From: an uncultured Clostridia bacterium
GTDB taxonomy: Bacteria; Bacillota; Clostridia; Oscillospirales; Acutalibacteraceae
Direction: 5' to 3'
Assembly (NCBI GenBank): GCA_945787805.1
Contig: CALZID010000004.1
Span: 71,712-135,711, forward strand
Length of the DNA stretch: 64,000 nt
In this document: positions 1 to 64,000 of the stretch, piece after piece
How the letters are laid out: every line of letters starts with the position of its first letter
Numbering within the stretch: the first letter of the stretch is position 1
Program-made: the position numbers and the translations under genes
The notes under the pieces: model-generated
Seen by the model: the letters and a program-made list of their open reading frames with translations, nothing else
Told to the model about the DNA's origin: nothing
The model's database searches: none

Positions 1-59
1 TATTTTTATGATTACATTGATTTAAACAAGTAAATTATACCACATATTTGCTCGAAGTG

Positions 60-200
60 CAACATCGTTGGCGGAGCCACATCGTTTACGGCGGAATCGT
101 AACATCGTTTTGTGCCGCTTATTGATAACGATGTTCTCGCTTTGCTCGAAATGATGTTGACCGCTTACGTTCAAACGATGTTGTGTCCTTGCGGACACAA
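60..200. repeat. Hairpin array with ACATCGTT linkers
   Basis: Three direct copies of ACATCGTT (62-69, 79-86, 102-109) are followed by three inverted or near-inverted copies (127-134, 151-157, 174-181). Short GC-richer, partly self-complementary segments lie between them, and the array ends in a hairpin GTGTCC/GGACAC near 182-199. No credible coding sequence covers it. It resembles the array at 11815-11966 in layout but uses a different linker. Function unknown. Confidence 0.6.
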
Positions 201-204
201 ATAC

Positions 205-243
205 AAAAAGAAACACTTCCTAAAAAAGGAAGTGTTTCTTTTT
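205..243 (-). terminator. Bidirectional terminator of tRNA-Leu
   Basis: A 16-bp stem (205-220 with 228-243) has a 7-nt loop. It is A-rich on the left and T-rich on the right, so it can terminate on either strand. It directly follows the CCA end of the minus-strand tRNA-Leu. Confidence 0.8.
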
Positions 244-329
244 GGTGCTGGTGACCGGACTTGAACCGGTACGGTATTGCTACCGAGGGATTTTAAGTCC
301 CTTGCGTCTGCCGATTTCGCCACACCAGC
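243..329 (-). tRNA. tRNA-Leu (anticodon TAA)
   Basis: Read on the minus strand, this is a complete class II tRNA with encoded CCA. The acceptor strands GCTGGTG/CACCAGC pair, the anticodon loop ACTTAAAATC gives anticodon TAA, there is a long variable arm, and the T-arm carries GGTTCAAGTCC. The first 19 nt plus one upstream base recur three more times upstream (see 311-924). The promoter lies about 620 bp upstream, beyond those repeats. Confidence 0.95.
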
Positions 330-924
330 AGATTTATCTACAATTAAATAAATCGCTTTATATTATTTTGTTCCTGCCTTTTTATCGGCAGCCGCTGCGT
401 GACTCTTGCGGTACCCGAAGACTCGTGCTGACCGCACTCGCTTTTCGACCGCTGCGCCATTCCCGCCTCACTTCATCTCGCACTGCGAGCGTTTCGGCGG
501 TAATGCTACCGATTTCGCCACACCAGCAGATTTATCTACAATTAAATAAATCGCTTTATATTATTTTGTTCCTGCCTTTTTATCGGCAGCCGCTGCGTGA
601 CTCTTGCGGTACCCGAAGACTCGTGCTGACCGCACTCGCTTTTCGACCGCTGCGCCATTCCCGCCTCACTTCATCTCGCACTGCGAGCGTTTCGGCGGTA
701 ATGCTACCGATTTCGCCACACCAGCAGATTTATCTACAATTAAATAAATCGCTTTATATTATTTTGTTCCTGCCTTTTTATCGGCAGCCGCTGCGTGACT
801 CTTGCGGTACCCGAAGACTCGTGCTGACCGCACTCGCTTTTCGACCGCTGCGCCATTCCCGCCTCACTTCATCTCGCACTGCGAGCGTTTCGGCGGTAAT
901 GCTACCGATTTCGCCACACCAGCA
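311..924 (-). repeat. Three tandem 198-bp units carrying tRNA-Leu 5' ends
   Basis: A 20-nt core, the tRNA-Leu 5' end (CCGATTTCGCCACACCAGCA on the plus strand), occurs at 311-330, 509-528, 707-726 and 905-924. Between the cores lie three apparently identical 178-nt spacers, so the period is exactly 198 bp. Each spacer is rich in small hairpins, for example CGGTA/TACCG, CTCGC/GCGAG, TGCGGT/ACCGCA and CTGCC/GGCAG on the minus strand. The array separates the tRNA gene from its only strong promoter. A long open frame on the plus strand runs through the array and the tRNA, but it is an artefact of the repeat. Confidence 0.95.
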
Positions 925-945
925 TACTGTTTTAACAGCCTTTAT

Positions 946-974
946 ATTATATATTAGTGAATTTAAAATGTCAA
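946..974 (-). promoter_or_regulatory. Consensus promoter for tRNA-Leu array
   Basis: Minus strand TTGACA (974-969), 17-bp spacer, TATAAT (951-946): a perfect sigma-70 type promoter. Transcription would start near 939, just upstream of the outermost tRNA 5'-end copy at 924, and would cross all three repeat units before reaching the intact tRNA-Leu. Confidence 0.85.
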
Positions 975-1036
975 TATTTATATTTGAATTAAATGAAATT
1001 CGTCAAATTTAACAATTGTTTCTCTTTCTTTTCTAT

Positions 1037-1065
1037 TTGACTTGATTTTCTTGTTTTGATATAAT
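1037..1065 (+). promoter_or_regulatory. Promoter of fucose operon
   Basis: TTGACT at 1037-1042, 17-bp spacer and TATAAT at 1060-1065, about 50 bp upstream of fucI. No clear catabolite-repression or repressor operator was recognised next to it. Confidence 0.75.
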
Positions 1066-1116
1066 ATTTGTGTATGGAAATAAATACTAAACTATTATTT
1101 TTAAAGGAGAATTATT

Positions 1117-2949
1117 ATGGCTAAAAACAGATACATCGGTGACTACCCTGTAATCGGTATCCGCCCTATTGTTGACGGTCGCAGAGGACCTATGCAACTT
1201 CGTGAAAGTCTTGAAGAACAGGTTATGGCTATGGCTAATGCCGCTAAAAAACTGTTTGAAGAGAATCTTTTCTATTCAAACGGTGAACATGTCAAGGTTG
1301 TTATGGCTGACACTTCAATCGGCCGTGTGCCTGAGGCTGCGGCTTGTGCTGACAAGTTCCGTAAAGCCGGCGTTGATATTACACTTTCAGTTACACCTTG
1401 TTGGTGCTACGGCTCCGAAACAATGGATATGGACCCCTATACAATCAAAGGTGTATGGGGATTTAACGGAACAGAGCGTCCGGGTGCTGTTTATCTTGCA
1501 GCAGTTCTTGCAGGTCACGCACAAAAAGGACTCCCCGCTTTCGGCATTTACGGTCATGAAGTTCAAGACAGAGAACAGGTTGCTGAAATTCCTGAAGATG
1601 TTAAAGAAAAACTTCTCCGTTTCGGCCGTGCCGCCGTTGCTTGCGCTACTATGAGAGGCAAGTCATATCTTCAAATCGGCTCACAGTGTATGGGTATTGC
1701 CGGTTCAATTATTGACCAGGACTTTATGGAATCATATCTCGGCATGAGAGTTGAATCTGTTGATGAAGTTGAAATTCTTCGCAGAATGGAAGAAGGAATT
1801 TACAACGAAGAAGAATACCAAAAGGCTCTTGCATGGACAAAAGAACACTGCAAAGAAGGACGCGACGACAACCCCGAATCAGTGGAATTTTTAGGTAAAG
1901 AACGCCGCATAAAATTTACTGATGAAGAAAAAGAAAAGCAGTGGGAATTCACAGTTAAAATGTACTGTATTATCAAAGATTTAATGGCAGGTAACAAAAA
2001 TCTTCCCGACGCTTTTGAAGAAGAAAAAGTAGGTCACAATGCTATTGCCGGCGGTTTTCAAGGTCAAAGACAGTGGACTGACCATTGGCCGAACTGTGAC
2101 TATCCCGAAGCACTTCTTTCGTCAACATTTGACTATGAGGGTGCCCGTGAGCCCTACACATTGGCAACTGAAAACGATGTTCTTAACGGACTTGGTATGC
2201 TCTTTATGAGATTACTTACTCACCGTGCGCAAATCTTTGCCGATGTTCGTACATATTGGTCAGGTGAAGCAACCGAAAGAGTTACAGGCTATAAACTTGA
2301 GGGTAAAGCAAAAGAATCTAACGGTATTATTCATCTTCTCAATTCAGGTGCCGCCTGTCTTGACGCTTGCGGTGAATGTAAAGACGAAAACGGCAATGCC
2401 ATTATGAAAAAATGGTGGGAAGTTACTGACGAAGACATTAAAAAGATGACTGACGCAACTGTTTGGTGCGAAGCGGGATTTGACAATTTCAGAGGCGGCG
2501 GATTCTCCAGCCATTACACAACAAAGGCTGAAATGCCATGCACAATGATTAGACTTAATCTTGTTAAAGGTTTGGGACCCGTTTTGCAGATTGCAGAGGG
2601 TTGGACAGTAAATCTTCCTGACGAAGTTTCCGATAAACTTATGGAAAGAACTAACCCCACATGGCCCTGCACCTGGTTTGCTCCACGCTGTGACGGTAAA
2701 GACGGTTCTCCCTTTAAGACTGCATACGAAGTAATGCAAAACTGGGGTGCTAACCACGGTGCCATATCTTACGGTCACATCGGTGCCGACCTTATTACAA
2801 TGTGTTCAATGCTCCGTATTCCTGTTTGTATGCACAATGTTCCCGAAGAAAAGATTTTCCGTCCTGCTGCTTGGAATGCATTCGGCATGGACAAAGAGGG
2901 CGCTGATTACAGAGCATGTCAGACTTACGGTCCGACTTTTAAGAAATAA
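1117..2949 (+). CDS. fucI: L-fucose isomerase
   Basis: A 610-residue cytoplasmic protein of the FucI family, which converts L-fucose to L-fuculose with Mn2+ (it can also act on D-arabinose). The N-terminus contains the family segment [16 protein letters not shown]. The C-terminal part has SYGHIGADL, probably carrying a metal-binding His. Its length is close to the usual ~590-600 residues. Start chosen at ATG 1117 because AAAGGAGA lies 7 nt upstream. First gene of a tight operon: fucA follows 12 bp later, then fucU and the kinase. No fucose permease is in the operon; the GPH transporter at 6895 is the nearest candidate. The family call is firm; physiological substrate rests on the operon context. 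Confidence 0.95.
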
Positions 2950-2961
2950 GGAGTTTTAACA

Positions 2962-3657
2962 ATGGAAAATTTATCATATATGGAAATTCGTGAACAGGTT
3001 TGCGATGTCTGCCATAAAATGTGGCAGCTTGGTTGGGTTGCCGCAAATGACGGAAATGTTTCTGTAAAGTTACCTGACGGCAAATTTATGGCAACTCCCA
3101 CAGGAATCAGCAAGAGTTTCATCACACCTGAAAAGCTTGTTATTATCAACGCTGACGGTGACGTGCTTGAAGGCGCTCCCTACAAACCGTCAAGTGAGAT
3201 AAAAATGCATCTTCGCTGCTATAAAGAGCGTGAAGATGTGGGTGCGGTTGTACACGCTCACCCACCCACAGCAACAGGCTATGCGGTTGCAGGATTAAGC
3301 CTTGATGAATATTCAATGATTGAAACGGTTATTGCAATCGGTTCAATTCCGTTAACTCCATACGGCACACCCAGTACAAACGAAGTGCCCGAAGCTATTG
3401 CTCCTTATCTTAAAGAGCACGATGTTATGCTTTTGCAAAATCACGGTGCGCTCACAGTTGGCTGTGACCTTATTACCGCATATTACAGAATGGAAACGCT
3501 TGAGCTTTTTGCTAAAATTTCTCTTACTGCTCATCTTCTCGGCGGCGCTAAAGAAATTTCAAAGCCTAACATTGATAAGCTTTTATATTTAAGAGATAAC
3601 TACTACGGTGTTACGGGCAAACACCCCGGATATAAACATTATAATAAGGAAGACTAA
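2962..3657 (+). CDS. fucA: L-fuculose-phosphate aldolase (class II)
   Basis: A 231-residue class II aldolase/adducin-family enzyme that cleaves L-fuculose 1-phosphate to dihydroxyacetone phosphate and L-lactaldehyde. Visible zinc-site motifs are PSSEIKMHL (Glu), HAHPPTATGYAV (two His) and QNHGALTVG (third His), in the expected order and spacing. Length is normal for the family (~215-230). A Shine-Dalgarno (AAGGAG) lies just upstream, immediately after the fucI stop. The related ribulose-phosphate and rhamnulose-phosphate aldolases share this fold, but the neighbouring fucI and fucU favour fuculose phosphate. Confidence 0.93.
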   Translation: MENLSYMEIREQVCDVCHKMWQLGWVAANDGNVSVKLPDGKFMATPTGISKSFITPEKLVIINADGDVLEGAPYKPSSEIKMHLRCYKEREDVGAVVHAHPPTATGYAVAGLSLDEYSMIETVIAIGSIPLTPYGTPSTNEVPEAIAPYLKEHDVMLLQNHGALTVGCDLITAYYRMETLELFAKISLTAHLLGGAKEISKPNIDKLLYLRDNYYGVTGKHPGYKHYNKED

Positions 3658-3659
3658 AT

Positions 3660-4094
3660 ATGCTTAAAAATATACCGAAAATTCTTTCTCCCGAAATGCT
3701 GAAGGTTCTGTGCGAAATGGGACACAGCGACAGAATTGTTATTGCCGACGCTAACTTTCCCGCTGAAAGCATTGGCAGAGATGCGATTGTAATCAGAGCT
3801 GACGGACACTCTGCTACTGATATTCTTGACGCAATTCTCACAGTATTTCCCCTTGACACTTATGTTGACTCGCCCGTTCGTCTTATGCAAGTTATGGCAG
3901 GCGACGATGTTGAAACTCCCATTTGGGATGAATACAAGGCAATTGTTGCAAAGCACGACAGTCGCGGTGCAGACGCTTTCGGCGAATATGAGCGTTTTAA
4001 ATTCTATGAAGAAGCAAAAAAATGCTATGCAATTATTGCTACGGGTGAATCCGCACTTTATGCGAACCTTATTTTACAAAAGGGTGTTATCTGA
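3660..4094 (+). CDS. fucU: L-fucose mutarotase
   Basis: A 144-residue RbsD/FucU-family protein that interconverts the alpha and beta anomers of fucose, which speeds entry into the isomerase. The N-terminal segment with EMGHSDRIVIADANFP carries the conserved His and Asp of the family, and length matches FucU (~140). It starts 2 bp after the fucA stop, and its TGA shares its last base with the ATG of the kinase gene, which implies translational coupling. The FucU call rather than RbsD rests mainly on the operon. Confidence 0.9.
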   Translation: MLKNIPKILSPEMLKVLCEMGHSDRIVIADANFPAESIGRDAIVIRADGHSATDILDAILTVFPLDTYVDSPVRLMQVMAGDDVETPIWDEYKAIVAKHDSRGADAFGEYERFKFYEEAKKCYAIIATGESALYANLILQKGVI

Positions 4095-5458
4095 TGAAAT
4101 ACTGTTTAGCTATTGATATGGGTGCTTCAAGCGGTCGCCACATTCTTGGGTATGCGGAAAACGGCAAATTAAAGCTTGAAGAAATATACCGCTTTGAAAA
4201 CGGAATAGTTGATATTGACGGTAATCTCTGTTGGGACATAGAAAAGCTCTTCACCGAAATAAAAAACGGTCTTAAAGAGTGTAACAAACGCGGTATTACA
4301 CCCGACACTGTTGCTATTGACACTTGGGGTGTTGACTATGTTCTTCTTGATGAAAACAAGAAAGAAATTATGCCTGCGGTGTCATACCGTGACAAACGAA
4401 CTATCGGAATTCCCGAAGAGATTGACAAGATTATTCCAAGAATAGAGCTCTATGAAAGAACGGGTATTCAGGCTACAAATTACAACTCTGTTTATCAGTT
4501 ATATTGCGATAAAAAAAGCGGTAAATTAAACAAAGCAAAGTATTTTTTAATGATGCCGGAATATTTCTCATTCAAACTCACAGGTCAAATCAGAAACGAA
4601 TACACACTCTCAACAACGGGTGGGCTTGTCAATGTAAATACCTTTGAGCGTGATGAAGAAATCCTTTCAAAATTAGGGATTGACAAAAAAATCTTCTCTC
4701 CCCTTTCACTCCCCGGAACGGTTGTAGGCAATTTAAGCGAAGATGTTAAAGCGGAGGTGGGATTTGACACCACCGTAATTCTCTGCGCCTCTCACGATAC
4801 TGCCTCTGCGGTTGCGGCTTGCTCTGTGGGTGACAACGGAATTTACATTTCATCGGGCACTTGGAGTCTTATAGGTACTGAAAACTCGAATCCCGTCACC
4901 TGCGAAAAGGCTATGAATTCAGGCTTTACAAACGAAGGCGGAATTGAGCATCGCTACCGTTTTCTTGAAAATATTATGGGTATGTGGCTTTTGCAGAATA
5001 TCCGTAAAAATCTCGATAAAAAATATACCTATGACGAAATGATGAAAATGGCTATGGAAAGTGATTTTACAGAGTATATCAATCCAAATGCCAACGAATT
5101 TTCAGCGCCCGATAATATGATTGAAGCCATCAGAAATTATCTCGGCAAACCTGAGTTACCAATTGGTGATGTTATAAATTCTGTTTATCATTCACTTGCA
5201 AAGACTTATGGAGAAGCTGTTAAGGTAATTGAAGAAATCAGCAACAAACAAATTGATGTAATCAATATTGTGGGTGGTGGCTGCAAGGACGCATATCTTA
5301 ATACTCTTACCGAAAAATACACAGGTAAAAAGGTAATTGCAGGTCCCGTTGAGGCAACTGCGGCAGGAAATATCATGGTACAGTTAATGTATCTTGATGA
5401 AAACCTTGATTTGTCAAAAGCCCGTGAATTGATTAAAAACTCATTCGGTAAAAACTAA
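4094..5458 (+). CDS. FGGY kinase (rhamnulokinase-like, probable L-fuculokinase)
   Basis: A 454-residue FGGY carbohydrate kinase with two ASKHA domains. The N-terminal phosphate-binding loop is AIDMGASSGRH, and the later segments SHDTASAVAA and NIVGGGCKDAYLN correspond to the ATP-binding half. Overall sequence, including NEGGIEHRYRFLEN, is closest to RhaB rhamnulokinases. As the last gene of a fuc operon without rhamnose genes, it most likely phosphorylates L-fuculose. RhaB-type enzymes standing in for FucK are common in Firmicutes. Its ATG overlaps the fucU stop by one base. A strong terminator follows at 5463. Confidence 0.88.
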   Translation: MKYCLAIDMGASSGRHILGYAENGKLKLEEIYRFENGIVDIDGNLCWDIEKLFTEIKNGLKECNKRGITPDTVAIDTWGVDYVLLDENKKEIMPAVSYRDKRTIGIPEEIDKIIPRIELYERTGIQATNYNSVYQLYCDKKSGKLNKAKYFLMMPEYFSFKLTGQIRNEYTLSTTGGLVNVNTFERDEEILSKLGIDKKIFSPLSLPGTVVGNLSEDVKAEVGFDTTVILCASHDTASAVAACSVGDNGIYISSGTWSLIGTENSNPVTCEKAMNSGFTNEGGIEHRYRFLENIMGMWLLQNIRKNLDKKYTYDEMMKMAMESDFTEYINPNANEFSAPDNMIEAIRNYLGKPELPIGDVINSVYHSLAKTYGEAVKVIEEISNKQIDVINIVGGGCKDAYLNTLTEKYTGKKVIAGPVEATAAGNIMVQLMYLDENLDLSKARELIKNSFGKN

Positions 5459-5462
5459 TCAG

Positions 5463-5501
5463 AAAAAGTCAGCAAGTATACTTAAACTTGTTGACTTTTT
5501 T
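5463..5501 (+). terminator. Terminator of fucose operon
   Basis: A 15-bp stem (5463-5477 with 5486-5500) has an 8-nt loop and a T-run. Its 3' arm contains the -35 hexamer of the next promoter (TTGACT 5491-5496), so the two signals are interleaved. Confidence 0.85.
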
Positions 5502-5519
5502 AACAAAGTATTATATAAT
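5491..5519 (+). promoter_or_regulatory. Promoter of the Ca2+/Na+ antiporter leader
   Basis: TTGACT at 5491-5496, 17-bp spacer, TATAAT at 5514-5519. Predicted start near 5526, giving a ~130-nt untranslated leader ahead of the antiporter gene. Confidence 0.7.
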
Positions 5520-5525
5520 GATATC

Positions 5526-5635
5526 TGTTCGGGCAAGTGGTGGAGTCTGTCATAGAAACTATAGTTTCTATCTTGTTCGCTGAACTGAAATTCAAGTTCT
5601 TTGACGGATTCCAAAGCTTTAGGAATCCGTTTTTT
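5526..5635 (+). promoter_or_regulatory. Attenuator leader, candidate riboswitch
   Basis: The leader ends in a rho-independent terminator: stem 5604-5612/5622-5630 with a T-run at 5630-5635, placed just before the Shine-Dalgarno. An upstream segment, 5541-5552 (containing GGAGTCTGTCA), pairs over 12 bp with 5602-5613, which includes the whole 5' arm of the terminator, so the two folds exclude each other. Other possible helices are 5527-5537 with 5572-5585, hairpin 5553-5571 (TAGAAAC/GTTTCTA) and hairpin 5582-5599. This is classic transcription-attenuation architecture. I could not match it to a known riboswitch class, including yybP-ykoY. Confidence 0.7.
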
Positions 5636-5656
5636 ATTTAAAGGAGTATAAGATTT

Positions 5657-6709
5657 ATGGAAATGTTAATCCCAATTTTTTGGCTTATTGCCGGCTTCGT
5701 TTTGCTCATCAAGGGCGGCGACTGGTTTGTTGACGGCGCATCGGGTATTGCCCGTCGCTTCCATTTACCTGAAATTCTTATCGGTGCAACCGTTGTGTCA
5801 ATCGGTACAACGCTTCCCGAAGTTATGGTTTCGGCAGGTGCCGCAATGCAAGGAAGCGGTTCAATTGCTTACGGTAATGCACTCGGTTCAATTATTTGTA
5901 ACACTGCTCTTATTTCTGCTTTGACAATCGCAATCAAGCCCGGCCCTGCCGCAAGAAAGAGTTTGACTATTCCTGTCGGATTTTTCTTTGGCGCCGCTAC
6001 ACTCTATTGCGTAGCAGCATATATAATGGGTACTTTCACCCGCACAATCGGTATGGTTTTACTTGCTGCTTTTGTGGTTTATATGGTTTTAACTGTTCTC
6101 AGAATGAAGAAAACCGCTGTGGGCATTGATACTGTTCAGTTAGAAGAAAAAGTCGGTGCACTTACAAGTGAAGCCGAGCTTGAAGCCCAAAGCGGCGAAG
6201 ATTTCACTGTTGAATCTAAAGAGGCCGGAACAAAAGACAGTCTTCTTAAAGATATTATTTTATTGGTAATCGGTGCGGTTCTTATTGCTATCGGTGCGGA
6301 CTTGCTTGTTGACAATGCCACTCTTATTGCAGAAAACTTTGGCGTTTCCGAGAAAGTTATCGGTCTTACAATTGTCGCTCTCGGCACATCACTCCCTGAA
6401 CTTGTAACTGCTATTACATCGCTTATTAAGGGACACGGTTCTTTGTCACTCGGTAACATTATAGGCGCTAACCTTTTCAACCTTGTGCTTGTCAGCGGTA
6501 CCGCAATCACAATCAATCCGTTCGCAGTTCCTGTTTCGGGATATATCGGCGGAATCAACTCATCATTAGTGCTTGATATTCCCGTGATGCTTGCGGTTAT
6601 GCTTATTCTTACAGTGCCCACACTTATTAAAGAGAAGCTCTCCCGTTGGCAAGGTATTTTACTTCTCGGCATTTACGCAAGCTACACTGTATTACTTTTT
6701 GTTCTTTAA
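5657..6709 (+). CDS. Calcium/sodium antiporter (CaCA family)
   Basis: A 350-residue integral membrane protein with about ten hydrophobic segments in two homologous halves. Each half holds an alpha-repeat with the ion-binding signature: VSIGTTLPEVMVS in the first and VALGTSLPELVTA in the second. This is the prokaryotic YrbG-like K+-independent Ca2+/Na+ exchanger group, which moves Ca2+ against Na+ or H+. A charged cytoplasmic linker rich in Glu (about residues 155-200) separates the halves. AAGGAG lies 10 nt before ATG 5657. It is monocistronic, between the attenuator leader and a terminator, so it is probably controlled by that leader. The cation is not provable from sequence. Confidence 0.9.
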   Translation: MEMLIPIFWLIAGFVLLIKGGDWFVDGASGIARRFHLPEILIGATVVSIGTTLPEVMVSAGAAMQGSGSIAYGNALGSIICNTALISALTIAIKPGPAARKSLTIPVGFFFGAATLYCVAAYIMGTFTRTIGMVLLAAFVVYMVLTVLRMKKTAVGIDTVQLEEKVGALTSEAELEAQSGEDFTVESKEAGTKDSLLKDIILLVIGAVLIAIGADLLVDNATLIAENFGVSEKVIGLTIVALGTSLPELVTAITSLIKGHGSLSLGNIIGANLFNLVLVSGTAITINPFAVPVSGYIGGINSSLVLDIPVMLAVMLILTVPTLIKEKLSRWQGILLLGIYASYTVLLFVL

Positions 6710-6727
6710 TAATGTATTCTTATAAGC

Positions 6728-6764
6728 GGCTGCAAAAAAGCGAAAGTTTTTTGCAGCCCTTTTT
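6728..6764 (+). terminator. Terminator of antiporter gene
   Basis: Stem GGCTGCAAAAAA (6728-6739) with TTTTTTGCAGCC (6747-6758), followed by CTTTTT. The remaining sequence to 6894 is AT-rich and holds a TATAAT at 6860-6865 with a poor -35, the likely promoter of the next gene. Confidence 0.85.
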
Positions 6765-6894
6765 CGTCATTTGTAACATATAATGGCTGAATATTCTAAT
6801 CACTTTGACGAATTTTCTTGTTTTGTAATTATTTTCTTTATTTAAGCTGTATTTTGTAGTATAATTATTTCATATTGGGGAAAGGAATGAAAAA

Positions 6895-8565
6895 ATGAAT
6901 AAAACTGAAATTATAAGCAAGGTTAAAGGGGCTCCCGCCTATGTTAAAGAACATTGGAACACCCCTAACGAAGGTGAATATGTTTCACTAAAAGAATTCT
7001 GTGCATATACCGCTACGCAAGCGGGCTCATACATATTTCTGACTGCATCGGGTATGCTGTCTTTCACGGCATCGTATTTCTGCGGTTCGATTATGGGGCT
7101 GAGTAATATGCAGTTCCAGCTTGTAAACCTGATAAGCACCATTGTCGGGTATGCTCTTATGTTCTTGAACCCTATCGGTGTTCTTATCTATGAAAATCAC
7201 GGGGAGCTTTCACCGAAAATGAAGAAATTCGCTCACATTTCTTATTTGGGTGAAATTATCGTGGGAATTCTGTTATATTTCTTGCCTACCGGCACCTTTG
7301 ATTTAATGCCGGGAACTCCGCAAGTTATCGGTAATATTTTATTCTTGGGCGGCGTTACAAACTATATAACCTGGGGAATAAGAAAAAAATTCTGTGCAAA
7401 GCACGGACGGCTTAAGCCCTTTATTCTTCTTTGCGGTATTCCTGCCGCAGTGGTTATGTCGTTAATTCCGTTCTTGCCCATACAAAATCTTCCCAGTGTA
7501 AACAAGCTTATTATTCTTCACTTTGCTTTTACACTTATGAATTATTTTTATAATTCTTATGTCGGTGTTAACGGTCTTGTCACTTTTATGACGCCGAATT
7601 CTCAGGAAAGACAGAGACTTCACTCACTTGTTCCTATTATTACAGGGCTTTTTCCGTCAATTATCGGTCTTTTCTTCCCTATTCTTATTCAGTCAACAGG
7701 CGGATATCTCAATATCAATACATATAAAATATTTGTTCCTATTTTCGGCTTTATCGGGGTTTTTGTTTCAATGGCTGCTGCTTTTTGTAAAGAGCGTGTT
7801 ATTGAGGCAACCGGCGAAAAGCGTAAAAAAGTTACATTCTTTAACGGTGCTAAAAATGTTCTCAAAAATAAGTATTTTTGGATTCAGAACATCTCAAATA
7901 TTTTAGGACAATGGTCGGGACTTGTGGGCACACTTCTTCAATTCTGGTTTATTTATTCTCTCAGAATGGAGGCGCTCTACGGTGTTGCCGCAAATATAGT
8001 CGTTGTGGGTATGACCTTCGGTAATATTCTTTGTCCTATTCTCACTAAGAAATTCCAGAAGAAAAACATTTTGATTGCATTCAGGGGTATTTCACTTCTT
8101 ACAATTTTCTTTATGTTATTTGCAGTCAGAATTGAAAATGTTTATGTGTTTATAGGCGCAATGTTCCTGAGAAACACCTTCCAGCCCGTTGTTGACGGTA
8201 TCAATGTCGGTCTCGGCGCTGACATTCAAGACTATCACCAGTGGAAATACGGCGAACGCGCCGACTCAATGGCAGGCGTATTCGGTTGGTTCTTAAATCC
8301 CGTAAATGTAGGTTTAGGATTTATTGTTCCGTGGCTTCTCGCAAGAGTTGGATTTACTTCTGACTGGGATGTGCTTTTCGACCAGGCAATTCTTAACAAA
8401 GTATTTAATATTTACACTTGGGCTTCAATTATCAGTACCGTTCTTATGACAATACCGTTCTTCTTCTATGATTTGACAAAAGAAAAGCACGATATGTGTG
8501 TTGAAGAATTACAGGCAAGACTTCGTGCTATCGAAGAAGAAACCGCAGAAAGCGAGGTAGTTTAA
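6895..8565 (+). CDS. GPH-type MFS sugar transporter
   Basis: A 556-residue multi-pass membrane protein of the glycoside-pentoside-hexuronide (GPH) cation symporter group. It has about twelve hydrophobic segments, an N-terminal cytoplasmic extension of ~35 residues, and the internal segment VGLGADIQDYHQWKYGERAD, which resembles the conserved cytoplasmic loop of clostridial GPH proteins. ATG 6895 is preceded by GGGGAAAGGAA. The LRR lipoprotein gene starts one base after its stop codon, so the two are probably translated together. The substrate is not readable. Fucose or a fucosylated or galactosylated glycoside is a guess from the nearby fuc operon. Confidence 0.82.
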   Translation: MNKTEIISKVKGAPAYVKEHWNTPNEGEYVSLKEFCAYTATQAGSYIFLTASGMLSFTASYFCGSIMGLSNMQFQLVNLISTIVGYALMFLNPIGVLIYENHGELSPKMKKFAHISYLGEIIVGILLYFLPTGTFDLMPGTPQVIGNILFLGGVTNYITWGIRKKFCAKHGRLKPFILLCGIPAAVVMSLIPFLPIQNLPSVNKLIILHFAFTLMNYFYNSYVGVNGLVTFMTPNSQERQRLHSLVPIITGLFPSIIGLFFPILIQSTGGYLNINTYKIFVPIFGFIGVFVSMAAAFCKERVIEATGEKRKKVTFFNGAKNVLKNKYFWIQNISNILGQWSGLVGTLLQFWFIYSLRMEALYGVAANIVVVGMTFGNILCPILTKKFQKKNILIAFRGISLLTIFFMLFAVRIENVYVFIGAMFLRNTFQPVVDGINVGLGADIQDYHQWKYGERADSMAGVFGWFLNPVNVGLGFIVPWLLARVGFTSDWDVLFDQAILNKVFNIYTWASIISTVLMTIPFFFYDLTKEKHDMCVEELQARLRAIEEETAESEVV

Positions 8566-8566
8566 T

Positions 8567-9418
8567 ATGAGAAAAAATGTTATTAAAATAGCAGCGCTTA
8601 TTATTTGTATTACTATTTTGTTTTCCGGTTGCAGCATAGGTTCATCTCTTGGAATTGAAAATACCGATATACAGTTCAGCGTAGAAAACGGTGAAGCAAC
8701 TGTTACATCTTTACCTAACTCAGCTTCAATTACAAAAATCGTCATTCCCGACGAATATGAAGGTGCTCCTGTTACGAAAATCGCTGATTTCGCCGCAGTA
8801 AACCTTGAATATATTACAGAAATTGTAATTGGAAAAAATGTAAAAGAAATCAGTTCCTGGGCATTTGAAAATAATCAACAGATTACTGCGTTCAGTGTGG
8901 ATGACGACAACGAATATTTTTGCGATGTTGACGGTGTTCTTTTCACAAAGGATATGAAAACTCTTCTTTTCTATCCCCTTGCAAAAGGTTTGGTCGATAA
9001 AAAGGATGATAACGGCAACGACATTAAAGTTTCAGAGTATGTAATTCCCCAAGGTGTTGAGACAATTCGCACCAAAGCCTTTTACAAATGTTCAAAGCTT
9101 ACTTCTCTCGTTATTCCAGACACTGTGAAAAACATTGAAGAAAAAGCTTTCTTCCGTTGCAGTGCACTTAAAGAGCTTACTTTTTCTAAAAATGTTGAAG
9201 TCATTGCAAAAGACGCTTTCGGATATTGCTCATCAATTTCCGAAATCAATATTCCAAGCACAATTAAGCAAATTGACACATACGCATTTTACAACTGCAC
9301 GAGTCTTCTGACAGTCAATGTTGATGCCAAAGAAAGCGATTTAACGCTTGGGGATAAATGGTATCCCACACAGAACGGTCTTGCAATTAAAGACTTGACA
9401 ATCAACTGGAAAGAATAA
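8567..9418 (+). CDS. BspA-type LRR lipoprotein
   Basis: A 283-residue predicted lipoprotein. A basic N-terminus and hydrophobic stretch end in the lipobox FSGC (Cys about residue 22), so it should be lipidated and anchored outside the membrane. The rest consists of LRR_5 (BspA-like) repeats of ~23 residues with the pattern I-x-x-x-A-F-x-x-C-x-x-L, for example TIRTKAFYKCSKLTSLVIP and NIEEKAFFRCSALKELTF, with an insert around residues 110-160. It starts one base after the transporter stop, so a role in substrate capture or surface adhesion linked to that transporter is possible but unproven. Confidence 0.85.
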   Translation: MRKNVIKIAALIICITILFSGCSIGSSLGIENTDIQFSVENGEATVTSLPNSASITKIVIPDEYEGAPVTKIADFAAVNLEYITEIVIGKNVKEISSWAFENNQQITAFSVDDDNEYFCDVDGVLFTKDMKTLLFYPLAKGLVDKKDDNGNDIKVSEYVIPQGVETIRTKAFYKCSKLTSLVIPDTVKNIEEKAFFRCSALKELTFSKNVEVIAKDAFGYCSSISEINIPSTIKQIDTYAFYNCTSLLTVNVDAKESDLTLGDKWYPTQNGLAIKDLTINWKE

Positions 9419-9455
9419 TAAAATATGTAATATATTTACATAAAGGAGATTATTT

Positions 9456-10085
9456 ATGGATTTCTCAATTTTTGACTCGTTTGATATGAGTGTATTCACT
9501 TTTTTCGGCGAACAAATTCACAGTACCGCAATGACTGCCGTCGCAAACTTCATCACATTCTTCGGTGATTCCGGATTTGTTATTCCTATGGCAGTTGTGG
9601 GTTTGATTTTATGCTTCTTCAAAAAGACACGCAAATTCGGTATGGCAATTTTCTTTGCGGTTTTAGTGGGAACACTTCTCACAAACCTTGTTATGAAGCC
9701 CTTGTTTGCCCGCCCCCGTCCCTATGTTTACTTTGCAGATAATCCGCAGTTTATGAGTTGGTATGAATTTGCGGGTTCAAATGTTGAAAGCGACAAGTCA
9801 TTCCCCTCAGGTCACACAACGGCGGCTTTTGAATTGGGTATTGCCGCATTCCTTGTGCTTAACAAGAAATACAGTTGGATATTCCCCGTATTCTCTGCAC
9901 TTGTCGGTCTTTCAAGAATTTATCTTATGGTACACTACACAACAGATGTTATCGGCGGACTTATCGTCGGTACTTTTGCAGGCATTATGGGTTATGTAAT
10001 TATGAAAGCAGTTATAAAAAAACTCGAAGCTTCAAAATTTGCCGACTTTGATTTAATTGAAACTTTTAAAAAGAAAAAAGCATAG
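9456..10085 (+). CDS. PAP2-family membrane phosphatase
   Basis: A 209-residue membrane protein with about five hydrophobic segments and the complete PAP2 triad: KPLFARPRP (motif 1), PSGHTTA (motif 2, catalytic His) and SRIYLMVHYTTDVIGG (motif 3, nucleophile His). The family removes phosphate from lipid phosphates such as undecaprenyl pyrophosphate or phosphatidate, with the active site facing outside. AAAGGAG lies 8 nt before ATG 9456. The next gene is a cell-wall transpeptidase, which would suit recycling of undecaprenyl pyrophosphate, but the substrate is not determined. A terminator follows at 10101. Confidence 0.9.
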   Translation: MDFSIFDSFDMSVFTFFGEQIHSTAMTAVANFITFFGDSGFVIPMAVVGLILCFFKKTRKFGMAIFFAVLVGTLLTNLVMKPLFARPRPYVYFADNPQFMSWYEFAGSNVESDKSFPSGHTTAAFELGIAAFLVLNKKYSWIFPVFSALVGLSRIYLMVHYTTDVIGGLIVGTFAGIMGYVIMKAVIKKLEASKFADFDLIETFKKKKA

Positions 10086-10100
10086 ACAGTTTAAACTAAG

Positions 10101-10135
10101 TCACCCGTGTCAAAACTTGATACGGGTGATTTTTT
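10101..10135 (+). terminator. Terminator overlapping the next gene's Shine-Dalgarno
   Basis: Stem TCACCCGTGTCA (10101-10112) with TGATACGGGTGA (10118-10129) and T-run 10130-10135. The ATG of the penicillin-binding protein follows at once. The only Shine-Dalgarno-like sequence for that ATG is GGGTGA (10124-10129), inside the 3' arm of this stem. Confidence 0.8.
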
Positions 10136-11728
10136 ATGCATAAACGAGTTGCTGTTTCTTTTTTCTCTCTAATGGTTGTTTTCGGAATTCTTATACTAAA
10201 CATATTTTTTACGGGAATAGATTCAGATATTTCAAGAACTGCTCAATCGGTTAATAAAAAAAGCGTTACTCTGGATACTTCACGGGGAATGATATATGAC
10301 ACTAATATGAAAAAGCTGGTCAATGCACAAATCTATAATATGACTGTTTGTTTGCCGTTACAAGAAAATGCAGACAAGGTATTCCCCTATTTGACAAGTG
10401 ACGAAAAATCGAAGTTTTATGAAAATATGTCCCAAGGTAAAATCAATATTCTTGCAATTGATGAAAAATTTAATTATGATACCCTTAAAACAGTTACGCT
10501 TTCAAACAGATATTCTGACAATCAGCCTTGTGTGCACATTATCGGTCATCTTGACAGTGAAAACAAGGGCGCTATGGGACTCGAAAAGGCATATAACAGT
10601 TTTCTCGTTCAAAATTCGGGTACAATCAAGGCAAAGTGGAGCGTGAATGCGTTAGGTCACATTATTCACGGTGAAAATTTGGAATTTGCAAGTGAAAACT
10701 ATCTTTCACCCGCCGGAATTCAGTTGACTGTTGATTTAGAATTACAAAGAATTGCCGAAAATGCATTATCCGAAAACAATGTGGGCAAGGGTGCTGTTGT
10801 CATAGTGAATGCCCAAACCTGTGAAATTCTCGCATCGGCCTCTGTGCCCACATTTAATCCGAATAATCTTGCCATATCCATAAATGATGAAAATGAGCCT
10901 TTCATAAACCGAGCAATATCCGTTTACAGCGTCGGTTCAATCTTCAAGCCCATAACGGCCGCTGCGGCAATTGAGAATAACATTGACCTTTCATATAATT
11001 GTGTGGGCAGTATTAAAATCGGAGAAACTGTTTTCAGCTGCAATAACGGTACTGCACACGGTCTTGTAGATATGAAAAGCGCTTTGGAAAAATCCTGTAA
11101 CTCATATTTTATTGCATTGGGACAAAAAATCGGTGGTGAAAAGATAATATCTCTTTGCAAAGATTTAGGATTCGGTCAAAAAACAGAGCTTGCCGACAAC
11201 TTCTATCTTCAAGGCGGTGTATTACCGAAGAGGGAAGATATTTCGTCACCGCAAGCGCTTGCAAATCTTTCTTTCGGGCAGGGAAAACTCTTGGTAAGCC
11301 CCGTTGAAATGGCTTGTGTTTATTCCGCCTCTGCAAACGGCGGGTATTATCGTGCGCCGACTCTTATGAAAGCAATTATTGATAAAAACGGTAATGCTGT
11401 TCAAAAGGTCATGCTACCGGAAAGGCGCAAGGTTTTGAATGAGAGTACCGCCCGGATTATCGACTCGCTTTTGCAAAGTGTTGTTGAAAGCGGTAACGGA
11501 AACAGAGCATATTCCGACAAGGTAATCGGGCACGGAAAAACCGCAACCGCACAAAGCGGCTGGTTTGAAAACGGCAGAGAAATAAATCATACTTGGTTTT
11601 GCGGATATTTTGATTATAACGACATTACCTACACAGTTGTAATATTCAAAGAAGACGGAAAATCAGGCGCAGTTGACTGTGCGCCGATATTCAAACAGAT
11701 AGCTGAACGAATTGTTGAAACGAAATGA
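10136..11728 (+). CDS. Penicillin-binding transpeptidase (class B-like)
   Basis: A 530-residue protein with one N-terminal membrane anchor (about residues 5-25), a ~200-residue extracytoplasmic dimerisation-like region and a C-terminal transpeptidase domain that cross-links peptidoglycan. Active-site motifs: S268-I-F-K271 (nucleophile Ser), SCN (SxN motif), and HGKTATAQSG in place of the usual KTGT, i.e. KTA rather than KTG. The architecture fits PbpA/FtsI-like enzymes without a glycosyltransferase domain; the size is at the small end. ATG 10136 lies directly against a terminator T-run and no separate promoter was seen, so expression may depend on read-through from the PAP2 gene. Confidence 0.87.
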   Translation: MHKRVAVSFFSLMVVFGILILNIFFTGIDSDISRTAQSVNKKSVTLDTSRGMIYDTNMKKLVNAQIYNMTVCLPLQENADKVFPYLTSDEKSKFYENMSQGKINILAIDEKFNYDTLKTVTLSNRYSDNQPCVHIIGHLDSENKGAMGLEKAYNSFLVQNSGTIKAKWSVNALGHIIHGENLEFASENYLSPAGIQLTVDLELQRIAENALSENNVGKGAVVIVNAQTCEILASASVPTFNPNNLAISINDENEPFINRAISVYSVGSIFKPITAAAAIENNIDLSYNCVGSIKIGETVFSCNNGTAHGLVDMKSALEKSCNSYFIALGQKIGGEKIISLCKDLGFGQKTELADNFYLQGGVLPKREDISSPQALANLSFGQGKLLVSPVEMACVYSASANGGYYRAPTLMKAIIDKNGNAVQKVMLPERRKVLNESTARIIDSLLQSVVESGNGNRAYSDKVIGHGKTATAQSGWFENGREINHTWFCGYFDYNDITYTVVIFKEDGKSGAVDCAPIFKQIAERIVETK

Positions 11729-11814
11729 AATTTTTCTCATTAAGGTGTTATGATATAGAAAGCATGTCAACTCCACCAAAAAAATCTTTGTAACTAAAAT
11801 AAAACTATCCGGGC

Positions 11815-11966
11815 GAAGCCTTGTATATCACCAATTCTGCAAGGAATTGCATATCATCAAAACAAAGTTTTGTATATCATCATTGCGAAAGCATTTTGAT
11901 ACACGCTAAAGCGTGATGATATACAATCCTACGGACTGATGAGATACCATTGCTTTCGCAATGGAT
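11815..11966. repeat. Hairpin array with ATATCATCA linkers
   Basis: Linkers of the type TATATCA(T/C)CA recur near 11823, 11850 and 11873, and inverted forms TGATGATATA/TGATGAGATA occur near 11914 and 11937. Each gap holds a different 5-7 bp hairpin, e.g. CAATTC/GAATTG, CAAAAC/GTTTTG, CACGC/GCGTG and CATTGC/GCAATG. The half-direct, half-inverted layout repeats that of 60-200. The rest of the 11729-12480 interval holds a terminator, a tRNA, two promoters and a tandem repeat, annotated separately. Confidence 0.6.
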
Positions 11967-11968
11967 AA

Positions 11969-12000
11969 AAAAATAGACTTGCAAAAGCAAGTCTATTTTT
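11969..12000 (-). terminator. Bidirectional terminator of tRNA (CAT)
   Basis: A 14-bp stem (11969-11982 with 11987-12000) has an AAAA loop and A/T runs on both sides. It adjoins the CCA end of the minus-strand tRNA. Confidence 0.85.
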
Positions 12001-12077
12001 TGGTGGACCACATAGGACTCGAACCTATGACCGTCCGGTTATGAGCCGGATGCTCTAACCAACTGAGCTAGTGGTCC
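12001..12077 (-). tRNA. tRNA with CAT anticodon (Ile2 or elongator Met)
   Basis: A complete cloverleaf on the minus strand: acceptor GGACCAC/GTGGTCC, D-arm TAGCTCAGTTGGTTAGAGC, anticodon loop CTCATAA, T-loop GGTTCGAGTCC and encoded CCA. CAT can be initiator/elongator Met or lysidine-modified Ile. The acceptor pair G-C rules against an initiator, and the GGCTCATAACC anticodon arm resembles Firmicute tRNA-Ile2. Confidence 0.93.
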
Positions 12078-12095
12078 TTATTCAGTTGCTCAAAT

Positions 12096-12124
12096 ATTAT
12101 ATATTTTATTATATAAAAAGTCAA
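12096..12124 (-). promoter_or_regulatory. Promoter of tRNA (CAT)
   Basis: Minus strand TTGACT (12124-12119), 17-bp spacer, TATAAT (12101-12096), 19 bp upstream of the tRNA 5' end. Confidence 0.8.
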
Positions 12125-12148
12125 TAGAATTTTTGATTTTATTTGTGC

Positions 12149-12176
12149 TTGATAGATTATTTTTATATGATATAAT
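12149..12176 (+). promoter_or_regulatory. Promoter upstream of the 136-bp repeats
   Basis: TTGATA at 12149-12154, 16-bp spacer, TATAAT at 12171-12176. The -10 hexamer lies in the 13-bp core that is repeated at 12302 and 12438. Only this first copy has a good -35, so transcripts would cross both repeat units before the hydrolase gene. Confidence 0.6.
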
Positions 12177-12450
12177 AACCTCACGAAATAGTTACTAAAT
12201 CAAAGATTTAGACTATTTCGGAGAACATTGAATGACTAAAAGTTAAAATGCGTTGCATTTTAATCGGTGCTGCCGCACCTTACAAGGCTTCGCCTTGCTT
12301 TTATGATATAATAACCTCACGAAATAGTTACTAAATCAAAGATTTAGACTATTTCGGAGAACATTGAATGACTAAAAGTTAAAATGCGTTGCATTTTAAT
12401 CGGTGCTGCCGCACCTTACAAGGCTTCGCCTTGCTTTTATGATATAATAA
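12166..12450 (+). repeat. Tandem 136-bp repeat with promoter -10 core
   Basis: A 13-nt core, TATGATATAATAA, occurs at 12166-12178, 12302-12314 and 12438-12450. The two 123-nt spacers between the cores appear identical, so the period is 136 bp. Each spacer is almost entirely hairpins: CGAAATAGT/ACTATTTCG enclosing TAAATC/GATTTA, then AAAATGC/GCATTTT, GGTGC/GCACC and CAAGGC/GCCTTG. Confidence 0.95.
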
Positions 12451-12480
12451 ATATAGCAACTCATAGTCGGGGGAATGTTT

Positions 12481-13401
12481 ATGAAAAGGATTTTATCGTT
12501 ATTTTTAGTTTTTGTTATGTTATTCTGTATTGTCGGTTGCGGTAAAGAAGACAGTAATAATAACACTACAACAACAGAAGCGAGCATCAATTATACTGAT
12601 GCAACTACTGAAACAACTACTGAAGCAACACAAAGTTCAACTGAAACAACAACCAAAAAAACTGCAACAGAAACAACTACTAAGAAAACCAATACTCAGC
12701 CCATAACAATTGAAAATAAAGATTTCGGCAACGGACAAATTGTTTTTTATCCGTCAAATATCAAAGAAGCAAATACTACATATCCTATTATTGCATGGGC
12801 AAACGGCACGGGCGTTTCTTATGACATATATAAAGATTTGATTATTTCACTTGCAAACGGCGGATATGTTGTGATTGCCAATACAGAAACTATGTCCGCC
12901 GACGGCACTGCGCAATTAAATTCAGTTGACTTCTCATTAAGTCAAAATAAAGATTCAGGCAGCATTTTTTACGGCAAATTAAACACTGATAAAATTGGTC
13001 TTGCCGGTCACTCACAGGGTGGAAGAAGTTCAGTTAACGCCGCCGCCAAAGACAGCCGTATTGACTGTGTGATTTCTTTTGCGGGCAGTAACTTTACAGA
13101 AGAGGCCGAAAAGCTTTCTGCACCCACATTCTTTATTGGAGGCTCGGCAGATATGGTTGTCAGTGCAAAGCAATGGCTTGTGCCCGCTTATGAAAACTGT
13201 AAAGGTCCTGCGGTTTATGCTTGTATGAAAAATGCTATTCATACCCGTTGCTGCACAAATCCCACCGATTACACAAAATATGCACTTCCTTGGCTTGATT
13301 TATGGCTCAAAGGTGATACAAGTAATAAAGCTGTATTCCAAAGCGGAGGCAAGCTCTCTCAAGACAGCGCTTGGCAAGATTTTATGTGCAAGGGAATATA
13401 A
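12481..13401 (+). CDS. Lipoprotein, alpha/beta-hydrolase family
   Basis: A 306-residue predicted lipoprotein. The N-terminal hydrophobic stretch ends in lipobox IVGC, followed by a ~60-residue Thr/Glu-rich linker (many TTTE/TTTKK units), probably extended and spanning the wall. The catalytic part is an alpha/beta hydrolase fold resembling PET hydrolase/cutinase or dienelactone-hydrolase-like enzymes, with nucleophile elbow GHSQGG, a likely Asp in GGSADMVV and a likely His in NAIHTRCC. Secreted esterase activity is probable; the substrate is unknown. ATG 12481 was preferred over ATG 12475 because GGGGGA then sits 6 nt upstream. A bidirectional terminator follows. Confidence 0.83.
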   Translation: MKRILSLFLVFVMLFCIVGCGKEDSNNNTTTTEASINYTDATTETTTEATQSSTETTTKKTATETTTKKTNTQPITIENKDFGNGQIVFYPSNIKEANTTYPIIAWANGTGVSYDIYKDLIISLANGGYVVIANTETMSADGTAQLNSVDFSLSQNKDSGSIFYGKLNTDKIGLAGHSQGGRSSVNAAAKDSRIDCVISFAGSNFTEEAEKLSAPTFFIGGSADMVVSAKQWLVPAYENCKGPAVYACMKNAIHTRCCTNPTDYTKYALPWLDLWLKGDTSNKAVFQSGGKLSQDSAWQDFMCKGI

Positions 13402-13416
13402 AGTTATGATAAACGC

Positions 13417-13451
13417 AAAAGACGCTCTAAAATCAATTAGAACGTCTTTTT
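13417..13451. terminator. Bidirectional terminator between convergent genes
   Basis: Imperfect stem AAAAGACGCTCTAA (13417-13430) with TTAGAACGTCTTTT (13437-13450), with A/T runs on both sides, between the hydrolase gene (plus) and the ACT gene (minus). Confidence 0.8.
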
Positions 13452-13460
13452 ATATGTTTA

Positions 13461-13892
13461 TTATAACTTATTCACATCGGCATCGCTAATCATGTGGAAT
13501 CCCGCTGCTTCAAGCGCTTTTTCTGCTAACGCATTGTCGGCAACTCTCAAAACAACATAAGCGTGTTTTTCTGTTCGCGACATAAAAGCATAAAGATATT
13601 CCATATTGATATCCGCTTTATCGAGTACGCTGAGCGCCGTTGAAAGCTTACCCGGTTGGTCACCTATTTTAACACCCACAACATCGGTCATTTTGAGAAG
13701 ATATCCTGCGTCCCTTAATGCTTTGGTCGCTGTTTCGTTATCGTTCACAATCAAACGAAGAATACCGAAATCCTGTGTATCTGCAATTGAGAGTGCTCTC
13801 ATATTAACATTATTCTTTGCGAGAATATCTGTAATATCAACCAATGCGCCTTTTTTATTTTCAACAAATACAGTCAACTGTTTTAATGACAT
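13461..13892 (-). CDS. Tandem ACT-domain protein
   Basis: A 143-residue protein with two ACT domains: residues ~3-65 (LTVFVENKKGALVDITDIL) and ~70-135 (VGVKIGDQPGKLSTALSVL). ACT domains bind amino acids and usually regulate an attached or partner enzyme; there is no catalytic domain here. It starts 18 bp after the phenylacetate-CoA ligase gene, behind the same Phe-type T-box, so an aromatic amino acid is the likely ligand. A standalone ACT protein beside phenylacetate-CoA ligase is a recurring arrangement in anaerobes. The exact role is unproven. Confidence 0.88.
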   Translation of the reverse strand: MSLKQLTVFVENKKGALVDITDILAKNNVNMRALSIADTQDFGILRLIVNDNETATKALRDAGYLLKMTDVVGVKIGDQPGKLSTALSVLDKADINMEYLYAFMSRTEKHAYVVLRVADNALAEKALEAAGFHMISDADVNKL

Positions 13893-13910
13893 AGTATTAT
13901 CCCCTTTCTA

Positions 13911-15221
13911 TTAGTCGTAAAGCTTACGCTTATCAATAACACGAACTGCTTTGCCTTCGCTTCTGGCAATACTCTTTGGTGCCACAAGATGAACTGCCGG
14001 ATTGATGCCCAGCATAACCTTTAATGCATTTGCAAGTGATTTTTCTTGTGCTGTAACACCGCTGACAGTATCTGTGAATTGGTCGGGGTTCATTTCAACC
14101 ATAACATCAAATGTATCGGTATTATTTACACGGTCAATTATGATTTGATAGTTTGGTTGATAGCCTTCTTTCAAGAGAACAGTTTCGATTTGGCTCGGGA
14201 ATACATTAACTCCACGGATAATGAGCATATCGTCACTTCTGCCCATTGGTTTTGCCATTTTGATAAGTGTTCTGCCGCAAGAACATTTTTTGCGGGAAAG
14301 AATGCAAATATCTCTTGTGCGGTAACGAAGAAGTGGGAATGCTTCTTTATCAAGAGAAGTGAATACGAGCTCACCCTTACTGCCTTCAGGTAAAACCTCA
14401 CCTGTTTCAGGGTCAATTATTTCTGCAAGGAAATGGTCTTCGTTAATGTGCATTCCTGTCTGTTCTTCACATTCAAATGCAACACCGGGACCGGAGGTTT
14501 CTGTAAGTCCGTAAATATCATAAGCCTTGATACCGAGAGTTTCTTCGATATTACGGCGCATTTCGTTAGTCCATGCTTCCGCACCGAAGATACCTGCTTT
14601 AAGCGGAATTTGGTCGGGTGTATAACCCTGTTCCTTTAATGTTTCACCGATATAAGCGGCATAGGACGGAGTGCAGCAAAGAATTGTTGCTTTAAGGTCC
14701 ATCATAAACTGAATTTGACGCTCTGTGTTACCCGATGACATAGGAAGTGTAAGGCATCCGACTTTGTGGCTGCCGCCGTTAAGTCCGGAACCGCCTGTGA
14801 AAAGCCCGTAACCGTAGGCAACCTGACAAACATCTTCATTTGTACCCCCTGCCGCAATAATTGCACGGGCACAGCAATCCTCCCACAAGTCAATATCATG
14901 TTGTGTATAGAATGCAACTACCCGTCTGCCTGTTGTTCCCGATGTTGAATGAATACGAACACAGTCACCGAGGGGCTTTGCAAGAAGTCCGTATGGATAA
15001 GCGTCTCTTAAATCAGCCTTTGTGAGAAACGGGAGTTTATGCAAATCTTCAATTCCCTTAATGTCTTCGGGTTTAACGCCCTTTTCATCCATAAGGTTAC
15101 GGTAATAAGGCACATTTTCATAAACATGCTTTACCTGTTTCACCAATTTTTCCGATTGAAGTTTTTTAATTTCTTCAACAGGCATTGTTTCAATTTCTTT
15201 TTGATAGTATCTTTTTTCCAT
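13911..15221 (-). CDS. paaK: Phenylacetate-CoA ligase
   Basis: A 436-residue AMP-forming enzyme of the PaaK family: aryl acid + ATP + CoA to aryl-CoA. Motifs include the P-loop-like STSGTTGRRVVAFYT, YGLTETSGPGVAFEC, the segment LLRYRTRDIC, and GRSDDMLIIRGVNVFPSQIE; length matches the family (~430). The frame is open upstream through the T-box leader, but translation should start at ATG 15221 (MEKRYYQKEIE), the normal family start, with GGAGAGGG upstream. Together with IorAB it can work in either direction: oxidative Phe breakdown or reductive conversion of phenylacetate to phenylpyruvate. The Phe T-box favours the biosynthetic direction. Confidence 0.9.
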   Translation of the reverse strand: MEKRYYQKEIETMPVEEIKKLQSEKLVKQVKHVYENVPYYRNLMDEKGVKPEDIKGIEDLHKLPFLTKADLRDAYPYGLLAKPLGDCVRIHSTSGTTGRRVVAFYTQHDIDLWEDCCARAIIAAGGTNEDVCQVAYGYGLFTGGSGLNGGSHKVGCLTLPMSSGNTERQIQFMMDLKATILCCTPSYAAYIGETLKEQGYTPDQIPLKAGIFGAEAWTNEMRRNIEETLGIKAYDIYGLTETSGPGVAFECEEQTGMHINEDHFLAEIIDPETGEVLPEGSKGELVFTSLDKEAFPLLRYRTRDICILSRKKCSCGRTLIKMAKPMGRSDDMLIIRGVNVFPSQIETVLLKEGYQPNYQIIIDRVNNTDTFDVMVEMNPDQFTDTVSGVTAQEKSLANALKVMLGINPAVHLVAPKSIARSEGKAVRVIDKRKLYD

Positions 15222-15276
15222 TTTAACATCGCCCTCTCCGATTGTTTTTTTTTTTTGGGGAAAGCAAAGGATGAAT

Positions 15277-15553
15277 AAAAAAATCCCCTGCATTCCGACT
15301 TGGAATACAGAGGACGAGAAAAATCCCGTGGTACCACCTCTATTTACTGCTATCTTTAGATAACAGCCTCCGAGTGCCGACACACCCTTACCGATATAAC
15401 GGTCGAACCCGTTTAACCTACACAATTATAAAAATCTTCAGCCAACAGCTCACGAAATGAATTCACCGATTTTACATTGCTGCATTTCACCAACCGCAAC
15501 TCTCTGATAATGATATTATCGGCTACTGCTTTTCGTTCAAGCGCCTTTATTAC
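15277..15553 (-). promoter_or_regulatory. T-box leader, specifier TTC (Phe)
   Basis: All parts of a T-box riboswitch are visible on the minus strand: stem I with AGAGAG (near 15501) and GGTTGGTGAAA, the AGTA motif, the specifier region GAATTCATTTCGTGAGC with TTC at 15461-15459, the T-box AGAGGTGGTACCACGG (15341-15326), and a terminator with stem 15284-15296/15302-15314 and a U-run from A15283-15277. Uncharged tRNA-Phe should stabilise the antiterminator and turn on paaK and the ACT gene. The T-box identity is firm; the Phe specifier is read from its position before the GAG motif. Confidence 0.92.
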
Positions 15554-15559
15554 TTTACC

Positions 15560-15588
15560 ATTTTAACACATTAAAATATTACCGTCAA
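15560..15588 (-). promoter_or_regulatory. Promoter of the T-box/paaK unit
   Basis: Minus strand TTGACG (15588-15583), 17-bp spacer, TAAAAT (15565-15560). It lies 16 bp beyond the iorB stop, and no terminator separates iorB from it, so iorAB transcripts may also run into the T-box. Confidence 0.75.
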
Positions 15589-15603
15589 GTATTTTTTACA
15601 TTT

Positions 15604-16176
15604 TTATGAGCGGTAGCCCAAATCAAAGGCTTTTTTATTCATTTCAACAAACTTCGGCGCAACTGTATTTTCAATTGCGGCAATCCACTTTTCATAAGGA
15701 ATATCGAAATATTTTGAAGCCTTGCCCATAAGTACAATATTAACTGCCTTTGATGAACCCGCCTGTTCCGCAAGTGAGAGAGCGTCGAGCGCATCAACGC
15801 TAACGCCTTTTTCGGTTAATTCGTCAAGGATATTTTCAGGATATTCCGCAGCACCGATAATAACGGGCATTGGGTCAATCTCTTGAGTATTAACTACGAT
15901 TTTACCGCCTTTTTTAAGATAGCTTGCATAACGGCCTGCCTCAAGCTTTTCAAAAGAGATAATAATATCTGCTTCACCGTCCGTAATAATGGGTGAATAC
16001 ACCTTATCGCCGAAACGGACATAAGTTACAACCGAGCCGCCGCGCTGACTCATACCGTGAACTTCGCTGACTTTAACATCATAGCCCTCGTCAACCAAAA
16101 GACGACCTAAAAGCTTTGATGCGAGCAGACTACCTTGTCCGCCGACACCAACAATCATAACACTAACAGTTTTCAT
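15604..16176 (-). CDS. iorB: Indolepyruvate:ferredoxin oxidoreductase, beta subunit
   Basis: A 190-residue protein of the pyruvate-ferredoxin oxidoreductase gamma-type (IorB) family. It shows the N-terminal motif VGVGGQGSLLASKLLGRLL and HGMSQRGGSVVTYVRFG, both typical of IorB. With IorA it forms the enzyme that interconverts aryl-pyruvates and aryl-acetyl-CoA plus CO2 using ferredoxin. The gene starts 14 bp after the iorA stop, with GGGGGA as ribosome-binding site. It is the last gene before the T-box promoter. Confidence 0.93.
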   Translation of the reverse strand: MKTVSVMIVGVGGQGSLLASKLLGRLLVDEGYDVKVSEVHGMSQRGGSVVTYVRFGDKVYSPIITDGEADIIISFEKLEAGRYASYLKKGGKIVVNTQEIDPMPVIIGAAEYPENILDELTEKGVSVDALDALSLAEQAGSSKAVNIVLMGKASKYFDIPYEKWIAAIENTVAPKFVEMNKKAFDLGYRS

Positions 16177-16190
16177 TTCAGTCGTCCCCC

Positions 16191-17915
16191 TTATACAATA
16201 GCGTCAAAGGCACAGAGTTGTTTACAAACGCCGCAGCCTACGCACAATGTTGTATCAATTTTTGCTTTTCCGTCTTTCATACTGATTGCCGGACAGCCGA
16301 GCGTCATACATCTCTTGCAGGATTTACATTTATCCGTATCCACATTAAGCGGTGCTTCGTGTTTAACCGATTTGAGAAGCACACAAGGTCTGCGGGAGAT
16401 AATAACCGACGGTTCTTCTGCCGCTAATTCTTCTTTTACGGCATCATTACATGCTTTAAGGTCATAAGGGTCAACAACTCTGACTCTGTTGATACCGAGA
16501 GCCTTGCAAAGCGCTTCAAGGTCAACCTTTGCGGCAGGGTCGCCCTTGATATTATAGCCGGTTGTGGGGTTTTGCTGATGACCTGTCATACCCGTAATTG
16601 AGTTATCAACAATAATAACCGTTGAATTTGTAGCATTATATGCCACATTTACAAGTCCCGTCATACCCGAGTGCATAAATGTTGAGTCACCGATAACCGC
16701 AACACTCTTCTTCTCTGCATCTTTGCCCCTTGCGATGTTAAATCCGTGAAGTCCCGAAACCGACGCACCCATACAAAGAGTTGAGTCAAGAGCATTGAGT
16801 GGCGGTGCGGCGCCGAGAGTGTAACAACCGATGTCGCCGAGTGCGGTAATCTTATTCTTTGCGAGAGTATAATATAAGCCTCTGTGGGGACAACCCGCAC
16901 ACATCATCGGCGGACGGTTCGGAATAACCGAATCCGCTGAAACGCTTTCGGGCAATTCTTTACCGAATGCCTTAGCGATTGTGTTTTGTGAAAATTCGCC
17001 CAAAATTGAGAATTTTTCTTTACCGATACAGTCAACGCCGAGTGCTTTAACATGATTTTCAATGAATGGGTCAAGCTCTTCAATAACATAAAGAGTTTTA
17101 ACCTTGGAGGCGAATTCTTTGATAAGCTTTACGGGTAACGGATATGGCATACCGATTTTAAGTATGCTTGCACTATCCCCCATAACTTCTTTTACATATT
17201 GATATGAGCATCCCGATGTGATGATACCGATTTCGTCGGAATTCATTTCAACCTTATTGTATTCACAGTTCTCTGCAAGTTCTTGCAACGCAAGTGTTCT
17301 CTCTTCAACTAACGGGTGCTTCTTTATTGCATTTGCGGGTGTCATAATGTACTTTGCCGGATTCTTTTCATAGTTCTTCAATGTTGCGGGTACTTTTTCG
17401 CCTGTTTCAACTATTGACTGACTGTGTGCAATTCTTGTGCACATACGAAGAAGAACGGGAGTATCATATTTTTCTGACAATTCAAAGGCACTTTTTGCAA
17501 ATGCATATGCCTCCATTGAGTCCGCCGGCTCTAACATCGGCACTTTTGACGCCATCGCATAGTGGCGGGAATCCTGCTCATTCTGTGACGAATGCATTGC
17601 GGGGTCATCGGCAACGCAGATAACAAGTCCGCCGTTCACACCTGTATATGAAAGTGTAAAAAGCGGGTCTGCGGCAACATTAAGACCGACATGCTTCATA
17701 GCACAAGCCGCACGAGCACCCGCAAGACTTGCGCCGAATGCCACTTCACAGGCAACCTTTTCATTAGGCGCCCACTCGCTGTGTATGTCGTAAAATTTAC
17801 TTAAAAATTCGGTAATTTCTGTTGACGGTGTACCCGGGTAGCTTGAAACAACACCCAGACCGCCATCGTGCAAGCCTTCTGCGATTGCCTGATTACCAAT
17901 CATCAATTTTTTCAT
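16191..17915 (-). CDS. iorA: Indolepyruvate:ferredoxin oxidoreductase, alpha subunit
   Basis: A 574-residue IorA. The N-terminal pyrimidine-binding domain (SSYPGTPSTEITEFL) is followed by a C-terminal-half TPP-binding domain (MMCAGCPHRGLYYTL, GDSTFMHSGMTGL) and a terminal 2x[4Fe-4S] ferredoxin domain (CKSCKRC...GCP and CVGCGVCKQLC). All parts of a functional IorA are present and length is standard. It lies 15 bp after the upstream acyl-CoA ligase gene, in the same orientation. The subunit pair can run reductively, carboxylating phenylacetyl-CoA or indoleacetyl-CoA, when reduced ferredoxin is plentiful. Confidence 0.95.
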   Translation of the reverse strand: MKKLMIGNQAIAEGLHDGGLGVVSSYPGTPSTEITEFLSKFYDIHSEWAPNEKVACEVAFGASLAGARAACAMKHVGLNVAADPLFTLSYTGVNGGLVICVADDPAMHSSQNEQDSRHYAMASKVPMLEPADSMEAYAFAKSAFELSEKYDTPVLLRMCTRIAHSQSIVETGEKVPATLKNYEKNPAKYIMTPANAIKKHPLVEERTLALQELAENCEYNKVEMNSDEIGIITSGCSYQYVKEVMGDSASILKIGMPYPLPVKLIKEFASKVKTLYVIEELDPFIENHVKALGVDCIGKEKFSILGEFSQNTIAKAFGKELPESVSADSVIPNRPPMMCAGCPHRGLYYTLAKNKITALGDIGCYTLGAAPPLNALDSTLCMGASVSGLHGFNIARGKDAEKKSVAVIGDSTFMHSGMTGLVNVAYNATNSTVIIVDNSITGMTGHQQNPTTGYNIKGDPAAKVDLEALCKALGINRVRVVDPYDLKACNDAVKEELAAEEPSVIISRRPCVLLKSVKHEAPLNVDTDKCKSCKRCMTLGCPAISMKDGKAKIDTTLCVGCGVCKQLCAFDAIV

Positions 17916-17930
17916 ATCAATTCTCTTTTC

Positions 17931-19565
17931 TTATGATTTATTTTGTGAATCAACAAGACCTTCTGCACCGTAGATTTTGCGAAGCTTCGGTTTTTCGATT
18001 TTGCCCGTTGGATTACGGGGTACATCCGCAAAAATAATCTTTCTCGGTCTTTTATATCTCGGCAAGCTCATACAGAATTCGTTAATTTCTTCTTCTGTGC
18101 AAGTCATACCCTTTTTGATTTCAATAATTGCGGCTGCAATTTCACCAAGGCGAGTATCGGGAAGACCGATAACCGCAACATCCTTGATTTTTTCGTGGGC
18201 AGCCAAGAAGTTTTCGATTTGAACGGGATAAAGATTTTCGCCGCCGGTAATAATTACATCTTTCTTTCGGTCAACAAGATAAATAAATCCGTCTTCATCT
18301 TGCATAGCCATATCCCCCGTTAAAAGCCAACCGTCTTTAAGAGTTGCGGCAGTTGCTTCTTCGTCACGGTAATAACAAGTCATAACGCCCGGGCCTTTAA
18401 GACAAAGCTCGCCCACATCGCCCTGCTTTACAGCATTGCCTTCTGAGTCGATAATCTTTGTTTCCCAACCGTAACCGGGAATACCGATTGCGCCGACTTT
18501 ATGCACATTTTCAACACCTAAATGCACAGCGCCGGGACCTATTGACTCCGAAAGTCCGTAGTTTGTGTCATATTGCTGATTAGGAAAATATTCAAGCCAA
18601 CGCTTTATAAGACTTTGGGGCACGGGCTGAGCGCCTATGTGCATAAGTCTCCAATTTGAGAAATCAAACTCATTAAGGTCGATTTCACCGCTGTCAATTG
18701 CATTGAGAATATCTTGCGCCCAAGGTACTAAAAGCCACACAATTGTACATTTTTCGTCACTTGCCACTTTCAAGATATTTCTTGACTGAGTACCCTTTAA
18801 GATAATTGCCTTTGAACCTGAAATAAGACTGCCGAACCAGTGCATTTTTGCGCCCGTGTGATAGAGCGGTGGAATACAGAGAAAACAGTCGTCTTTTGTC
18901 TGGCCGTGATGCGCCTGTTCAACCTTACAAGAGAAAATAAGGCTTTCATGATTATGTAAAATAGCCTTTGGAAAGCCCGTTGTACCCGATGAGAAATAAA
19001 TTGCCGCATCGTCGGCTTCTGTGAGTGTACATTCATGATAAATGCTTGAACATTCGGACACTAATTCATTATAATCATCTGCAAATGCGGGACAGCTTGC
19101 GCCAAAGTAGATAAGCTTGCATTTTTTACTGATTTTTTCTGCCACTGCTTCGACTCTGCCTACAAACTCATTGCCGAAAATAAGAACATCGGCTTCTGCC
19201 AAGTCAAGACAGTAATCAATTTCGTCAGAAGAATAACGAAAATTAAGCGGCACTACCAATGCGCCTGTTTTGAGAATACCGAAATATATCGGCAGCCAGT
19301 CAATACAGTTCATCAATAAAATTGCAACCTTTTTGCCCTTGCCTATTCCGTTTTGAGTGAGCATATTTGCAAGTCTGTTTGCTTTTTCTTCAAATACTCC
19401 CCAAGTGATTTCACGGCGATACGGCCGTCTTGCGCCCGGTTCAACGAGCTCAAATTCACTCCAAGTAATTCGTCTTGTTTCGGGTTGCTCGGGGTTTATT
19501 TCAACCAGCGCAACATCATTTGGAAATTCGCGGGCATTTCTTTCAAGTAAATGTACAATTGTCAT
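17931..19565 (-). CDS. AMP-forming acyl/aryl-CoA ligase
   Basis: A 544-residue ANL-superfamily enzyme that activates a carboxylic acid with ATP and CoA. Motifs: YFSSGTTGFPKA (phosphate loop), YGLSES, GDMAMQDEDGFIYLVDRKKD and the C-terminal catalytic Lys in NPTGKIEKPK. Residues ~32-58 contain an in-frame near-duplication (RRITWSEFE then REITWGVFE), which I believe is seen in clostridial relatives. First gene of the ligase-iorA-iorB run; its promoter overlaps that of the divergent symporter. The substrate is probably an aryl or branched acid, since the next two genes encode IorAB, but specificity is not readable. Confidence 0.87.
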   Translation of the reverse strand: MTIVHLLERNAREFPNDVALVEINPEQPETRRITWSEFELVEPGARRPYRREITWGVFEEKANRLANMLTQNGIGKGKKVAILLMNCIDWLPIYFGILKTGALVVPLNFRYSSDEIDYCLDLAEADVLIFGNEFVGRVEAVAEKISKKCKLIYFGASCPAFADDYNELVSECSSIYHECTLTEADDAAIYFSSGTTGFPKAILHNHESLIFSCKVEQAHHGQTKDDCFLCIPPLYHTGAKMHWFGSLISGSKAIILKGTQSRNILKVASDEKCTIVWLLVPWAQDILNAIDSGEIDLNEFDFSNWRLMHIGAQPVPQSLIKRWLEYFPNQQYDTNYGLSESIGPGAVHLGVENVHKVGAIGIPGYGWETKIIDSEGNAVKQGDVGELCLKGPGVMTCYYRDEEATAATLKDGWLLTGDMAMQDEDGFIYLVDRKKDVIITGGENLYPVQIENFLAAHEKIKDVAVIGLPDTRLGEIAAAIIEIKKGMTCTEEEINEFCMSLPRYKRPRKIIFADVPRNPTGKIEKPKLRKIYGAEGLVDSQNKS

Positions 19566-19666
19566 TTTTCATTACTCCAAAAAACTACATGGTATTTTAA
19601 TATTTTACTTTATTTGTCAATAAAAATCAATAGAATAGCATTAAAAACAATTTTTTAAATTTACTA

Positions 19667-19695
19667 TTGACAAGTTTGCTTTAAAGTGCTAAACT
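19667..19695 (+). promoter_or_regulatory. Promoter of Na+/solute symporter
   Basis: TTGACA at 19667-19672, 17-bp spacer, TAAACT at 19690-19695; predicted start ~19702. It overlaps the palindrome at 19678-19702, and its transcript would cross the minus-strand promoter at 19712-19740. Confidence 0.7.
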
Positions 19696-19702
19696 TTAAA
19701 GC
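19678..19702. promoter_or_regulatory. Operator-like palindrome GCTTTAAAG-N7-CTTTAAAGC
   Basis: A perfect 9-bp inverted repeat (19678-19686 and 19694-19702) covers the spacer and -10 of the symporter promoter and reaches the start region of the opposing promoter. A further partial half-site GTTAAAGC follows at 19703. Its position suits a repressor acting on both promoters. No regulator gene is adjacent. Confidence 0.6.
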
Positions 19703-19711
19703 GTTAAAGCA

Positions 19712-19740
19712 AATATACCACATTATGACTTGTTTGTCAA
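19712..19740 (-). promoter_or_regulatory. Promoter of ligase-iorAB operon
   Basis: Minus strand TTGACA (19740-19735), 17-bp spacer, TATATT (19717-19712); predicted start ~19705, so its transcript crosses the symporter promoter. The two promoters point through each other. Confidence 0.72.
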
Positions 19741-19769
19741 GGAAAATCAAGTAAAAAGGAGTGATAAAT

Positions 19770-21359
19770 ATGACAACAACAATGATGATTAGTATACCAA
19801 TGCTTATATGTTTCTTCGCACTTATGATAGGTGTCGGCATTTATTGCCGAAAGCATGCAACAAATATTGACGGATTTGTATTAGGCGGCCGTGCAGTCGG
19901 ACCGTGGCTCACCGCTTTCGCTTTCGGAACTTCTTATTTTTCGGCGGTTATCTTTGTTGGTTATGCAGGTCAGTTCGGTTGGAACTTCGGTCTTGCTTCA
20001 ACTTGGATTGGTCTCGGCAATGCATTCATAGGTTCTCTTCTCGCCTGGACAATTCTCGGCAGAAGAACAAGAGTTATGACTCAACATCTTGAATCAAAAA
20101 CAATGCCCGACTTCTTTGAAAAGAGATATGACTCAAAAAAGCTTAAAGTTGCCGCATCCTTCATTGTATTTGTGTTCCTTATCCCCTACACGGCTTCACT
20201 TTATAACGGACTTTCATCACTCTTCAACAATGTATTCTCTGTTCCCTATTGGGTTGTTGTTGTAATTATGGCAGTGCTTACGGGTATATATGTTATCTTT
20301 GGCGGATATATGGCAACTGCAATTAACGACTTTATTCAAGGCATTATTATGTTGGTGGGTATTATTGCGGTTATCGCTTCGGTGCTCAATGATAACGGCG
20401 GTTTCAATGAAGCTGTGAAAGCACTTGCGGGAAACGAGCACGCAGGTCCTGAATTCACATCTATTTTCGGACCTAACCCCGTATTCCTGCTTTTCGTCGT
20501 ATTGCTCACATCTCTCGGTACTTGGGGATTACCGCAAATGGTTGGTAAATTCTATTCAATCAAGGACGAGGGCTCAATCAAAAAAGGTACTGTTATTTCA
20601 ACAATATTTGCTATAATCGTTGCCGGCGGCTGCTACTTCCTTGGCGGTTTCGGTAAGCTCTATTATGATGATATGATGGCAGGCGGATTCATTTCAAGCA
20701 AAGGCGCAGTTATGTTTGATAAGGTAATACCCACAATGCTTTCAAACCTTGCACCCGTTGTTGTTGCGCTCATCATTGTTTTGGTTCTTGCGGCGTCAAT
20801 GTCAACACTTTCTTCACTTGTGCTCACATCATCTTCGACTCTCACTCTTGATGTTATTAAGCCCGCACTTATGAAGAAAAACAAGGTCAATGAGAAAAAC
20901 ACAATTCTCATTCTCAGATTGTTTATTGTATTCTTCATTACACTTTCCGCTATTATCGCAATCTTGAAAGACAGTATTTGGAAAGACTCTGTTTTCATTG
21001 CACAGATGATGGGTGTTTCTTGGGGTGCTCTTGCGGGTGCATTCTTAGCACCGTTCTTATATGGCTTATATTGGAAAAAGACAACAAAGGCAGCGGTTGT
21101 AGTAAGCTTCATTTTCGGTACGGGGCTTGAAATTATTCAGCTTTGCATAAGTGTCGGTTGGATTACCGTAACTAACGATGTCTTTGCCTTTGTATTTAAA
21201 AACTCACTCTATTCAGGTGTATTTGCAATGGTCGGCGGACTTATTCTTGTGCCGATAGTCAGCCTTTTAACACAGAAAACCTTACCGCAGAATATCGACG
21301 AAAAATTCAGTTGTTATGATGTGGAGGTTGTGACAAACAAAAAGGATTCATTAGGTTAA
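19770..21359 (+). CDS. Sodium:solute symporter (SSS family)
   Basis: A 529-residue membrane protein of the SSS/SLC5 family with about thirteen hydrophobic segments. Family features: the N-terminal GGRAVGPWLTAFAFGTSYFSA (resembling the Na2-site region), GIYVIFGGYMATAINDF and AASMSTLSSLVLTSSST. It imports a solute with Na+. ATG 19770 was chosen over GTG 19761 because AAGGAGTGA then sits at a proper distance. It diverges from the aryl-acid ligase-iorAB genes with overlapping promoters, so an aryl or other carboxylate is a reasonable substrate guess. A terminator follows at 21372. Confidence 0.88.
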   Translation: MTTTMMISIPMLICFFALMIGVGIYCRKHATNIDGFVLGGRAVGPWLTAFAFGTSYFSAVIFVGYAGQFGWNFGLASTWIGLGNAFIGSLLAWTILGRRTRVMTQHLESKTMPDFFEKRYDSKKLKVAASFIVFVFLIPYTASLYNGLSSLFNNVFSVPYWVVVVIMAVLTGIYVIFGGYMATAINDFIQGIIMLVGIIAVIASVLNDNGGFNEAVKALAGNEHAGPEFTSIFGPNPVFLLFVVLLTSLGTWGLPQMVGKFYSIKDEGSIKKGTVISTIFAIIVAGGCYFLGGFGKLYYDDMMAGGFISSKGAVMFDKVIPTMLSNLAPVVVALIIVLVLAASMSTLSSLVLTSSSTLTLDVIKPALMKKNKVNEKNTILILRLFIVFFITLSAIIAILKDSIWKDSVFIAQMMGVSWGALAGAFLAPFLYGLYWKKTTKAAVVVSFIFGTGLEIIQLCISVGWITVTNDVFAFVFKNSLYSGVFAMVGGLILVPIVSLLTQKTLPQNIDEKFSCYDVEVVTNKKDSLG

Positions 21360-21371
21360 TGACAAAATTTT

Positions 21372-21398
21372 AAGGGGCGAAAATTCGCCCCTTATTTT
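21372..21398 (+). terminator. Terminator of symporter gene
   Basis: Stem AAGGGGCGAA (21372-21381) with TTCGCCCCTT (21384-21393), then ATTTTTA. The T-run reaches the stop codon of the convergent amidohydrolase gene. Confidence 0.8.
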
Positions 21399-22243
21399 TA
21401 TATATCTAATATTCTTTTTGCGTTTTTATAAAAGATAAGCTCTTTTTGCTCTTGTGACAGAGGCATAGATTCAAGGGACTTTATCTCTTCGTCCCCACGG
21501 CTCCAAGGAGAGTCCGTGCCGAACAGAATTTTATCTGCTCCGTGCTTTTCGACAATACGCAAGAACTGCTCATCGGAATAATAGTTAAATCCCATTGAAG
21601 TATCTAAATACATATTTGTGCCGGCAAGGTCTTCATAAACTTCGTCCCATTGGCGCTGACCGCCTAAATGAGCCGCTATCATTACTCCCCCTTGCATTTC
21701 TCTTGAAATTTGTGCAAAGCGTTTCGGACTGCTGTGTATGGGCGGCGGATAAGCCGGGTCATAACCCGCATGGAAGAGAATAATAAGCCCCTTGCTTAAA
21801 GCATAGTCATAAATTTTAAGCATCTTTGGGTCATCAATTTCAAACTGTTGGTATTCAGGATGGAGCTTTATACCCTTTAAACCTAAATCGCAAACAAAAT
21901 CAATATCTCTTTTACAGTCGTCGCTATCCGGGTGAATACCGCCGAAAGAGATTATTTTGTCATTTTGAATTGACTGCGCCCACTCATTGAGAGTTTTTTT
22001 TTGGCTCGGCTTTGTAATGACGGGCTGAACAACGGACAAATCAATATGAAATTTCTCCATATTGTTCAGAAGTCCGTTTAAAGTACCGTCACTGCACGGC
22101 ATATATTCCCCATTACAGCCTTGAATTAAAGAATTTATGGCTCTTTCTGCAAGTGCGTCCGGAAAAGCGTGTGTATGAATATCTATAACCGTTTTAATCA
22201 CTCCCAAAGTATTGTTTGATGATTTTAATAAAATATAACACAA
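21398..22243 (-). CDS. Amidohydrolase_2-family metal-dependent hydrolase
   Basis: Up to 281 residues of a TIM-barrel amidohydrolase. Metal-site motifs in order: DIHTHAF (HxH), GIKLHPEYQ, LFHAGYD, AAHLGGQ and FGTDSPWSRG (Asp). The family includes decarboxylases and hydrolases of small molecules; the reaction cannot be assigned. The N-terminus is uncertain: homologous sequence seems to begin around VIKTVIDIHTH, and the GTG at 22201 may be the true start. The convergent symporter gene ends 38 bp away. A hairpin-rich region and tRNA-Lys lie upstream. Confidence 0.8.
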   Translation of the reverse strand: MCYILLKSSNNTLGVIKTVIDIHTHAFPDALAERAINSLIQGCNGEYMPCSDGTLNGLLNNMEKFHIDLSVVQPVITKPSQKKTLNEWAQSIQNDKIISFGGIHPDSDDCKRDIDFVCDLGLKGIKLHPEYQQFEIDDPKMLKIYDYALSKGLIILFHAGYDPAYPPPIHSSPKRFAQISREMQGGVMIAAHLGGQRQWDEVYEDLAGTNMYLDTSMGFNYYSDEQFLRIVEKHGADKILFGTDSPWSRGDEEIKSLESMPLSQEQKELIFYKNAKRILDI

Positions 22244-22309
22244 AAAAATGTAAAAATCAATTGTTCGTTACTCACTTGAAATCTGTTTTAATGATAAAAA
22301 CAGGCAAAA

Positions 22310-22463
22310 AAAAAGCAGCCCGAAGACTGCTTTTGTGGTGATCCACCGGAGATTCGAATTATAGACTCACAAAGCAAATGGGGAATTTGCTTTGTGCTCT
22401 TCGCTAAAAACAGTCCACCGGACTGTTTTTTTACGCTCAGACTCTCTCGAGTTCGAATCTCCC
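22310..22463 (-). pseudogene. Partial tRNA-Lys 3' end with hairpin insert
   Basis: The 24 nt at 22335-22358 are identical to 22513-22536, the acceptor and T-arm end of the true tRNA-Lys including CCA. They are followed on the minus strand by a second copy of the tRNA terminator (22310-22334). Instead of the remaining tRNA there are two strong hairpins, ACAAAGCAAAT/ATTTGCTTTGT and AAAAACAGTCC/GGACTGTTTTT, and then an inverted T-arm piece (TTCGAATCTCC at 22452-22462). It cannot fold as a tRNA. Confidence 0.8.
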
Positions 22464-22482
22464 AATTAGAATATTACAAACA

Positions 22483-22507
22483 AAAAGCAGTCCGAAGACT
22501 GCTTTTT
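22483..22507 (-). terminator. Terminator of tRNA-Lys
   Basis: Stem AAAAAGCAGTC (22483-22493) with GACTGCTTTTT (22497-22507), symmetric A/T runs, 6 bp from the tRNA CCA end. A near copy sits at 22310-22334. Confidence 0.75.
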
Positions 22508-22513
22508 GCTTTG

Positions 22514-22589
22514 TGGTGATCCACCGGAGATTCGAACTCCGGACACCTTGATTAAAAGTCAAGTGCTCTGCCAACTGAGCTAGTGGATC
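22514..22589 (-). tRNA. tRNA-Lys (anticodon TTT)
   Basis: A full cloverleaf on the minus strand: acceptor GATCCAC/GTGGATC, D-arm with AGCTCAGTTGGCAGAGC, anticodon stem-loop CTTGACTTTTAATCAAG with TTT, T-loop GAGTTCGAATCTC and encoded CCA. It lies 36 bp after secG on the same strand with no clear promoter between, so it may be cotranscribed with secG. Confidence 0.95.
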
Positions 22590-22625
22590 ATATATTCCCG
22601 ATTAAAATCGGGATTGTTTTTTAAT

Positions 22626-22877
22626 TTAAGCAAAAATCACTGCGATTGATGCAACAAGAACAAGTACCAAGAAAATTGCTGCTGCAATTTTTGTAATAAA
22701 TACCTTCTTTGCTTCATCGGTTCTGCCTTTGTTTTTGCCGAAGAAAGAATCTGAAGAACCGCCAGAAATTGCACCGGAAAGTCCCTGCTGTTGGCTTTCT
22801 TGCAACATAACAAACACTATAATGATAACTGCCAAAATGATAAGGACTATGCCTAAAACTATCTGAAGTGGTGACAT
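22626..22877 (-). CDS. secG: Preprotein translocase subunit SecG
   Basis: An 83-residue membrane protein with two hydrophobic segments (about residues 4-24 and 58-80) around the conserved cytoplasmic loop VMLQESQQQGLSGAISGG. This is diagnostic for SecG, the accessory subunit of the SecYEG translocon. The start is ATG 22877 (MSPLQIVLG), with GGAGGT 7 nt upstream, rather than the in-frame ATG at 22892, which has no ribosome-binding site. Confidence 0.95.
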   Translation of the reverse strand: MSPLQIVLGIVLIILAVIIIVFVMLQESQQQGLSGAISGGSSDSFFGKNKGRTDEAKKVFITKIAAAIFLVLVLVASIAVIFA

Positions 22878-22919
22878 TTCTCGTACCTCCAAACCTACTA
22901 TAATCTTAACAGCCTTGTT

Positions 22920-22948
22920 ATTCTATCATAACATTTTGTAAAATGCAA
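22920..22948 (-). promoter_or_regulatory. Promoter of secG
   Basis: Minus strand TTGCAT (22948-22943), 17-bp spacer, TAGAAT (22925-22920), about 40 bp upstream of the secG start. Confidence 0.65.
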
Positions 22949-23010
22949 GTGTTTTTTATAAAAAAATTGTTATTTTTTCTTTGAATAATAAAAATATTTA
23001 TGATAATACT

Positions 23011-23084
23011 ATTTTTGCAGACAGAAGTGTTGTTTATGCGTTTGCCGCTTATGTCTGTACCGACCGATTTTCGGTCGGTTTTTT
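23011..23084 (+). ncRNA. Possible small RNA with terminator, opposite strand
   Basis: A strong plus-strand terminator (ACCGACCGA 23059-23067 with TCGGTCGGT 23071-23079, then TTTTT) lies between two minus-strand genes and serves no visible plus-strand gene. Upstream are TTGAAT (22981) and GATAAT (23002), a poorly spaced promoter, and a potential stem CAGACA/TGTCTG (23018/23052). A ~70-nt transcript is possible but unproven. Confidence 0.3.
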
Positions 23085-23126
23085 GTTTACGGGACAATGC
23101 TCGGCACTGCCCCGCATTTATATTGT

Positions 23127-25367
23127 TTATAATGTTAACTGCTCACCTTGGTCATCTGCTCTGAGAATTGCTCCTGTTGCGGGCAAATTCTTTGTTCTGT
23201 AACGGGCTGGTTTTGCAAACATTCCTTCAGTAAAGTCAGTTACTTCTTCAATGCGATGTCCCTTTTTGAGAGTCATAACCGCAACGCCCTGACTGTCCTT
23301 TGTAGTCTTTGATGAAATTGCGCCTGAATTAAAGAGCAAATATCTGCCGGCACTTGAACGGATTACAAATTCTTTATCTTCCGGTACATATACAGCCGCT
23401 ACCAACGGACTTTTATCAGAATATGCCTTAATGAGCTTCTTTCTGTTAGTTTTGGTTTCATAGGCTGAAATATCAACCTTTGCAACCTTACCGTTTTGGA
23501 AGAAGAAGAGCATATAGCCTTTATATTCTTTTAAAACTACCATTGAAATTGCAGTTTCATCGGGCTCCATCATAAGCTTTGTGCCTACATAGTCCCCCAA
23601 TACGCTTGCTTTTGTATCGTCAAATTCATTGGCTCTTGTTTTATAAACCTGACATTTATTTGTGAAAAACATAAGCTCCGTACTGTTGGTTGTTTCAACG
23701 GTTGCGACTATTTCGTCGTTTTCTTTAAGCTTGTGTTCACCGCTCATACGAAGTGACAATGGAGTAATCTTTTTGAAATAGCCTTCTTTTGTAAAGAAAA
23801 GAGTAACGGGATAATCGGGAATTTCTTCGATTTCTTCTTCGATTTCTTCGATTTCTTGTGAATAAACAATTTCCGTGAGTCTATCTTTGCCGTATTTATC
23901 GGCAATCGCTTTGAGTTCTTCAACAATAATTTTCTTAACTCTTGCCTTACTTGAAAGAATATCTTCCATATCTTCGATTTGCTTTTTAAGGTCGTCGATA
24001 TCTTTAAGCCGTTTGAGAATATATTCTCTATTCAAATGGCGAAGCTTGATTTCGGCAACATATTCTGCCTGAATTTGGTCGATACCGAAGCCAATCATCA
24101 AATTCGGCACAACTTCTGCTTCTTCTTCTGTTTCACGGACAATCTTGATTGCCTTATCAATATCCAGAAGAATTTTTTGAAGTCCTAACAAGAGATGAAG
24201 CTTATCCTTTGCTTTTGTTAAGTCAAAATATACTCTGCGGTTGACACATTCCGTTCTGAATGCAATCCACTCTAAAAGCAGGTCTGCAACACCCAGCACC
24301 TGCGGTACACCGGCTATGAGAACATTGAAGTTACAAGAAAATGTATCTTCAAGAGTTGTCATTTTATAGAGCTTTTGCATCAGTTTATCTGCATCTGTGC
24401 CGCGTTTTAAGTCAATTGTGATTTTAAGACCTTTTTTATCGGTTTCGTCACGGATATCGCTGATTTCACGAATGGCGTTTGCCTTTACTTTTTCGATTAC
24501 CTTATCAATAATTGCCTCGGCGGTTGTTGTCGGCGGGATTTCGGTAATATCAATACAGTTATTTGATTTATCGTAAGTATATTTTGCTCTGACTTTAAAT
24601 CCGCCGCGGCCTGTGCGATAAATTTCTTCCATTTGGTCACGGTTATAGATAATCTTGCCGCCGCCGATAAAATCGGGCGCTTTTAAAGTTTCCATAACAT
24701 CGAAGTCATTATCTTTAATAAGGCCTATTGTTGTTTCGCAAATTTCACGAAGATTAAAGGAACAGATTGATGACGCCATACCGACAGCGATACCTGTATT
24801 TGCATTTACAAGTATGGACGGAAATGTAACGGGCAAGAGCGTCGGCTCTTGCATTGTTGCATCATAGTTATCAACAAAATCAACTGTATCCTTATCAATA
24901 TCTTTGAAAAGCTCTGCTGCAATACCTTCGAGCTTTGCTTCTGTATAACGGGATGCGGCATAAGCCATATTTCTCGAATATGCTTTACCGAAATTACCCT
25001 TTGAGTCAACATAAGGATGCAACAAGCTCTCGTTACCCCGTGACAGACGGACCATTGTTTCATAAATTGCACCGTCACCGTGGGGGTTTAGTTGCATTGT
25101 TCTGCCGACGATATTTGCAGATTTGACTCTGCCGCCGTTGAGAAGCCCCATTTTATACATAGTATAAAGCAATTTTCTGTGCGAGGGCTTAAAACCGTCA
25201 ATTTCGGGGATTGCACGGGATACGATAACACTCATTGCATAGGGCATAAAGTTTGTTTCGAGAGTTTGTGTAATATTTTGAGTTACAACTTCACCCGCAC
25301 CTAAAATGTGAGCATTCAGTTGCTCTTCGGTAATTTCGGTTTCAACCGTTTTCTTTTTTCGTGCCAT
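23127..25367 (-). CDS. Type II DNA topoisomerase subunit A (ParC/GyrA-like)
   Basis: A 746-residue breakage-reunion subunit. The N-terminal winged-helix region has the catalytic Tyr141 in AASRYTEAKL, preceded by NPHGDGAIYETMVRLS (the quinolone-pocket region). A long coiled-coil region with acidic stretch EIEEIEEEIEEIP follows around residue 510, then a beta-pinwheel-like C-terminal domain. No GyrA-box was recognised, and the pair is separate from a dnaA-gyrB region, so topoisomerase IV-like decatenation is more likely than gyrase. It forms an operon with the B subunit (13-bp gap). Confidence 0.9.
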   Translation of the reverse strand: MARKKKTVETEITEEQLNAHILGAGEVVTQNITQTLETNFMPYAMSVIVSRAIPEIDGFKPSHRKLLYTMYKMGLLNGGRVKSANIVGRTMQLNPHGDGAIYETMVRLSRGNESLLHPYVDSKGNFGKAYSRNMAYAASRYTEAKLEGIAAELFKDIDKDTVDFVDNYDATMQEPTLLPVTFPSILVNANTGIAVGMASSICSFNLREICETTIGLIKDNDFDVMETLKAPDFIGGGKIIYNRDQMEEIYRTGRGGFKVRAKYTYDKSNNCIDITEIPPTTTAEAIIDKVIEKVKANAIREISDIRDETDKKGLKITIDLKRGTDADKLMQKLYKMTTLEDTFSCNFNVLIAGVPQVLGVADLLLEWIAFRTECVNRRVYFDLTKAKDKLHLLLGLQKILLDIDKAIKIVRETEEEAEVVPNLMIGFGIDQIQAEYVAEIKLRHLNREYILKRLKDIDDLKKQIEDMEDILSSKARVKKIIVEELKAIADKYGKDRLTEIVYSQEIEEIEEEIEEIPDYPVTLFFTKEGYFKKITPLSLRMSGEHKLKENDEIVATVETTNSTELMFFTNKCQVYKTRANEFDDTKASVLGDYVGTKLMMEPDETAISMVVLKEYKGYMLFFFQNGKVAKVDISAYETKTNRKKLIKAYSDKSPLVAAVYVPEDKEFVIRSSAGRYLLFNSGAISSKTTKDSQGVAVMTLKKGHRIEEVTDFTEGMFAKPARYRTKNLPATGAILRADDQGEQLTL

Positions 25368-25380
25368 TCATATCCCTCCT

Positions 25381-27366
25381 TTATGAAATATCTGCAAGGT
25401 CAATATAGAGATGACCGTTTTCTGAAATGAAATCTTTTCTGCCCTGCAAGTCATCACCCATAAATAATTCAAATTTTTCATTCATAAGCGACTCAATATT
25501 ATCGGGCTCAACCTTAATAAGACGGCGGGTTTTCGGGTTCATTGTAGTGAGCCACATCATATCCGCATCGTTTTCACCAAGTCCTTTTGAACGCTGAATT
25601 GTATATTTTGCATTGCCGATTTGCTCTAATACATCTGCTTTTTCTTTTTCTGTATAGCAGAAATATGTTTCATCTTTTGTGCGGAGCTCATAAAGCGGTG
25701 ATTCCGCAATAAACACCTTGCCTTCACGGATAATTGTAGGCATAAGACGGTGAATCATTGTGAGAATAAGTGTTCTGATATGGAAACCGTCAACATCGGC
25801 GTCGGTACAGATAATAACCTTATTCCATCTTAAATCTTCAATATTGAAGGAAGAGACTTCTTTGCTCTTTTTTGAGTTGACTTCTACACCGCAGCCCAGC
25901 ACTTTTATAAGGTCAACAATAATATCACTTTTGAAGATTTTATCGTATTCACTCTTTAAGCAGTTAAGAATTTTACCGCGAACGGGAATAATTGCCTGGA
26001 AAGATGAGTCACGAGCCTGTTTACAAGCGCCGAGAGCAGAGTCACCTTCCACTATAAAGATTTCACGCTCATTTACATCTTTACTTCTGCAATCAACGAA
26101 TTTTTCCACACGGGAAGTCATATCATTACTTGACTGCAAGGTCTTTTTGATATTTATTCTTGTGGTTTCGGCTTTAATTCTTGAACGCATATTGATAAGC
26201 ACTTGATTTGTAATCTTATCTGCATCAAGTTTATTTTCAAGGAAATACACTTCAAGTTGATGACGGAAAAACTCTGTCATCGCTTCTTGAATAAATTTAT
26301 TTGTAATAGCCTTTTTAGTTTGATTTTCATAGGATGTTTGAGTCGAGAAAGATGATACAACCAAAATCAAGCAGTCTTCAACATCCTGATAGTTGATTTT
26401 AGAATCGCTTTTAAGGTATTTTCCGTTTTGTTTGAGATAGTTATCAATTTCTGCCACAAAAGCGCTTCTAAAAGCTTTTTCAGGGGCACCGCCATACTCC
26501 AAAAAGCTTGAGTTATGGTAATACTCTTTAAGCTGAATTTTATTTGAGAAGCAAAGGGAGGCAGTAATCTTAACACGGTAGTCTTTCATATCGGCACGGT
26601 CACGGCCCGTGCGCTCTGCCGACCAGAACTGAACTGATGACATTTCTGTTCCGTCAGCGATTTCTTTTACATAATCTGTGACACCGTTTTCATAAACATA
26701 TTCAAATGTTTCAAAGCTGCTGCCTGAAATTTGATTTTTAAGTATAAATTTAATTCCCGCATTGACAACCGACTGTCTTTTAATGGTTTCTTGATAGTAG
26801 TCAAGGGGAATGTTAATGTCCGTAAAAACTTTTAAGTCGGGTTTCCATTTGATACGGGAGCCTGTATCACGCTTATTATATGGCTCTTTAATCATATCCC
26901 CCGCTATTTCACCTTTTTCAAAGTGAAGAAGATATTTATATCCGCCTGTATGAATTTCGGCATCCATATATTCGGACGCATATTGAGTTGCACAAAGACC
27001 TAAACCGTTAAGTCCCAGAGAATATTCATAGTTGCCGCCGTCGTTGGTATCATATTTACCGCCGGCATACAACTCGCAGAACACTAATTCCCAGTTATAA
27101 CAGTTTTCTTTTTTATTAAAGTCAACGGGAATACCGCGACCGAAGTCCTGAATTTCAACGGAGCCGTCAAGAAAACGGGTTACAACGATTTTATCACCGT
27201 AGCCTTCTCTTGCTTCGTCAATTGAGTTTGAAAGAATTTCAAACACAGAATGTTGACAGCCTTCAATGCCGTCCGAGCCGAAAATAACCGCAGGGCGTTT
27301 GCGAACACGGTCGGCGCCTTTAAGTTGTGAAATACTTTCGTTACCGTAAGATGCTTTTTTTGCCAT
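25381..27366 (-). CDS. Type II DNA topoisomerase subunit B (ParE/GyrB-like)
   Basis: A 661-residue ATPase subunit. The GHKL motifs are visible: EILSNSIDEA (catalytic Glu/Asn), DFGRGIPV and SLGLNGLGLCAT. The TOPRIM domain follows with IVEGDSALGACK (EGDSA) and CTDADVDGFHIRTL (DxDxD metal site), and the C-terminus has QRSKGLGEND. It drives strand passage together with the downstream A subunit. It looks like a divergent clostridial paralogue rather than the main GyrB, but no other gyrase is in the window for comparison. Confidence 0.9.
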   Translation of the reverse strand: MAKKASYGNESISQLKGADRVRKRPAVIFGSDGIEGCQHSVFEILSNSIDEAREGYGDKIVVTRFLDGSVEIQDFGRGIPVDFNKKENCYNWELVFCELYAGGKYDTNDGGNYEYSLGLNGLGLCATQYASEYMDAEIHTGGYKYLLHFEKGEIAGDMIKEPYNKRDTGSRIKWKPDLKVFTDINIPLDYYQETIKRQSVVNAGIKFILKNQISGSSFETFEYVYENGVTDYVKEIADGTEMSSVQFWSAERTGRDRADMKDYRVKITASLCFSNKIQLKEYYHNSSFLEYGGAPEKAFRSAFVAEIDNYLKQNGKYLKSDSKINYQDVEDCLILVVSSFSTQTSYENQTKKAITNKFIQEAMTEFFRHQLEVYFLENKLDADKITNQVLINMRSRIKAETTRINIKKTLQSSNDMTSRVEKFVDCRSKDVNEREIFIVEGDSALGACKQARDSSFQAIIPVRGKILNCLKSEYDKIFKSDIIVDLIKVLGCGVEVNSKKSKEVSSFNIEDLRWNKVIICTDADVDGFHIRTLILTMIHRLMPTIIREGKVFIAESPLYELRTKDETYFCYTEKEKADVLEQIGNAKYTIQRSKGLGENDADMMWLTTMNPKTRRLIKVEPDNIESLMNEKFELFMGDDLQGRKDFISENGHLYIDLADIS

Positions 27367-27537
27367 ACATAATTACTCCTTAACAGGAATTTTCTGAGAA
27401 GATTCAGAGAACCCCTCAGTCTGCTTCGCAGACAGCTCCCCTTTCAAGGGCGCCAAGTATAAAAATAAACCACTAAATATTATACACTACATTTAGCGGT
27501 TTAGTCAAGATTTTAAGAGCATTACACCCCAACATAT

Positions 27538-27756
27538 TCAGTTTTGTTTCTTTTTCCCCTTGCGCTCGACCTTAGTTTTATTGCCGTTTTCGTCAACAAT
27601 ATACATATTGTCAAGCTGACCTGTAAGACTGCGTTTAAAACTGTCGATATATTCTCTGCGAAGCACTGCCTGTTCCACTTTTTCTTCTTCGGTCAGTTCT
27701 GTTTCACGGGACTTTCTTGCAAGTTCGTTTATTCTGTCAATTTTTTTCTGTTCCAT
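27538..27756 (-). CDS. DUF896 small protein (YnzC-like)
   Basis: A 72-residue basic, helical protein with the DUF896 pattern KIDRINELARKSRETELTEE...EQAVLRREYIDSFK. The family includes B. subtilis YnzC, a small two-helix protein linked to the SOS operon, whose biochemical role is unknown. AAAGGA lies upstream of ATG 27756, and a good promoter is at 27789-27817. It is probably monocistronic; the topoisomerase genes lie downstream. Confidence 0.9.
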   Translation of the reverse strand: MEQKKIDRINELARKSRETELTEEEKVEQAVLRREYIDSFKRSLTGQLDNMYIVDENGNKTKVERKGKKKQN

Positions 27757-27788
27757 AATCAGTTTCCTTTATTATTTAATGCCAATAT

Positions 27789-27817
27789 AGTATAAAGGAT
27801 TTTTAAGATTTAGTCAA
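27789..27817 (-). promoter_or_regulatory. Promoter of DUF896 gene
   Basis: Minus strand TTGACT (27817-27812), 17-bp spacer, TATACT (27794-27789), about 30 bp upstream of the start codon. Confidence 0.7.
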
Positions 27818-27819
27818 CA

Positions 27820-28069
27820 CAAGAAAAGGGGTTGTAAAAAAAGTGTAGACCGCATAAAACACCATATAAAGGCTTTTTAATACCCCAAAACAGCATTTAA
27901 TCAAATAAAAGTAATAAAAAAACAAAAAACAGATAAAAAATAATGTTTTATGCTATGAACAAACTTCGCCTCTCGGCGTACCTTTGTACGCCGTCGGGTA
28001 ACCGATAACAAGGCAAAAGCCTTGTTATCGCTCAGTTTGTCCATTCTACGCATTTTTTCCTAACCCCAC
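27820..28069. repeat. Intergenic region with hairpin cluster
   Basis: No gene is seen between DUF896 and tuf. The segment 27960-28047 holds adjoining hairpins: GGCGTAC/GTACGCC around 27976-27992 and an 11-bp stem GATAACAAGGC (28004-28014) with GCCTTGTTATC (28019-28029). Flanks with CAAACTTCGC and CAGTTTGTCC look like degenerate inverted ends. The style matches the hairpin clusters elsewhere in the window. Confidence 0.5.
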
Positions 28070-28109
28070 AAAAGGGGCTGTAAAAAAACTTTCGTTTTTT
28101 TACAGCCCC
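28070..28109 (-). terminator. Terminator of str operon after tuf
   Basis: A 16-bp stem (28074-28089 with 28094-28109), TTTC loop (GAAA on the minus strand), then TTTT on the minus strand. It lies 27 bp downstream of the tuf stop. Confidence 0.8.
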
Positions 28110-28136
28110 AAAAGTTGTTAATTACTGAATAATAAA

Positions 28137-29333
28137 TTATTCGTTAATCTTTGTAACAACACCTGAACCAACTGTTCTACCGCCTTCACGGATAGCGAAA
28201 CGAAGACCTTCTTCGATAGCGATAGGAGTGATGAGCTCAACGTCCATAACAACGTTGTCACCAGGCATGCACATTTCTGTACCTGCAGGAAGAGAAATTG
28301 TACCTGTAACGTCTGTTGTTCTGAAATAGAACTGAGGTCTGTAGTTGTTGAAGAAAGGAGTATGACGGCCGCCTTCATCCTTTGTCAAAACATAAACCTG
28401 ACCTGAGAACTTTGTGTGAGGATTGATTGTGCCGGGTTTAGCAAGAACCTGACCACGTTCGATTTCACTTCTCTGAATACCACGGAGAAGAGCACCGATG
28501 TTGTCACCTGCTTCTGCATAGTCAAGAAGCTTTCTGAACATTTCGATACCTGTAACAACTGTCTTCTTTCTTTCGTCTGAAAGACCAACGATTTCAACTT
28601 CTTCAGAAGTCTTGAGCTGACCTCTTTCAACTCTACCTGTAGCAACAGTACCACGGCCTGTGATTGTGAATACGTCTTCAACAGGCATAAGGAATGGCTG
28701 GTCTGCTTTTCTGTCAGGAGTTGGGATATAGCTGTCAACAGCATCCATGAGTTCCCAGATGCAAGCGCAAGCGGGGTCATCAGCTGATGTTGCTTCAAGA
28801 GCTTTAAGAGCTGAACCTTTGATGATAGGTGTATCGTCGCCCGGGAATTCGTACTCATCAAGAGTTTCACGGATTTCCATTTCAACGAGTTCAAGAAGTT
28901 CAGGGTCATCAACTTGGTCAACCTTGTTCATGAAAACGATGATGTAAGGAACGCCAACCTGACGAGCAAGAAGAAGGTGTTCTTTTGTCTGAGCCATAGG
29001 ACCGTCTGTTGATGCGATAACAAGGATAGCACCGTCCATCTGAGCAGCACCTGTAATCATGTTTTTGATGTAGTCAGCGTGGCCGGGACAGTCAACGTGA
29101 GCATAGTGACGAGCAGCTGTCTCGTATTCAACGTGAGCTGTGTTGATTGTAATACCTCTTTCTCTTTCTTCAGGAGCCTTATCGATGTTTGCATAATCAA
29201 CGAAGTCAGCCTGACCTTTAGATGCGAGTGTTTTTGTGATAGCAGCTGTTAATGTTGTCTTACCGTGGTCAACGTGACCGATAGTACCAATATTAACGTG
29301 TGGTTTAGTTCTTTCAAATTTTGCCTTTGCCAT
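28137..29333 (-). CDS. tuf: Translation elongation factor Tu
   Basis: A 398-residue EF-Tu, the GTPase that delivers aminoacyl-tRNA to the ribosome. GTP-binding motifs: [10 protein letters not shown] (P-loop), DCPGHADY, and NKVDQVD. Length is standard for Firmicutes. It is the last gene of the rpsL-rpsG-fusA-tuf group, 100 bp after fusA, with a strong terminator behind it. Confidence 0.99.
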
Positions 29334-29433
29334 TGGAATTTCCTCCCTTTATTTTTGAAAATAATTTATAAATTTATTTGATACATATTGTATCAGTAAA
29401 CTTGAAAAATTTCAAGTATTTTACGAGAAAATA

Positions 29434-31512
29434 TTAATCTCTCTTGCTTCTTTCAGAAATAATTGATTCTGAAATTGATTTCGGAACTTCTTTATATCCG
29501 TCCGGTTCCATTACATACTGGCCGCGGCCCTGTGTCTTAGAACGGAGGTCGGTAGCATAACCGAACATTTCTGAAAGCGGAACTCTTGCGTTAATTTGCT
29601 TAACGCCCGAGCGGTCTTCGAAGCCCTGAATTTCGCCACGGCGAGAGTTAAGGTCGCCGATAACATCACCCATATAATCTTCGGGAGTAATAACTACAAC
29701 CTTCATAATGGGTTCAAGGATAACAGGGTTTGCTTTCTTAGCAGCGTCTTTGAATGCCATTGAACCGGCAATCTTAAATGCCATTTCAGATGAGTCAACT
29801 TCGTGGTATGAACCGTCATAAAGTGTAACCTTAACATCAACCATACCGTAGCCGGCAAGTACACCTGACTGCATAGCGCCTTGAATACCGTCGTCAACAG
29901 CCTTGTGGTATTCCTTAGGAATAGCACCGCCGACGATGTTGTTTACGAATTCGTAGCCGCCGTCGGGATTTGGCTCAATGTTAATTTTAACATGACCGTA
30001 TTGACCTTTACCACCTGACTGACGGGCATATTTTGTGTCAGAAGATGCTGCCGCACGGATTGTTTCTCTGTAAGCAACCTGAGGTTTGCCTACATTTGCT
30101 TCAACTTTGAATTCACGAAGAAGTCTGTCAACGATGATTTCAAGGTGAAGCTCACCCATACCGGCAATAATGGTCTGGCCTGTTTCTTCATCTGTATAGC
30201 AACGGAAAGTCGGGTCTTCTGCTGCAAGTTTTGAGAGAGCGATACCCATTTTTTCCTGACCTGCTTTTGTTTTAGGCTCAATAGCAACACGGATAACAGG
30301 TTCCGGGAAGTTCATTGATTCAAGAATTACAGGGTGTTTCTCATCACAGAGAGTATCACCTGTTGTTGTATTTTTAAGACCTACAACTGCGGCGATGTCA
30401 CCTGAATAAACTGTTTCAATATCTTCACGGTGGTTAGCGTGCATTTGAAGAATTCTGCCCATTCTTTCTCTGTTATCTTTTACTGAGTTATAAACAGTTG
30501 TACCTGCATTAACAGTACCTGAATATACACGGAAGAAACAGAGTGTACCGACGAACGGGTCGTTAGCGATTTTGAATGCAAGAGCTGCAAACGGCTCTTC
30601 ATCCGATGAGTGTCTGACTTCTTCTTCCTCAGTTTCAGGATTAACGCCCTTGATAGCTTCAATGTCTGTGGGAGCAGGCATAAAGTCAACAATAGCGTCG
30701 AGAAGCGGTTGAACACCCTTGTTACGGTATGAAGTACCGCAGCAAATCGGAACGATTTCGTTTGATATTGTAGCCTTACGGATAACGCTCTTGATTTCGT
30801 CAACTGTGAGTTCTTCACCGTCAAAATATTTCATCATAAGCTCCTCATCAAGTTCAGCAACTGATTCGATAAGGTTGTTACGGTATTTTGCAGCAAGCTC
30901 CTTCATATCGTCCGGAATTTCTTCAACTCTGACATCTTTACCCAAATCGTCATAATAAACGATAGCGTTATTATTGATAAGGTCAACAATGCCCTTGAAT
31001 GTGTTTTCGGCACCGATAGGAAGCTGAATTGGAACTGCGTTACAGTTAAATCTTTCTTTTACCATGTCAAGAACACGGTAGAAGTCAGCGCCCAAAATGT
31101 CCATCTTATTAACATAAATCATTCTGGGAACTTTGTATTCGTCAGCCTGACGCCAAACGGTTTCAGACTGAGGCTCAACACCACCCTTTGCGCAAAGAAC
31201 GGTTACAGAACCGTCAAGAACACGGAGTGAACGCTGAACTTCAACAGTAAAGTCAACGTGACCGGGAGTGTCGATGATATTGATACGATGGTCTTTCCAG
31301 AAACATGTTGTAGCAGCAGAAGTGATTGTGATACCACGCTCTTGCTCCTGAGCCATCCAGTCCATTGTTGCTGAACCGTCATGAGTCTCACCGATTTTAT
31401 GGTTAACACCTGTATAGAAAAGAATTCTTTCTGTAGTAGTTGTTTTACCTGCGTCGATGTGAGCCATAATACCAATATTTCTTGTTTGTTCAAGAGATAC
31501 TTTTCTTGGCAT
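29434..31512 (-). CDS. fusA: Translation elongation factor G
   Basis: A 692-residue EF-G, the GTPase that drives ribosomal translocation. Motifs: [19 protein letters not shown] (P-loop), [20 protein letters not shown] and [10 protein letters not shown]. The C-terminal domains include [14 protein letters not shown] and the final [20 protein letters not shown]. Full length with no sign of the RF3 or Tet(O)-type paralogues. It lies 27 bp after rpsG. Confidence 0.99.
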
Positions 31513-31539
31513 AATGTCCTCCTAAATGTCTCTAAATAA

Positions 31540-32010
31540 TTACCATCTGTAATGTGCGAAAGCTTTGTTTGCTTCTGCCATTCTGTGCATTTCTTCTTTC
31601 TTCTTGAATGCTCCGCCCTGTGAGTTGATAGCATCAAGAATTTCGTTAGCAAGTCTTTCTTTCATTGTTCTTTCTGAACGCTGACGAGCAAAAAGTGTAA
31701 TCCAACGAAGACCGAGTGTCTGGCGTCTTTCAGGGCGAACATCCATTGGAACTTGGTATGTTGCACCACCGATACGACGAGCTTTACACTCGAGAACCGG
31801 CATAACATTTTCCATTGCGGCATCGAAAACTTCTAAAGGTTCCTTGCCTGTTTTTTCAGCGATGATGTCAAATGCATCGTAAACGATTTTCTGAGCAACG
31901 CCCTTTTTACCGTCTAACATAACGCTGTTGATAAGTCTTGTTACAAGCTTTGAATTATAAAGCGGATCTGGCAAAACATCTCGTTTTGCAATCTGGCCTC
32001 TTCTTGGCAC
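31540..32010 (-). CDS. rpsG: 30S ribosomal protein S7
   Basis: A 156-residue S7, a primary 16S rRNA-binding protein of the small-subunit head. It starts with [19 protein letters not shown]. The correct start is GTG 32010, with AAGGAGGGA 5 nt upstream; an ATG at 32028 in the same frame overlaps the ribosome-binding site and would add six residues not seen in S7. Length matches the family (156). Confidence 0.97.
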
Positions 32011-32171
32011 TGCGCTTCCCTCCTTCATATTAATGATATCATAGGTACTCGAGTGACAAAACCCCGTGGCGCCAACGAAAAGGCATATATATTATATATA
32101 CACTCTCGTTGGACAAATATTCATTTTGAATATTGCCTTTCAAGAAGATTCTGTCTTTTAACATTAACCTA

Positions 32172-32594
32172 TTATTTTTTTGCTGCCTTAGGACGCTTTG
32201 CACCGTATTTTGAGCGGCTCTGCATTCTTCCGTTAACACCTTGAGTATCAAGTGTACCGCGGATAATGTGATAACGCACACCGGGAAGGTCCTTAACACG
32301 GCCGCCTCTGATAAGAACAACAGAGTGTTCCTGAAGATTGTGTCCGACGCCCGGAATGTAAGCTGAAACTTCGATACCGTTTGTAAGACGAACTCTGGCA
32401 AGTTTTCTAAGAGCTGAGTTAGGTTTCTTAGGTGTATCTGTTTTAACAACAGTGCACACACCTCTCTTTTGCGGAGAATTGTTATCTGTCAAAACATTCT
32501 TCTTTGAGTTGAGACCTTTACCGAGAGCCGGAGCCTTAGACTTTTTAACCTGAGTTTCTCTTCCGTTACGAACGAGCTGGTTAAAGGTTGGCAT
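32172..32594 (-). CDS. rpsL: 30S ribosomal protein S12
   Basis: A 140-residue S12, the decoding-centre protein. Conserved segments: [31 protein letters not shown] (streptomycin-site Lys), [19 protein letters not shown] and [12 protein letters not shown]. The start is ATG 32594 with GGGGGTGA upstream; the in-frame ATG at 32612 precedes that ribosome-binding site. First gene of the str group; the usual rpl7Ae-like gene between rpoC and rpsL is absent. Confidence 0.98.
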
Positions 32595-32666
32595 TCTTTG
32601 ATTCACCCCCATACATATTTATTTAATGCATAACAAATGAACGGACGCAAGTCCGCATGCTTGATT

Positions 32667-32696
32667 AGTTTATCACAGTTGCACAATATTTGTCAA
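32667..32696 (-). promoter_or_regulatory. Promoter of str operon
   Basis: Minus strand TTGACA (32696-32691), 18-bp spacer, TAAACT (32672-32667), about 70 bp upstream of rpsL. It shows that the str genes are transcribed independently of rpoBC. Confidence 0.68.
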
Positions 32697-32744
32697 TACA
32701 TTTTTTGCAAAATGACGAGAAATTATTTAATATGTTGCAGCGTT

Positions 32745-33080
32745 TGCAAGGTATAGCAGCACGGAGAGAAAAAATGCACACCATAATCGCTCAATTCTAT
32801 ATGGAGTGAATTGTAGGGCGGGGGCTTGCTCCCGCCGTTATGATTTTGTTGTAATTTATGCGATTCTGCGGAACGATGTGGGCATCGTCCCCTACACTTT
32901 TCCTCCCTCTGACGAAGGAGGTGGCACGGCTTTGCCGTGACAGAGGGAGAGAAAACGCATCAAAACCATTCAATTTTATACAGAGTGAATTGTAGGGTGC
33001 GACGGCTCGGCGCACCGTTATGGTTTTGATGTGAATTTTTTTCGGCGGGAGCAAGCCCCCGCCCTACGACTTGTTGTTTT
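32745..33080. repeat. Interspersed repeats with exchangeable hairpins
   Basis: Two related units (about 32785-32860 and 32967-33045) share a frame, CTCAATTCTATATGGAG/TTCAATTTTATACAGAG, then TGAATTGTAGGG and TTATG(A/G)TTTTG. They carry different central hairpins, GGCGGGGG/CTCCCGCC versus GGTGCG/CGCACC. Between them lies a third palindromic segment, TCCCTCTGACGAAGG to CAGAGGGAGA (about 32904-32951). No gene was found in 32697-33136. Confidence 0.7.
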
Positions 33081-33136
33081 TTGCTTCGCAATGATAACAA
33101 TATAATTATTCATTCTTCATTATTCATTATTCATTT

Positions 33137-33169
33137 GAAAAATGGGTGATAGGAGAAATCCTACCACCC
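33137..33169 (-). terminator. Terminator of the large LRR gene
   Basis: Minus strand stem GGGTGGTAGGA (33169-33159) with TCCTATCACCC (33154-33144), loop TTTC, then ATTTTT. Confidence 0.8.
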
Positions 33170-33176
33170 GTTTTGT

Positions 33177-36100
33177 TTATTTATTCAAGCAAATGCCGTT
33201 GGAAGCAAAACTGTATGTTTTGCCGTTGATTACTTTTGTGCCTGTTACCATATAACCGTTTTCGTCAAGGTAATACCAATTACCGTTCCATTGTAACCAA
33301 CTGTTGCTCATCATTCTGCCGTTTGCGTCAAGATAGCACCAACCTTTTGAGTCTGCTTTCCAAGCGTTTGTTACGCAGTAGCCGTCGGCACCTACATAGC
33401 ACCATGTAACCGAGTCTTTAACCCATTTATTTGTTACCATTCTGCCGTCGGCACCCAGATAGCACCAACCGATTGAATCTTTCTTCCAACAATTTGTTAC
33501 GCAGTATCCGTCGGCGCCTAAATAGCACCAGCCGACAGAGTCTTTAATCCACTGATTTGTTGCCAGATAGCCCTTTGATGTAACATAACGCCAACCTATT
33601 GAGTCTTTAATCCAACAATTCTTGACCCAATAACCGTCGGCACCTACATAGCACACACCGACTGAATCTTCAACCCATTGGTTAGTCACCATTTTACCGT
33701 CTTCACCTAAATAGCACCAACCTTTTGAGTCTTTTCTCCATGCATTTGTTACGAGTTTACCGTTCTCATAATACACCCAGTTATCATTTTCAAAAGTCCA
33801 ACCGTTTTTAGGCATTTCGAGTTTTGGAATAACCGTTACATCGGTAACTTCGTCGCATCTTGAACAATGTCTTGATTTTGAACCGTCTTTTTCATAAGTA
33901 GGCTCTATATCAATTGTAAAATCTTCGTCAAAATCGTGGCCGAGTGCCGGGATTACTGTTACATCAACAATCAAATCGCAATCTGCACAATGCTTTGATT
34001 TTTGTCCGTCTTCTGTACAAGTCGGCTCTTTGTCAACCGTAAATTCTTCGTCGATATTATGACCGTAATTATAATGAACGGTTATATTGCCGAAAGTATC
34101 GTGATATTTGGGGATTTCTATTTCATTCCACTGTTCTTTTGTACCCTTATAATACACATCCGTAAGCGATGCGCAGCCTATAAATGCTTTTTCGCCGATA
34201 AATGTTACACTGTCGGGAATTATTACATTTTCAAGGGATGCGCAATATTGGAATGCCCACTCGCCTATTGATGTAACACTGTCTTGCATTATCACTTCAG
34301 CAAGAGAAGTGCAGAAAGAGAATGCACCTTTACCGATTGTTGTAACGCTGCTTGGAATTGTTACGCTTTCAAGGGACTGACATAATGCAAACGCTTCTGT
34401 ACCGATTGAAATTACACCGTCGGGGATTGCATATTCTGTTTCTGTTTTACCGATTGGATATTGCAAAAGCTCTGTTTTATCTTTATTGAATAAAACTCCG
34501 TCAACTGAAGAATAGACCGCATTTTCTTCTGCAACATTTATGCTTTCAAGTGATGTGCATAAAGCAAATGCAGAGTCACCTATTGATTTTACATTTTTGG
34601 GTATTGTTATATTTGCAAGTGATGTGCAGCCCGTAAAGGCATAATCACCTATGAATTCAACAGAATCCTTGAAATTGATTGTTGTTAAATTCTTACAGTT
34701 GGCAAAAGCATTATTACCGATTGCGACTAACTGTGCGGATAAAGTAATTGATGTCGCATCACTGTTTGCCACTGCTCCGTCAGCAATAACACGGGTACCC
34801 GTTTTGAGAGTGTAACTGCCGGAATATGTAAGCTCAATAAGATTTGTTCCCAAATATAAATAGTCGAGATTTTGTGCCGCAATATCTTCCCACGGGACTG
34901 TAGGAGTGCCGTTTCCGATTTCTATACCGCCGGGAGCATCATCTTGAATTTTTTCTTTCCAATTGCTTTCATCGTTATAATATGCCGTGTTATATATTGC
35001 TTTTTCGCCGATATGAGTGATTGTATCCGGCAACGAAATGGTTGACAGTGCCGTACAGTTTTCAAAAGCGCTTGCACCTATATCTTCAATTCCGGCACCG
35101 ACAGTCACGCTTGTGAGAGCTTGATTGTCTTTGAATGCACCGTCACCGATTCTTACAACAGCTTTATCATTGATTGTTGCAGGTATTTCAAGTTCTGTTG
35201 CATTACCTACATAGCCTGTTATTTCACAAGTTTTATCTTCTTCTGAAATTACTTTATATTCAAAGAATCCAATATCGGGGTCATAATTATAATGCATATT
35301 TGCATTTTTAAAGGTACCATCGGTTTCGATAATCACTTCATTCCACTGTTCTTCTGTGCCTTTGTAATATACATCCGCAAGTGATGTACAATCGTTAAAT
35401 GCATATTCGCCAATTGTTGTTACACTGTTGCCTATTACTATATTTGCAAGTGATGTGCAGCTGCGGAATGCACTATAACCAATGCTTGTTACACTGTCGG
35501 GAATTATATATGTTGTTCTCAATTTACCTATAGGATATTGTATAAGTTCAGTTTTATCCTTATTAAACAGAACTCCGTCAACTGATGTAAATGATGCATT
35601 ATCTTTTGATACTTCTATGTTGTTAAGTGATGTACAATTACGGAATGCACCTTCGCCAATATATGTTGCACCTGCGCCTATTGCTACATTCTCAAGTGAT
35701 GTGCAATAACCAAATGCACGGTAATCAATTGATATTACACTGTCGGGGATTGTTATTTTCTCAAGTGATGTGCACTTATAAAATACATGACTACCAATGG
35801 ATACTACACTATTGGGGATTGTTATGTTTTTAAGTGATGTGCAGTTGCGGAATGCACTATATGCAATGGTTTTTGTTCCGTCTTTTATTGCATAATCACC
35901 GCTGATTGTGTCTTTTGCTTCAATTATATGATTATCAACATATAAAACATTATTTTCCCAGTTAGTTTCATCATAATAATATGCAGTACCCCAAATTACA
36001 TTCTGACCAATGGAGATTACACTGTCGGGAATTGTAATGCTTTCAAGTGCCGAACAACTGTCAAACGCAAAATCACTGATTACTGTTGTACCGTCGGGGA

Positions 36101-37442
36101 TTGATATGTCGGTTAATGCATAGCACCATGCAAAAGCATAGTCACCGATTGTTTTTATACCATTTCCCATTGTCACACTTTCAAGTGACATACAACCGGC
36201 AAATGCACTATCATCTATTAATGTTACACTGTCGAGTATTGTTATATTCTCAATTGTTGTGCAACCATAAAATGCATAATCGCCAATTTTTGTTACACTG
36301 TCGGGAATTGTATATGCTGTTCTTGCATTACCTACAGGATATTGCATAAGTACGGTTTTATCCTTATTGAACAGCACTCCGTCAACAGATGAATATACTG
36401 TATTATCATTTGACACATTTATGTTTGCAAGGGATAAGCACCAAAGAAAAGCATAATCACCAATTGTTGTTACACTGTCAGGGATTGAAATATTTGCAAG
36501 TGCGGTGCTGTTTTCAAATGCATAATCACCGATTGTTGTTACACTTTCGGAGATTGTTAAACTTTCAAGTGAAACACTGCCATAAAATGCACTCTCAACT
36601 ACTGTTGTTACACCGTACGGGGTTGTATATTCCGTTCTTGCGCTACCTAAAGGATATTGTATAAGTTCGGTTTTATCCTTATTGAACAATACTCCGTCAA
36701 CAGATGAATATACTGTATTATCTTCTGATACATTTATGCTTTCAAGAGATGTACAGCCGAAAAATACACTGTCACCAATTGATGCTACACCGTCCGGGAT
36801 TGTTACGCTTTCAAGTGATTCACAACCATTAAATGCCAACCGACCAATCGATGTAATACTGTCGGGAATTGTTATGCTTGCAAGTGAACCGCAACCCTTA
36901 AATGCGTTCTCACCAATTGATGTTGTATTGTCCGATATTATTATGCTTTCAAGTGAAGTGCAATCCTTAAATGCGCTCGGACCGATTGCTATTACACTGT
37001 CGGGAATTATATATGTTGTTCTCAAATTACCCACAGGATGTTTTATAATTTCTGTTTTATCTTTATTAAACAAAACTCCGTCGATAGATGAATATACTGT
37101 ATTTTCTTCTGATACATTTATGCTTGCAAGTGATGTGCAACCGTAAAACGCACCGTCATCAATTGATGTTACACTGCCCGGGATTGTTACATTCTCAAGT
37201 GATGTGCAATTATAAAATGCACCCCAATCAAGTGATGTTACACTGTACTCATCAATTGTTCCGGGAATTTCAACTTTAGCAGCAGAACCTGTATAACCGG
37301 TAATTTCACAAGTTTTCTCCTCTTCCGAAATCACTTTATACTCAAAATCTCCGCTTACTGCCGCAAAAGACGAGATGGCAGTTAACGGAAATGCAGTGAT
37401 TACCATTAAGACTGCTAATAGAATTGATAAACATTTTCTCAT
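33177..37442 (-). CDS. Secreted BspA-type LRR protein with cell-wall-binding repeats
   Basis: A 1421-residue secreted protein. A signal peptide (about residues 1-28, ending near SSFAA) is followed by ~1050 residues of LRR_5/BspA repeats of about 23 residues, typically DSVTSIGDYAFYGCTSLENI. A recurring module, VYSSVDGVLFNKDKTELIQYP, interrupts them. Two Cys-containing repeats follow (EPTCTEDGQKSKHCADCD and a degenerate second copy). The C-terminus has about ten ~20-residue aromatic repeats (e.g. GWCYLGADGYCVTNCW), like choline/glucan-binding wall repeats. A surface adhesin or glycan-binding role is likely. It lies between rpoC and rpsL with its own promoter and terminator. Confidence 0.92.
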   Translation of the reverse strand: MRKCLSILLAVLMVITAFPLTAISSFAAVSGDFEYKVISEEEKTCEITGYTGSAAKVEIPGTIDEYSVTSLDWGAFYNCTSLENVTIPGSVTSIDDGAFYGCTSLASINVSEENTVYSSIDGVLFNKDKTEIIKHPVGNLRTTYIIPDSVIAIGPSAFKDCTSLESIIISDNTTSIGENAFKGCGSLASITIPDSITSIGRLAFNGCESLESVTIPDGVASIGDSVFFGCTSLESINVSEDNTVYSSVDGVLFNKDKTELIQYPLGSARTEYTTPYGVTTVVESAFYGSVSLESLTISESVTTIGDYAFENSTALANISIPDSVTTIGDYAFLWCLSLANINVSNDNTVYSSVDGVLFNKDKTVLMQYPVGNARTAYTIPDSVTKIGDYAFYGCTTIENITILDSVTLIDDSAFAGCMSLESVTMGNGIKTIGDYAFAWCYALTDISIPDGTTVISDFAFDSCSALESITIPDSVISIGQNVIWGTAYYYDETNWENNVLYVDNHIIEAKDTISGDYAIKDGTKTIAYSAFRNCTSLKNITIPNSVVSIGSHVFYKCTSLEKITIPDSVISIDYRAFGYCTSLENVAIGAGATYIGEGAFRNCTSLNNIEVSKDNASFTSVDGVLFNKDKTELIQYPIGKLRTTYIIPDSVTSIGYSAFRSCTSLANIVIGNSVTTIGEYAFNDCTSLADVYYKGTEEQWNEVIIETDGTFKNANMHYNYDPDIGFFEYKVISEEDKTCEITGYVGNATELEIPATINDKAVVRIGDGAFKDNQALTSVTVGAGIEDIGASAFENCTALSTISLPDTITHIGEKAIYNTAYYNDESNWKEKIQDDAPGGIEIGNGTPTVPWEDIAAQNLDYLYLGTNLIELTYSGSYTLKTGTRVIADGAVANSDATSITLSAQLVAIGNNAFANCKNLTTINFKDSVEFIGDYAFTGCTSLANITIPKNVKSIGDSAFALCTSLESINVAEENAVYSSVDGVLFNKDKTELLQYPIGKTETEYAIPDGVISIGTEAFALCQSLESVTIPSSVTTIGKGAFSFCTSLAEVIMQDSVTSIGEWAFQYCASLENVIIPDSVTFIGEKAFIGCASLTDVYYKGTKEQWNEIEIPKYHDTFGNITVHYNYGHNIDEEFTVDKEPTCTEDGQKSKHCADCDLIVDVTVIPALGHDFDEDFTIDIEPTYEKDGSKSRHCSRCDEVTDVTVIPKLEMPKNGWTFENDNWVYYENGKLVTNAWRKDSKGWCYLGEDGKMVTNQWVEDSVGVCYVGADGYWVKNCWIKDSIGWRYVTSKGYLATNQWIKDSVGWCYLGADGYCVTNCWKKDSIGWCYLGADGRMVTNKWVKDSVTWCYVGADGYCVTNAWKADSKGWCYLDANGRMMSNSWLQWNGNWYYLDENGYMVTGTKVINGKTYSFASNGICLNK

Positions 37443-37471
37443 ATTATCATCTCCGATTTTATAGTTAATTT

Positions 37472-37477
37472 ATTATA
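37472..37477 (-). promoter_or_regulatory. Probable -10 of the large LRR gene
   Basis: Minus strand TATAAT (37477-37472), 30 bp upstream of the start codon; the -35 is weak (TATAAA at 37500-37495). CGGAGATGAT precedes ATG 37442. Confidence 0.45.
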
Positions 37478-37544
37478 ACATATTTTGGGATTGTTTTATA
37501 TAGTTGTAATAAACAATTTTATTTTGTTTTATTGTTCACTTTGA

Positions 37545-37580
37545 CGAAAAAATAACGGTGAGAATTAACTCACCGTTATC
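37545..37580 (-). terminator. Terminator of rpoBC
   Basis: Minus strand stem ATAACGGTGAG (37579-37569) with CTCACCGTTAT (37562-37552), then a U-run (A37546-37551). It is strong, so the LRR gene downstream is a separate unit. Confidence 0.9.
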
Positions 37581-37599
37581 GTTGTTTAATATTTAATGT

Positions 37600-40500
37600 T
37601 TATGCTTCGGCTGAAACTACATCAGCGATTGACTTTTTGAGTTCAACTTCTGAATAGCACTTCATACCGGTACCAGACGGAAGAAGTTTACCGATAATAA
37701 CATTTTCTTTAAGACCCATAAGCGGGTCAATCTTGCCCTTGATAGCTGCATCTGTAAGAACTTTTGTTGTTTCCTGGAATGATGCCGCTGATAAGAATGA
37801 GTCTGTTGCAAGGGAAGCTTTTGTGATACCGAGAAGCACAGGTGTGCATGTTGCGGGAACAAATGCTTCGCCTGTTTCTTCCGAACGGAGACGAGCTTTT
37901 TCATTTGCCTGCTGAAGCTCTTTCTTATCAATTGAAGCACCCGGAAGAAGGTCAGTTGTACCTGCTTCTGCTACTTTAAGCTTTCTCATCATCTGGCGGA
38001 CAATAACTTCGATATGCTTATCGTTAATATCAACACCCTGCATACGGTATGTTCTCTGCACTTCTTTAATAAGGTAGTCATGAACAGCGTCAACACCGTT
38101 AATTGCAAGAATATCACTTGGGTTCGGTGAACCGTCTGTAAGTGCTGTACCCTTCTTAACAAAGATTGGATTACCGTTTTCATCAGTTTCTGTATTGAAT
38201 TTCTTATGGAAACCGTAAGGAATCATATATGCACGCTCATCGCCTGTTTCGTGATTGGTAATAACGATATGTTCGTTACCCTTGATTTCACGGAATGAGA
38301 GAACACCGTCAATTTCTGAAAGAATTGCAAGAGTCTTCGGCTTTCTTGCTTCAAACAATTCTTCAACACGGGGAAGACCCTGTGTAATATCTTGGCTTGA
38401 CGCAACACCACCGGTGTGGAATGTTCTCATTGTAAGCTGAGTACCGGGTTCACCGATTGACTGAGCAGCAATAATACCGACTGCTTCACCGACTGTTACA
38501 GGGTTGCCTGTTGCAAGGTTTGCACCGTAGCACTTGATACATACTCCGTGTTCCGAATCACAGGTAAGAAGTGAACGAATCTTAATTTTGCGGTCATCGG
38601 GATTTTCTCTTGCATTGACCATTTCTGCAACCGCTTTTGCTTTTTCTTCTGTAATCATTTCGTCCTTAGATGCGATAACATTACCGTAGGCATCAACGAA
38701 ATCTTCGAGAAGATATCTGCCTGTAAGTCTTTCGTACAACGGCTCAATCATTTCTTTGCCTTCTGTGATATCATAAACCTCAATACCGTCGTGACAATGA
38801 CAATCTTCTTCACGAATAATAACATCCTGTGAAACATCAACAAGACGACGGGTAAGATAACCTGAGTCGGCAGTACGAAGAGCCGTATCGGCAAGACCTT
38901 TACGGGCACCACGGGATGAAATGAAGTATTCGAGAACATTAAGACCTTCACGGTAGTTAGCACGAATCGGAACTTCGATTGTCTTACCGGCTGTGTTAGC
39001 GATAAGACCGCGCATACCTGCGAGCTGACGAAGCTGAGCCTTAGAACCACGGGCACCTGAGTCAACCATCATATATATTGGGTTGTAGTTACCGAGATTT
39101 TCAAGAATACCTGAAGAAACTTCGTTTGTTGTTTCTTCCCAAACCTTGATAACTGCTCTTGAACGCTCTTCGGCACTGTAAAGACCCATATTGTAATAGT
39201 CGTTGATAACATCAACCTGAGCTTCTGCGTTTTCAAGTAAGCCTTTCTTGGTTTCGGGAATTTTTGCATCGCAAACAGCAACCGTAATACCGCTTCGTGT
39301 TGAATATTTAAGACCTTGAGCCTTAATCTTATCAAGCATTTCGGCAGCAACTGTTACGCCGTGTACTTTAATACATTTATCAATGATTTTGCCGAGTCCG
39401 CCCTTGTTAACAAGGAAGTCAACTTCAAGCTTAAATGCGTTTTCGGGGTCGCTTCTGTCAACAAAGCCTAAATCCTGCGGAATCGGATTGTTGAAGATTA
39501 CACGGCCGAGTGTTGTTTCTACAAGCTTTGTAACCGTCTCACCGTTTACTTCTTTTGTCATACGGATTTTGATGTTTGAATGAAGACCGATATCGCCTTC
39601 ATCATAAGCCATTGTTGCTTCATTGACATCACGGAAAACTTTGCCGTTACCGGGCTCATCATCTTTAAGCATTGTAAGATAATATGAACCGAGAATCATA
39701 TCCTGTGTAGGAACGGCAACAGGTTTACCGTCTGACGGTTTGAGAAGGTTATTGGCAGCAAGCATCAAAAGTCTTGCTTCTGCCTGTGCTTCTGCTGAAA
39801 GCGGCACATGAACAGCCATCTGGTCACCGTCGAAGTCAGCGTTGAAAGCTGTACAAACGAGTGGGTGAAGTTTAATTGCTCTGCCTTCTACGAGAACGGG
39901 CTCGAATGCTTGAATACCAAGTCTGTGAAGTGTCGGAGCACGGTTAAGCATAACAGGATGGTCCTTAATTACCTTTTCAAGTGCATCCCAAACCTCTGTC
40001 TTTGCACGCTCAACCATTTTCTTTGCAGACTTCATATTGCCTGTTGCACCTGTATCAACAAGGTTCTTCATAACGAACGGTTTGAAAAGCTCAAGAGCCA
40101 TTTCTTTCGGAAGACCGCACTGATAGAGTTTAAGCTCGGGACCGACAACGATAACCGAACGGCCGGAATAGTCAACACGCTTACCGAGAAGGTTTTGACG
40201 GAAACGGCCTTGCTTACCTTTGAGCATATCCGAAAGAGATTTAAGTGCTCTGTTGTTAGGACCTGTAACAGGTCTGCCGCGACGACCGTTGTCAATAAGA
40301 GCGTCAACGGCTTCTTGGAGCATTCTCTTTTCGTTTCTGACGATAATATTAGGAGCATTAAGCTCTAAAAGTCTTTTAAGGCGGTTGTTTCTGTTAATAA
40401 CTCGTCTGTAAAGGTCGTTAAGGTCGGATGTTGCAAAACGACCGCCGTCAAGCTGAACCATAGGACGAATATCCGGCGGAATAACCGGAATTACATCCAT

Positions 40501-41178
40501 AATCATCCACTCGGGACGGTTACCCGACTGCTTGAATGCTTCGGCAACTTCAAGTCTTTTAAGAATTCTTGTTCTCTTTTGACCTGTTGCAGTTGCAAGC
40601 TCTTCACGAAGCTCTTTACAGAGTGCTTCAACATCAATTTCGCAGAGAAGCTCTTTAATCGCCTCGGCACCCATACCCGCTTTGAACTCGTCGTCATATT
40701 TTTCAACCATATCCATATACTCTTTTTCGCCGAGTATCTGGTTCTTTGTAAGCTCTGTGTCGCCCGGGTCGATAACAATATATTTTGCGAAATAAAGCAC
40801 TTTTTCAAGGTCACGGGGTGAGATGTCAAGAATGAGACCCATTCTTGAGGGAATACCCTTGAAATACCAGATATGAGAAACAGGAGAAACAAGTTCAATG
40901 TGACCCATTCTTTCACGGCGCACTTCTTTTCTTGTAACTTCAACGCCGCAGCGCTCACAGACCTTGCCCTTATAACGGATTTTTTTGTATTTACCGCAAT
41001 GACATTCAAGGTCCTTTTGTGGTCCGAAAATTCTTTCGCAGTAAAGACCGTCCTTTTCGGGCTTTAAGGTACGATAGTTTATTGTTTCAGGCTTTTTAAC
41101 CTCACCGTATGACCACTCTCTAATCTGGTCAGGAGAGGCAAGACTGATTTTTATTGCTTCAAATGGTTTCTTTTCCAT
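37600..41178 (-). CDS. rpoC: RNA polymerase subunit beta'
   Basis: A 1192-residue beta' subunit. The N-terminal zinc-binding region [20 protein letters not shown] and the catalytic [15 protein letters not shown] (Mg2+-binding Asp triad) are intact; a second Cys cluster lies at [13 protein letters not shown]. Size matches Firmicute RpoC. It follows rpoB by 45 bp and ends at its own terminator. Confidence 0.99.
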
Positions 41179-41223
41179 TAAATATAGCCCTTCTTCCTTT
41201 ATCTAAAATCGAGATTAAGTCAA

Positions 41224-44200
41224 TCAAAATTCTTCATCCATTAAATCTTCATCAAAGAGATCCGGCTCAGTTTGAGCATAGAAATCAGAATCATCGTCTT
41301 CGTCAATTTCGCTGCCGTCTTCGTTGTCAAGAACAAAGCCGTTATCATAAGTTGCGTCATTGATTTCTTCGAATTGGATATCGGACTCTGCCGGTGGAAC
41401 GAAATCAAAATCGTCATTGTCAAAGCCGTTCTTGATGTCAATATCTTCACCGTTTTCATCAAGCACATGAACATCGAGAGCAAGTGCCTGAAGCTCTTTA
41501 ATAAGAACCTTGAATGACTCCGGAACTCCGGGTTTCGGAATGTTAAGACCTTTAACAATAGCCTCATAAGTCTTGCGGCGTCCTGTAAGGTCGTCAGATT
41601 TAACTGTCAAAATTTCCTGAAGTGTATAAGCTGCGCCGTATGCTTCAAGTGCCCAAACTTCCATTTCACCGAAACGCTGACCGCCGAACTGTGCTTTACC
41701 GCCCAACGGCTGTTGAGTAACGAGTGCGTACGGACCGATTGAACGGGCGTGAATCTTATCGTCAACAAGGTGATGAAGCTTCAAGTAATACATAACTCCG
41801 ACAGTGACAGGGTTATCAAATTTCTGACCTGTTCTGCCGTCGGTAAGGATTGATTTACCGTCTTCACGGTAGCCCGCCTCTTTGAGAGCTTCACGGATAT
41901 CAACTTCGTGAGCACCGTCAAAAACAGGAGTTGCAATCTTCTGGCCAAGTTTTCTGTATGCAAAGCCTAAATGCACTTCAAGAACCTGACCGATATTCAT
42001 ACGGGACGGAACGCCGAGTGGGTTAAGAACGATATCAAGCGGAGTACCGTCATCAAGGAACGGCATATCTTCCTGAGGAAGAATTCGGGAAACAACACCC
42101 TTGTTACCGTGACGGCCGGCCATTTTGTCACCGACAGAGAGTTTTCTCTTCTGTGCAATATAGCAGCGAACAATCTTGTTGACGCCCGGGCTTAATTCAT
42201 CGCTGTTTTCTCTTGTGAACACTTCAACATCAACAACGATACCGTATTCACCGTGGGGAACACGAAGAGAAGTATCACGAACTTCTTTTGCTTTTTCACC
42301 GAAGATAGCACGGAGAATTCTTTCTTCTGCCGTTGCCACATCGGTTTCGCCCTTAGGTGTAACCTTACCCACAAGAATATCGCCCGAATGAACCTCAGCG
42401 CCGACACGGATAATACCGTTTTCGTCAAGGTCTTTAAGAGCATCTTCACCCACATTTGGAATATCTCTTGTGATATCTTCGGGTCCGAGCTTTGTATCTC
42501 TTGCTTCGATTTCGTATTCTTCAATATGGATTGATGTATAAACATCATCACGAACAAGTTTTTCATTGATAAGAACAGCATCTTCGTAGTTATAGCCTTC
42601 CCAGGTCATAAAGCCGATAAGAGCATTCTTACCGAGAGAAATTTCACCGTTTGCCGTTGCGGGACCGTCAGCAATAACTTCGCCTTCTTCAATCTCTTGA
42701 CCCAAGTCAACGATTGGGCGTTGGTTAATACAAGTGCCCTGGTTTGAGCGCATATACTTAATAAGCTCATAAGTATCGACCTCACCGTCGGCAGTTGTGA
42801 TAGAAATATTTTTTGCATCAACCTGAGTAACCGTACCTGCACGCTTTGCAAGAACTACCGTACCCGAGTCAACAGCAGCCTTATATTCCATACCTGTTCC
42901 GACAATAGGAGATTCTGTTTTAAGAAGCGGAACTGCCTGACGCTGCATGTTTGAACCCATCAAAGCACGGTTAGCGTCATCGTTTTCAAGGAACGGAATC
43001 ATTGCAGTAGCAACCGAAACAACCATCTTCGGAGAAACATCCATATAGTCTGCTTCAGTTGTAGGAACTTCAAGGAAGTTATCAAGGTGACGGGCTGTGA
43101 GCTTTGCATTGATGAACTTTCCGTTTTCATCAAGGGGCTCGTTAGCCTGAGCAACGATGTAGTTATCTTCTACATCGGCTGTCATATATTCAACTTCATC
43201 GAGAACCGTACCTGTTTCTTTGTCAATTCTTCTGAACGGAGCTTCAATGAAGCCGTATTTGTTAATTCTTGCAAATGTTGCAAGGTAAGAGATAAGACCG
43301 ATGTTCGGACCTTCGGGAGTTTCGATAGGACACATTCTGCCGTAGTGTGAATAGTGAACATCTCGAACTTCGAAGCCTGCACGGTCACGGGAAAGACCGC
43401 CCGGGCCGAGTGCCGAAAGTCTTCTCTTATGTGTAAGTTCTGCAAGCGGGTTTGTCTGGTCCATAAACTGAGAAAGCGGAGATGAACCGAAGAACTCTTT
43501 GATTGCAGCCATTACAGGACGGATATTGATAAGAGCGGCAGGAGTAACTTTATCGGGCTCCTGACCTTGAAGAGTCATTCTTTCTTTAACGACTCTTTCC
43601 ATTCTTGCAAAACCGATTCTGAACTGGTTTTGAAGAAGCTCACCGACTGAACGGATACGACGGTTACCAAGGTGGTCAATGTCGTCTGTAACACCGATTC
43701 CCGATGCAAGACCGTTAAGATAGTTGATTGTTGCAAAAATATCGTTAAGAATAATGTGCTTTGGAATAAGGTCGTCTGCACGGAAAGCCATTTCTTCATA
43801 GAGTGCGTCTTTATCGTCGCCGCATTTATCAAGAACTTCCATAAGAACAGGGAAGCTGACTTTTTCGTTGATGCCGATTTCTTCAAGCTCTTCTTCTGTG
43901 AACATGGGAACATATTCAGCTATGTCAACCATTCCGTTAGAAATAACTTTAACTTCTTTTCCGTCGACATCAAGAACTACCGTATCAACACCCTCCTGCT
44001 CAATTCTGTAAGCAAGCTCTGCGCTGACAGTGTCGCCCTTGTCTGCCATAATCTCACCTGTGAGGCGACTGACAACGGGCTGTGCAACCTTTTGACCTGC
44101 AATTCTGTCTGAAATTGCAAGCTTCTTATTGTATTTATATCTGCCGACACGGGAAAGGTCGTAACGGTGAGCGTCAAAGAACAAATTATCAAGGTGAGCC

Positions 44201-44958
44201 TGAGCAGTTTCAAGTGCGGGCGGTTCACCCGGACGAAGCTTTTTGTAAACTTCGATGAGAGCTTGCTCCTTGTTTACAGTTGTATCCTTTTCAAGAGTTG
44301 CTTCAATTCTTTCGTCGTAGCCGAAGAATTCACGGATTTCATCGTTTGAGCTTAAGCCCAATGCACGGATAAACGTAGTGATATAAATTTTTCTGTTCTT
44401 GTCTATTCTGACATAGAAAAGGTCATTTTGGTCTGTTTCGTATTCAAGCCATGCGCCTCGGTTCGGAATTACGGTTGTTGTGTAAAGCTCCTTACCTGTT
44501 TTGTCATGAGTCATATCATAGTATGCGCTGGGTGAACGCACAAGCTGTGAAATAATAACACGCTCTGCGCCGTTGATAACGAATGTACCGCTGTCTGTCA
44601 TCAGCGGGAAGTCGCCCATATAAACTTCGTTTTCTTTAACCTCGCCTGTCTCTTTGTTAAGAAGACGCGCAGTTACTCTGAGCGGAGCTGCATAAGTTGC
44701 ATCTCTTTCTTTACACTCTTTAACTGTATACTTCGGTTTATCGTCCATGCGATAATCCACAAAGGTCAATTCGAGATTTCCTGTGTAATCGGTGATTGCA
44801 TCGATATCACGGAACACCTCTTTAAGTCCTGTTTCAAGGAACCACTTGTAAGAGTTTTTCTGCACTTCAATAAGGTTTGGCATCTGCATAACTTCATTGA
44901 TTTTTGAGAAACTCATACGGGTATTTCTGCCAAGTTTTACCGGTTTGACATTTACCAT
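41224..44958 (-). CDS. rpoB: RNA polymerase subunit beta
   Basis: A 1244-residue beta subunit with the rifampicin region [20 protein letters not shown] and the segment [14 protein letters not shown]. The C-terminus is followed by a highly acidic tail of ~60 residues (about 1190-1244, many Asp/Glu), as in several Clostridia. It is normally preceded by rplJ-rplL; here the upstream neighbour is instead a divergent beta-galactosidase, and a strong promoter lies 185 bp upstream. Confidence 0.99.
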
Positions 44959-45171
44959 AGGGCTTAATCACTCTCCGTTCATTTTTTTATTCCTGAGCCT
45001 AATATTATATGTATAATATCAAGCGTGGAGATTACTAATTTTTTTAATGTATATACGCTTGATTTTTGCAGAAATTTGTGATAACATTTTCGTTGAGCAA
45101 AATACTCCAGCGTATAACATTCCACTATAATAGCAGTTTATTATTATAAACCGGTCAAGTAAAGTTGTCAA
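44959..45171 (-). promoter_or_regulatory. rpoB promoter and structured leader
   Basis: Minus strand TTGACA (45171-45166), 17-bp spacer, TATAAT (45148-45143): perfect consensus. The start should be near 45136, which gives a ~180-nt leader. The leader contains a 9-bp stem ATCAAGCGT/ACGCTTGAT (about 45066-45058 with 45030-45022), followed by an AT-rich palindrome TATTATACATATAATA that may hold a second -10. Confidence 0.8.
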
Positions 45172-45238
45172 TAGTAATTTTTAAAATATTGGAATTTTTT
45201 TCTGCTTTTTCACTTTTTATAAAGTTTATATTTTGCTA

Positions 45239-45267
45239 TTGTAGTTCTCTATTATGTAATGTATAAT
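45239..45267 (+). promoter_or_regulatory. Promoter of beta-galactosidase gene
   Basis: TTGTAG at 45239-45244, 17-bp spacer, TATAAT at 45262-45267, about 49 bp upstream of ATG 45316. Confidence 0.65.
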
Positions 45268-45315
45268 ATAAGTAATAATTTGTCTAACATTTATTTTGGG
45301 ATAAGGAGAAACCTT

Positions 45316-48300
45316 ATGAGAAATTATAAGTATGATTGGGAAAATCCGGCAATTTTCAAGAAAAACAAAGAAGACGGTCATGTTATCGCCTTTTCTTACG
45401 GTAACGAAAAGGATGCGCTTGATAGAAACGAGCCGGCTTCTAAGATGACCTTGAACGGCACTTGGAAATTTCATTGGCAGAGAGGATTAAACGACTGTCC
45501 GACGGACTTTTACAAAGATGAATTCGACTCTTCTTTCTGGCGAGATATTACTGTTCCGTCAGTGTGGCAAATCGGTCAGGACACAGAAAGCTATCCTTAC
45601 TATTATGCAAGCACATTCTGCCGTGCTATCAGCAGAAGCAAAAGCAAAATTCCGTCAATTGACCACAGTATGCAGGAAATCGGTATTTATGTTCGTGATT
45701 TCACAATGCCCGAAAGCTTTGACGGTCAAGAGATTTTCTTGCATTTCGGCGCAGCAAAATCCGCTATTGAGGTTTATCTCAACGGTGAATATGTTGGCTA
45801 TTCACAGGGCTCTATGACACCCCACGAATTTGATATTACAAAATATGCACGCAAAGGCTCGAACAGAGTTGCCGTGAAGTGTTACCGTTTCTCTGACGGC
45901 GCATATCTTGAAAATCAGGATATGTGGCTTCTTTGCGGTCTTTACAGAGAAGTTTATGTTTTTGCCGAACCGAAAAAATGTATTCGTGATTTCTTTATCA
46001 CAACCGACCTTGACGCAGATTACAAAAACAGTAATACCGAACTTGAAATTAAGATAAATGACTATTCGGGAACAGGCAGTGCTTCGGTCAAGGCTGAAAT
46101 TATTGACGGTGACGAGAGAATTCTTTTAGGCGAAGCGGAATTTGACGGTTCTGCCACTTTAAAATTCAACAAACTTATTGAAAATCCGAAGAAGTGGTCC
46201 GCTGAAAGCCCATATCTTTACAAATTGCTTATCAGCATTACCGCTGACGGAAAGACAACATATAAGTCCATTCGTTTCGGCTTCAAGAAAGTTGAAATTA
46301 TCGGTGAAAAGCTTCTTTTCAACGGAAAGCCTTTAATGCTGCGCGGTGTAAACCGTCACGACTTTGACCCTGACAACGGTTGGGCAGTGCCGAGAGAAAG
46401 ATTTCATCAGGATTTAAGCCTTATGAAAAATGCGAATATTAACTCTATTCGTACTTCTCACTATCCCGACGACCCGTATTTCTATGAGCTATGTGATGAA
46501 TACGGCTTTTATGTTATGGACGAATGTGACCTTGAAACTCACGGAGTTCGCCGTAAGGGTGTTCCCGGTGATAACCCTATGTGGACAAAGGCAGTCATTG
46601 ACAGAATGGAGAGAATGGTACTTCGTGACAGAAACCACGCCTGTGTATTTATGTGGTCTCTCGGTAACGAGGCCGGTGACGGTAGTAACTTTATGAGAAT
46701 GAAAGAGGCTGCACTCAAGCTTGACTCAACCCGTCAGTTCCACTATGAAGGCGACTTTGATTTTACAAAGAGCGATGTTATTTCAAGAATGTATCCTGTT
46801 GAAAGCACAATGAAACAGCTTTGCAATAAAGAGCCCATTGAGATTTCATTCTATGACAATATTGCAAACGCACTTGCCGCAGACTCAAAGCCCATTCCGA
46901 AAGAAGCATATTGCAAGCCTATTCTTCTTTGTGAATATGCTCACGCTATGGAAAACAGTCTTGGTAACTTCCAGGAATATATGGACGATTTTGAAGCCCA
47001 TGAGCACATGTGCGGCGGATATATCTGGGACTTTGTTGACCAGGCAATCCGCAAAAAGACTCCGCAGGGCGACCAATGGCTTTACGGAACTGACTTTGAG
47101 CCTTATGAACCCGGCAGATATACACATCTTCCAAACACAACCGCTATGACGGGTTCAAATACATATTTTAATGCAAACGGTATTGTTGCCGCTGACAGAA
47201 AGCCCCACCCGTCATATTATGAAGTTAAAAAGGTTTACTGTGAAATAAAGATAAAAGAAAAGGATTTGAGCAAAGGCGAGTTTACACTCATCAACAAAAA
47301 GCTCTTTACTGACCTTTCCGACTTTGAATTCAAATGGAGTTTACAGGCAGAAGGCGTAGAAGTGCAAAACGGTGTTGTTGACATTAACTGTGCTCCCCTT
47401 TCACAAATTGACTTCACAATCCCCTATGATTTGACAGCTCTTCCCGAAAAAGAATGTGTACTCATTATTTCATTCCTTAATAAAGACAGTCATCCTTGGT
47501 GCGAAAAAGGATATGAACAAGGATTTGACCAATTCATTGTTAAAGAAGCAAAGGAAATCGCAAAAACTTATGACGGCAATGTAACATTTGTAAAAGACAG
47601 TTCAGTGGTTTCTGCACAAGGCGACGGATTCAGCATCAAAATTGACGGCGGCAAGATTGTATCGCTTAAATATGATGACAAGGAATATCTTAAATCTGCC
47701 GTTACACCGAACTATTTCAGAGCGGTTACCGACAATGACCTTTCCAACACAAACTTTGTGCCGTTTACAATTCCTTTCCATCCGTATTTCAACTGGCAGA
47801 GAGCAACAAACGGGGCAAAAGGCACTATTATTTCCGCAGAAAAGAATTCGCTGGGTCAGTTGGTTGTCAAAATTCAATGGAGCGTCAGTTTCTTCTCGGA
47901 TGTTACATCGGACATTGTAGTAAATCCCGACGGAAGCCTTGAGATTACACACACGGGTACTCCTAAAATGTTCAATCTTCTCCGTTTCGGCACAAAGATG
48001 GGACTTCTTCGTGAATTTGACAATGTTAAATGGTACGGCCGCGGTCCGCAAGAAACCTATTTTGACAGAAAAACCGGTGGCAAGATTACAATCCACGAAA
48101 AAACGGTTGCCGACTTGGAGCATCACTATATGAGACCGCAGGAAAACGGTAACCGTACAGATGTCAGATGGGTTGAGATTACAAATAAAGACGGTAAAGG
48201 TCTTCGCTTTGAGGCTATGGGTGATACGCCTATCTGTTTCAGCGCATGGCACTACACTCAGGACCAGCTTCAACTTGCAAAGCATATTCACGAATTGCCC

Positions 48301-48447
48301 CACTATGATATTACAACATTCAATGTTGACCTCAATCAACTCGGTGTGGGCGGCGATATGCCCGGTGACGCACAGGTTCGTGAAAAGTATAAGTTAAAGC
48401 CTAATAAGGTTTATACTTATACATTCCGCATTTCACCGATTAAATAA
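45316..48447 (+). CDS. lacZ: Beta-galactosidase, GH2 (LacZ-type)
   Basis: A 1043-residue glycoside hydrolase family 2 enzyme in the five-domain LacZ layout: sugar-binding jelly roll, Ig-like domain, TIM barrel, second Ig-like domain and C-terminal Bgal_small_N domain. Catalytic residues: acid/base Glu452 in SLGNEAGDGSNF and nucleophile Glu540 in LLCEYAHAMENS. There is no signal peptide, so it acts in the cytoplasm on imported beta-galactosides. The start is ATG 45316 with AAGGAGA upstream; the frame is open for 19 more codons but lacks a ribosome-binding site there. It diverges from rpoB. The GPH transporter at 49891 could supply substrate. Confidence 0.95.
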   Translation: MRNYKYDWENPAIFKKNKEDGHVIAFSYGNEKDALDRNEPASKMTLNGTWKFHWQRGLNDCPTDFYKDEFDSSFWRDITVPSVWQIGQDTESYPYYYASTFCRAISRSKSKIPSIDHSMQEIGIYVRDFTMPESFDGQEIFLHFGAAKSAIEVYLNGEYVGYSQGSMTPHEFDITKYARKGSNRVAVKCYRFSDGAYLENQDMWLLCGLYREVYVFAEPKKCIRDFFITTDLDADYKNSNTELEIKINDYSGTGSASVKAEIIDGDERILLGEAEFDGSATLKFNKLIENPKKWSAESPYLYKLLISITADGKTTYKSIRFGFKKVEIIGEKLLFNGKPLMLRGVNRHDFDPDNGWAVPRERFHQDLSLMKNANINSIRTSHYPDDPYFYELCDEYGFYVMDECDLETHGVRRKGVPGDNPMWTKAVIDRMERMVLRDRNHACVFMWSLGNEAGDGSNFMRMKEAALKLDSTRQFHYEGDFDFTKSDVISRMYPVESTMKQLCNKEPIEISFYDNIANALAADSKPIPKEAYCKPILLCEYAHAMENSLGNFQEYMDDFEAHEHMCGGYIWDFVDQAIRKKTPQGDQWLYGTDFEPYEPGRYTHLPNTTAMTGSNTYFNANGIVAADRKPHPSYYEVKKVYCEIKIKEKDLSKGEFTLINKKLFTDLSDFEFKWSLQAEGVEVQNGVVDINCAPLSQIDFTIPYDLTALPEKECVLIISFLNKDSHPWCEKGYEQGFDQFIVKEAKEIAKTYDGNVTFVKDSSVVSAQGDGFSIKIDGGKIVSLKYDDKEYLKSAVTPNYFRAVTDNDLSNTNFVPFTIPFHPYFNWQRATNGAKGTIISAEKNSLGQLVVKIQWSVSFFSDVTSDIVVNPDGSLEITHTGTPKMFNLLRFGTKMGLLREFDNVKWYGRGPQETYFDRKTGGKITIHEKTVADLEHHYMRPQENGNRTDVRWVEITNKDGKGLRFEAMGDTPICFSAWHYTQDQLQLAKHIHELPHYDITTFNVDLNQLGVGGDMPGDAQVREKYKLKPNKVYTYTFRISPIK

Positions 48448-48451
48448 GGGT

Positions 48452-48491
48452 AAAAAAAGTGGACAGATTTTAAATTCTGCCCACTTTTTTT
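48452..48491. terminator. Bidirectional terminator between lacZ and phosphoesterase
   Basis: Stem AAAAAAAGTGGACAGA with TCTGCCCACTTTTTTT and loop TTTTAAAT; A/T runs allow use by both convergent genes. Confidence 0.85.
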
Positions 48492-48492
48492 G

Positions 48493-49851
48493 TTACCACT
48501 TTATTGTTTCGTTGTAGTCATTGTAACCGTAATTACCTGCGGTATTGATAAGCAATTCCGCTAAATCGACTTTTTCACCGTAAGGGTCTTTTACGCTGAT
48601 TTTTTTGAGAATCGGTTTAATTCTGTTTATAAATGCTACGAACACATCTCCCTCAGGTGTACCCTTGTTATATGTTTGATTGCCGCGGAATATATTTCTC
48701 ACCAGCACGGTTGCATAGTCAAAAAGCTTCACCTTTTTAATACTCTTATCACATTTAATAAACAGCAATCTCGCAAGGGTGCCGAGTTTAACCGAGCAAA
48801 GAAGCTTTCCTGTCATTCTAAGTCCGAAAACAAGGCCTTTACTCTCTTTAATATGGAATTTTCTCATAGCTCTCACGGTGTCGTCACGCAAGTCAAGAAG
48901 AATGTTTCTAATCATTGCATCAAACACACTTGTCAAATATTCCTTACAGGTCATACCCTTTGTATCATAGTCAAAATCAGGTGTGGGAATACTCTCTATT
49001 TCTGCCTGATTTTCATTTAAAGTTACAAGGCGTATATATGACGGGTCGGCAATAATTGAACCTGTTGTAACATCGAAAAATTTGTTGCCCTTTTCTGTTA
49101 CGAACTCGTTGATGCTTTGATTGTGCATATGTCCCGTAAACACTAAATGCACACCTTCGTCCGCCAAAAGCGTCGCAACACTCTTATAATCATACATAAG
49201 TGCTGATTTGATAATCGAGAAAAGCGGCTGAATGGGCAGCACGGGATAATGACAAATTGCAAACATTATTTGATTTTCTTCTCTCGCCTTTTTTGTTTGC
49301 TCTTTAATCCATTGTATTTGTTTTTCGGTTAAACCGAACTGGCCCTTTGTTTTAATATCGGCATTTAGGGCTAAAAGCCGCACGCCGTCGCTTAACTGTG
49401 CAACATAGGAAAGATGCTCACTATCCACAGCTATTGCGTCGGCAAAACCGAAGTCATTATATAACTTTATAAGGTCTTCTTTAGGCGTCGGTTCGGGCAT
49501 ATATCTGCCGTTCTCGCCGAAGGCAAAGGGGTCGCTTTTCCAGTCGTGGTCGGCGGTAATAAGATAGACTTTTTTCCCCTTTGCTTTTAACTCATAAAGC
49601 AGTTTAATAAACTTCTCGTGACTTTTTCTCTCTCCGTTCTGTGTTAAGTCGCCTGCGATTAAAACAGTATCTGCCAAGTCACAGTCACCCAAATAATTAA
49701 ACACTGCATTGTTGATGCTTTCGGTTTCTGCAAAGCATTTCTGCTCATAGTGCATAAAATCGTCATAATCTTTTCCGCTGCAGCCTAAATCGGTATCAAA
49801 AAAATGCGGGTCGGTTAAAACTAAAAATTTAAAATCCTTCACTTTTATCAC
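48493..49851 (-). CDS. Calcineurin-like metallophosphoesterase
   Basis: A 452-residue cytoplasmic protein without a clear signal peptide. Metallophosphatase motifs: LVLTDPHFFD (DxH), IAGDLTQNGERKSHEKF (GDxxxNGE), ITADHDW (position of GNHD/E), ICHYPVLP and FTGHMHNQ (GHxH). The third motif has Ala-Asp in place of the usual Gly-Asn, so the Asn metal/phosphate ligand is replaced by Asp. Residues ~300-452 form an extra helical domain. The substrate is unknown. It lies 39 bp downstream of a GPH transporter gene on the same strand. Confidence 0.85.
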   Translation of the reverse strand: MIKVKDFKFLVLTDPHFFDTDLGCSGKDYDDFMHYEQKCFAETESINNAVFNYLGDCDLADTVLIAGDLTQNGERKSHEKFIKLLYELKAKGKKVYLITADHDWKSDPFAFGENGRYMPEPTPKEDLIKLYNDFGFADAIAVDSEHLSYVAQLSDGVRLLALNADIKTKGQFGLTEKQIQWIKEQTKKAREENQIMFAICHYPVLPIQPLFSIIKSALMYDYKSVATLLADEGVHLVFTGHMHNQSINEFVTEKGNKFFDVTTGSIIADPSYIRLVTLNENQAEIESIPTPDFDYDTKGMTCKEYLTSVFDAMIRNILLDLRDDTVRAMRKFHIKESKGLVFGLRMTGKLLCSVKLGTLARLLFIKCDKSIKKVKLFDYATVLVRNIFRGNQTYNKGTPEGDVFVAFINRIKPILKKISVKDPYGEKVDLAELLINTAGNYGYNDYNETIKW

Positions 49852-49890
49852 CTACAAATAAAGCCTACAACGAAGTAGGCTTTAATAATA

Positions 49891-51396
49891 TTATTCACTC
49901 ACTACAAAGCCTTCTGCTTCACGCTTTGCTTGAAGCTTTGCAATCATATCTTTCTTTTCTTTACCTGATATTTTATAGAAGAACATTGGAATTGCACAGA
50001 GAAGCATACTGATACCCGGTACAATTGACACAAGTGAGAACATTGCAAAACGAAGGTTAGCAGGCATATCAAGGGCTGACATAACCGCTGTTGAAGAAAG
50101 CATCTTTGCAGGTTCAAGGCCGATTGCCATATACATAACAACGATACCCGAGGTTGCAAATGCATTGCCCACTTTGTTGATAAAGCCCTGACAGGCGGCG
50201 CCGAGAGCATTGTCACGGAAGCCCGTTGTAAGCTCCATATAGTCAAGGCAGTCACAAATCATTGCAAGGCAAATTGTGTTGATAACGCCCAACGGAATAC
50301 AAGAAACAATTATAAACGGAATGCAAGCATAAAGATTCATTGTAAACCAACCTACAACAGTTGTAATAATGCTTGCCATGAAGCCTGCAAGGCAAGAAAC
50401 GATGACAATCTTTTTATAGTCAAATTTTTTCATAAGCTTCGGCATAAAGAGTGTTGCGCCGAAAAGACCGATAATCGAACTAATCTGGAACACTGTTTTA
50501 ACTGTTGAAATGCTTGATTCAATAGCCGCAACACGCTCTGCTTCTGTGGCAAGTGTTGCAAGGTCGGGACCTATGTAGAATGAATAACGGGCAACATGAA
50601 TAGCTGCTGCCTGAACCATATAGCGTCCGCTTGAAAGAATACCCATTAAAATTACCAGCATCAAAGGCTTGCATTTGAAAATGCGGGCTATTTGCGGCGG
50701 CTCACCTTTTTCGCGTTTCTTAACAGGAATTCTGACTCTTTCTTTAACGCCGAAGCAAACTCTTGAATAAAGGATTGCACCGATGCTGACTGTAATAATC
50801 GCCATTAAGAGATATTTTCTCTTTTGGACCATAAGCGGATCCGGTGCAGTTTCTTGATTTTTAACCCAGGCGGCAATTCCGAGACCTATTACCAGGAAAA
50901 GCACTTCGGGTACTGCCGAACCGATTGAATTGAAAATCTTGCTTATTGAAATAACAGAACTTCTTTCTGCCGAATCGGGAGTGATAACATTCGGAAGTCC
51001 CCAGAAAGAAACATCGGCAACAGTATAAATCATACCCCAAGCAACATAAACAACTGCGGAATATACCATAAGCTCTGTCTTTTCGAGATTGGGACTTAAA
51101 TACATTAAAAATGTAACAATGGCAATGGGGATAAGCGCAATACGGATAAACGGAATCATTTTACCGCTTTTGAGATTGCTTCTGTCAACAATCATACCCA
51201 TAAGCGGGTCGTTGATAGCGTCCCACACACGGGCGAGAAGCATAAGCAACAGCACAAACATCGGCGCTAACTGCAAAACATTGAGATAATAGTCACTAAT
51301 ATAGCTTGACATCAAGGCATATATCATACCCTGACCTAAACCCGCCACACAGAACGAAGTCAATTCTTTTTTCGGAACATATTTTTTGTTTTCCAT
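49891..51396 (-). CDS. GPH-type MFS transporter
   Basis: A 501-residue membrane protein with about twelve hydrophobic segments. GPH signature features are VWDAINDPLMGMIVDRSN near residue 60 and CDCLDYMELTTGFRDNALG near residue 380. The family imports glycosides, pentosides or hexuronides with Na+ or H+. GGAGAAC lies before ATG 51396, 15 bp after the YhhN-like gene, with the phosphoesterase gene downstream. Adjacent lacZ makes a beta-galactoside a plausible but unproven substrate. Confidence 0.87.
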   Translation of the reverse strand: MENKKYVPKKELTSFCVAGLGQGMIYALMSSYISDYYLNVLQLAPMFVLLLMLLARVWDAINDPLMGMIVDRSNLKSGKMIPFIRIALIPIAIVTFLMYLSPNLEKTELMVYSAVVYVAWGMIYTVADVSFWGLPNVITPDSAERSSVISISKIFNSIGSAVPEVLFLVIGLGIAAWVKNQETAPDPLMVQKRKYLLMAIITVSIGAILYSRVCFGVKERVRIPVKKREKGEPPQIARIFKCKPLMLVILMGILSSGRYMVQAAAIHVARYSFYIGPDLATLATEAERVAAIESSISTVKTVFQISSIIGLFGATLFMPKLMKKFDYKKIVIVSCLAGFMASIITTVVGWFTMNLYACIPFIIVSCIPLGVINTICLAMICDCLDYMELTTGFRDNALGAACQGFINKVGNAFATSGIVVMYMAIGLEPAKMLSSTAVMSALDMPANLRFAMFSLVSIVPGISMLLCAIPMFFYKISGKEKKDMIAKLQAKREAEGFVVSE

Positions 51397-51411
51397 TTTT
51401 CATTGTTCTCC

Positions 51412-52137
51412 TTAATTTAATAAAAGTGTACTCGCGAACATAAACTGTGCTAAATAATAAAGCGTATGATTTATTATAACATTAGCTTTCGTATTTTTGC
51501 CTTTTTCAAAATAAATTGAAGAGAGAACAAGGTCAGAAAGCACGAACGCTATTGAACCGATTGTGAGAATTAAAAATTTCTTGGAATATCCGAAAAGAAT
51601 CAGTCCGTTAACCGAGCATAGCATTGTGGCTGCAACAAAAGAAGCATAGACAAGCGATATTGCTCTGAATTCACCGAAATCAAAGTTTTTATTGAATTTT
51701 TCCATAAGTGCCGCGATGATTGTAAAAACAGCACATAAGCCTAAAATACACGGCAGCATCCACCATTTATATTCCTGAAAATTCAAAAGAATTGCGGGAA
51801 CAAAGAATGTGTGACCAATCATAAAGCAAATAAAGCCGGCATAGGTATAAGGTCTTGTACATTCCTTATGTACATATTTCAGGTCTAACCAAATATCACC
51901 CAAAAGGCTGAAAATAAAGCCTAAAAGCATTAAAATGCCATATTCGAAATTTGTTCTGTCATAACCGTTTTTTTCGATATTGTAAGCAAATGTTATAAAA
52001 GCCGTTCCGATAAAGCAAGCAGAAGCACCTGCTTTAACAAACATTGCGCCAAGTCCGCCTTTCACAACTCTTACTATTAAGAAAAATATAGTTACAATTA
52101 TGCCCAGAGTAATAATTCCGACTACCAATCCTTCCAC
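51412..52137 (-). CDS. YhhN-family membrane protein
   Basis: A 241-residue membrane protein with about eight hydrophobic segments and the YhhN/TMEM86 motifs FSLLGDIWLDL and FVLSDLVLSSIYF plus NHTLYYLAQFMF. TMEM86 proteins are lysoplasmalogenases, and plasmalogens occur in many Clostridia, so lysoplasmalogen hydrolysis is possible; bacterial YhhN function is poorly known. The start is GTG 52137 with AAGGGGGA 5 nt upstream. The frame extends 20 codons further to an ATG with no ribosome-binding site. Confidence 0.8.
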   Translation of the reverse strand: MEGLVVGIITLGIIVTIFFLIVRVVKGGLGAMFVKAGASACFIGTAFITFAYNIEKNGYDRTNFEYGILMLLGFIFSLLGDIWLDLKYVHKECTRPYTYAGFICFMIGHTFFVPAILLNFQEYKWWMLPCILGLCAVFTIIAALMEKFNKNFDFGEFRAISLVYASFVAATMLCSVNGLILFGYSKKFLILTIGSIAFVLSDLVLSSIYFEKGKNTKANVIINHTLYYLAQFMFASTLLLN

Positions 52138-52216
52138 AAAAATCCCCCTTAATTTTTCATATAAAAATATTATACCGATAATTGACAGAAATTTCAATTA
52201 TCAGTATAACCAAAAT

Positions 52217-52396
52217 TTAATTCTGTTTTTTGACAATTCCGTACTCATCATAGAGTCTGTAATAGGGACATTCAAAATTTGAAGATGTTAAAAAGCGCAC
52301 CATTTCGTCTTCATCAAGGTTAATATCGCAAAAGTATTCTTCAAGTTCATCGTCATAATAATAATTAACGCATGATTCACAATTTGACTTTGCCAT
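52217..52396 (-). CDS. Small Cys-containing protein, DUF6472-like
   Basis: A 59-residue acidic protein, MAKSNCESCVNYYYDDEL at the start, with four cysteines in the pattern C6-x2-C9 ... C23 ... C43 (in NFECPYYRL). It matches my memory of the clostridial DUF6472 family, a probable small metal-binding protein of unknown function. AGGGGA lies about 10 nt before ATG 52396. It is oriented with the YhhN gene. Confidence 0.82.
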   Translation of the reverse strand: MAKSNCESCVNYYYDDELEEYFCDINLDEDEMVRFLTSSNFECPYYRLYDEYGIVKKQN

Positions 52397-52561
52397 TTCA
52401 TAATCCCCTAAGTTTTAATAACTGAGATAATTTTAACATATATAAATTGAAATAGCAAGGGAATTTAGTTACGGTGTAAAATTTGAATATATAAATCTGA
52501 AAACCGCCGGAAATTCGCATGTTTTTCAGCTTTTATGAAAACGGAAAAAATGATATGGATA

Positions 52562-52576
52562 GAGGACGGTTCTGTC
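52562..52576. repeat. REP-like fragment beside the RM genes
   Basis: GAGGACGGTTCTGTC resembles the GGGGACGGTTCTGTG class of interspersed palindromes. A related imperfect palindrome flanks the other side of the restriction genes at 55807-55864. Confidence 0.35.
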
Positions 52577-52610
52577 TTTTTCGAAGAACGAAATCTTCGC
52601 CGCCGCTATT

Positions 52611-53720
52611 TCATTTTTTTATAACCTCTTTTGTTTTCTCAATTTTCTTGTCTGCATAAGCCACAACATCTTTGATAACCAGTTTTTGAACAGCAGAAAT
52701 TAGCGTTTCCATATACTCATAGTTAGGTTTTCCGTTCTTTTCCGGCAACATAATATCAAGGTCGTCGGCATCTTTGGCGTAGAAATTATGCCCATAGTCA
52801 AATTTGCCTGTATGGGACGATTTGTGAATTGCCGATGTTACAAATATCGATGCTTTCATCGGTACATTTTCGGTATGAACGACTGCAATATGGTCATCGG
52901 CTCCGTATCGGTAATTTCGATATTTTGCAGAACCAAACATATCTATTGTGGTTGTGTTGGCTGAAAAAATATGTACATTGTTTCCGATGAAATCTGAAAT
53001 ACCTTCGTTTGCTTCTCCGGCTGTTACGAACGGCAGTGAACCACTGATTCTATCCGAACTTTTCAGCCTTTTACCGCGAGTTGACTTCCCAAACAGTTTT
53101 TCAAGATTATATTCTTCCCAATGGGTGTTGTTAAAATCTTTTAATGCCTGTTCTTCTTTAAAGGACAGTTGCGTATCTTTTAGTCCGGTGACTGAAAGAT
53201 ACGCCTCAAGCTCAGCCACACGCTGAGCCTCAAGCTCAGCTATAAATGACTCCATAAAACCAAAGTTAATAGAACCATTGTCAGATTCAGGTAGCATAAT
53301 AAGATTGTTTTTTATCCTTTCCCAACCTGCTTTATTTGTCCATTCATAATTACCATATACAGTTTTTGCTATACAGCTTGTAATAAACAAGTATTGGTTA
53401 TCCGTCAAAGAACAATCATTATAAACCCATTGTATTGCATATGCATCTTGCAATACTGTAAATTCATTGCTCTGGTAAAATGTTGCCCCTGTGTTTGCAC
53501 CATTTGCAGAAATAGAAATGACATTCCTTAAAACAGTAGCGCCTTCGTATGGAACATAGTTATTAAGTCCTTGATTTTCTACACCTGCAGTTAATGCCGG
53601 CAAACAGAATGTCCCTGTAGCTTTGCTTGGAAGTTCTTTTGTTTTATACTTTAAGGTGTTTACTTGAATTTTCGAGAACAATCTGTTTATCTTATATTCG
53701 CCCCACTTAACTGCCCTCAA
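52611..53720 (-). CDS. Restriction-modification specificity subunit (BcgI-like S)
   Basis: A 369-residue DNA-recognition subunit with two target-recognition domains. The first half begins with WGEYKINRLFSKI and ends with an LEAQRVAELEAYL helix; the second begins with HWEEYNLEKLFGKSTRGKR and ends in a helical IEKTKEVIKK tail. Such repeated TRD-helix halves are typical of type I and type IIB S subunits, and its length fits BcgI-type partners. The predicted start is TTG 53720, 20 bp after the stop of the fused nuclease-methylase gene; no clear ribosome-binding site was seen, so coupling is likely. Confidence 0.88.
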   Translation of the reverse strand: MRAVKWGEYKINRLFSKIQVNTLKYKTKELPSKATGTFCLPALTAGVENQGLNNYVPYEGATVLRNVISISANGANTGATFYQSNEFTVLQDAYAIQWVYNDCSLTDNQYLFITSCIAKTVYGNYEWTNKAGWERIKNNLIMLPESDNGSINFGFMESFIAELEAQRVAELEAYLSVTGLKDTQLSFKEEQALKDFNNTHWEEYNLEKLFGKSTRGKRLKSSDRISGSLPFVTAGEANEGISDFIGNNVHIFSANTTTIDMFGSAKYRNYRYGADDHIAVVHTENVPMKASIFVTSAIHKSSHTGKFDYGHNFYAKDADDLDIMLPEKNGKPNYEYMETLISAVQKLVIKDVVAYADKKIEKTKEVIKK

Positions 53721-53740
53721 CTTTTCGTTAAGTGAGGCAT

Positions 53741-55783
53741 TTATTTTCCCAGGCGGTCATCCTCTGTGTTTTGTTTTTTTAGAAGATTTGACACTTCCCA
53801 AGCAAGATAGTCACTGACCGTCTTCTTGAAATCTTCGAGCGTCGGCTTTGTATCTATCGGTGCTGTCTGATTCCAGTCTGCGCCGTTATTTGGATCGATT
53901 TTTCCCTCGTAATACTCTTTTTCGGTAAAAATATTCAGTTTTGATCTTCCGAATCTTACAAGGTCAACGAGTTCCTGATAACGCTCTTTTGCACGGTCGG
54001 TATCACGCAGATTACAACTTGCCTTTTTGCGATTTGTTCTGGTGTAACCGTCATTTGAGAAATCTATAAACTTTACAACATCGTCCTGCTGATGTGCTTC
54101 GCCGACACGGAAAACATAAACATTCGTCTGAACACTTGACTTTCCAATAAACAAGTCTATCGGCATTTTTATACTTGCAAGCAGAGTGCTGTGTTTCAGA
54201 ATCTTTTTGTTATATTCGATTGCCTTACCGCTTCCTGCTGAATTTTGAATGATAATTGCAGCATAACCTTTGCTCATCATTGACAGAGCTTTTTCAACGA
54301 ATATCATACCATTTCCGGGTGCGGAGTACGGCGGATTCAAAACGAAAGCGTCAGCAGGGAATTTTTCGTCAGTCTTTCCGAAACCGTAATTACCGTTAAA
54401 TTCTTTGAGTGAGTCCTTGTTCAAAATGTTGGAGCTGCCATCACCCATCAGAATCATATTCAGGATAGCAAGCATATAAACTTCCGAAAGGATTTCAAGA
54501 CCGAGCAACTGATTAGCTTTTATTTCGGCTGATTTCCGTAAAAATGCATCCGGAGATTTGATTTTCTCTTTGGCATCATTGAGCATTTCGTTCATAGCCG
54601 CAACAAGAAGTCCTGCAGAACCGGTTGCAAAATCCCAAACATAAGAGTCTTTGTTCACTCTTGCAAGGCGAGCCAGAAGAGTAGCGACATATGATGGTGT
54701 CAATACAACATCATTCAGCTTGTCCTGCGAAAAGCCAAGCCAGCTGTACATTTCATTGAATAGTTTTCCTGTAAAGTCGGTACTTAACCCGATTTTATAG
54801 TAAATTCCCAAATCATCAACTATTTTTGTGAACACACGCTTTAGCTGACTTTCACCATTATCCACTTTATTGATATTGTCTGTCGTCAATGTATTTTGCA
54901 AAGTTCGCACTATTAGGTCACGCTTTTCACTCGGCAAATTTTTTTCATTAAGAAATGCTTTGATTTTGCGGAGAATAATATCACCGTCACGGTTGCCTTC
55001 TTCGGTAGATGACTTTAATTCTTGCTTTTCAAGAGCTGCAACTTTTCCCGGAACGCCGAGAGAAGCAATAATTGAAGCCGCAACAAGATATACACGGTCA
55101 CGTTCGCTAAGACCTTTTTCATTCTGATAAATATCATTGTTTAGTTTTACAAGACTTGCGGTGATTTCCTGCTCTCGTTGTTCTTTGAGTTTTTCAATTT
55201 CTTCCTGCGAGAGCCGGAGTCGTTTAACTTTTTCTAAGAAACTGTCAAAATTGCTTTTTTTCAGGAAAGAAAAGTCGGTGTAATCGTCTATCTTTTGACC
55301 GATACCGAAGTTGCTCTTTGAAACATAATATACGCCTATTTCATATTCAAGCTTTTCGCTGTCATTCTTATAACCTGTCATACCGATGGCAATTATATCG
55401 GTATAACTTGTATAATGCAAAAGTGCATTTGCATAATGAACCGCACCGTTTACAGCATAAGAATTGATATTTTTGAAATCAGGCTGATTGTTTGATTTTT
55501 TATTTGCTACTTTACCTTCTGCGTCAAGCATAACGAGTTTATCTTTATAACCCTTATACTCAATCAGAATAGGGTAATCTACCATATTCTTATCTCTCAA
55601 TAGCAGTTTTGCATCCGGACGGTTACCACCGGCACCGCCGTTTTTCGAGTAATAATCATTCAATGCTTGGTCTATCTCCGTATTTAAAGATTCCTGTTCA
55701 AGTTTGTAGTCAAGTTTATATGATTTCAACCAACCATTCGCCAAATCAGCAATGATAGGTTCTACCGATTGAATTTTTGCCAT
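53741..55783 (-). CDS. Fused restriction nuclease-N6-adenine methylase (BcgI-like RM)
   Basis: A 680-residue protein. The N-terminal region has a PD-(D/E)xK nuclease-like site: P56-D57 and E75-Y76-K77 in ILIEYKG. A helical linker leads to an HsdM-type gamma N6-adenine methylase domain with SAM motif DFATGSAGLL (384-393) and catalytic NPPY (483-486). A nuclease fused to a methylase plus a separate S subunit is the BcgI (type IIB) design, which cuts on both sides of its site, rather than a type I system; no hsdR is present. GGAGG precedes ATG 55783. A classic HsdM with an inactive N-terminal domain cannot be excluded. Confidence 0.85.
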   Translation of the reverse strand: MAKIQSVEPIIADLANGWLKSYKLDYKLEQESLNTEIDQALNDYYSKNGGAGGNRPDAKLLLRDKNMVDYPILIEYKGYKDKLVMLDAEGKVANKKSNNQPDFKNINSYAVNGAVHYANALLHYTSYTDIIAIGMTGYKNDSEKLEYEIGVYYVSKSNFGIGQKIDDYTDFSFLKKSNFDSFLEKVKRLRLSQEEIEKLKEQREQEITASLVKLNNDIYQNEKGLSERDRVYLVAASIIASLGVPGKVAALEKQELKSSTEEGNRDGDIILRKIKAFLNEKNLPSEKRDLIVRTLQNTLTTDNINKVDNGESQLKRVFTKIVDDLGIYYKIGLSTDFTGKLFNEMYSWLGFSQDKLNDVVLTPSYVATLLARLARVNKDSYVWDFATGSAGLLVAAMNEMLNDAKEKIKSPDAFLRKSAEIKANQLLGLEILSEVYMLAILNMILMGDGSSNILNKDSLKEFNGNYGFGKTDEKFPADAFVLNPPYSAPGNGMIFVEKALSMMSKGYAAIIIQNSAGSGKAIEYNKKILKHSTLLASIKMPIDLFIGKSSVQTNVYVFRVGEAHQQDDVVKFIDFSNDGYTRTNRKKASCNLRDTDRAKERYQELVDLVRFGRSKLNIFTEKEYYEGKIDPNNGADWNQTAPIDTKPTLEDFKKTVSDYLAWEVSNLLKKQNTEDDRLGK

Positions 55784-55806
55784 TTTCTATTCCTCCGATT
55801 TGCAAA

Positions 55807-55864
55807 GGGGACGATTCCTTGTGTTCAATTTTATCTTGATTTTTAATTGCACAGAGCACCGTCC
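55807..55864. repeat. REP-like imperfect palindrome upstream of RM
   Basis: GGACGATTCCTTGTG (55809-55823) and CACAGAGCACCGTCC (about 55850-55864) form an imperfect inverted repeat of the GGGGACGGTTCTGTG type. Together with the fragment at 52562 it brackets the two restriction genes. Confidence 0.4.
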
Positions 55865-56035
55865 GCAACCACAGAAAAAATGACATTTTAAGCGCTTAGG
55901 ACGGAAATTGTTATATCTGCACTATAAACGCAAAAAAATCTCATTGTTCTTCATAATAATTATAATATATAATCAAATTTTTTGCAACTGAAAACATAAT
56001 ATAATAACGGTTGACTTTTTTGTGTCAAATTTAGG

Positions 56036-56062
56036 TTGACAAAATAAAAATATGTGTATAAT
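56036..56062 (+). promoter_or_regulatory. Promoter of the interrupted tRNA-Trp
   Basis: TTGACA at 56036-56041, 15-bp spacer, extended TGTGTATAAT with the hexamer at 56057-56062, 39 bp upstream of the tRNA 5' end. The spacer is short but both hexamers are consensus. Confidence 0.6.
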
Positions 56063-56100
56063 AAAATAGTAATTTGATTAAGTCAAAGCAAAAAACACAT

Positions 56101-56138
56101 AGGGGTATAGCTCAGTTGGTAGAGCAGCGGTCTCCAAA
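56101..56138 (+). pseudogene. tRNA-Trp 5' half, cut after the anticodon loop
   Basis: The 38 nt are the 5' half of tRNA-Trp: acceptor strand AGGGGTA, D-arm with AGCTCAGTTGGTAGAGC, anticodon stem GCGGT and loop CTCCAAA with anticodon CCA. The expected ACCGC and the T and acceptor 3' arms are missing; AT-rich unrelated sequence follows. With an integrase gene 250 bp downstream, this is best read as the left attachment site of an integrated element with crossover in or near GGTCTCCAAA. Confidence 0.88.
56127..56138 (+). other. Probable left attachment site core
   Basis: The tRNA match ends exactly after the anticodon loop, so the crossover core should lie within GCGGTCTCCAAA. The right site, expected to carry the tRNA-Trp 3' half, is outside this window. 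Confidence 0.6.
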
Positions 56139-56385
56139 GTCTAAAAATATCAAAAAAGTAAAAAAATTTAAATATGTCAAAAGTCTTGTAATCCCTTGTT
56201 TTTCAAGGGATTTTACTATTTTATAGCTTTTGTTGATTTAGCTATTTTTTCTTAAAACAGCTGTTTATATGAATAGTGTTTGGTACATTTCGGGTACATT
56301 TTTGGTGAAAAATGGCGTATTTGCGTTGATTTTTTCAAATTATCATGCTATATTAAATATAAGAAATATATTTGGAGGGATTAGC

Positions 56386-57525
56386 ATGTCTAACAAACGC
56401 ATACATCAGAGAAAAGACGGCAACTATTATTTCAAATTGCACGGCAAAACTTATGTTCGTGCTAAGCGTAAAGACGCAGAGAAATATTATGCCGAACTCG
56501 TATCAAACGAAAAGCGAAGAAAATTGATTGAAGACTACGGAAAAGCAGATGTCAGAACATTGATGGTTGAATGGTTAGAAATTCAACGAAGCACAGGCAA
56601 GCCATCTACTTTTGACCGTAAAGAGCAAATTGTTAACCATCAAATTATCCCCTACATCGGTAAAGAACAAGTTATTGGATTAACTTCTTCAATCATCCAG
56701 AAATGGTTAAATGACTTATCTGATGATGGTTTCAGCAAATCCACTATTAAAAAATCAAAAGAATACTTGCAGGCATCTTTGAGATTTCATAAAGTCTTAA
56801 AGAAATTCGAAGATAATCCATTTGAAGATGTAAAACTCCCCATGTCTGACGACACAAAAGAAATCGTATACTATACTGAAAAAGAATTGAAGAAAATATA
56901 TGCTGCGGCAACAAAAAAAACCGCATCAAAAGAGTACGTTTACAGACTCGGTGATGCGGTTATAGTTCTTGGACAAACTGGTATGCGTTCAGGTGAATTT
57001 TTGGCTTTAACCTGGGATGACATTGACTTTAAGAGTCAAACAATTACAATCAACAAAACAAGACAGCATGTGAAAAATCGAAGCAAAAGCAAGGCAACTG
57101 ACCCAAATTACATAGATGTTATAAACAAGCCAAAGACCAAATCAAGTATAAGGACCATTCCTATGTCAACAGACTGCAGAAAAGCATTGAAACGTCTTTA
57201 TAAACTTAATGGTGAATTCAAGTATGTGGCATCTACAGAGAAAGGAACTCCTATCTCTGTAAGAAATTTCGCAAGAATGTTCAGAGATATCCTTTATGCA
57301 GCAGAAATGGATAAAGCCGTAGACGAAAAAGGAAAGACCGTAAATAAAATTTACGGTCCTCACTCTATGCGTCATTCATTTGCTACGAATCTTATTAATA
57401 AGAAAGATGCGAATATTGCTATTGTCTCTGCCCTACTGGGTCATGCCGATGTTAGTGTTACTATTAACAAATATGTACACACAAAAGACGAAGACAAAAA
57501 GCAAACTATTAAATTGCTTGATTAA
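56386..57525 (+). CDS. Tyrosine recombinase/integrase
   Basis: A 379-residue tyrosine integrase. It has an N-terminal DNA-binding domain (HQRKDGNYYFKLHGKTYVRA), a SAM-like core-binding domain (about residues 65-165) and a catalytic domain with Arg in TGMRSGEFLALTW, HSMRHSFATNL (HxxR), LLGHADVSVTINKYVH (His and nucleophile Tyr). All catalytic residues are present. The start is ATG 56386 with GGAGGG 8 nt upstream; an in-frame ATG 39 codons earlier lacks a ribosome-binding site. Position next to the tRNA-Trp 5' half makes it the integrase of that element. The class is ICE or prophage-like. Confidence 0.95.
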   Translation: MSNKRIHQRKDGNYYFKLHGKTYVRAKRKDAEKYYAELVSNEKRRKLIEDYGKADVRTLMVEWLEIQRSTGKPSTFDRKEQIVNHQIIPYIGKEQVIGLTSSIIQKWLNDLSDDGFSKSTIKKSKEYLQASLRFHKVLKKFEDNPFEDVKLPMSDDTKEIVYYTEKELKKIYAAATKKTASKEYVYRLGDAVIVLGQTGMRSGEFLALTWDDIDFKSQTITINKTRQHVKNRSKSKATDPNYIDVINKPKTKSSIRTIPMSTDCRKALKRLYKLNGEFKYVASTEKGTPISVRNFARMFRDILYAAEMDKAVDEKGKTVNKIYGPHSMRHSFATNLINKKDANIAIVSALLGHADVSVTINKYVHTKDEDKKQTIKLLD

Positions 57526-57755
57526 AGATGGAACGTTCTGTTCTCATATCGTTTTAACCAATCATTAAGTGCAGTTCTGGTTACAAAGTACCGCGAACCT
57601 ATGACTATACTGGGAAACGCCGGGCTTTTTAGGAGGTCATAAGCCCGGCTAAGCCCACAATGCATAATTTCTTTCAACTCTTTTGCTGAAATAAGTTCGT
57701 TCTTAAGATTTTCAGGTGCACACTCTGAATTATAAACTGTTTTATTGATTTTCAT
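57522..57755 (-). CDS. Excisionase/AlpA-like DNA-binding protein
   Basis: A 77-residue protein with a MerR/AlpA-type helix-turn-helix: ISAKELKEIMHCGLSRAYDLL, then SIVIGSRYFVTRTALNDWLK, the pattern of Xis/helix-turn-helix domain family proteins that bind DNA beside tyrosine integrases. It converges on the integrase gene with a 4-bp overlap of the 3' ends. AAGGAGTGA precedes ATG 57755. It probably directs excision of the element. Confidence 0.83.
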   Translation of the reverse strand: MKINKTVYNSECAPENLKNELISAKELKEIMHCGLSRAYDLLKSPAFPSIVIGSRYFVTRTALNDWLKRYENRTFHL

Positions 57756-57976
57756 GATAAAATCACTCCTTGAATAATTGTTTAATTTAAATATGAATTA
57801 TTTTTGGAAATTAATTTTTCAAATATAAAAATTAAAAATCTTGTTATTGATAACGCATAAGTAACACTCCTTTTGTAATTATTTACAATTAATATGAAAG
57901 ATTACTTATGCGTGTTTTTTTAAATATAGAAAAAATGTTAAAATATAAAAAAATTTATAAAATTTTATAAAAGAAA

Positions 57977-58006
57977 AGAGACGTTGCAAAAAAATACAAC
58001 GTCTCT
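57977..58006 (-). terminator. Minus-strand terminator
   Basis: Minus strand stem AGAGACGTTG (58006-57997) with CAACGTCTCT (57986-57977), followed by TTTTCTTTT. No protein gene ends here on the minus strand: the nearest is the LRR gene 350 bp upstream, which has its own hairpins. A short unannotated transcript may end here. Confidence 0.7.
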
Positions 58007-58105
58007 CCCCTCGGTGTGTAAAAAAAGAAAGGTAGAAAAAAAGACACAACCTAATTGAGGTTATCTAGTTTTTAATACCGCTTCATTTAATCGCCATCTC
58101 CTCTC

Positions 58106-58149
58106 GTGTGTTGATTACAATATTATTATGATTTTTATAATCAACACAC
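58106..58149. promoter_or_regulatory. 12-bp inverted repeat, operator-like
   Basis: GTGTGTTGATTA (58106-58117) and TAATCAACACAC (58138-58149) form a perfect 12-bp inverted repeat with a 20-nt AT-rich centre. It could be an operator or excisionase site of the element. The rest of 57756-58195 is AT-rich and I see no gene in it; minus-strand reading frames there are only four codons long. Confidence 0.5.
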
Positions 58150-58195
58150 AAACGAAAAAGAAACATTATCCTTATTAGTCGTACTCTAAAGGACA

Positions 58196-58229
58196 AAAAA
58201 GGAAGCACGAAAATTTCGTGCTTCCTTTT
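58196..58229. terminator. Bidirectional terminator
   Basis: Stem AAAAGGAAGCACGAAA with TTTCGTGCTTCCTTTT and A/T runs on both sides. A second hairpin, GGAAAATGT (58257-58265) with ACATTTTCC (58271-58279) and a T-run, lies between it and the LRR gene stop. Confidence 0.75.
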
Positions 58230-58357
58230 CATTTTGTCTCATACCATAACAAGCAGGGAAAATGTACGGCACATTTTCCGCTTTTTAGGAGAACCTAAAA
58301 CCCTCACCTTGCTCACGATTTATTGCAGCCTGTGGTGCTATCAGCGAAAGAGGGAAA

Positions 58358-59515
58358 TTATATTGTTTCAAACTTAATATTATTTTCTTTTGCAAATTGT
58401 TCTGCGGAGCTTCCTGTATTTCCTATAATTGTAAAATTAGAACAGTTTTTAAAAGCATTCTGTGCAATCTGAACTACAGTATCTGGGATAATAATTTCTT
58501 TTAATTTACTGCAGTTTGAAAAGCAACATTCAGGTATGGCAGTAAGTCCTTTTCCGATTTTAACTTTTTTAAGGTCTTTGCATTTTGAAAAAGCATTTTC
58601 GCCAATTTCGGTTACGCTATCAGGTATTTCTATGTTGGTTAAACGCCCACAGTCATCAAAAGCACCTTTTCCGATTTTTTCAAGTGAATCAGGAAATACA
58701 ACTTTTTTTAGCGAGAGACAATAATCAAATGCCCAATCACCAATCACTTTTATGTTGCGGCCGAAAACAACCTTCTCTAATCTGCTGCAACTGCCAAAAG
58801 CAACACTTTCGATGGTTTTTACATTGTCACCCAATATAACTTTCCTTAATCCACATCCCTGAAAACAACGCTCACTAATGGCTTGTGGACCTGCAATATA
58901 AATTGCTCTTATTCCAGCATCCTCAAAAGCGCCTTTGCCAAGCTTTTTTAAACTTTGAGGTAAAATAAGATACTCCATCAACCTTTGACCGAAGCCGTGC
59001 GAATTGTTACCAAAACTTCTAAAAGCATTTTCTCCTATTTCTTCAAGCGTGCTTGGGAACTGTGAAAAGCCTTTAGAAAATTGGTCTATTTCATCGTCCG
59101 CGGAAATCTCAGCATAATAGCAAAGGTCGGGGTCTTTTACATCAAATTCAATAAGGTTTGAGCAACCTTCAAATGCTGAAACGCCAATTTTCTTTAATCC
59201 TTTTGGGAAAATGATTTTAAAAATTCCTCTGTCACCGTTTTTGAAAGCTTCTCTTCCGATTTCGGCAACGCCCTCTGGAATAAAAATAATTTCATTTGTA
59301 GCAGAGGAGTGCAAAAGCACACCTTCTTTAATTTTAAGATGCTCGCTTTTATATATTGGTTTTTGTGCTTTTGGCAATTCGTCTATTGCATACAGTTCTT
59401 GCATATCGCTCATATTCTGTAAAGTGGTCTCTTTAAATTCTTTTGCCGTTTTTACACTTCTTTTAAAATCGGTATCTATTTTTTCAAGAATCTTTTGTTC
59501 TTCGGAAATATACAT
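58358..59515 (-). CDS. Cytoplasmic BspA-type LRR protein
   Basis: A 385-residue protein with no signal peptide, lipobox or membrane segment. Residues 1-60 are a charged helical, possibly coiled-coil region (KILEKIDTDFKRSVKTAKEF). From residue ~65 it consists of LRR_5 repeats of ~23 residues, e.g. VKTIESVAFGSCSRLEKVVF and VTEIGENAFSKCKDLKKVKI. It is intracellular, unlike the exported LRR proteins at 8567 and 33177. It lies within the element beside a TIR operon on the opposite strand. Ligand unknown; a sensor role is speculative. Confidence 0.85.
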   Translation of the reverse strand: MYISEEQKILEKIDTDFKRSVKTAKEFKETTLQNMSDMQELYAIDELPKAQKPIYKSEHLKIKEGVLLHSSATNEIIFIPEGVAEIGREAFKNGDRGIFKIIFPKGLKKIGVSAFEGCSNLIEFDVKDPDLCYYAEISADDEIDQFSKGFSQFPSTLEEIGENAFRSFGNNSHGFGQRLMEYLILPQSLKKLGKGAFEDAGIRAIYIAGPQAISERCFQGCGLRKVILGDNVKTIESVAFGSCSRLEKVVFGRNIKVIGDWAFDYCLSLKKVVFPDSLEKIGKGAFDDCGRLTNIEIPDSVTEIGENAFSKCKDLKKVKIGKGLTAIPECCFSNCSKLKEIIIPDTVVQIAQNAFKNCSNFTIIGNTGSSAEQFAKENNIKFETI

Positions 59516-59611
59516 ATCACTACTCCGTTTCTATTCAAAAAATCAATCATACATTTATTGTAAAAATTTCACTTCAAAAAGTCAACTAAAAACGGGAGAA
59601 AATTTTCGCAT

Positions 59612-59641
59612 AAAAATCCCCACCGATTTCTCGGTGGGGAT
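59612..59641 (-). terminator. Minus-strand terminator
   Basis: Stem ATCCCCACCGA (59616-59626) with TCGGTGGGGAT (59631-59641), with TTTTTA following on the minus strand. No intact minus-strand gene ends here; the ~12 codons upstream look like a gene tail (see rejected items). Confidence 0.7.
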
Positions 59642-59760
59642 AAATTCGCTTTATAAATCTAATTACTTAGATTCTTTGATTGCAGCCTGGGCTGCTACGT
59701 AAGAATGTAGGAATTCACCCTAATGAATTTCTAACACTACAAGTAAATAAAACAACCATA

Positions 59761-59790
59761 TTGCATTTTTCGACATGTGTGTGATATAAT
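59761..59790 (+). promoter_or_regulatory. Promoter of the SPFH-TIR operon
   Basis: TATAAT at 59785-59790 with an extended TGA in front, and TTGCAT at 59761-59766 (18-bp spacer). The predicted start near 59797 coincides with the first base of the long inverted repeat. Confidence 0.6.
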
Positions 59791-59796
59791 ATTAAT

Positions 59797-59992
59797 GCCA
59801 AACTAATTAAATATGCAAAGTGGTATTTTTTCTTAGGAATATTATACCCTTTTTTCCGAATTCGGTGAATTTGATAAAAACGCAAATTCCACTATGACGA
59901 ATTCGGTTTATACCATTTTGCATAATTAGTTTGGCGACTATCGGAGTTTGCGTTTTTTGTGCGGTTACTTCGGTAGCCGCATTTTTGTTTTT
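59797..59992 (+). promoter_or_regulatory. Structured leader with long inverted repeat and terminator
   Basis: A 26-bp inverted repeat with one 4-nt bulge (59797-59826 with 59910-59935) encloses a loop containing CCGAATTCG (59856) and CGAATTCGG (59898), which pair. The loop segment 59876-59890 can also pair over 15 bp (one G-U) with 59943-59957, outside the repeat, forming a pseudoknot or alternative fold. A terminator (59960-59968 with 59973-59981, loop TTCG, then TTTTTGTTTTT) follows directly before the ribosome-binding site of the SPFH gene. Attenuation control is likely; a MITE origin for the repeat is possible, though no target duplication is seen. Confidence 0.7.
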
Positions 59993-60008
59993 AGGAGGAG
60001 GTAGTTAA

Positions 60009-61151
60009 ATGGCAAAGATTGCTGATATTATCAAATATGAGGGTGATAATAGCACTTTTATCTGGAAGCATCCTAATGAAGATTTCAACAGTTTAACTCA
60101 ACTTATTGTCCACGAAAGCCAAGAAGCCATTTTCTTTATGAACGGACAGGCACTGGATCTGTTCGGTCCCGGTCGGCATACGCTTGAAACACAGAATATT
60201 CCTAAACTCGGCAAGGCACTAAATCGCACTACTGGCGGTGATACACCCTTCCACTGCGAAGTTTATTTTATAAACAAAACCGAGCAGATGAACATTAAAT
60301 GGGGCACTGACAGTAAGGTGCAGTATATTGAACCTACATACGGTTTCCCCATTTCTATTGGTGCATCGGGTGAAATGAGCCTTCGTGCTGAAGATAGCCG
60401 TAAATTGCTTTTGAAACTCGTTGGCACCGAGAATTTACTTGGTCAGCAAAAACTGGTCGGTTTCTTCCGCTCTTTCTTGATGACAAGAGTAAAAACATAT
60501 ATCGCCCAAGTGATGAAGGCTAATGCTATCAACATTTTTGAGATTGACGAAAATCTCACTCTATTTTCAAATTCGATTAAAAATCTGCTTGTTGCCGATT
60601 TTGCGGACTACGGTGTGTCTTTGGAACAATTCTTTGTAACTAACGTTCTAAAGCCCGATGGTGACAGACAGTACGAGAAATTTAAGGAGCTCCACTTCCG
60701 TCAGTATGCCGATATTGCCGAAGCAAAGCTTCGTCAGCAGGTCAGCGTAATTGACGCACAGACTGAAGCGCAAAAGGTTGTAATTGATTCTCAGGCGCAG
60801 GCCACCAAACGTGCACAAGAGGGTTACACCTATGCTCAAGAGCGCGGCTTTGACGTTGCAACCGAGGTTGCAAGAAATGAAGCCGTTGGCGAATTTACAA
60901 ATATGGGTGTAGGCTTTGGCACAATGGCCGGTGTCGGCGGTGCCGTTGGTGGTATGGTTGGCGGTATGATGAATGAGGCCGTAAATTCCGCTACCGCACC
61001 TGCAACACCTGTACCCCCTGCCCAGCCTGCCGATGATATGGCAACATTTAAGGCAAAGGTTGATAAACTCACAATGATGAAAGAAGCGGGGATGATTTCG
61101 GATGAAGAGTTTAACACAATGAAAGCCAAGCTGCTTTCCGAGATTATATAA
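60009..61151 (+). CDS. SPFH-domain protein with C-terminal SHOCT (YdjI-like)
   Basis: A 380-residue protein of the group often called virion-core-protein/YdjI-like SPFH. It starts with MAKIADIIKYEGDNSTFIWKH. The SPFH (band 7-like) domain covers about residues 25-230, followed by a helical coiled-coil stretch (residues ~235-285), a Gly-rich hydrophobic segment (GTMAGVGGAVGGMVGGMM), a Pro/Ala linker, and a C-terminal SHOCT domain (KVDKLTMMKEAGMISDEEFN). B. subtilis YdjI is recruited to membranes under stress with YdjG/YdjH. AGGAGGAGG precedes ATG 60009. First gene of a three-gene operon with a membrane protein and a TIR protein. Confidence 0.88.
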   Translation: MAKIADIIKYEGDNSTFIWKHPNEDFNSLTQLIVHESQEAIFFMNGQALDLFGPGRHTLETQNIPKLGKALNRTTGGDTPFHCEVYFINKTEQMNIKWGTDSKVQYIEPTYGFPISIGASGEMSLRAEDSRKLLLKLVGTENLLGQQKLVGFFRSFLMTRVKTYIAQVMKANAINIFEIDENLTLFSNSIKNLLVADFADYGVSLEQFFVTNVLKPDGDRQYEKFKELHFRQYADIAEAKLRQQVSVIDAQTEAQKVVIDSQAQATKRAQEGYTYAQERGFDVATEVARNEAVGEFTNMGVGFGTMAGVGGAVGGMVGGMMNEAVNSATAPATPVPPAQPADDMATFKAKVDKLTMMKEAGMISDEEFNTMKAKLLSEII

Positions 61152-61163
61152 GGGGTGAAGGAA

Positions 61164-61865
61164 ATGAAAAAGAATTTTAAGTTTTACATAATTATTTGGG
61201 CTATTCTTTTAGCACTTTACAACTTAACCGTTTTTCTCGTGAAGCCCATTATCCCGGGATACGTAATCAATTATGATGCTCGTTTTTGGATTTCTTGGGG
61301 TGTAATTATTGCAACCTTCATCGGTCAACTTCTTTGCTCAAAGGTTGCCTTTGATTCTAAAAATAATGAAAAACTGTTCTTGAATATTCCCCTTATAACA
61401 CAGAGCTATATAACTCTTGTTGTTGCAACGATAGCGGGCACTGCATTAATGCTTATTCCCGATTGCCCCACTTGGATTGCTGCAATCGTATGTGCTGCTG
61501 TACTTGGGCTCAGTGTTATATCTGTTATCAAAGCAAAAGTTGCCGCAGACATTGTCAGCGAAACAGACGATAAAATCAAAGCGCAGACTTCCTTTATAAA
61601 AACACTTATCGTTGATGCTGAATCGCTTATAAGCCGCGCCCAGAACGAAGCCGCAAAAGTTGCAACTAAAAAGGTTTACGACGCAGTACGCTATTCAGAC
61701 CCGATGTCTAACGACGGGCTTTCGGGAATAGAAAGCGAAATTGCAATCAAGTTCAATCAATTTGCCGGGGCAATTACTGCAAATAGCGACGACATTGCTA
61801 CGATTGCAGATGAATTGATTGTTTTAATTACCGACAGAAACAAGAGATGCAAATTATTAAAGTGA
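61164..61865 (+). CDS. Multi-pass membrane protein with cytoplasmic helical tail
   Basis: A 233-residue protein with four hydrophobic segments (about residues 9-29, 43-63, 77-97 and 103-122), then a ~110-residue soluble region with charged helical segments such as DIVSETDDKIKAQTSFIKTL. I do not recognise the family; similar proteins accompany YdjI-like SPFH genes, to my knowledge. ATG 61164 was chosen (AAGGA upstream); GTG 61155 in frame overlaps the GGGGTGA ribosome-binding site. It starts 12 bp after the SPFH stop and ends 12 bp before the TIR gene, so the operon is tight. Probably a membrane anchor or partner for its neighbours. Confidence 0.8.
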   Translation: MKKNFKFYIIIWAILLALYNLTVFLVKPIIPGYVINYDARFWISWGVIIATFIGQLLCSKVAFDSKNNEKLFLNIPLITQSYITLVVATIAGTALMLIPDCPTWIAAIVCAAVLGLSVISVIKAKVAADIVSETDDKIKAQTSFIKTLIVDAESLISRAQNEAAKVATKKVYDAVRYSDPMSNDGLSGIESEIAIKFNQFAGAITANSDDIATIADELIVLITDRNKRCKLLK

Positions 61866-61877
61866 GGAGAATAAATT

Positions 61878-64000
61878 ATGGCAGTTTTTAAATGTAAAAT
61901 GTGTGGCGGCAATCTTGAGGTTGCGGGGAGTTTAAGCGTTGCTACTTGTGAATATTGCGGCACTATCCAAACCCTTCCCAGACTCAACGACGATAAAATC
62001 GCTAACCTTTATGACCGTGCTAACCATTTTCGCCGTAGTAATGACTATGACAAGGCAATGGGAATCTACGAGCAAATTTTGAACGAGGATAGCAGCGACT
62101 CTGAGGCTTATTGGTCTTTGGTGCTTTGCCGCTATGGTATTGAATACGTTGAAGACCCTGCAACCAAAAAGCGTATTCCTACCGTAAACCGTGCGCAGTT
62201 TACTTCTATCTTCTCGGATGAAGACTATAAATCTGCATTGCAGTATGCCGATGATGAGCAGAAAGCCATTTATGAAGAAGAAGCGAAGGCGATTGACAAT
62301 ATCCAAAAGGAAATTCTCGAAATTTCAAATAACGAAGAGCCCTTTGACGTGTTTATTTGCTATAAAGAGACTGATAATAATGGTCGCCGCACACCCGATA
62401 GTGTTTTAGCAAACGATCTCTATCATCAGTTAACTGCCGAAGGCTTTAAGGTGTTCTTTGCTGCAATCACTCTTGAGGATAAATTAGGCTCTGCTTATGA
62501 GCCATATATCTTTGCTGCACTCAATAGTGCAAAAGTAATGGTCGCTCTTGGAACAAAGCCAGAATACTTCAACGCCGTATGGGTTAAAAATGAGTGGTCA
62601 AGATATCTTGCTCTTATTAAGAATGGCGAGAATAAGATGCTTATTCCTGCTTATAAGGATATGGATCCTTATGATTTGCCAGAGGAGTTTTCACATTTGC
62701 AAGCTCAAGATATGGCAAAGCTTGGCTTTATGCAAGATCTTATCAGAGGTATCAAAAAGATTTTATCTTCAACTGATGTTCCTGTTCAAAATACAACATC
62801 TGCACCAGTTCCTGAAAACCTTAATGTTAAAAAGAGCATAAAGAGAATTTTCTTATATATTGAAGATGGCAAGAATAATGAAGCTGAAGAGCTTATTGAC
62901 AAGGTAATTGATGCAGAACCTGAAAATACTAATGCTTATCTTGCAAAGCTTATTATTGAAACAAACGCAAAGACCGTTGACGGTTTGGTTGATTCTGAAA
63001 TTATTATTGCAGATTCAAAGAACCTTGACAGAGCAATTCGTTTCGCTGATGATGACTTAAAGGCAAAGCTAGTTGATATTAAAACAGAAAATACATATAG
63101 AAACGCACATAAGATTTATGATAGTGCGGCATCAGATAGCGAATACCTTGATGCAAAGAAACTGTTTGAAAAGATTCCTGAATACAAGGATTCACAGGAA
63201 TTGATTGAACAATGTAACCAAAAGAGCCAATCTGCTAAAATTGAGCAAACATATATTGATGCTTGTACTTTAGTAAATGGTGCTACAGCGGTTTCTTCTG
63301 CAAGCATTGATAAGCTTAATAAAGCTATTTCAAAGTTTGAAGAGGTTGTTGATTATCAGGATTCTGCAAAGAAAATTGATGAATGCAAGCGTAAAATTAC
63401 AGAATTGCAAACAGGCATTGAATCAAATAAGAAGAAGACAAAAACACTTGCTATTGTTGGTGGTATTGTCGCTGTTATTGTAATAGTATTTATCATTATA
63501 CTTAAGTCTGTTATCATTCCTTCTAGCAATTATAATAAGGCTATGGAAATGATGAATGCAAAAGATTATGAAGGCGCAAGAACAACATTTAGCGAAATGC
63601 TGGATTATAAAGATTCCGGCGAACAATATAAAGAGTGCACATATCAAATTGCTTGTCAGTATTTAGAAAAGAAAGATTTAGATAATTCAAATCCATTATT
63701 CGAAGAAATCAAAGATTATAAGGATTCTGCTGATAAAATCCATTATCACGATTGGAAGGAAACAAAATCGGTTGCTGCTACCTGTGATAAGGATGGCTCA
63801 AAGGATTTAGTTTGTGCTTGTGGTGAAACAAAATCAGAAAAGGTAACTGCACTTGGTCACAATTGGCAAGATGCGACCTGTACCGAACCTAAGAAGTGTA
63901 ATCGTTGCGGTGCAACCTCCGGTTCTGCATTAGGTCATACAGATGGCGTTAAGTGTGAGCGTTGTGGCGAAGTTTTGTTTAAAACACTAACATATACTGG
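61878..64000 (+). CDS. Transmembrane TIR-domain protein with zinc ribbon (partial)
   Basis: At least 707 residues, open at the window edge. Order: zinc ribbon C6-x2-C9 ... C24-x2-C27; TPR-like helical region (~40-130); TIR domain (~155-245, DVFICYKETDNNGRRTPDS start, candidate NADase Glu208 in GSAYEPYIFAAL); helical TPR-like repeats (~280-515); one transmembrane segment (524-542); a second helical region; and a Cys-rich tail from ~635 with repeats like GHNWQDATCTEPKKCNRCG. ATG 61878 has GAGGAGA upstream. The TIR should be cytoplasmic and the tail outside, or the reverse. TIR NADase effector activity is known for the family; here it is inferred. Confidence 0.87.
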   Translation, partial: MAVFKCKMCGGNLEVAGSLSVATCEYCGTIQTLPRLNDDKIANLYDRANHFRRSNDYDKAMGIYEQILNEDSSDSEAYWSLVLCRYGIEYVEDPATKKRIPTVNRAQFTSIFSDEDYKSALQYADDEQKAIYEEEAKAIDNIQKEILEISNNEEPFDVFICYKETDNNGRRTPDSVLANDLYHQLTAEGFKVFFAAITLEDKLGSAYEPYIFAALNSAKVMVALGTKPEYFNAVWVKNEWSRYLALIKNGENKMLIPAYKDMDPYDLPEEFSHLQAQDMAKLGFMQDLIRGIKKILSSTDVPVQNTTSAPVPENLNVKKSIKRIFLYIEDGKNNEAEELIDKVIDAEPENTNAYLAKLIIETNAKTVDGLVDSEIIIADSKNLDRAIRFADDDLKAKLVDIKTENTYRNAHKIYDSAASDSEYLDAKKLFEKIPEYKDSQELIEQCNQKSQSAKIEQTYIDACTLVNGATAVSSASIDKLNKAISKFEEVVDYQDSAKKIDECKRKITELQTGIESNKKKTKTLAIVGGIVAVIVIVFIIILKSVIIPSSNYNKAMEMMNAKDYEGARTTFSEMLDYKDSGEQYKECTYQIACQYLEKKDLDNSNPLFEEIKDYKDSADKIHYHDWKETKSVAATCDKDGSKDLVCACGETKSEKVTALGHNWQDATCTEPKKCNRCGATSGSALGHTDGVKCERCGEVLFKTLTYT

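What the first reader, a model, noticed from the sequence alone, without database searches (positions are those of the whole stretch)
60009..64000. SPFH-membrane-TIR operon in a mobile element: candidate defence or membrane-stress system
Tight gene spacing (12 bp each) links a YdjI-like SPFH-SHOCT protein, a four-helix membrane protein and a TIR protein with zinc ribbon. SPFH proteins organise or sense membranes, and bacterial TIR domains often make NAD-derived signals or deplete NAD in anti-phage systems. A membrane-state sensor coupled to a TIR effector on an integrative element fits an abortive-infection logic that I do not recognise among named systems.
Basis: partly seen in the sequence, partly recalled or inferred. 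Interest (0 to 1): 0.82.

Follow-up and report, generated by a model that had tools for sequence, protein, structure and literature searches.

The report
Switchable membrane TIR receptor operon
Some gut bacteria carry a gene set, apparently switchable on and off in part of them, that seems to build surface receptors with a fixed immune-type enzyme inside the cell and a swappable sensing end outside, a layout resembling animal Toll-like receptors; its function is untested.

Summary
The operon is real: SPFH-SHOCT (60009-61151), a multi-TM protein (61164-61865) and a TIR protein (from 61878; 800 aa, past the window). It is accessory: TIR protein in 3 of 39 genus, 18 of 150 family and 18 of 291 class genomes, the window's own included. 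The TIR protein has a constant zinc ribbon-TPR-TIR part and a variable end. Of 105 complete relatives, 84 have a TM helix after the TIR, and 80 of those have more Lys/Arg before than after it, predicting TIR inside and the variable end outside. Of 105 C-terminal slices, 50 match DUF6273 (C-type-lectin-like), 12 RCC1, 7 LRR. Paralogues with 95-96% identical cores can differ wholly at the end. Glu239, not Glu208, aligns with NADase AbTIR. Eight relatives have inverted repeats before SPFH beside a tyrosine or serine recombinase, with the best promoter facing away, as in an OFF invertible switch. A HEPN gene follows in the window's operon; some relatives carry SIR2/AbiH-like or Thoeris-like TIR genes. 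No named system fits. Best reading: a membrane TIR receptor system, probably defensive. NAD cleavage, inversion and defence are untested.

The parts
60009..61151 (+). SPFH (Band_7_1) protein with C-terminal SHOCT, 380 aa; relatives end in SHOCT or in zinc ribbons
61164..61865 (+). Membrane protein with about four TM helices and a C-terminal tail (233 aa from the ATG; a GTG at 61155 would give 236 aa); no Pfam family above cut-off
61878..64000 (+). TIR receptor-like protein (TIRP), cut by the window end; 800 aa in L002:7878-10280
61893..61958 (+). Zinc ribbon, residues 6-27 of TIRP (all four Cys invariant in 67 rows)
62349..62720 (+). TIR_2 domain, residues 158-281
62592..62594 (+). Glu239, candidate catalytic residue (W235-x3-E239), aligned to W-x3-E of AbTIR
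63447..63503 (+). Predicted single TM helix, residues 524-542, Lys/Arg 4 before and 2 after
59797..59935 (.). Segment bounded by imperfect inverted repeats upstream of SPFH, with a sigma-70-like match pointing away from SPFH (59869 to 59841, minus strand); a second copy lies elsewhere in the genome
59959..59982 (+). Terminator-like hairpin between that segment and the SPFH start
56269..57525 (+). Tyrosine integrase near the operon; membership of one element not shown
57522..57755 (-). Small HTH_17 (excisionase-like) protein beside the integrase; match under the family's cut-off

Best explanation
The operon builds a modular, membrane-tethered TIR signalling system. TIRP is a single-pass receptor: the zinc ribbon, TPR and TIR lie in the cytosol and the swappable C-terminal domain lies outside (in a minority the C-terminus is soluble). 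The SPFH and multi-TM proteins form a sub-membrane scaffold that clusters TIRPs. Binding of a ligand by the outer domain (a phage tail protein, a neighbour's surface or an envelope lesion), or membrane perturbation felt by the scaffold, brings TIRs together; the TIR then cleaves NAD+ through Glu239, as a signal or by depletion, and stops the cell. HEPN, SIR2/AbiH-like or Thoeris-like TIR genes are optional extra effectors. In at least a subset the operon sits behind an invertible promoter, OFF in the assemblies seen, so few cells pay the cost. Shown by sequence: gene group, constant/variable architecture, topology prediction, W-x3-E alignment, repeats plus recombinases, cargo. Inferred: clustering, ligand, NAD cleavage, inversion, defence.
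For: Gene association: SPFH within five genes of the TIR gene in 50 of 78 loci, and in 25 of 30 with at least 4 kb both sides. Constant core: mean column identity 82% over 67 rows (rows were picked by core similarity, which inflates this), while 105 C-terminal slices of largely the same proteins align with 5%. Topology: TM after TIR in 84 of 105 complete TIRPs, one TM in 77; Lys/Arg 6.2 before vs 1.9 after, before>after in 80 of 84; 77 of the 84 have at least 80 residues after the TM. C-terminal slices (105 of 111): DUF6273 50, RCC1_2 12, LRR_5 7, Flg_new 5, Ribosomal_L12 3; DUF6273 resembles the C-type lectin fold (PMC10743442, passages). Swapping: L103 g4/g6 (cores 96%) and L140 g2/g3 (95%) align to about residues 597 and 460 and then have no detectable match for some 290-300 residues. 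Catalysis: W-x3-E aligned with AbTIR; AbTir's catalytic residue is a Glu (PMC10022894, passages). Switch: inverted repeats in 9 of 71 SPFH upstream regions vs 2 of 194 control upstreams; five beside a tyrosine and three beside a serine recombinase; strongest promoter match away from SPFH in 8 of 8 and in the window, 8 of these 9 with p<0.05 against shuffles. Cargo. Patchy.
Against: No phage, NAD or inversion data. Both DNA orientations were never seen, and no match toward SPFH beat the shuffles, so OFF is an inference. The 194 control upstreams were not matched for intergenic length. 62 of 71 SPFH upstreams show no such repeats. Gut invertons are often near surface genes (PMC11892184, start of abstract in the listing), which also fits adhesion. 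Toxin-like cargo is in a minority of loci and the scanned cargo set was partly hand-picked. Among pairs with cores at least 85% identical, 153 of 286 still share the C-terminus, so swapping is not the rule. No structure could be predicted. The outside location rests on hydropathy and charge; 21 of 105 TIRPs lack a TM and 7 of the 84 with one have a short tail. The window's repeats differ from the relatives', have no matching invertase shown next door, and recur once elsewhere in the genome.
Confidence: 0.5

Rival explanations
1. Envelope-stress platform: like YdjI with YdjG/YdjH in B. subtilis, the SPFH and multi-TM proteins protect the membrane, and TIRP is a scaffold or stress signaller with no defence role.
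For: SPFH plus membrane partners work in membrane stress in B. subtilis (PMC8581546, passages); in L038, L046 and L047 zinc-ribbon proteins follow the SPFH-MEM pair in place of TIRP.
Against: No PspA (PF04012) in the window's genome and in only 1 of 14 genomes searched, while 9 of 14 control genomes ring; accessory distribution, variable C-termini and toxin-like cargo do not suit a housekeeping stress response.
Confidence: 0.2
2. Surface sensing or adhesion: the outer lectin-like, LRR and repeat domains bind host or diet glycans or neighbouring cells, and the TIR tunes metabolism; the invertible promoter gives niche bet-hedging.
For: DUF6273, BspA LRR and Flg_new C-termini; invertons in gut bacteria are often near surface genes (PMC11892184, start of abstract in listing); a gene for a repeat protein that looks surface-bound in the same genome carries a similar upstream segment.
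Against: Does not explain the conserved NADase-type motif or the SIR2/AbiH/HEPN cargo; some TIRPs have no TM at all (21 of 105).
Confidence: 0.22
3. Cytosolic Thoeris-like system: TIRP makes a cADPR-type signal for a SIR2 effector next door; the membrane parts are incidental.
For: Weak ThsB and PDC-S66 profile matches; SIR2-type genes adjacent in seven loci (L079, L093, L100, L102, L103, L123, L143; in L079, L103 and L123 the matches are weak or to candidate-system models).
Against: TM with strong charge bias (80 of 84); seven is a minority of the 116 loci, two of them duplicates, examined for cargo; ThcB4 match 25 bits vs cut-off 220.
Confidence: 0.08

Closest known systems
Bacillus subtilis pspA-ydjGHI
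   Same: SPFH protein encoded with membrane proteins; zinc-ribbon partners (PMC8581546 and PMC11237479, passages)
   Different: There PspA, TPM-domain YdjH and YdjG; here no PspA, a multi-TM protein of no known family, and a TIR protein
Thoeris (ThsA/ThsB) and related TIR defence
   Same: TIR with the catalytic-type W-x3-E; some loci add SIR2-type genes
   Different: TIR fused to zinc ribbon, TPR, TM and variable domain; SPFH and multi-TM partners; profile matches far below family level
AbTIR / TcpB-type bacterial TIR proteins
   Same: Among the best solved-structure matches by profile
   Different: Not in an SPFH operon and without a variable ectodomain (recalled)
Animal Toll-like receptors
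   Same: Ectodomain-TM-TIR layout across one membrane; L095, L126 and L144 look like TIR-TM-LRR by a motif count; TLR TIRs are among profile matches
   Different: Order reversed (TIR N-terminal); bacterial; no shared ancestry of the whole receptor claimed
Invertible promoters of gut bacteria
   Same: Inverted repeats around a promoter match beside a recombinase gene
   Different: I saw no report of one upstream of an SPFH-TIR operon (listings; term search inside PMC11892184)

Membership tests
Thoeris | ThsB-type TIR scoring at family level | tested here: not met
   ThcB4 25 bits vs cut-off 220; ThsB model PDLC00434 E 5e-4 on the window core, 10 of 67 members at E<=0.001
Thoeris | ThsA (SIR2 with SLOG or macro sensor) next door | tested here: inconclusive
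   The next gene is HEPN; I recognised no SIR2 gene among nearby ORFs by eye, but not all were profile-scanned and the contig ends 2.3 kb past the window
PspA-YdjGHI envelope stress operon | PspA present | tested here: not met
   0 matches in G000; 1 of 14 genomes
PspA-YdjGHI envelope stress operon | SPFH protein of Band_7_1 type | tested here: met
   3.6e-37; that YdjI itself is of this type was not tested
TIR NADase | Catalytic Glu in W-x3-E | tested here: met
   Invariant E239, aligned to AbTIR; residue numbering of the AbTIR chain not checked
TIR NADase | NAD+ cleavage | not testable with these tools
   needs biochemistry
Named anti-phage systems in PADLOC-DB 2.0.0 | Match to a system's models at family level | tested here: not met
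   only DrmMII E 0.033 on the SPFH protein, none for the other proteins; core gives weak matches, 64 of 67 to PDC-S66 (24 bits in the window's copy)
Invertible promoter (inverton) | Inverted repeats around a promoter beside a recombinase | tested here: met
   Met in 8 relatives; in the window repeats and promoter match are there but no matching adjacent invertase was shown
Invertible promoter (inverton) | Both orientations observed | not tested
   no reads held; no pair of near-identical assemblies compared

The most novel reading that the evidence does not exclude
Gut Clostridia possess a bacterial analogue of Toll-like receptors: phase-switched, single-pass TIR receptors with a constant signalling half and exchangeable outer recognition domains, clustered by an SPFH/multi-TM scaffold and triggering NAD-based cell shutdown on contact with phage or rivals.
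Probability: 0.3. Interest if true: 0.93.

Novelty: new variant of a known kind. Interest (0 to 1): 0.74.

Why it matters
The bacterial TIR defence systems I know of (recalled) sense from the cytosol. A family with a predicted outer recognition domain, TM and inner TIR would place surface receptor-type immunity in bacteria and give a tractable model of how a TIR is triggered across a membrane. Control by an invertible promoter would explain how a costly suicide-type system is kept. Different outer domains on near-identical cores make ligand hunting directly testable.

Tried and rejected
Rejected: (1) Glu208 as catalytic residue: AbTIR has a gap there in the profile alignment, though Glu208 is invariant here. 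(2) The membrane protein as XpaC, SLATT/DUF4231 or S_4TM: each is a single weak hit in one of 18 members. (3) A phage- or plasmid-borne system: no match in 50,697 phage and 72,556 plasmid records; 2 loci in IMG/VR. (4) Empty-site comparison in congeners through the gene at 51412-52197: found in 7 of 8, but no neighbourhood that shows the insertion. (5) Intact copy of the tRNA-like half at 56103-56142: only partial matches, in other tRNA genes where checked. (6) The SPFH profile against solved structures: no match.

Limits of counts. In L071 my gene caller missed the TIR gene, hence 78 of 79 loci; 28 of the 78 show no SPFH, many because the contig ends, but L072, L096, L126, L137 and L144 lack it with at least 4 kb on both sides. 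Of 111 C-terminal slices 105 were scanned (6 dropped: four short or truncated, two viral loci); slices start after the last profile hit, so domains nearer the TIR are missed, and some come from truncated ORFs; this is not the same set as the 105 complete proteins. Of 133 cargo candidates (130 after dropping duplicates and one with N) I scanned 80 chosen by eye, likely housekeeping and short ones left out, plus one added by hand (one search check). The control was 100 of 130 sampled from 393 flanking genes, and only the top 25 of 176 families are shown, so single SIR2 or HEPN hits there cannot be excluded. L041/L093 and L006/L110 are duplicates. L085 and L114 have a serine-recombinase motif upstream but no good repeats; L048 has an integrase and no repeats; L062 has repeats and no recombinase found. 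Pfam was run on the recombinases of L036, L073, L133 and L146 only; L045, L047 and L094 rest on my own profile, built partly from them, and L074 on a motif. L146 is an IMG/VR contig. L084 g7/g9, also a 95% core pair without a C-terminal match, is not a swap: g7 ends just after its TM. The PADLOC results for the 707-aa TIRP (none) and its core (weak) differ. The L036 promoter test is not significant (p about 0.15).
Full report
What is there. The window holds a tight + strand operon: SPFH-SHOCT (60009-61151), a multi-TM protein (61164-61865) and a TIR protein from 61878, with 12 bp between each. The contig continues 2.3 kb past the window: the TIR protein is 800 aa, and the next ORF, overlapping it by 14 nt, matches HEPN_RiboL-PSP (E 2e-10). 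Upstream lie a BspA-type LRR protein, a small HTH_17 protein and a tyrosine integrase; beyond the window lies a partial serine Recombinase domain.

Distribution. In 150 family genomes the TIR protein (E<=1e-20) is found in 18, the membrane protein in 17 and the SPFH protein in 31 (both E<=1e-5). With the core profile: 3 of 39 genus genomes, 18 of 291 in the class, 2 of 398 in the phylum, the window's own genome counted each time. It is accessory, not core. Records not marked MAG include Ruminococcaceae bacterium YRB3002, Anaerotignum sp. MSJ-24, Massilioclostridium coli and Ruminococcus flavefaciens YRD2003; the last has no SPFH nearby. No phage or plasmid record matched.

Gene group. Of 78 loci with a called TIR gene, 50 have SPFH within five genes; where at least 4 kb is held on both sides it is 25 of 30, with the membrane gene in 21 of 30. 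Thirteen of 78 loci have more than one TIR gene. In L038, L046 and L047 the SPFH-membrane pair is followed by zinc-ribbon proteins instead, so the pair looks like a platform and TIRP one of its partners. SPFH homologues end in SHOCT or zinc ribbons.

Constant and variable halves. The first 292 residues (zinc ribbon, TPR, TIR) have 82% mean column identity over 67 rows, a set chosen by core similarity. The C-termini of largely the same proteins do not: 105 slices align with 5% column identity, and Pfam finds DUF6273 in 50, RCC1_2 in 12, LRR_5 in 7, Flg_new in 5, Ribosomal_L12 in 3, YARHG in 2, MORN in 1 (42 families, 25 shown). DUF6273 domains of phage DGR target proteins resemble the C-type lectin fold (PMC10743442; passages). 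In L103 (g4/g6) and L140 (g2/g3), neighbouring TIR proteins have cores 96% and 95% identical and align to about residues 597 and 460, past the TM in L140, but then share nothing detectable over the last 290-300 residues of the first; L114 g8/g9 (89%) behaves likewise. Overall 12 of 31 same-locus pairs, and 153 of 286 pairs of any origin with cores at least 85% identical, keep a C-terminal match: exchange is frequent but not universal.

Topology. Of 105 complete distinct TIRPs, 84 have a hydrophobic segment after the TIR and 77 have exactly one. Lys/Arg counts in the 15 residues before and after average 6.2 and 1.9, with before>after in 80 of 84. By the positive-inside rule (established knowledge) the TIR half is inside and the C-terminus outside; 77 of the 84 have at least 80 residues there. 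The 21 without a TM may be cytosolic. The window protein is of the TM class (TM at 524; 258 residues follow; Lys/Arg 4 before, 2 after); its last 102 residues match no Pfam family.

Catalysis. The TIR profile matches bacterial TIRs best, including 'NAD(+) hydrolase AbTIR' (3.5e-11), then TLR and plant TIRs. W235-x3-E239 aligns with W-x3-E of AbTIR, and Glu239 is also shared with a Thoeris-like TIR encoded in L081. AbTir's catalytic residue is given as E208 in its own numbering (PMC10022894, passages); that it is the aligned Glu is my inference.

Switch. In L036, L045, L047, L073 and L094 a tyrosine recombinase gene lies just upstream of SPFH, and the segment between is bounded by inverted repeats, mostly ACATAAT...ATTATGT-like; in L074, L133 and L146 a serine recombinase and a different repeat (GTGTAC-containing) take the same place. 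Repeats of this quality occur in 9 of 71 SPFH upstream regions against 2 of 194 control upstreams, which were not matched for intergenic length. In all eight, the best sigma-70 match in the segment points away from SPFH, and in seven of eight it beats shuffles (p<0.05). Two unrelated recombinase classes at the same place suggest selection for switching (inference). The window has its own repeats with an outward promoter match (59797-59935; p about 0.02), no matching invertase shown next door, and one 80% identical copy elsewhere in the genome before a gene for a repeat protein that looks surface-bound; it could be a trans-acting switch or a small dispersed repeat.

Cargo. Genes inside or beside the operon include HEPN (window, L123), SIR2_2 above cut-off (L093, scanned as its duplicate L041, and L102), a sub-cut-off AbiH/SIR2_2 match (L103) and weaker SIR2 signals (L079), a partial PDC-S21 match (L123), and a TIR with 139 bits to PDC-S66 and 85 bits to ThsB (L081). 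L100 and L143 cluster with the L093/L102 proteins. In the selected set of 81 cargo proteins: SIR2_2 4, HEPN_RiboL-PSP 2, pEK499_p136 HEPN 2, AbiH 2. None of these families is among the 25 shown for 100 flanking genes, but the sets are not matched and 151 families are not shown.

Known systems. No NCBIfam or PADLOC model claims the proteins at family level. PspA, part of the nearest SPFH system, was not found in the window's genome nor in 12 of the 13 other carriers searched. The listings of ten full-text searches of open-licence PMC papers showed me no description of an SPFH-TIR operon; I saw passages of PMC7159879, PMC11237479, PMC8581546, PMC10743442, PMC10022894 and PMC13239085, and a term search without hits in PMC11892184. 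Most subscription papers are outside that library, and most listed papers were not opened.

Verdict. The architecture is well supported; receptor topology and TIR catalysis are likely; phase switching is well indicated in a subset of relatives and open in the window; an anti-phage role is plausible and untested.

Noticed in passing
56103-56142: Reads like the 5' half of a tRNA-Trp cut in the anticodon loop, just upstream of the integrase; a possible attachment-site remnant (own reading; ARAGORN calls no tRNA there).
   Followed up: partly
52611-55783: HsdM-like and HsdS-like type I restriction-modification genes lie next to the integrase on the minus strand (named by eye from the translations, not by a profile).
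   Followed up: no
L036:541-2820, L042:8733-10427: TIR proteins whose C-termini look like ribosomal L7/L12 C-terminal domains; Pfam counts 2 of 22 with Ribosomal_L12 and 1 with EF-Tu domain 2, assigned to these loci by reading the alignment.
   Followed up: partly
L061:2211-4247: A TIRP-like protein that keeps the zinc ribbon, TPR-like regions and a TM but lacks the TIR domain; its end looks like DUF6273 by eye.
   Followed up: no
L042, L080, L117, L135, L142, L163: A small protein that looks like a ribbon-helix-helix regulator sits directly before SPFH or TIRP in several loci (from sequence, no profile run).
   Followed up: no
59959-59982 and L165:4030-4090: A similar terminator-like hairpin and leader precede SPFH in the window and a repeat-protein gene elsewhere in the genome; possible shared attenuation or phase control.
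   Followed up: partly
58358-59515: BspA-type LRR protein divergently placed beside the operon.
   Followed up: partly
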